Shown one piece after another: positions 1-10,248 of a stretch of DNA of 10,248 nt. The stretch is from positions 1 to 10,248 of the forward strand of contig CAMLMI010000156.1 in the NCBI GenBank assembly GCA_946480965.1. Direction: 5' to 3'. The position numbers were made by a program, and so were the translations under genes. This DNA comes from an uncultured Verrucomicrobiales bacterium (GTDB lineage Bacteria > Verrucomicrobiota > Verrucomicrobiae > Limisphaerales > CANJSG01). The stretch's first letter is position 1. Every line of letters starts with the position of its first letter. A model generated the notes under the pieces. That model saw only the letters and a list, made by a program, of their open reading frames with translations. It searched no databases and was not told where the DNA came from.

Positions 1-2420
1 GCCCAGAGCTGGTGGAGCTGGTCCAAGCCAGCTCCCTGTTCGATCAGCTTCACGCTGGCCTCGTGGCCGATGAGCGTGCCGAAGCGGGGGCTCTTGAACT
101 CGTCCGGATACATGCGTTGCAGCGTCGTCGCCAAGGCCACGCCCACATCCACCGGCCGGAGCGCGTCGCGGTCGGTCACCACGAACCTCACGCCGTGGCA
201 GAGTTTCTTCGCGTGGACGCTGCTCTCGGGCGTGAACTGTGTCGCCTCAAAGCGCAGACCCGGCAGCTTCAACGCGTTCATCGCGTCGGCCAGCTTCGCC
301 CCATCGATCCAAGGCGCGCCCACGTGCTCGAACGGCGTGGCGGTGCCGCGTCCGACGGAGACGGGATTGAACTCCACCAGGCCGACGCCGGGATAGAGCG
401 TGGCCTGGGTGAGGTTGCGGATGTTCGGCGACGGGTTGATCCAGGGCAGCCCGGTTTGGTCGAACCACATGCCGCGCTTCCAGCCCTCGACCGGGATGAC
501 CGTCAGCTTGGCCTTGTAGCCCAGCTCCTCGTTGAACATCCCGGCCAGTTCGCCGACGGTCATCGCGTGGCGCACGGGGATGGTGTGGAAGCCGACGAAG
601 CTCTGGAACCGCGTCTGCACCGGCCCCTCGATGATCGTGCCGCCGATGGGGTTCACCCGGTCCAGCACCATGATCTCGATGCCGGCCTTGGCCGCCGCGT
701 CCATCGCGCCGCCCATCGTGGAGATGTAGGTGTAGAAACGGCAGCCGATGTCCTGGATGTCGAAGACCAGCACGTCGAGATCCGCCAACAGCTCCCGCTT
801 CGGCTTGCGCGTTTCCATGACGAGCGCGGTGTAGTCGGCCTCGTTCATCCCGGCGGGGCGTTTCGGCGATTCGGGATAAAGGCTGATCACCGGCAAGCCG
901 GTCTTGGTGTCCACGGAGTCGCCCACCTTGTCGTCCACTTCGCCGCGAATGCCGTGCTCGGGGCTGAAGAGGCGAACGAGCTTCACGTCCGGCGCCTGGT
1001 GCAGGAGATCGATGAGCGCGTGGCCGTCGCGGTCGCGGCCGGTGTGGTTTGTGATGAGGCCCACGCGCTTGCCCTTCAGCTTGGCGAAGCGGTCGCGCTT
1101 CAAGACGTCGATGCCGTTGAGCACGGCGGACGATGTCGCATTGGTCGAAGCTACCGGGCGGGCCTTCAGCGCGCCGGAAACGTTCGCGAAGTCGAAGCCT
1201 TTCACCGCCTGGGCCGCGACCGTGCCGATCTCGCGATAGAGCCCGGTGATGCTGCCCTTGCCGTCGGGATGCACACGGTTCGAGAGCAGCACGTAGAAAG
1301 TCCGGGAGAACGGATCGATCCAGAGGATGCAGCCGGTGAAGCCCGTGTGCCCGTAGGAACCGAGCGGGAAGAGCGTGCCGCGCGGACGGCTGTAGCCCGA
1401 GTCGATGTCCCAGCCCAAGCCGCGTCGCGCCTCGACGGCCTCGGGCGACTGCACGGCGGTCATCAAGCGAACCGTCTCCGGTTTGAAAACGCGCACGCCT
1501 TCCAGCTCGCCGAGGTTCAGCAGCATCTGCGCGTAGCGGGCCAAGTCCGCCGTGGTCGAGAAAAGCCCCGCATGTCCGGCCACGCCGCCCATCCGCCGCG
1601 CGGTGGGATCATGGACTTCGCCGCGCAACGGCTTTCCATCGACCAGTTCCGTCGGCGCGATGCGCGCGGCCGGAATTTGCTTCAGCGGGAGATAGCCCGT
1701 GTCGTTCATCTTCAACGGACCGAAGACCTCCTTCGCCGCGAAGGTGTCCAGCGGCTGGCCGCTGACGCGCCGCACGATCTCGCCGAGCACGATGAAGTTG
1801 ATGTCCGAGTAGCGGAACCCCGTGCCCGGCGGCTGCGTGACGCTCTCGGCGCAGGCGCGCTCGATGGCCGCGTCGTTGCCGGTCCACGCCGGGCGCGCGG
1901 ACAAGCCGGCCCGCAGCCCCGAAGTGTGCGTCAGCAGATGCCGCACGGTGATCGCGTCCTTCCCGCCGTTGGTGAACGCGGGGAGGTAGCGCGACACCGG
2001 CGCGTCGAGCGCGATGCGGCCGCGTTCAACGAGGAGCATGATCGCGGGAGTGGTGGCCACGACCTTGGTCAGCGAAGCCACGTCGAAGACCGTGTCGTCC
2101 GTCATCGGTTCCCGCGTCGGCGCGAGCGACTTCTCGCCGTAGGCGCGTTCGTAGGTCGCGCCGTTGCGGCCGAGGTAGAAGGCCGCTCCGGGCATCCCGC
2201 CATTGGTCACGTAGCGCGTGGTCGCGGCGTCGATGGCCGCAAAGCGCGAGACATCGAGCGCCGCTGCGGACGGTGCCTTCTGGTCCGAAGGAGCCACGTT
2301 GCGGCAACCGCTGGACAAGGCCAGCAGCAGGGCCAGGACGGCGAACGAACGGAGAAGCAGAACTCCCGGACCCGCGCGAAGACCCGGAAACGACGAGGCG
2401 CTGAACATGCCGTGTTTCAT
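1..2420 (-). CDS. Serine hydrolase (beta-lactamase fold) fused to NamZ/DUF1343 domain, probable lipoprotein; 3' end outside window
   Basis: The frame is open from ATG at 2420 to the left edge (806 residues seen; the stop is outside). Residues 1-39 look like an export signal: a basic start, a leucine/alanine-rich core at about 27-35, then LSSGC with Cys39 as a possible lipidated residue. The lipobox is weak, with Ser at -3. Residues about 55-430 are a class C beta-lactamase/DD-peptidase-like domain with S116-L-T-K119, Y204-S-D206 and H358-T-G360. Residues about 445 to the edge match NamZ (DUF1343): GLITNHTG around Asn458, FSPEHG at 484-490, then a long FDIQDIGCRFYTY stretch. NamZ removes MurNAc from the non-reducing end of peptidoglycan fragments. 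In Bacillus, namZ lies in a recycling operon with amiE, a serine-hydrolase-family amidase. I infer that this fusion joins peptide removal and MurNAc release in one periplasmic protein. The hydrolase could instead be an esterase or carboxypeptidase. ATG 2420 was chosen because the signal peptide follows; ATG 2408 is also possible. No Shine-Dalgarno motif is visible. Confidence 0.9.
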   Translation of the reverse strand, partial: MKHGMFSASSFPGLRAGPGVLLLRSFAVLALLLALSSGCRNVAPSDQKAPSAAALDVSRFAAIDAATTRYVTNGGMPGAAFYLGRNGATYERAYGEKSLAPTREPMTDDTVFDVASLTKVVATTPAIMLLVERGRIALDAPVSRYLPAFTNGGKDAITVRHLLTHTSGLRAGLSARPAWTGNDAAIERACAESVTQPPGTGFRYSDINFIVLGEIVRRVSGQPLDTFAAKEVFGPLKMNDTGYLPLKQIPAARIAPTELVDGKPLRGEVHDPTARRMGGVAGHAGLFSTTADLARYAQMLLNLGELEGVRVFKPETVRLMTAVQSPEAVEARRGLGWDIDSGYSRPRGTLFPLGSYGHTGFTGCILWIDPFSRTFYVLLSNRVHPDGKGSITGLYREIGTVAAQAVKGFDFANVSGALKARPVASTNATSSAVLNGIDVLKRDRFAKLKGKRVGLITNHTGRDRDGHALIDLLHQAPDVKLVRLFSPEHGIRGEVDDKVGDSVDTKTGLPVISLYPESPKRPAGMNEADYTALVMETRKPKRELLADLDVLVFDIQDIGCRFYTYISTMGGAMDAAAKAGIEIMVLDRVNPIGGTIIEGPVQTRFQSFVGFHTIPVRHAMTVGELAGMFNEELGYKAKLTVIPVEGWKRGMWFDQTGLPWINPSPNIRNLTQATLYPGVGLVEFNPVSVGRGTATPFEHVGAPWIDGAKLADAMNALKLPGLRFEATQFTPESSVHAKKLCHGVRFVVTDRDALRPVDVGVALATTLQRMYPDEFKSPRFGTLIGHEASVKLIEQGAGLDQLHQLW

Positions 2421-2452
2421 GCCGCGTTCGACGCGCCGTCGGAAGCCTTCTT

Positions 2453-2471
2453 GCACCCCCAATTTGGGTGC
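2453..2471. repeat. Inverted repeat upstream of the lipoprotein gene
   Basis: The arms GCACCC (2453-2458) and GGGTGC (2466-2471) are perfect 6-bp inverted repeats around a 7-nt A/T-rich centre. The element lies 33-51 nt upstream of ATG 2420. It could be an operator or a weak 5'-UTR hairpin. The arms are short, so chance is possible. Confidence 0.35.
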
Positions 2472-2565
2472 CTAGTCGATGCGGCGGACAATTGACTACG
2501 AACTCCACCATGACGTCTCCCGTGATCTCCACGTCCCCGAAGACCGGGCACCGGAGCGTCGTCTT

Positions 2566-2588
2566 CCCTCCCCTTCCCTCCCCTTCCC
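2566..2588 (-). promoter_or_regulatory. Potential G-quadruplex: five G-runs in a 10-bp tandem repeat
   Basis: The plus strand has five C-runs at 2566-2568, 2570-2573, 2576-2578, 2580-2583 and 2586-2588, separated by 1-2 nt. The unit TTCCCTCCCC repeats about 2.5 times. On the minus strand this gives five runs of 3-4 G with 1-2 nt loops, which fits a canonical quadruplex motif with a spare run. It lies about 63-85 bp upstream of the plus-strand start at 2651 and about 150 bp upstream of the minus-strand start. Folding and any regulatory role are inferred. Confidence 0.55.
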
Positions 2589-2650
2589 GACCGCGCCATC
2601 TCCGGACGGAAGCCTTCCGTGACCGGCGCGCAGCCCCGATCCCGATTGCC

Positions 2651-4684
2651 ATGATGAAAGCCGTCTCCTTCGCCGCGCTGGTCGCGGCCCTGCTGTTGCC
2701 GCGCGCGGGCGTGGCGGACACCGTTTACATCACCGCCCGTCCTTCGCCCACCGGCACGGGGGCGAACTTCGACGGCACCTATCTGGAGACCGTCCCCGGT
2801 TCCGACACCAGCGCCAAGGGCACAGCTCTCGGCGCACCGGCCCGCGACGGTTCGCGCTTCTTCTCGAACTCCTTCTCCAACGCGGTGGAGGGCATCCCCG
2901 GCTTCACCCTGACGCCGACGCTCGGCGTGCCCGGCGGTGTCTATCAGATCCACCACAACTTCAGCGCCACGGCGGGCAACGTCAGCACCGACCTCGTGCT
3001 CACCGCCGTCTGCACCACGGGCGGCACGCTGTCGTTTTCCGACACCGGCACGAACTTCCAGCGCGCCGCCGGCAACCCGGCCTCCAAGTGGATGCTGCTC
3101 GGCTACGTGACCAACGCGGTGGACAGCGCCAATCCTTCGATCGACTTCGGCTACCTCTCCGGCCACGTCAGCGCCGGTGCGAGCCAGCGGCTGCTCGTCG
3201 ATGTCTTCCGCTTCACCCTCTTCGAGCCCTGCCTGAACGTGCCCGTCGTCGGCGTCACCGGTCCGCTCTCGGCGGATGTGAACCAGGTCGTCGTCACCGG
3301 CGTGGCCGAGGGCGCGACCGCCGTGACCGTCTATCAGAACACGGGCTCCGGCATGGTCGCCATCGGGACGAAGACGGCCGACATCGTGGCGGGCAACAAC
3401 ACCGTGGCCGTCACGGGCCTCGTGAAGGGCGCCTCCGTCGCGGCCACGCAGACCCTCGATGGCCAGGAAGGCTGCACCCCCACGGCCGGCCTGCTCGTCG
3501 GCGGCGGCGCGAACCCCCGCATCCGCATCGCCCTCAGCATCCGCGAGACCGACAGCACGGGCCCCGCCGGCGCCCCGGGCAACACCGCCAGCGCGAACAT
3601 CCACTTCCTCGGGGCCACCGCCACGCTTGCCGGTTCGCCCGTTGGAGGCCTCGTCGTCCATCCCAGCAATACTTGGCAGACCGTTTCGTTCGAGCGCGGC
3701 AACGTCGTCCTCGGCGAATCCTCCAACGTCCTCGGCACCGCCTCCCCCGGCGGGGCCTATGCCGGAGGCGACAAGGCCACCATCAAGGTCTTCGCATCCA
3801 TGCTGAACACCAACACCGGCCTGCCCTTCTACTCCCCGGTCGGCGCCACCTCCCCCGAAGTCACCTCGGCCGAGCCGTTCACCGTGAACTGGACCTGGGC
3901 CGCCGTGGACGGAGCCACCGGCTACCGCCTGCTCCGCGACATCAACGGCGCCGGCTTCACCGAGTTCGCCGACACCACCGAGACCGCCTACAGCGACGAC
4001 TCCGGATGGTCCGCCGGCAGCGAGGTCACGCCGAACGCGATGCAGACCACGCCTTCCATCCGCTGGAACGGCACCGGCACCAACCCCAACGCCATCCCCG
4101 GCAACTGGGGCGTGCTCGACGCCGTCGCCCTGGCCATCGACGACCTCACGGACGTCGGCCCCTACGACCTCTACATCGACAACCTCCAGAACGGCGAAAC
4201 CGTCTGGCAGTCCTTCGAGGCCTCGGAAACGGGCGCGACCGACGTGGGCTTCCGCGCCCCCACCTTCTCCGGCACCACCTCCGGCAACCTGCTCAGCGCC
4301 CCCAGCCTCTCCGCCGTGACCGACGCCACGGCCGACACCGGCACCAAGTCCTTCCGCGTCCGATTCCAATGGTCCGGCACCAACGAGACCCGCTGGGTCC
4401 GCCTCACCACCTCCGGCGTGGGCAACCCGCAGGTGAACCTGGACGAACCGATCTCCTTCCGCCTGCTGCTGCTGCCCGTGGGCTCCAGCCCGCAACCGCC
4501 CGTCTCCCTCTCCCTCGCCGCCAGCCGGGTGGATGGCAAGGTCGTGCTCAACTGGACCGGCACGCATCAGCTCCAGGCCAGCGACGCCGTCACCGGCACC
4601 TTCACCAATGTCCCCGGAGCCACCACCGCGCCGTGGACCAATGCCTTCACCGGGCCGCAGATGTTCTTCCGGCTGACGGAATGA
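2651..4684 (+). CDS. Secreted modular beta-rich protein with Ig/FN3-like domains, function unknown
   Basis: This is 677 aa from ATG 2651 (ATG 2654 is equally possible); the signal peptide decides the start, with a hydrophobic core and a likely cut after Ala22 (GVA|D). No enzyme motif is recognised. Residues 25-200 are a Gly/Thr/Ser-rich, beta-like region. Residues about 201-274 resemble a bacterial Ig-like domain. Residues 290-350 contain IRET (297-300) and TWQTVSFE (341-348). Residues about 408-450 look FN3-like (VNWTW...GYRLLRD). Residues 497-511 carry DDLTD...LYIDN, and 521-600 carry FRAP (534-537) and RWVRLTT (581-587). The last 60 residues resemble the C-terminal 'LNWTGT...FFRL' sandwich frequent in secreted verrucomicrobial proteins. 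There is no PEP-CTERM tail. Modules are shared with the next gene, 34 bp downstream, so the two probably form an operon. Surface carbohydrate binding or adhesion is a guess. Confidence 0.85.
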   Translation: MMKAVSFAALVAALLLPRAGVADTVYITARPSPTGTGANFDGTYLETVPGSDTSAKGTALGAPARDGSRFFSNSFSNAVEGIPGFTLTPTLGVPGGVYQIHHNFSATAGNVSTDLVLTAVCTTGGTLSFSDTGTNFQRAAGNPASKWMLLGYVTNAVDSANPSIDFGYLSGHVSAGASQRLLVDVFRFTLFEPCLNVPVVGVTGPLSADVNQVVVTGVAEGATAVTVYQNTGSGMVAIGTKTADIVAGNNTVAVTGLVKGASVAATQTLDGQEGCTPTAGLLVGGGANPRIRIALSIRETDSTGPAGAPGNTASANIHFLGATATLAGSPVGGLVVHPSNTWQTVSFERGNVVLGESSNVLGTASPGGAYAGGDKATIKVFASMLNTNTGLPFYSPVGATSPEVTSAEPFTVNWTWAAVDGATGYRLLRDINGAGFTEFADTTETAYSDDSGWSAGSEVTPNAMQTTPSIRWNGTGTNPNAIPGNWGVLDAVALAIDDLTDVGPYDLYIDNLQNGETVWQSFEASETGATDVGFRAPTFSGTTSGNLLSAPSLSAVTDATADTGTKSFRVRFQWSGTNETRWVRLTTSGVGNPQVNLDEPISFRLLLLPVGSSPQPPVSLSLAASRVDGKVVLNWTGTHQLQASDAVTGTFTNVPGATTAPWTNAFTGPQMFFRLTE

Positions 4685-4718
4685 TCTCCGCAACGCAACC
4701 AACCCAACTCCGAAACGC

Positions 4719-5525
4719 ATGACAAAACGCCTCCTCGCCCTCGCTGGGCTCTGCGCCGTGGCCCTGCCGGGCACGACCCGGGCCCAGCTCCTCACGGACT
4801 TCGAGAGCTTCACGGCTCCGACCGCGAACGGAACCGTGCTCTTCCGTTCGCCCAACATCTCCGGCTCCACCTCAGCGAAGCTGGAGGCAGCTCCTTCCAC
4901 GCTCATCACGGCGGTGCGCAACGTGGACATCCCTGCGGGCAACGCCTCCGTCGGGGACAACGCGCTGGTGACCAGCTTCAACTTCGTGGATTCCGGCGGA
5001 GCCCCGCTCTGGCTGCGTTTCACCACCTTCAACACCGCCACGCTGCCCAATCCCACGATCACGCTGGCCGCAGGGACCGGGCTCCAGTTCGACATCTGGA
5101 CGGATCACGCCATGTATGTCTCCGCGCTCATTCGCGAGACCGAAACGGACTTGGCCTTCGGGGCCAATGGCGGTGCAACCGGGAGCATCGAATTTCTCGG
5201 AGGCACTCCCAGCGCGGCCTCGGGCAATCGGGGAATGTCGGTCGCCGCCGGGACCTGGACCACCGTGTTCTTGGAATTCCAAAACCCAACCGCCACGCCT
5301 GTTTCCGGGTTCACCGGCAATGGCGTCCTTGACGTCGGCGCGGATGGAAAAGGCGTGCTGGAATCGCTCGGCTTCGCCTTTGACGACACCACCGACAACC
5401 GCGACAGCGACATCACCATCTGGTTGGACAACATCCGCGTCGCCCCCGTCCCCGAGCCCTCCACTGCCGCTCTCGCTCTCGCGGGTTTGGCCGGGCTGGG
5501 CTGGATGCGGCGGCGTCGGTCCTGA
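4719..5525 (+). CDS. PEP-CTERM sorted exported protein, function unknown
   Basis: This 268-aa protein starts MTKRLLAL with a signal peptide likely cut after Ala22 (TRA|Q). It ends with a textbook PEP-CTERM signal: P-E-P at 245-247, a hydrophobic helix rich in Ala, Leu and Gly, and a final R-R-R-R-S. PEP-CTERM proteins are processed by an exosortase and are usually linked to exopolysaccharide or surface export; no exosortase gene is in the window. The body is one beta-rich domain: FRSP (42-45), WLRFTT (98-103), IRETE (138-142), TWTTVFLE (178-185), and an FDDTTD...WLDNI stretch just before the tail. The same motifs occur in the upstream protein in another order. The start follows the previous stop by 34 bp with no Shine-Dalgarno motif. 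A strong terminator follows 20 bp after the stop. The fold may be a jelly-roll carbohydrate-binding domain, but I cannot assign it. Confidence 0.9.
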   Translation: MTKRLLALAGLCAVALPGTTRAQLLTDFESFTAPTANGTVLFRSPNISGSTSAKLEAAPSTLITAVRNVDIPAGNASVGDNALVTSFNFVDSGGAPLWLRFTTFNTATLPNPTITLAAGTGLQFDIWTDHAMYVSALIRETETDLAFGANGGATGSIEFLGGTPSAASGNRGMSVAAGTWTTVFLEFQNPTATPVSGFTGNGVLDVGADGKGVLESLGFAFDDTTDNRDSDITIWLDNIRVAPVPEPSTAALALAGLAGLGWMRRRRS

Positions 5526-5545
5526 TCGAGTTTCTTGTTGCCTCC

Positions 5546-5585
5546 GGGGCCGGCCTTGTCGTGCGTGGCCGGCCCCTTTCCTTTT
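5546..5585 (+). terminator. Rho-independent terminator hairpin after the PEP-CTERM gene
   Basis: GGGGCCGGCC (5546-5555) pairs perfectly with GGCCGGCCCC (5567-5576) across an 11-nt loop. It is followed by the T-rich TTTCCTTTT (5577-5585). It lies 20 bp after the PEP-CTERM stop and only 3 nt before ATG 5589 of the next gene. It may therefore end the upstream transcript, attenuate read-through, or mask the start of the next gene. Confidence 0.8.
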
Positions 5586-5588
5586 CCC

Positions 5589-8120
5589 ATGCTCCGTCCC
5601 CAGTTCTTCCTCCTCGTCCTCGTCTTCGTCCTGTTCCCCTGCGCGGCATCCGCCCAGGAGATGCGCGCCCTCTGGGTGGACACCTTCAACGCGGGAATGC
5701 GCAACGCCTCCGAAGTCTCCGCGCTCGTGGCCAACGCCCGCGCGGGCAACTTCAACGCCGTCTTCGTCGAGGTCCGCAAGCGCGGCGACGCCTACTACAA
5801 CAGCCAGTTCGAGCCCAAGGCCACCGACGTCAGCCCGCAGAGCTTCGATCCCCTCGCCGATCTCATCGCCAAGGCCCGCACCGGCGGCGCGCCCATCGAG
5901 GTCCACGCCTGGATCACCACCTATCTCGCCTGGAACCGCCAGGCCACGCCGCCCTCCCAGCCCACGCATCCCTATAACCTCCACCCCGACTGGCTCAGCC
6001 GCGACGACACCGGCGAAACCTGGGACGACTCGAACTACCAGTTCGACCAGGGCCATCCCGAGGTGCAGCAGCACGTTTTCAACGTGGCGATGGACCTCGT
6101 CTCGAACTATGACCTCGACGGTTTCCACTTCGACTACGTGCGTTTCTCCGGCAACCGCTGGGGCTACCACCCGGTAGCGGTGGAACGGTTCAAGCGCCGC
6201 TTCAACCGCAGCGCCACGCCCGCCTACAACGACCCGCTCTGGCTCCAGTTCCGCCGCGACCAGGTCACGGGCCTCGTGCGCAAGGTCTATCTCTCCGCCA
6301 TCGCGCTGAAGCCGCAGATCAAGATCTCCGCCGCCACCATCTGCTTCGCGCCGGGCATCACCGGCGATTCGCAGTGGTTCAGCAGCTCCGCCGCCTACAC
6401 GGACAAGCTCCAGGACTGGCGCGGCTGGATGCAGGAGGGAATCCTCGATCTCAACGTGCCGATGGCCTACTTCCGCCAGAACGACGCGGGCCCTGGCTAC
6501 AACCGCGCGACCGACTGGACCAACTGGTCGAACTTCGCGAAGGACCGGAAGTTCAACCGCCACGTCGCGCTCGGTGCGGCCACCTATCTGAATTCCGCCT
6601 CCAACTCCATCCACCAGCTCCGCACGACGCGCGTTCCCACCGCGTCCGGCAACCGCGCCGACGGCGTCTTCCTCTACTCCTACGCCGCGCCGGGCACGAA
6701 TGTGACCCGCACCCAGTTCTACGCCGCCTTGACCGTCGGCCCCAACGCGCACGACACGAATACAACGGCCGTCTTCGCCTCGCCCGCCACCGTGCCCGAG
6801 ATGCCGTGGAAGACCTCGCCCACGCGCGGCCATCTCAAGGGCTTCATCACGGGAGCCGACGACGGCACCGCGCTCGACGGCGTGAAGGTGCTGCTCACCG
6901 GCGCGCAAAGCCGGGGCCAGACCAACGACGCCACCGGCTTCTACGGCTTCGTCGATCTGCCTGCTGGCGACTACTCCCTGACCGCGAGCTACAGCAATCG
7001 CCTGACGAAGACCGTCTCCGTCTCGATCACCAACGGCTTCGTCACCACGCTCGACCTGGCCCTTGATTCGCCCAACCTCTCCACCATCGCCGGACTGGCC
7101 GCTCACCCCGGCGAAACCGAAGCGATCCTCACCTGGAACGAAACCACCGAGCAGGTGCTGCGCGTGGAATTCGGCCCGACCGCGCAGCTCGGGAGCACCT
7201 CGACCGTCGATGCCGTCTCGGCCCAGGCCCGATCGTTCCTGCTGCCGGATCTGGCGGGCAACAGCGCGCACTTCTTCCGCCTCGTTTCCCTCTCGGGCAC
7301 CAACCTCCGGACGACCGCCATCGGCGGCTTCACCACGGCGGGCCTGATCGATCTCGACAATCCCTCGGCCCAATATGTCGGCAGTTGGACCACGGCCACT
7401 TCTTCCACCGACAAATATCTGGCCGACTACCGTTTCGCCGGAACGTCGGTCGGTTCCGAAACCGCCACGGCCACCTTCACCCCGTCCATTGCCACGCCGG
7501 GGCGTTATGACGTGTTTGTCTGGTATCCGCAGGGGGCCAATCGTTCCACGGCCGCGCCCCACACGGTTTCCGGCGCGGACGGCGCGGTTGTCGTCCCGGT
7601 GAACCAGACGGTCAATGGCGGCGGCTGGCGGTTGTTGGCTTCGGGTCGGCGCTTCGCCCAAGGCACGGGCGGCTTCGTCCGGCTCTCCAACCAGACGCTC
7701 GACGCGGCCAAGGTGGTCATGGCGGACGGTGTGCGCTTCGCCTACGCGGCCGATCAAGGCCCGGTCCCGGACTGGTGGTTGCAGGCGCACTTCAACGCAT
7801 TGCCCGATCCGACCCTGGACCCCGATGAAGACGGCCTGACCACGGCCGAAGAATACTTGCTGGGCACGATCCCTACGGAAGCCGCCTCGACCAGCTCGCT
7901 GGTCATCGAACCGATTTCGGCGAACGAACTGAGATTCGTCTTCTCCCCCTACCGCGCCGACCGCAGCTATCGCCTGCTCTCCGTCTCCGCGCTGGAAGAA
8001 CCAATCTGGACCCCGGCAACCAACGCGACTCTAAGCGTCCTTGGTGAACGCACCGCCGCCTTCACGATCACGAACCTGACGGATGCCCAACGCTTCTTCC
8101 GGGTGGAGACGAGCGAGTGA
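5589..8120 (+). CDS. Secreted GHL10/DUF187-family glycosyl-hydrolase-like protein with accessory domains
   Basis: The protein is 843 aa. ATG 5589 opens a clear signal peptide (hydrophobic residues 6-18, likely cut at ASA|Q after residue 22). A TTG 54 nt upstream would place the terminator stem inside the coding region and is unlikely. Residues 25-400 are a TIM-barrel glycosyl-hydrolase-like family 10 domain (GHL10, YngK-type): MRALWVD (25-31), HAW (106-108), GFHFDYVRFSG (178-188), later DLNVPMAYF. Residues about 414-488 match a carboxypeptidase-regulatory-like sandwich (LKGFITG...GTALDGVKV...FVDLPAGDY). Residues 495-585 look FN3-like. Residues 586-718 match the golvesin/Xly-type carbohydrate-binding domain (VGSW...GRYDVFVWYP...GGWRLLASG). 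Asp744-Pro-Asp-Glu-Asp-Gly starts an EF-hand-like DPDEDGLTTAEEYLLGT. The last 70 residues form a C-terminal 'FFRV' sandwich. Family members are presumed to cleave bacterial or other polysaccharides; the substrate is unknown. It is convergent with the topoisomerase gene. Confidence 0.92.
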   Translation: MLRPQFFLLVLVFVLFPCAASAQEMRALWVDTFNAGMRNASEVSALVANARAGNFNAVFVEVRKRGDAYYNSQFEPKATDVSPQSFDPLADLIAKARTGGAPIEVHAWITTYLAWNRQATPPSQPTHPYNLHPDWLSRDDTGETWDDSNYQFDQGHPEVQQHVFNVAMDLVSNYDLDGFHFDYVRFSGNRWGYHPVAVERFKRRFNRSATPAYNDPLWLQFRRDQVTGLVRKVYLSAIALKPQIKISAATICFAPGITGDSQWFSSSAAYTDKLQDWRGWMQEGILDLNVPMAYFRQNDAGPGYNRATDWTNWSNFAKDRKFNRHVALGAATYLNSASNSIHQLRTTRVPTASGNRADGVFLYSYAAPGTNVTRTQFYAALTVGPNAHDTNTTAVFASPATVPEMPWKTSPTRGHLKGFITGADDGTALDGVKVLLTGAQSRGQTNDATGFYGFVDLPAGDYSLTASYSNRLTKTVSVSITNGFVTTLDLALDSPNLSTIAGLAAHPGETEAILTWNETTEQVLRVEFGPTAQLGSTSTVDAVSAQARSFLLPDLAGNSAHFFRLVSLSGTNLRTTAIGGFTTAGLIDLDNPSAQYVGSWTTATSSTDKYLADYRFAGTSVGSETATATFTPSIATPGRYDVFVWYPQGANRSTAAPHTVSGADGAVVVPVNQTVNGGGWRLLASGRRFAQGTGGFVRLSNQTLDAAKVVMADGVRFAYAADQGPVPDWWLQAHFNALPDPTLDPDEDGLTTAEEYLLGTIPTEAASTSSLVIEPISANELRFVFSPYRADRSYRLLSVSALEEPIWTPATNATLSVLGERTAAFTITNLTDAQRFFRVETSE

Positions 8121-8122
8121 TC

Positions 8123-8141
8123 CCGTAGCGGCGAACGTCCG
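8123..8141. repeat. Left part of a split REP-like palindrome, including 12-bp direct repeat copy 1
   Basis: CCGTAGCGGCGAACGTCCG begins 2 bp after the glycosyl-hydrolase stop. Its first 14 bases are the exact reverse complement of 8483-8496. Its last 12 bases (8130-8141, GGCGAACGTCCG) recur directly at 8472-8483. The right arm of the hairpin is missing here and is found only about 340 bp away. Confidence 0.85.
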
Positions 8142-8483
8142 GCCACAGCGCGCTAGCCTCTTGATGTTTTCAACCGGTCATCCAATCAAGGATCGCCGAT
8201 AGCACTCTCTCACCAAAGGCGCGGTGCTGTGACCACCACCTGCGCTCTGCCTTGCGGCACTCAGGACAATATATGACAAGCTCCCTCCTCTTGATCGAAA
8301 CTGTCCTTATCTGAGGGCTGCCATAAAACACGTAGCACCGGCCGTGTGGAAACTTCTCCCTCGCTTGAAAGTAGCCGCTGTCTCGCACCCGACTGTCGTG
8401 GATCTTTCGCGCATTCCCCTCAACGAGGTCGCAGCCGTGTAGATCACATTTTTTCGTGTCGGACATGACGAGGCGAACGTCCG
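8142..8483. mobile_element. Putative minimal inserted element: 330-bp single-ORF segment plus one 12-bp target duplication
   Basis: The segment 8142-8471 is bounded by perfect direct copies of GGCGAACGTCCG (8130-8141 and 8472-8483). Deleting 8142-8483 joins the two flanks into a perfect palindrome with 14-bp arms and the loop GTCC. It would leave a 39-bp gap between the convergent genes at 8120 and 8502. A hand count of 8161-8460 gives 162 G/C in 300 (54%), against 63-67% in neighbouring coding lines. The only ORF inside fills nearly all of it, running on minus from 5 nt inside the right boundary to 28 nt from the left boundary. I see no transposase, no terminal inverted repeats and no integron attC site, so the mobilising agent is unknown. 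The alternative is two separate REP-like copies that happen to flank a resident gene. Confidence 0.5.
8170..8466 (-). CDS. Small Zn-ribbon-like protein of unknown function
   Basis: This is 98 aa and basic. A Cys7-Asp-Leu-His10-Gly-Cys12 cluster near the start and a Cys67-Pro-Glu-Cys70 knuckle near the end would make a two-knuckle zinc site. Between them is the YFQAREKFPHGRCYVFYG stretch, and the tail is RKAERRWWSQH plus an amphipathic end. It loosely resembles small hypothetical proteins of Planctomycetes and Verrucomicrobia that pair an N-terminal C-x-x-H-G with a C-terminal YCPxCRxAE. I assign no function. Its base composition is lower in GC than its neighbours. The ATG lies only 5 nt after a hairpin (8472-8489) and 36 nt after the topoisomerase stop, with no Shine-Dalgarno motif. 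It probably depends on read-through from the topoisomerase gene, or it may not be expressed. Confidence 0.65.
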   Translation of the reverse strand: MSDTKKCDLHGCDLVEGNARKIHDSRVRDSGYFQAREKFPHGRCYVFYGSPQIRTVSIKRRELVIYCPECRKAERRWWSQHRAFGERVLSAILDWMTG

Positions 8484-8496
8484 TTCGCCGCTACGG
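8472..8496. repeat. Right part of the split REP-like palindrome, including direct repeat copy 2
   Basis: GGCGAAC (8472-8478) pairs with GTTCGCC (8483-8489) across GTCC, so this copy still forms a 7-bp-stem hairpin alone. The outer arm GCTACGG (8490-8496) has its partner only at 8123-8129, beyond the inserted segment. It starts 6 nt downstream of the topoisomerase stop codon, a position typical of a terminator or REP element. Confidence 0.85.
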
Positions 8497-8501
8497 CTCG
8501 G

Positions 8502-10248
8502 CTACTCCCGCTCGGGGAACTCGAAGTTGACCTTGCCCTTCGCGTCCATGACCAGCCACGCGGAGAAGGGCTTGCCGGACTTGCTGATGAACTTGTCCAA
8601 CAGGTCGCTCTTCTTCGTCGCGAGCAGCTTCTTCACCTCTTCGGGCGAAACCTCGCGCTGGAGGATGACCTTGCCGGTCTTGAAGGTGCAGCGTTTGGTC
8701 TCCCGCTGCGTGTTCTCGCAGAGGTAATCTTTCGGTCCGGTGAAGACCTTGCCGCCGCACTTGGGACAGACGCCGAGCGACTCCTGGCCGGCGAAATCCA
8801 CCGGAGCCTCGGGCTCCTTCGACTTCGCCGACTTGCCCTTGGCCTCGCGCTTCTCGAACTCGAACTTCACGTTCTTGTCCTTGTCGAGGGTCAGGAAGGC
8901 CTTGAACGTCCGGTTCGTCTTCTTGCTGACGAACTTGTCCAACAGGTCGGTCCGGCCGTTGGCCAGCAGCTTGACGATCTGGGCCTTCTCGATGGGCTGC
9001 TGGAGGATGACCGCGCCGGTCTTGAAGTCGCACGTCTTGCCCGCGCCCACGGCCTTCTCGCAGACGTAGTTCATCCCGTTCTCGAAGACGCGCGCACCGC
9101 ACTTCGGACAGGTGCCGAGCGGTTCCTTGCCGGTGAAGTCCACCGGGGCCGCGTCCTTGCCGTCCTCGTCCTTCTTGTCCTCGCCGAAGTCGAACTTCAC
9201 CTCGTTCTCGGGCGAGAGCTTGATCAGCGCGGCGAAAGGGAACCCCTTCATGCTGCGGAAGCCCTGGAGCGGCCCGATCTGCTTGTCACGGATCAGCGTC
9301 TCGACCTCCGCGGGCTCGAACATGCGGCTGGAAAGAACCTTCCTCACCGCGAAGTCGCAGCTCTGGCACTTGAACTCGCGGAACTTCTCGTGGATCTCGC
9401 CGCCGCACTTCGGGCAACGCGCGGTCAACACACCGAAGTCGCCGGGAATGGTGTCCTTGTCGTAGCGCTTGGCCTTGCTGACGATCTCCTCGGTGAAGCG
9501 CCGGATCTCGCCCATGAACTGGTCGCGGGGCAGTTGGCCGCGCTCCATCTTCTTGAGCTGGAATTCCCAGTCGCCGGTCATCTCCGGCTTGGTCAGCTCG
9601 CTGACGCCGAGGCCGTCGAGCAACTGGACCAGCGAGAAGGCCTTGGCCGTGGCCTGGAGCTCGCGCCCGTTGCGCAGAAGATACTCCTCCGAGATGAGGC
9701 CTTCGATGGTGGCGGCGCGGGTGGCGGGCGTGCCGAGACCGCGTTCGCTCATCGCGTCGCGCAGCTCCTCGTCGTCCACCAGCTTGCCGGCGCTTTCCAT
9801 CGCGCTGAGCAGCGTGGCTTCGGTGTAGCGCGGCGGCGGCTTGGTGGTGTTCTTCTTCACCTCCACGTCGGTGGTCTGGACCTTCTCGTTCGGCTGCACG
9901 GGCGCGAGGCTCGGCGCTTCGTCCTCGCCCTGCGCCTCCTTGCCGTAGACCTCCAGCCAACCGGCCTTCACCAAAACTTTGCCCACGCTCTTGAACGGCT
10001 CGCCTTCCACGCGGGTGATGCGGACGGTCTCCATGTGCTCCGCCGCCGGGTAGAAGATGGCGAGGAAGCGCTTGGTCACGAGGTCGAACAGCTTCTGCTC
10101 GGGCTCGCTCAGGTTCTTCGGCAACTGGCCGGTGGGAATGATCGCAAAGTGGTCGCTGACCTTCGCGTTGTTGAAGATGCGCTTGTTCGGATGCACCCAG
10201 CCGGAACTCAGGATCTTTCCGGCGAACGGCGCGTAGTTCGTGTCGCCC
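8502..10248 (-). CDS. topB: DNA topoisomerase III-like type IA topoisomerase, C-terminal part; 5' end outside window
   Basis: 581 residues are visible before the TAG at 8504-8502; the start, the Toprim domain and probably the catalytic Tyr lie beyond the right edge. The fragment numbering used here begins at the edge. KVSDHFAIIPT (29-39) is the conserved type IA segment after the active-site region, with TopB-type spelling. GLGTPATRAATIEGLI begins at 170, followed by the usual PEMTGDWEFQLKKM region. Then come three C-terminal topoisomerase repeats (Toprim_Crpt type), each with four cysteines: CPKC/CQSC at 268-287, then Cys380, 383, 396, 406, then Cys494, 497, 510, 520. Each repeat ends in a KFDF, KFEF or NFEF strand. 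Repeats two and three also share a 19-bp identical DNA stretch (8589-8607 and 8931-8949), suggesting a fairly recent internal duplication. The enzyme decatenates or relaxes DNA by single-strand passage. A TopA with repeats is less likely. Confidence 0.93.
   Translation of the reverse strand, partial: GDTNYAPFAGKILSSGWVHPNKRIFNNAKVSDHFAIIPTGQLPKNLSEPEQKLFDLVTKRFLAIFYPAAEHMETVRITRVEGEPFKSVGKVLVKAGWLEVYGKEAQGEDEAPSLAPVQPNEKVQTTDVEVKKNTTKPPPRYTEATLLSAMESAGKLVDDEELRDAMSERGLGTPATRAATIEGLISEEYLLRNGRELQATAKAFSLVQLLDGLGVSELTKPEMTGDWEFQLKKMERGQLPRDQFMGEIRRFTEEIVSKAKRYDKDTIPGDFGVLTARCPKCGGEIHEKFREFKCQSCDFAVRKVLSSRMFEPAEVETLIRDKQIGPLQGFRSMKGFPFAALIKLSPENEVKFDFGEDKKDEDGKDAAPVDFTGKEPLGTCPKCGARVFENGMNYVCEKAVGAGKTCDFKTGAVILQQPIEKAQIVKLLANGRTDLLDKFVSKKTNRTFKAFLTLDKDKNVKFEFEKREAKGKSAKSKEPEAPVDFAGQESLGVCPKCGGKVFTGPKDYLCENTQRETKRCTFKTGKVILQREVSPEEVKKLLATKKSDLLDKFISKSGKPFSAWLVMDAKGKVNFEFPERE

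Follow-up and report, generated by a model that had tools for sequence, protein, structure and literature searches.

Mobile insertion cassettes and MITEs are non-autonomous elements that may carry passenger genes and make target duplications, and they have terminal inverted repeats. GTAG-tagged REPs and their dimers (BIMEs, REPINs), as outlined in parts of the literature on them, combine a GTAG foot with a short stem and loop and occur as outward pairs; according to passages of two reports they are known from Verrucomicrobia (Opitutus terrae) (PMC3733652, PMC3116915). REPs are also documented targets of insertion sequences, and sections of one report describe ISPsy8, ISPa11, ISPpu9, ISPpu10 and ISRm22, all of which carry a transposase and are flanked by repeats of 3, 0, 2, 2 and 6 bp, respectively (PMC1525189). 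Across the titles and abstract openings of the papers listed by literature searches, no gene-carrying, transposase-free insertion into a REP with a long duplication was found.

The locus described here lies in a 10,248-nucleotide stretch of DNA from an uncultured Verrucomicrobiales bacterium, the whole of which was analysed (the window), and it resembles each of these systems in part. Like GTAG REPs and their dimers it has a GTAG foot, a short stem with a loop and an outward pair, whereas its rebuilt copy has feet at either end and its two copies, with a gene between them, cover 374 bp. With the insertion sequences found in REPs it shares a REP broken at one point and a direct repeat, present in most of them, and it differs from them in carrying a single gene without a transposase match and a repeat of 12 bp. 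As in integron cassettes and solitary attC sites, a promoterless gene starts beside the boundary and has a homologue behind an attC-like site; unlike them, the junction has no detectable attC and shows a 12-bp duplication. A non-autonomous make-up, a passenger gene and a target duplication recall mobile insertion cassettes and MITEs, from which the segment differs in the absence of terminal inverted repeats. The features of the locus are as follows.

5535..8120, plus strand: gene for a GHL10 / golvesin_C protein, the convergent neighbour.
8123..8129, plus strand: outer left part of the putative REP palindrome, CCGTAGC, with the GTAG foot pointing outward.
8130..8141, plus strand: direct repeat, copy 1, GGCGAACGTCCG.
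8142..8471, no strand: inter-repeat segment, 330 bp, GC 55.2%.
8170..8466, minus strand: 98-aa gene, for a small protein with C-x2-H ... FPH ... CPEC.
8472..8483, plus strand: direct repeat, copy 2, GGCGAACGTCCG.
8484..8496, plus strand: outer right part of the putative REP palindrome, TTCGCCGCTACGG; this part and copy 2 together form an almost complete REP of the ordinary kind, reversed in orientation.
8502..10247, minus strand: topB-like gene for a DNA topoisomerase part with Toprim_Crpt repeats, running past the window end, on the strand of the 98-aa gene.

The geometry given in the original prediction, a one-gene segment set between two halves of a palindrome, was confirmed. The left side (8123-8141) reads CCGTAGC+GGCGAACGTCCG and the right side (8472-8496) reads GGCGAACGTCCG+TTCGCCGCTACGG, with 330 bp between them; the two 12-bp copies are identical, and deletion of the segment together with one repeat yields a perfect 32-bp palindrome, CCGTAGCGGCGAACGTCCGTTCGCCGCTACGG, with 14-bp arms and the loop GTCC. 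As a single strand this palindrome folds at -18.2 kcal/mol, compared to a mean of -6.1 for shuffled sequences (z -6.8), and with the segment and one repeat gone the GHL10 stop (8120) and the topB stop (8502) would be separated by 39 bp. The 12-bp repeat passes through the loop of the palindrome in direct orientation, and its centre, read along the 98-aa gene, is C-G^TT. Beyond what had been predicted, the ORF shares its strand with topB and begins, at its ATG, 5 bp away from the right repeat; moreover, the right copy taken alone is a near-complete REP whereas the left one is not.

Pairs of identical 12-mers no more than 1 kb apart number 28 in the window, compared to a mean of 2.4 and a maximum of 12 in 300 first-order Markov sequences, so a 12-bp repeat by itself is unremarkable in this GC-rich DNA. 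Its significance comes from the 7-bp outer flanks, which are complementary in the right register, a coincidence with a chance of about 1e-4 per pair. Such abundance of short direct repeats, and the fact that the locus is represented by a single contig, would suit an explanation by accident or artefact, in which unrelated repeats surround an ordinary small gene or the contig is misjoined; against the complementary flanks, the match to a REP family and the strong step in composition, this explanation is hardly credible.

By its anatomy the palindrome matches a GTAG-tagged REP, and both window copies agree with the REP foot and first arm. When the genomes of the order were searched with TAGCGGCGAACGNNCGTTCGCCGCTA, allowing 2 mismatches, 15 sites were found in 5 of 320 genomes, with none for the reversed control among the matches listed. 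The looser frame CGTAGCGGCG-N10-CGCCGC was found in 33 of the 320 genomes, with about 135 matches in all and a maximum of 37 in one genome; because its reversed control also matches (about 42 genomes, about 52 places), single matches of the frame may be chance, whereas three or more copies were found in 10 genomes for the frame and in 1 for the control. The stem letters of the frame matches vary as pairs (for example AAC/GTT, GTC/GAC and TTC/GAA). As REP samples we then used the surroundings of the pattern sites, in loci at most about 3 kb long. With the tighter of two motifs, in a set that also included attC and viral loci, 71 of 81 sites were intact hairpins, none of which had the foot on both sides. 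With the looser motif there were 76 intact REPs and 18 broken ones. Numbers of broken sites are upper counts, as some are hairpins in another register (e.g., L134, L142 and L209 in the first set). The loop contains GG in 70 of these 76 intact REPs; read foot-first, the right window copy has the loop GGAC, which fits the GG type, and the left copy has the unusual loop GTCC.

Genes for Y1_Tnp, the transposase type (RAYT) to which GTAG-type REPs are linked, were present in all 8 REP-bearing genomes of a sample made up of REP-bearing genomes alone; in 30 loci of such genes, a strict motif detected no REP of the window type beside the gene. One genome (G187) has 56 Y1_Tnp matches, a number of them near contig ends, which suggests a highly multiplied single-strand transposon. 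Another (G098; L198, L207, L210, L219 and L222) has five similar outward REP pairs at different places, each with an 88-bp gap, and looks like the host of a recently spreading REPIN. In viral contigs the 22-bp core had no exact match, and CCGTAGCGGCGAAC was found at 122 sites at least; among the matches listed, 4 had a second arm with 2 mismatches or fewer, and 3 of these are true REPs in a single IMG/VR contig classed as viral (L256, at 403, 3234 and 7422), which are either prophage REPs or the sign of a misclassified contig. Twenty viral stretches with GGCGAACGNNCGTTCGCC were compared as well; one of them, L363, proved symmetric, carrying GTAG and CTAC at the two sides but other letters between foot and stem.

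The arrangement of the two window copies can be read in two main ways. In the reading we favour, with moderate confidence, a foreign gene was inserted once into one REP, with duplication of part of it. Alternatively, two GTAG-outward REPs (an HH dimer or REPIN) would flank the gene, the second arm of the left one having been lost, and no insertion into a single palindrome would have taken place; the direct repeat would then be the shared hairpin core extended by a chance match of the loops. We regard this alternative as a strong contender, at lower confidence. According to parts of one report, HH pairs, with GTAG outside, are preferred in the majority of GTAG families, usually at distances of 20-100 bp, and DNA inserted between REP partners has been described (PMC3733652). 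In the relatives, 30 of 47 neighbouring REP pairs are outward (12 are inward and 5 tandem), so that two outward feet can be had without any insertion. Moreover, the right window copy taken alone is a normal REP, with 1 mismatch in the 9 positions of its second arm, and all 71 intact REPs are one-sided, for which reason a symmetric REP ancestor would be unusual. The left copy alone has a perfect foot and first arm, and mismatches at 4 of the 9 positions of its second arm (the form without a second arm is written as CCGTAGCGGCGAACGTCCG). With that arm and a span of 374 bp the two copies are not an intact inverted pair, and what would be left of a dimer here is a decayed one, which we entertain tentatively. 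A decayed left REP is not rare, since 6 of 29 outward pairs with a gap of 200 bp or less have a partner scored as broken, and this count led us to weigh insertion slightly lower and the dimer slightly higher.

On the other hand, those 29 pairs differ from the window in other respects. The longest direct repeat shared by partners is 10 bp (4-9 bp in the others), compared to 12 bp in the window; their 14-nt ends are identical in one pair of the 29, as they are in the window; and they span 60-140 bp, compared to 374 bp. Two inverted REPs would not be expected to give a direct-orientation 12-bp repeat across the loop. If a single palindrome received the insert, the left loop, read foot-first, should be the reverse complement of the right loop, as is the case; a dimer makes no such prediction and would produce it by chance about once in 256. 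Furthermore, the left copy lacks its second arm just where an insertion would cut. The original prediction held that the locus would be just two neighbouring repeats if REPs commonly occurred in the same two partial forms without an insert; broken REPs do exist in the relatives, and among the 18 collected, none had complementary partial forms or could be rebuilt by deleting a repeat-bounded segment within 1.5 kb (loci of up to about 3 kb).

Searches for the ancestral and related states speak against insertion. The intact 32-bp palindrome, whose presence in relatives had been proposed as a check, was found in none of 50 family genomes within 3 mismatches, and a symmetric frame occurred in 7 of 288 phylum genomes, with one exact hairpin (G501), more rarely than its reversed control. 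A protein search with the topB-like product yielded 65 loci (best identity 76%), mostly MAGs labelled Verrucomicrobia, Pedosphaera or Limisphaerales; a few others are betaproteobacterial, and several clearly carry wrong labels. The source would accordingly be an uncultured member of this verrucomicrobial group. By tblastn the GHL10 protein was present in none of these 65 loci, and no empty topB-GHL10 site was found among them, some of the contigs stopping shortly after topB; over all fetched loci the GHL10 search gave one match, L156. Protein queries of 25, 196 and 384 genomes (overlapping samples) detected no second copy of the segment and no close match to the 98-aa protein. As to the prediction, the event, in which a REP-like hairpin took up an insert and part of the target was duplicated, thus stands as the better of two readings, in line with REPs as documented targets, whereas the class of element does not: with no other segment copy, empty site or second split REP found, a non-autonomous element that targets REP hairpins is unsupported, there being just one example, which is a lead rather than a class.

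The segment is foreign in composition, and its gene encodes a real protein. Its GC content, predicted to be low, is the minimum of the window (mean 66%), and none of the 898 330-bp intervals outside its neighbourhood reach so low a value. The GC3 of the 98-aa gene is 65%, compared to 94% in topB (8502-10196) and 88% in the GHL10 gene. As also predicted, this gene is the single ORF of the segment; as the segment extends only 5 bp upstream of its ATG, the gene has no promoter of its own. The protein has C-x2-H close to its N-terminus, a central FPH and a CPEC that precedes a Trp. A search of 5.8 billion proteins, which reaches just those relatives that share 5-residue words, returned one match, the close homologue P0001 (66% identity over its length), and a profile that included a distant relative from L089 led to P0002-P0005, of which P0004 is nearest (56% over 65% of the query) and the others are distant. 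The C-x2-H, FPH and C-P-x-C landmarks recur in L089, L435 and L436, which were kept as real relatives for this reason, while most of the weak genome matches to the 98-aa protein, and to the extension of P0004, were set aside as chance. These three members of a Verrucomicrobiota small-protein family have N-terminal extensions that by eye resemble export signals. Judging from these matches, the 98-aa gene appears to be rare and patchy.

The results agree with the predicted absence of a transposase and of visible terminal repeats. The 98-aa protein has no match above the cut-off in Pfam and none in NCBIfam at E 1, its best PHROGs value is 0.17, for an entry of unknown function, and none of the three collections identifies it as a transposase or nuclease. 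No relatives were detected among viral contigs, and Rfam gave no matches at the gathering threshold. The predicted structure has a mean pLDDT of 48.5, and the model is too poor for use. Terminal inverted repeats were not found in the segment, 8 of 25 end positions being matched.

Insertion by an integron would not by itself make a 12-bp duplication. Two features that the 98-aa gene has in common with integron cassettes are the lack of a promoter and the start next to the boundary. Its homologue P0004 has an N-terminal extension of 44 aa, read through an attC-like site directly before its start, and because the extension looks like attC read-through, the gene for P0004 would appear to sit where a cassette gene sits. 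Repeats matching this extension were found in 5 of 146 genomes with E values no higher than 0.001. In order genomes we collected attC-like DNA sites; a fixed motif was present in 10 of 16 loci, and as L156 and L383 are the same site, nine were used (L153, L155, L375, L376, L377, L378, L379, L381 and L383). They form a conserved family and share a long hairpin ending in CGTT, followed 13-21 nt later by an ATG in 5 of the nine, with end boxes such as CGTTAG or CGTTCGGC; we take them to be attC from their anatomy and what is generally known of attC rather than from a curated model.

One alternative mechanism is an off-target integron event. Here an integron integrase supplied in trans would have put a former cassette into the REP stem at its C-G^TT, and the attC of the cassette would have been lost later. 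This C-G^TT resembles the AAC/GTT core of attC. The residues of P0004, of which the protein alone was read, would fit a GTT placed 13 nt ahead of the ATG, and in the window the GTT stands 12 nt ahead of it; the end box CGTTCGGC, present in 3 of the nine sites, is one letter from CGTTCGCC in the window. Off-target cassette insertion by IntI has been proposed, in part of one paper (PMC8618304), and placement by an integrase is attractive because the 12-bp repeat, when read along the gene, has C-G^TT at its exact centre. On the other hand, a profile of the nine attC-like sites had no match after the 98-aa gene (8123-8172), and pairwise similarity of the gene tail to attC was weak (shuffle fractions 0.025 to 0.78), so the 3' tail was dropped as an attC candidate. 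Together with the duplication, for which integrase action does not account, this makes the off-target event unlikely. A more general version, that one-gene units of the cassette pool integrate outside integrons at REP hairpins, with the AAC...GTT stem as a stand-in site and a 12-bp repeat that has C-G^TT at its centre as the trace, is more improbable still; were it true, REPs would be genome-wide landing sites for cassette genes.

Returning to a single insertion into one REP, we infer the event, its order, its mechanism and the expression of the gene as follows. The ancestral state would have been a single symmetric GTAG-type REP hairpin filling most of the 39-bp gap between GHL10 and topB. 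Into this hairpin 330 bp of foreign DNA, comprising hardly more than a single gene without a promoter, would have been inserted once, and 12 bp of target (GGCGAACGTCCG) duplicated, as in the fill-in of a staggered cut. The most economical course would be a single capture, in which a staggered break across the hairpin was joined to a one-gene fragment and its ends filled. As the segment has no transposase, terminal inverted repeats or detectable attC, the agent was most likely an enzyme acting in trans or the capture of DNA during break repair at the hairpin, and the gene probably came from a cassette-type gene pool. Expression would come only from outside, for instance by read-through from topB. 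If the insertion holds, a gene of foreign origin that has no mobility functions we can recognise has lodged neatly within a REP hairpin, at a convergent gene junction where an insertion does little harm; this would offer one testable route for the spread of orphan genes in Verrucomicrobiota and a link between the REP hairpins and the solitary attC-like sites of these genomes.

Two observations concern other genes. In five of the topB loci (L003, L004, L017, L022 and L031), what looks by eye like the start of a tyrosine-recombinase-like gene lies downstream of topB. At the other end of the window, positions 3-2462 of the minus strand presumably encode, also by eye, a serine beta-lactamase-like domain fused to a DUF1343-like one.
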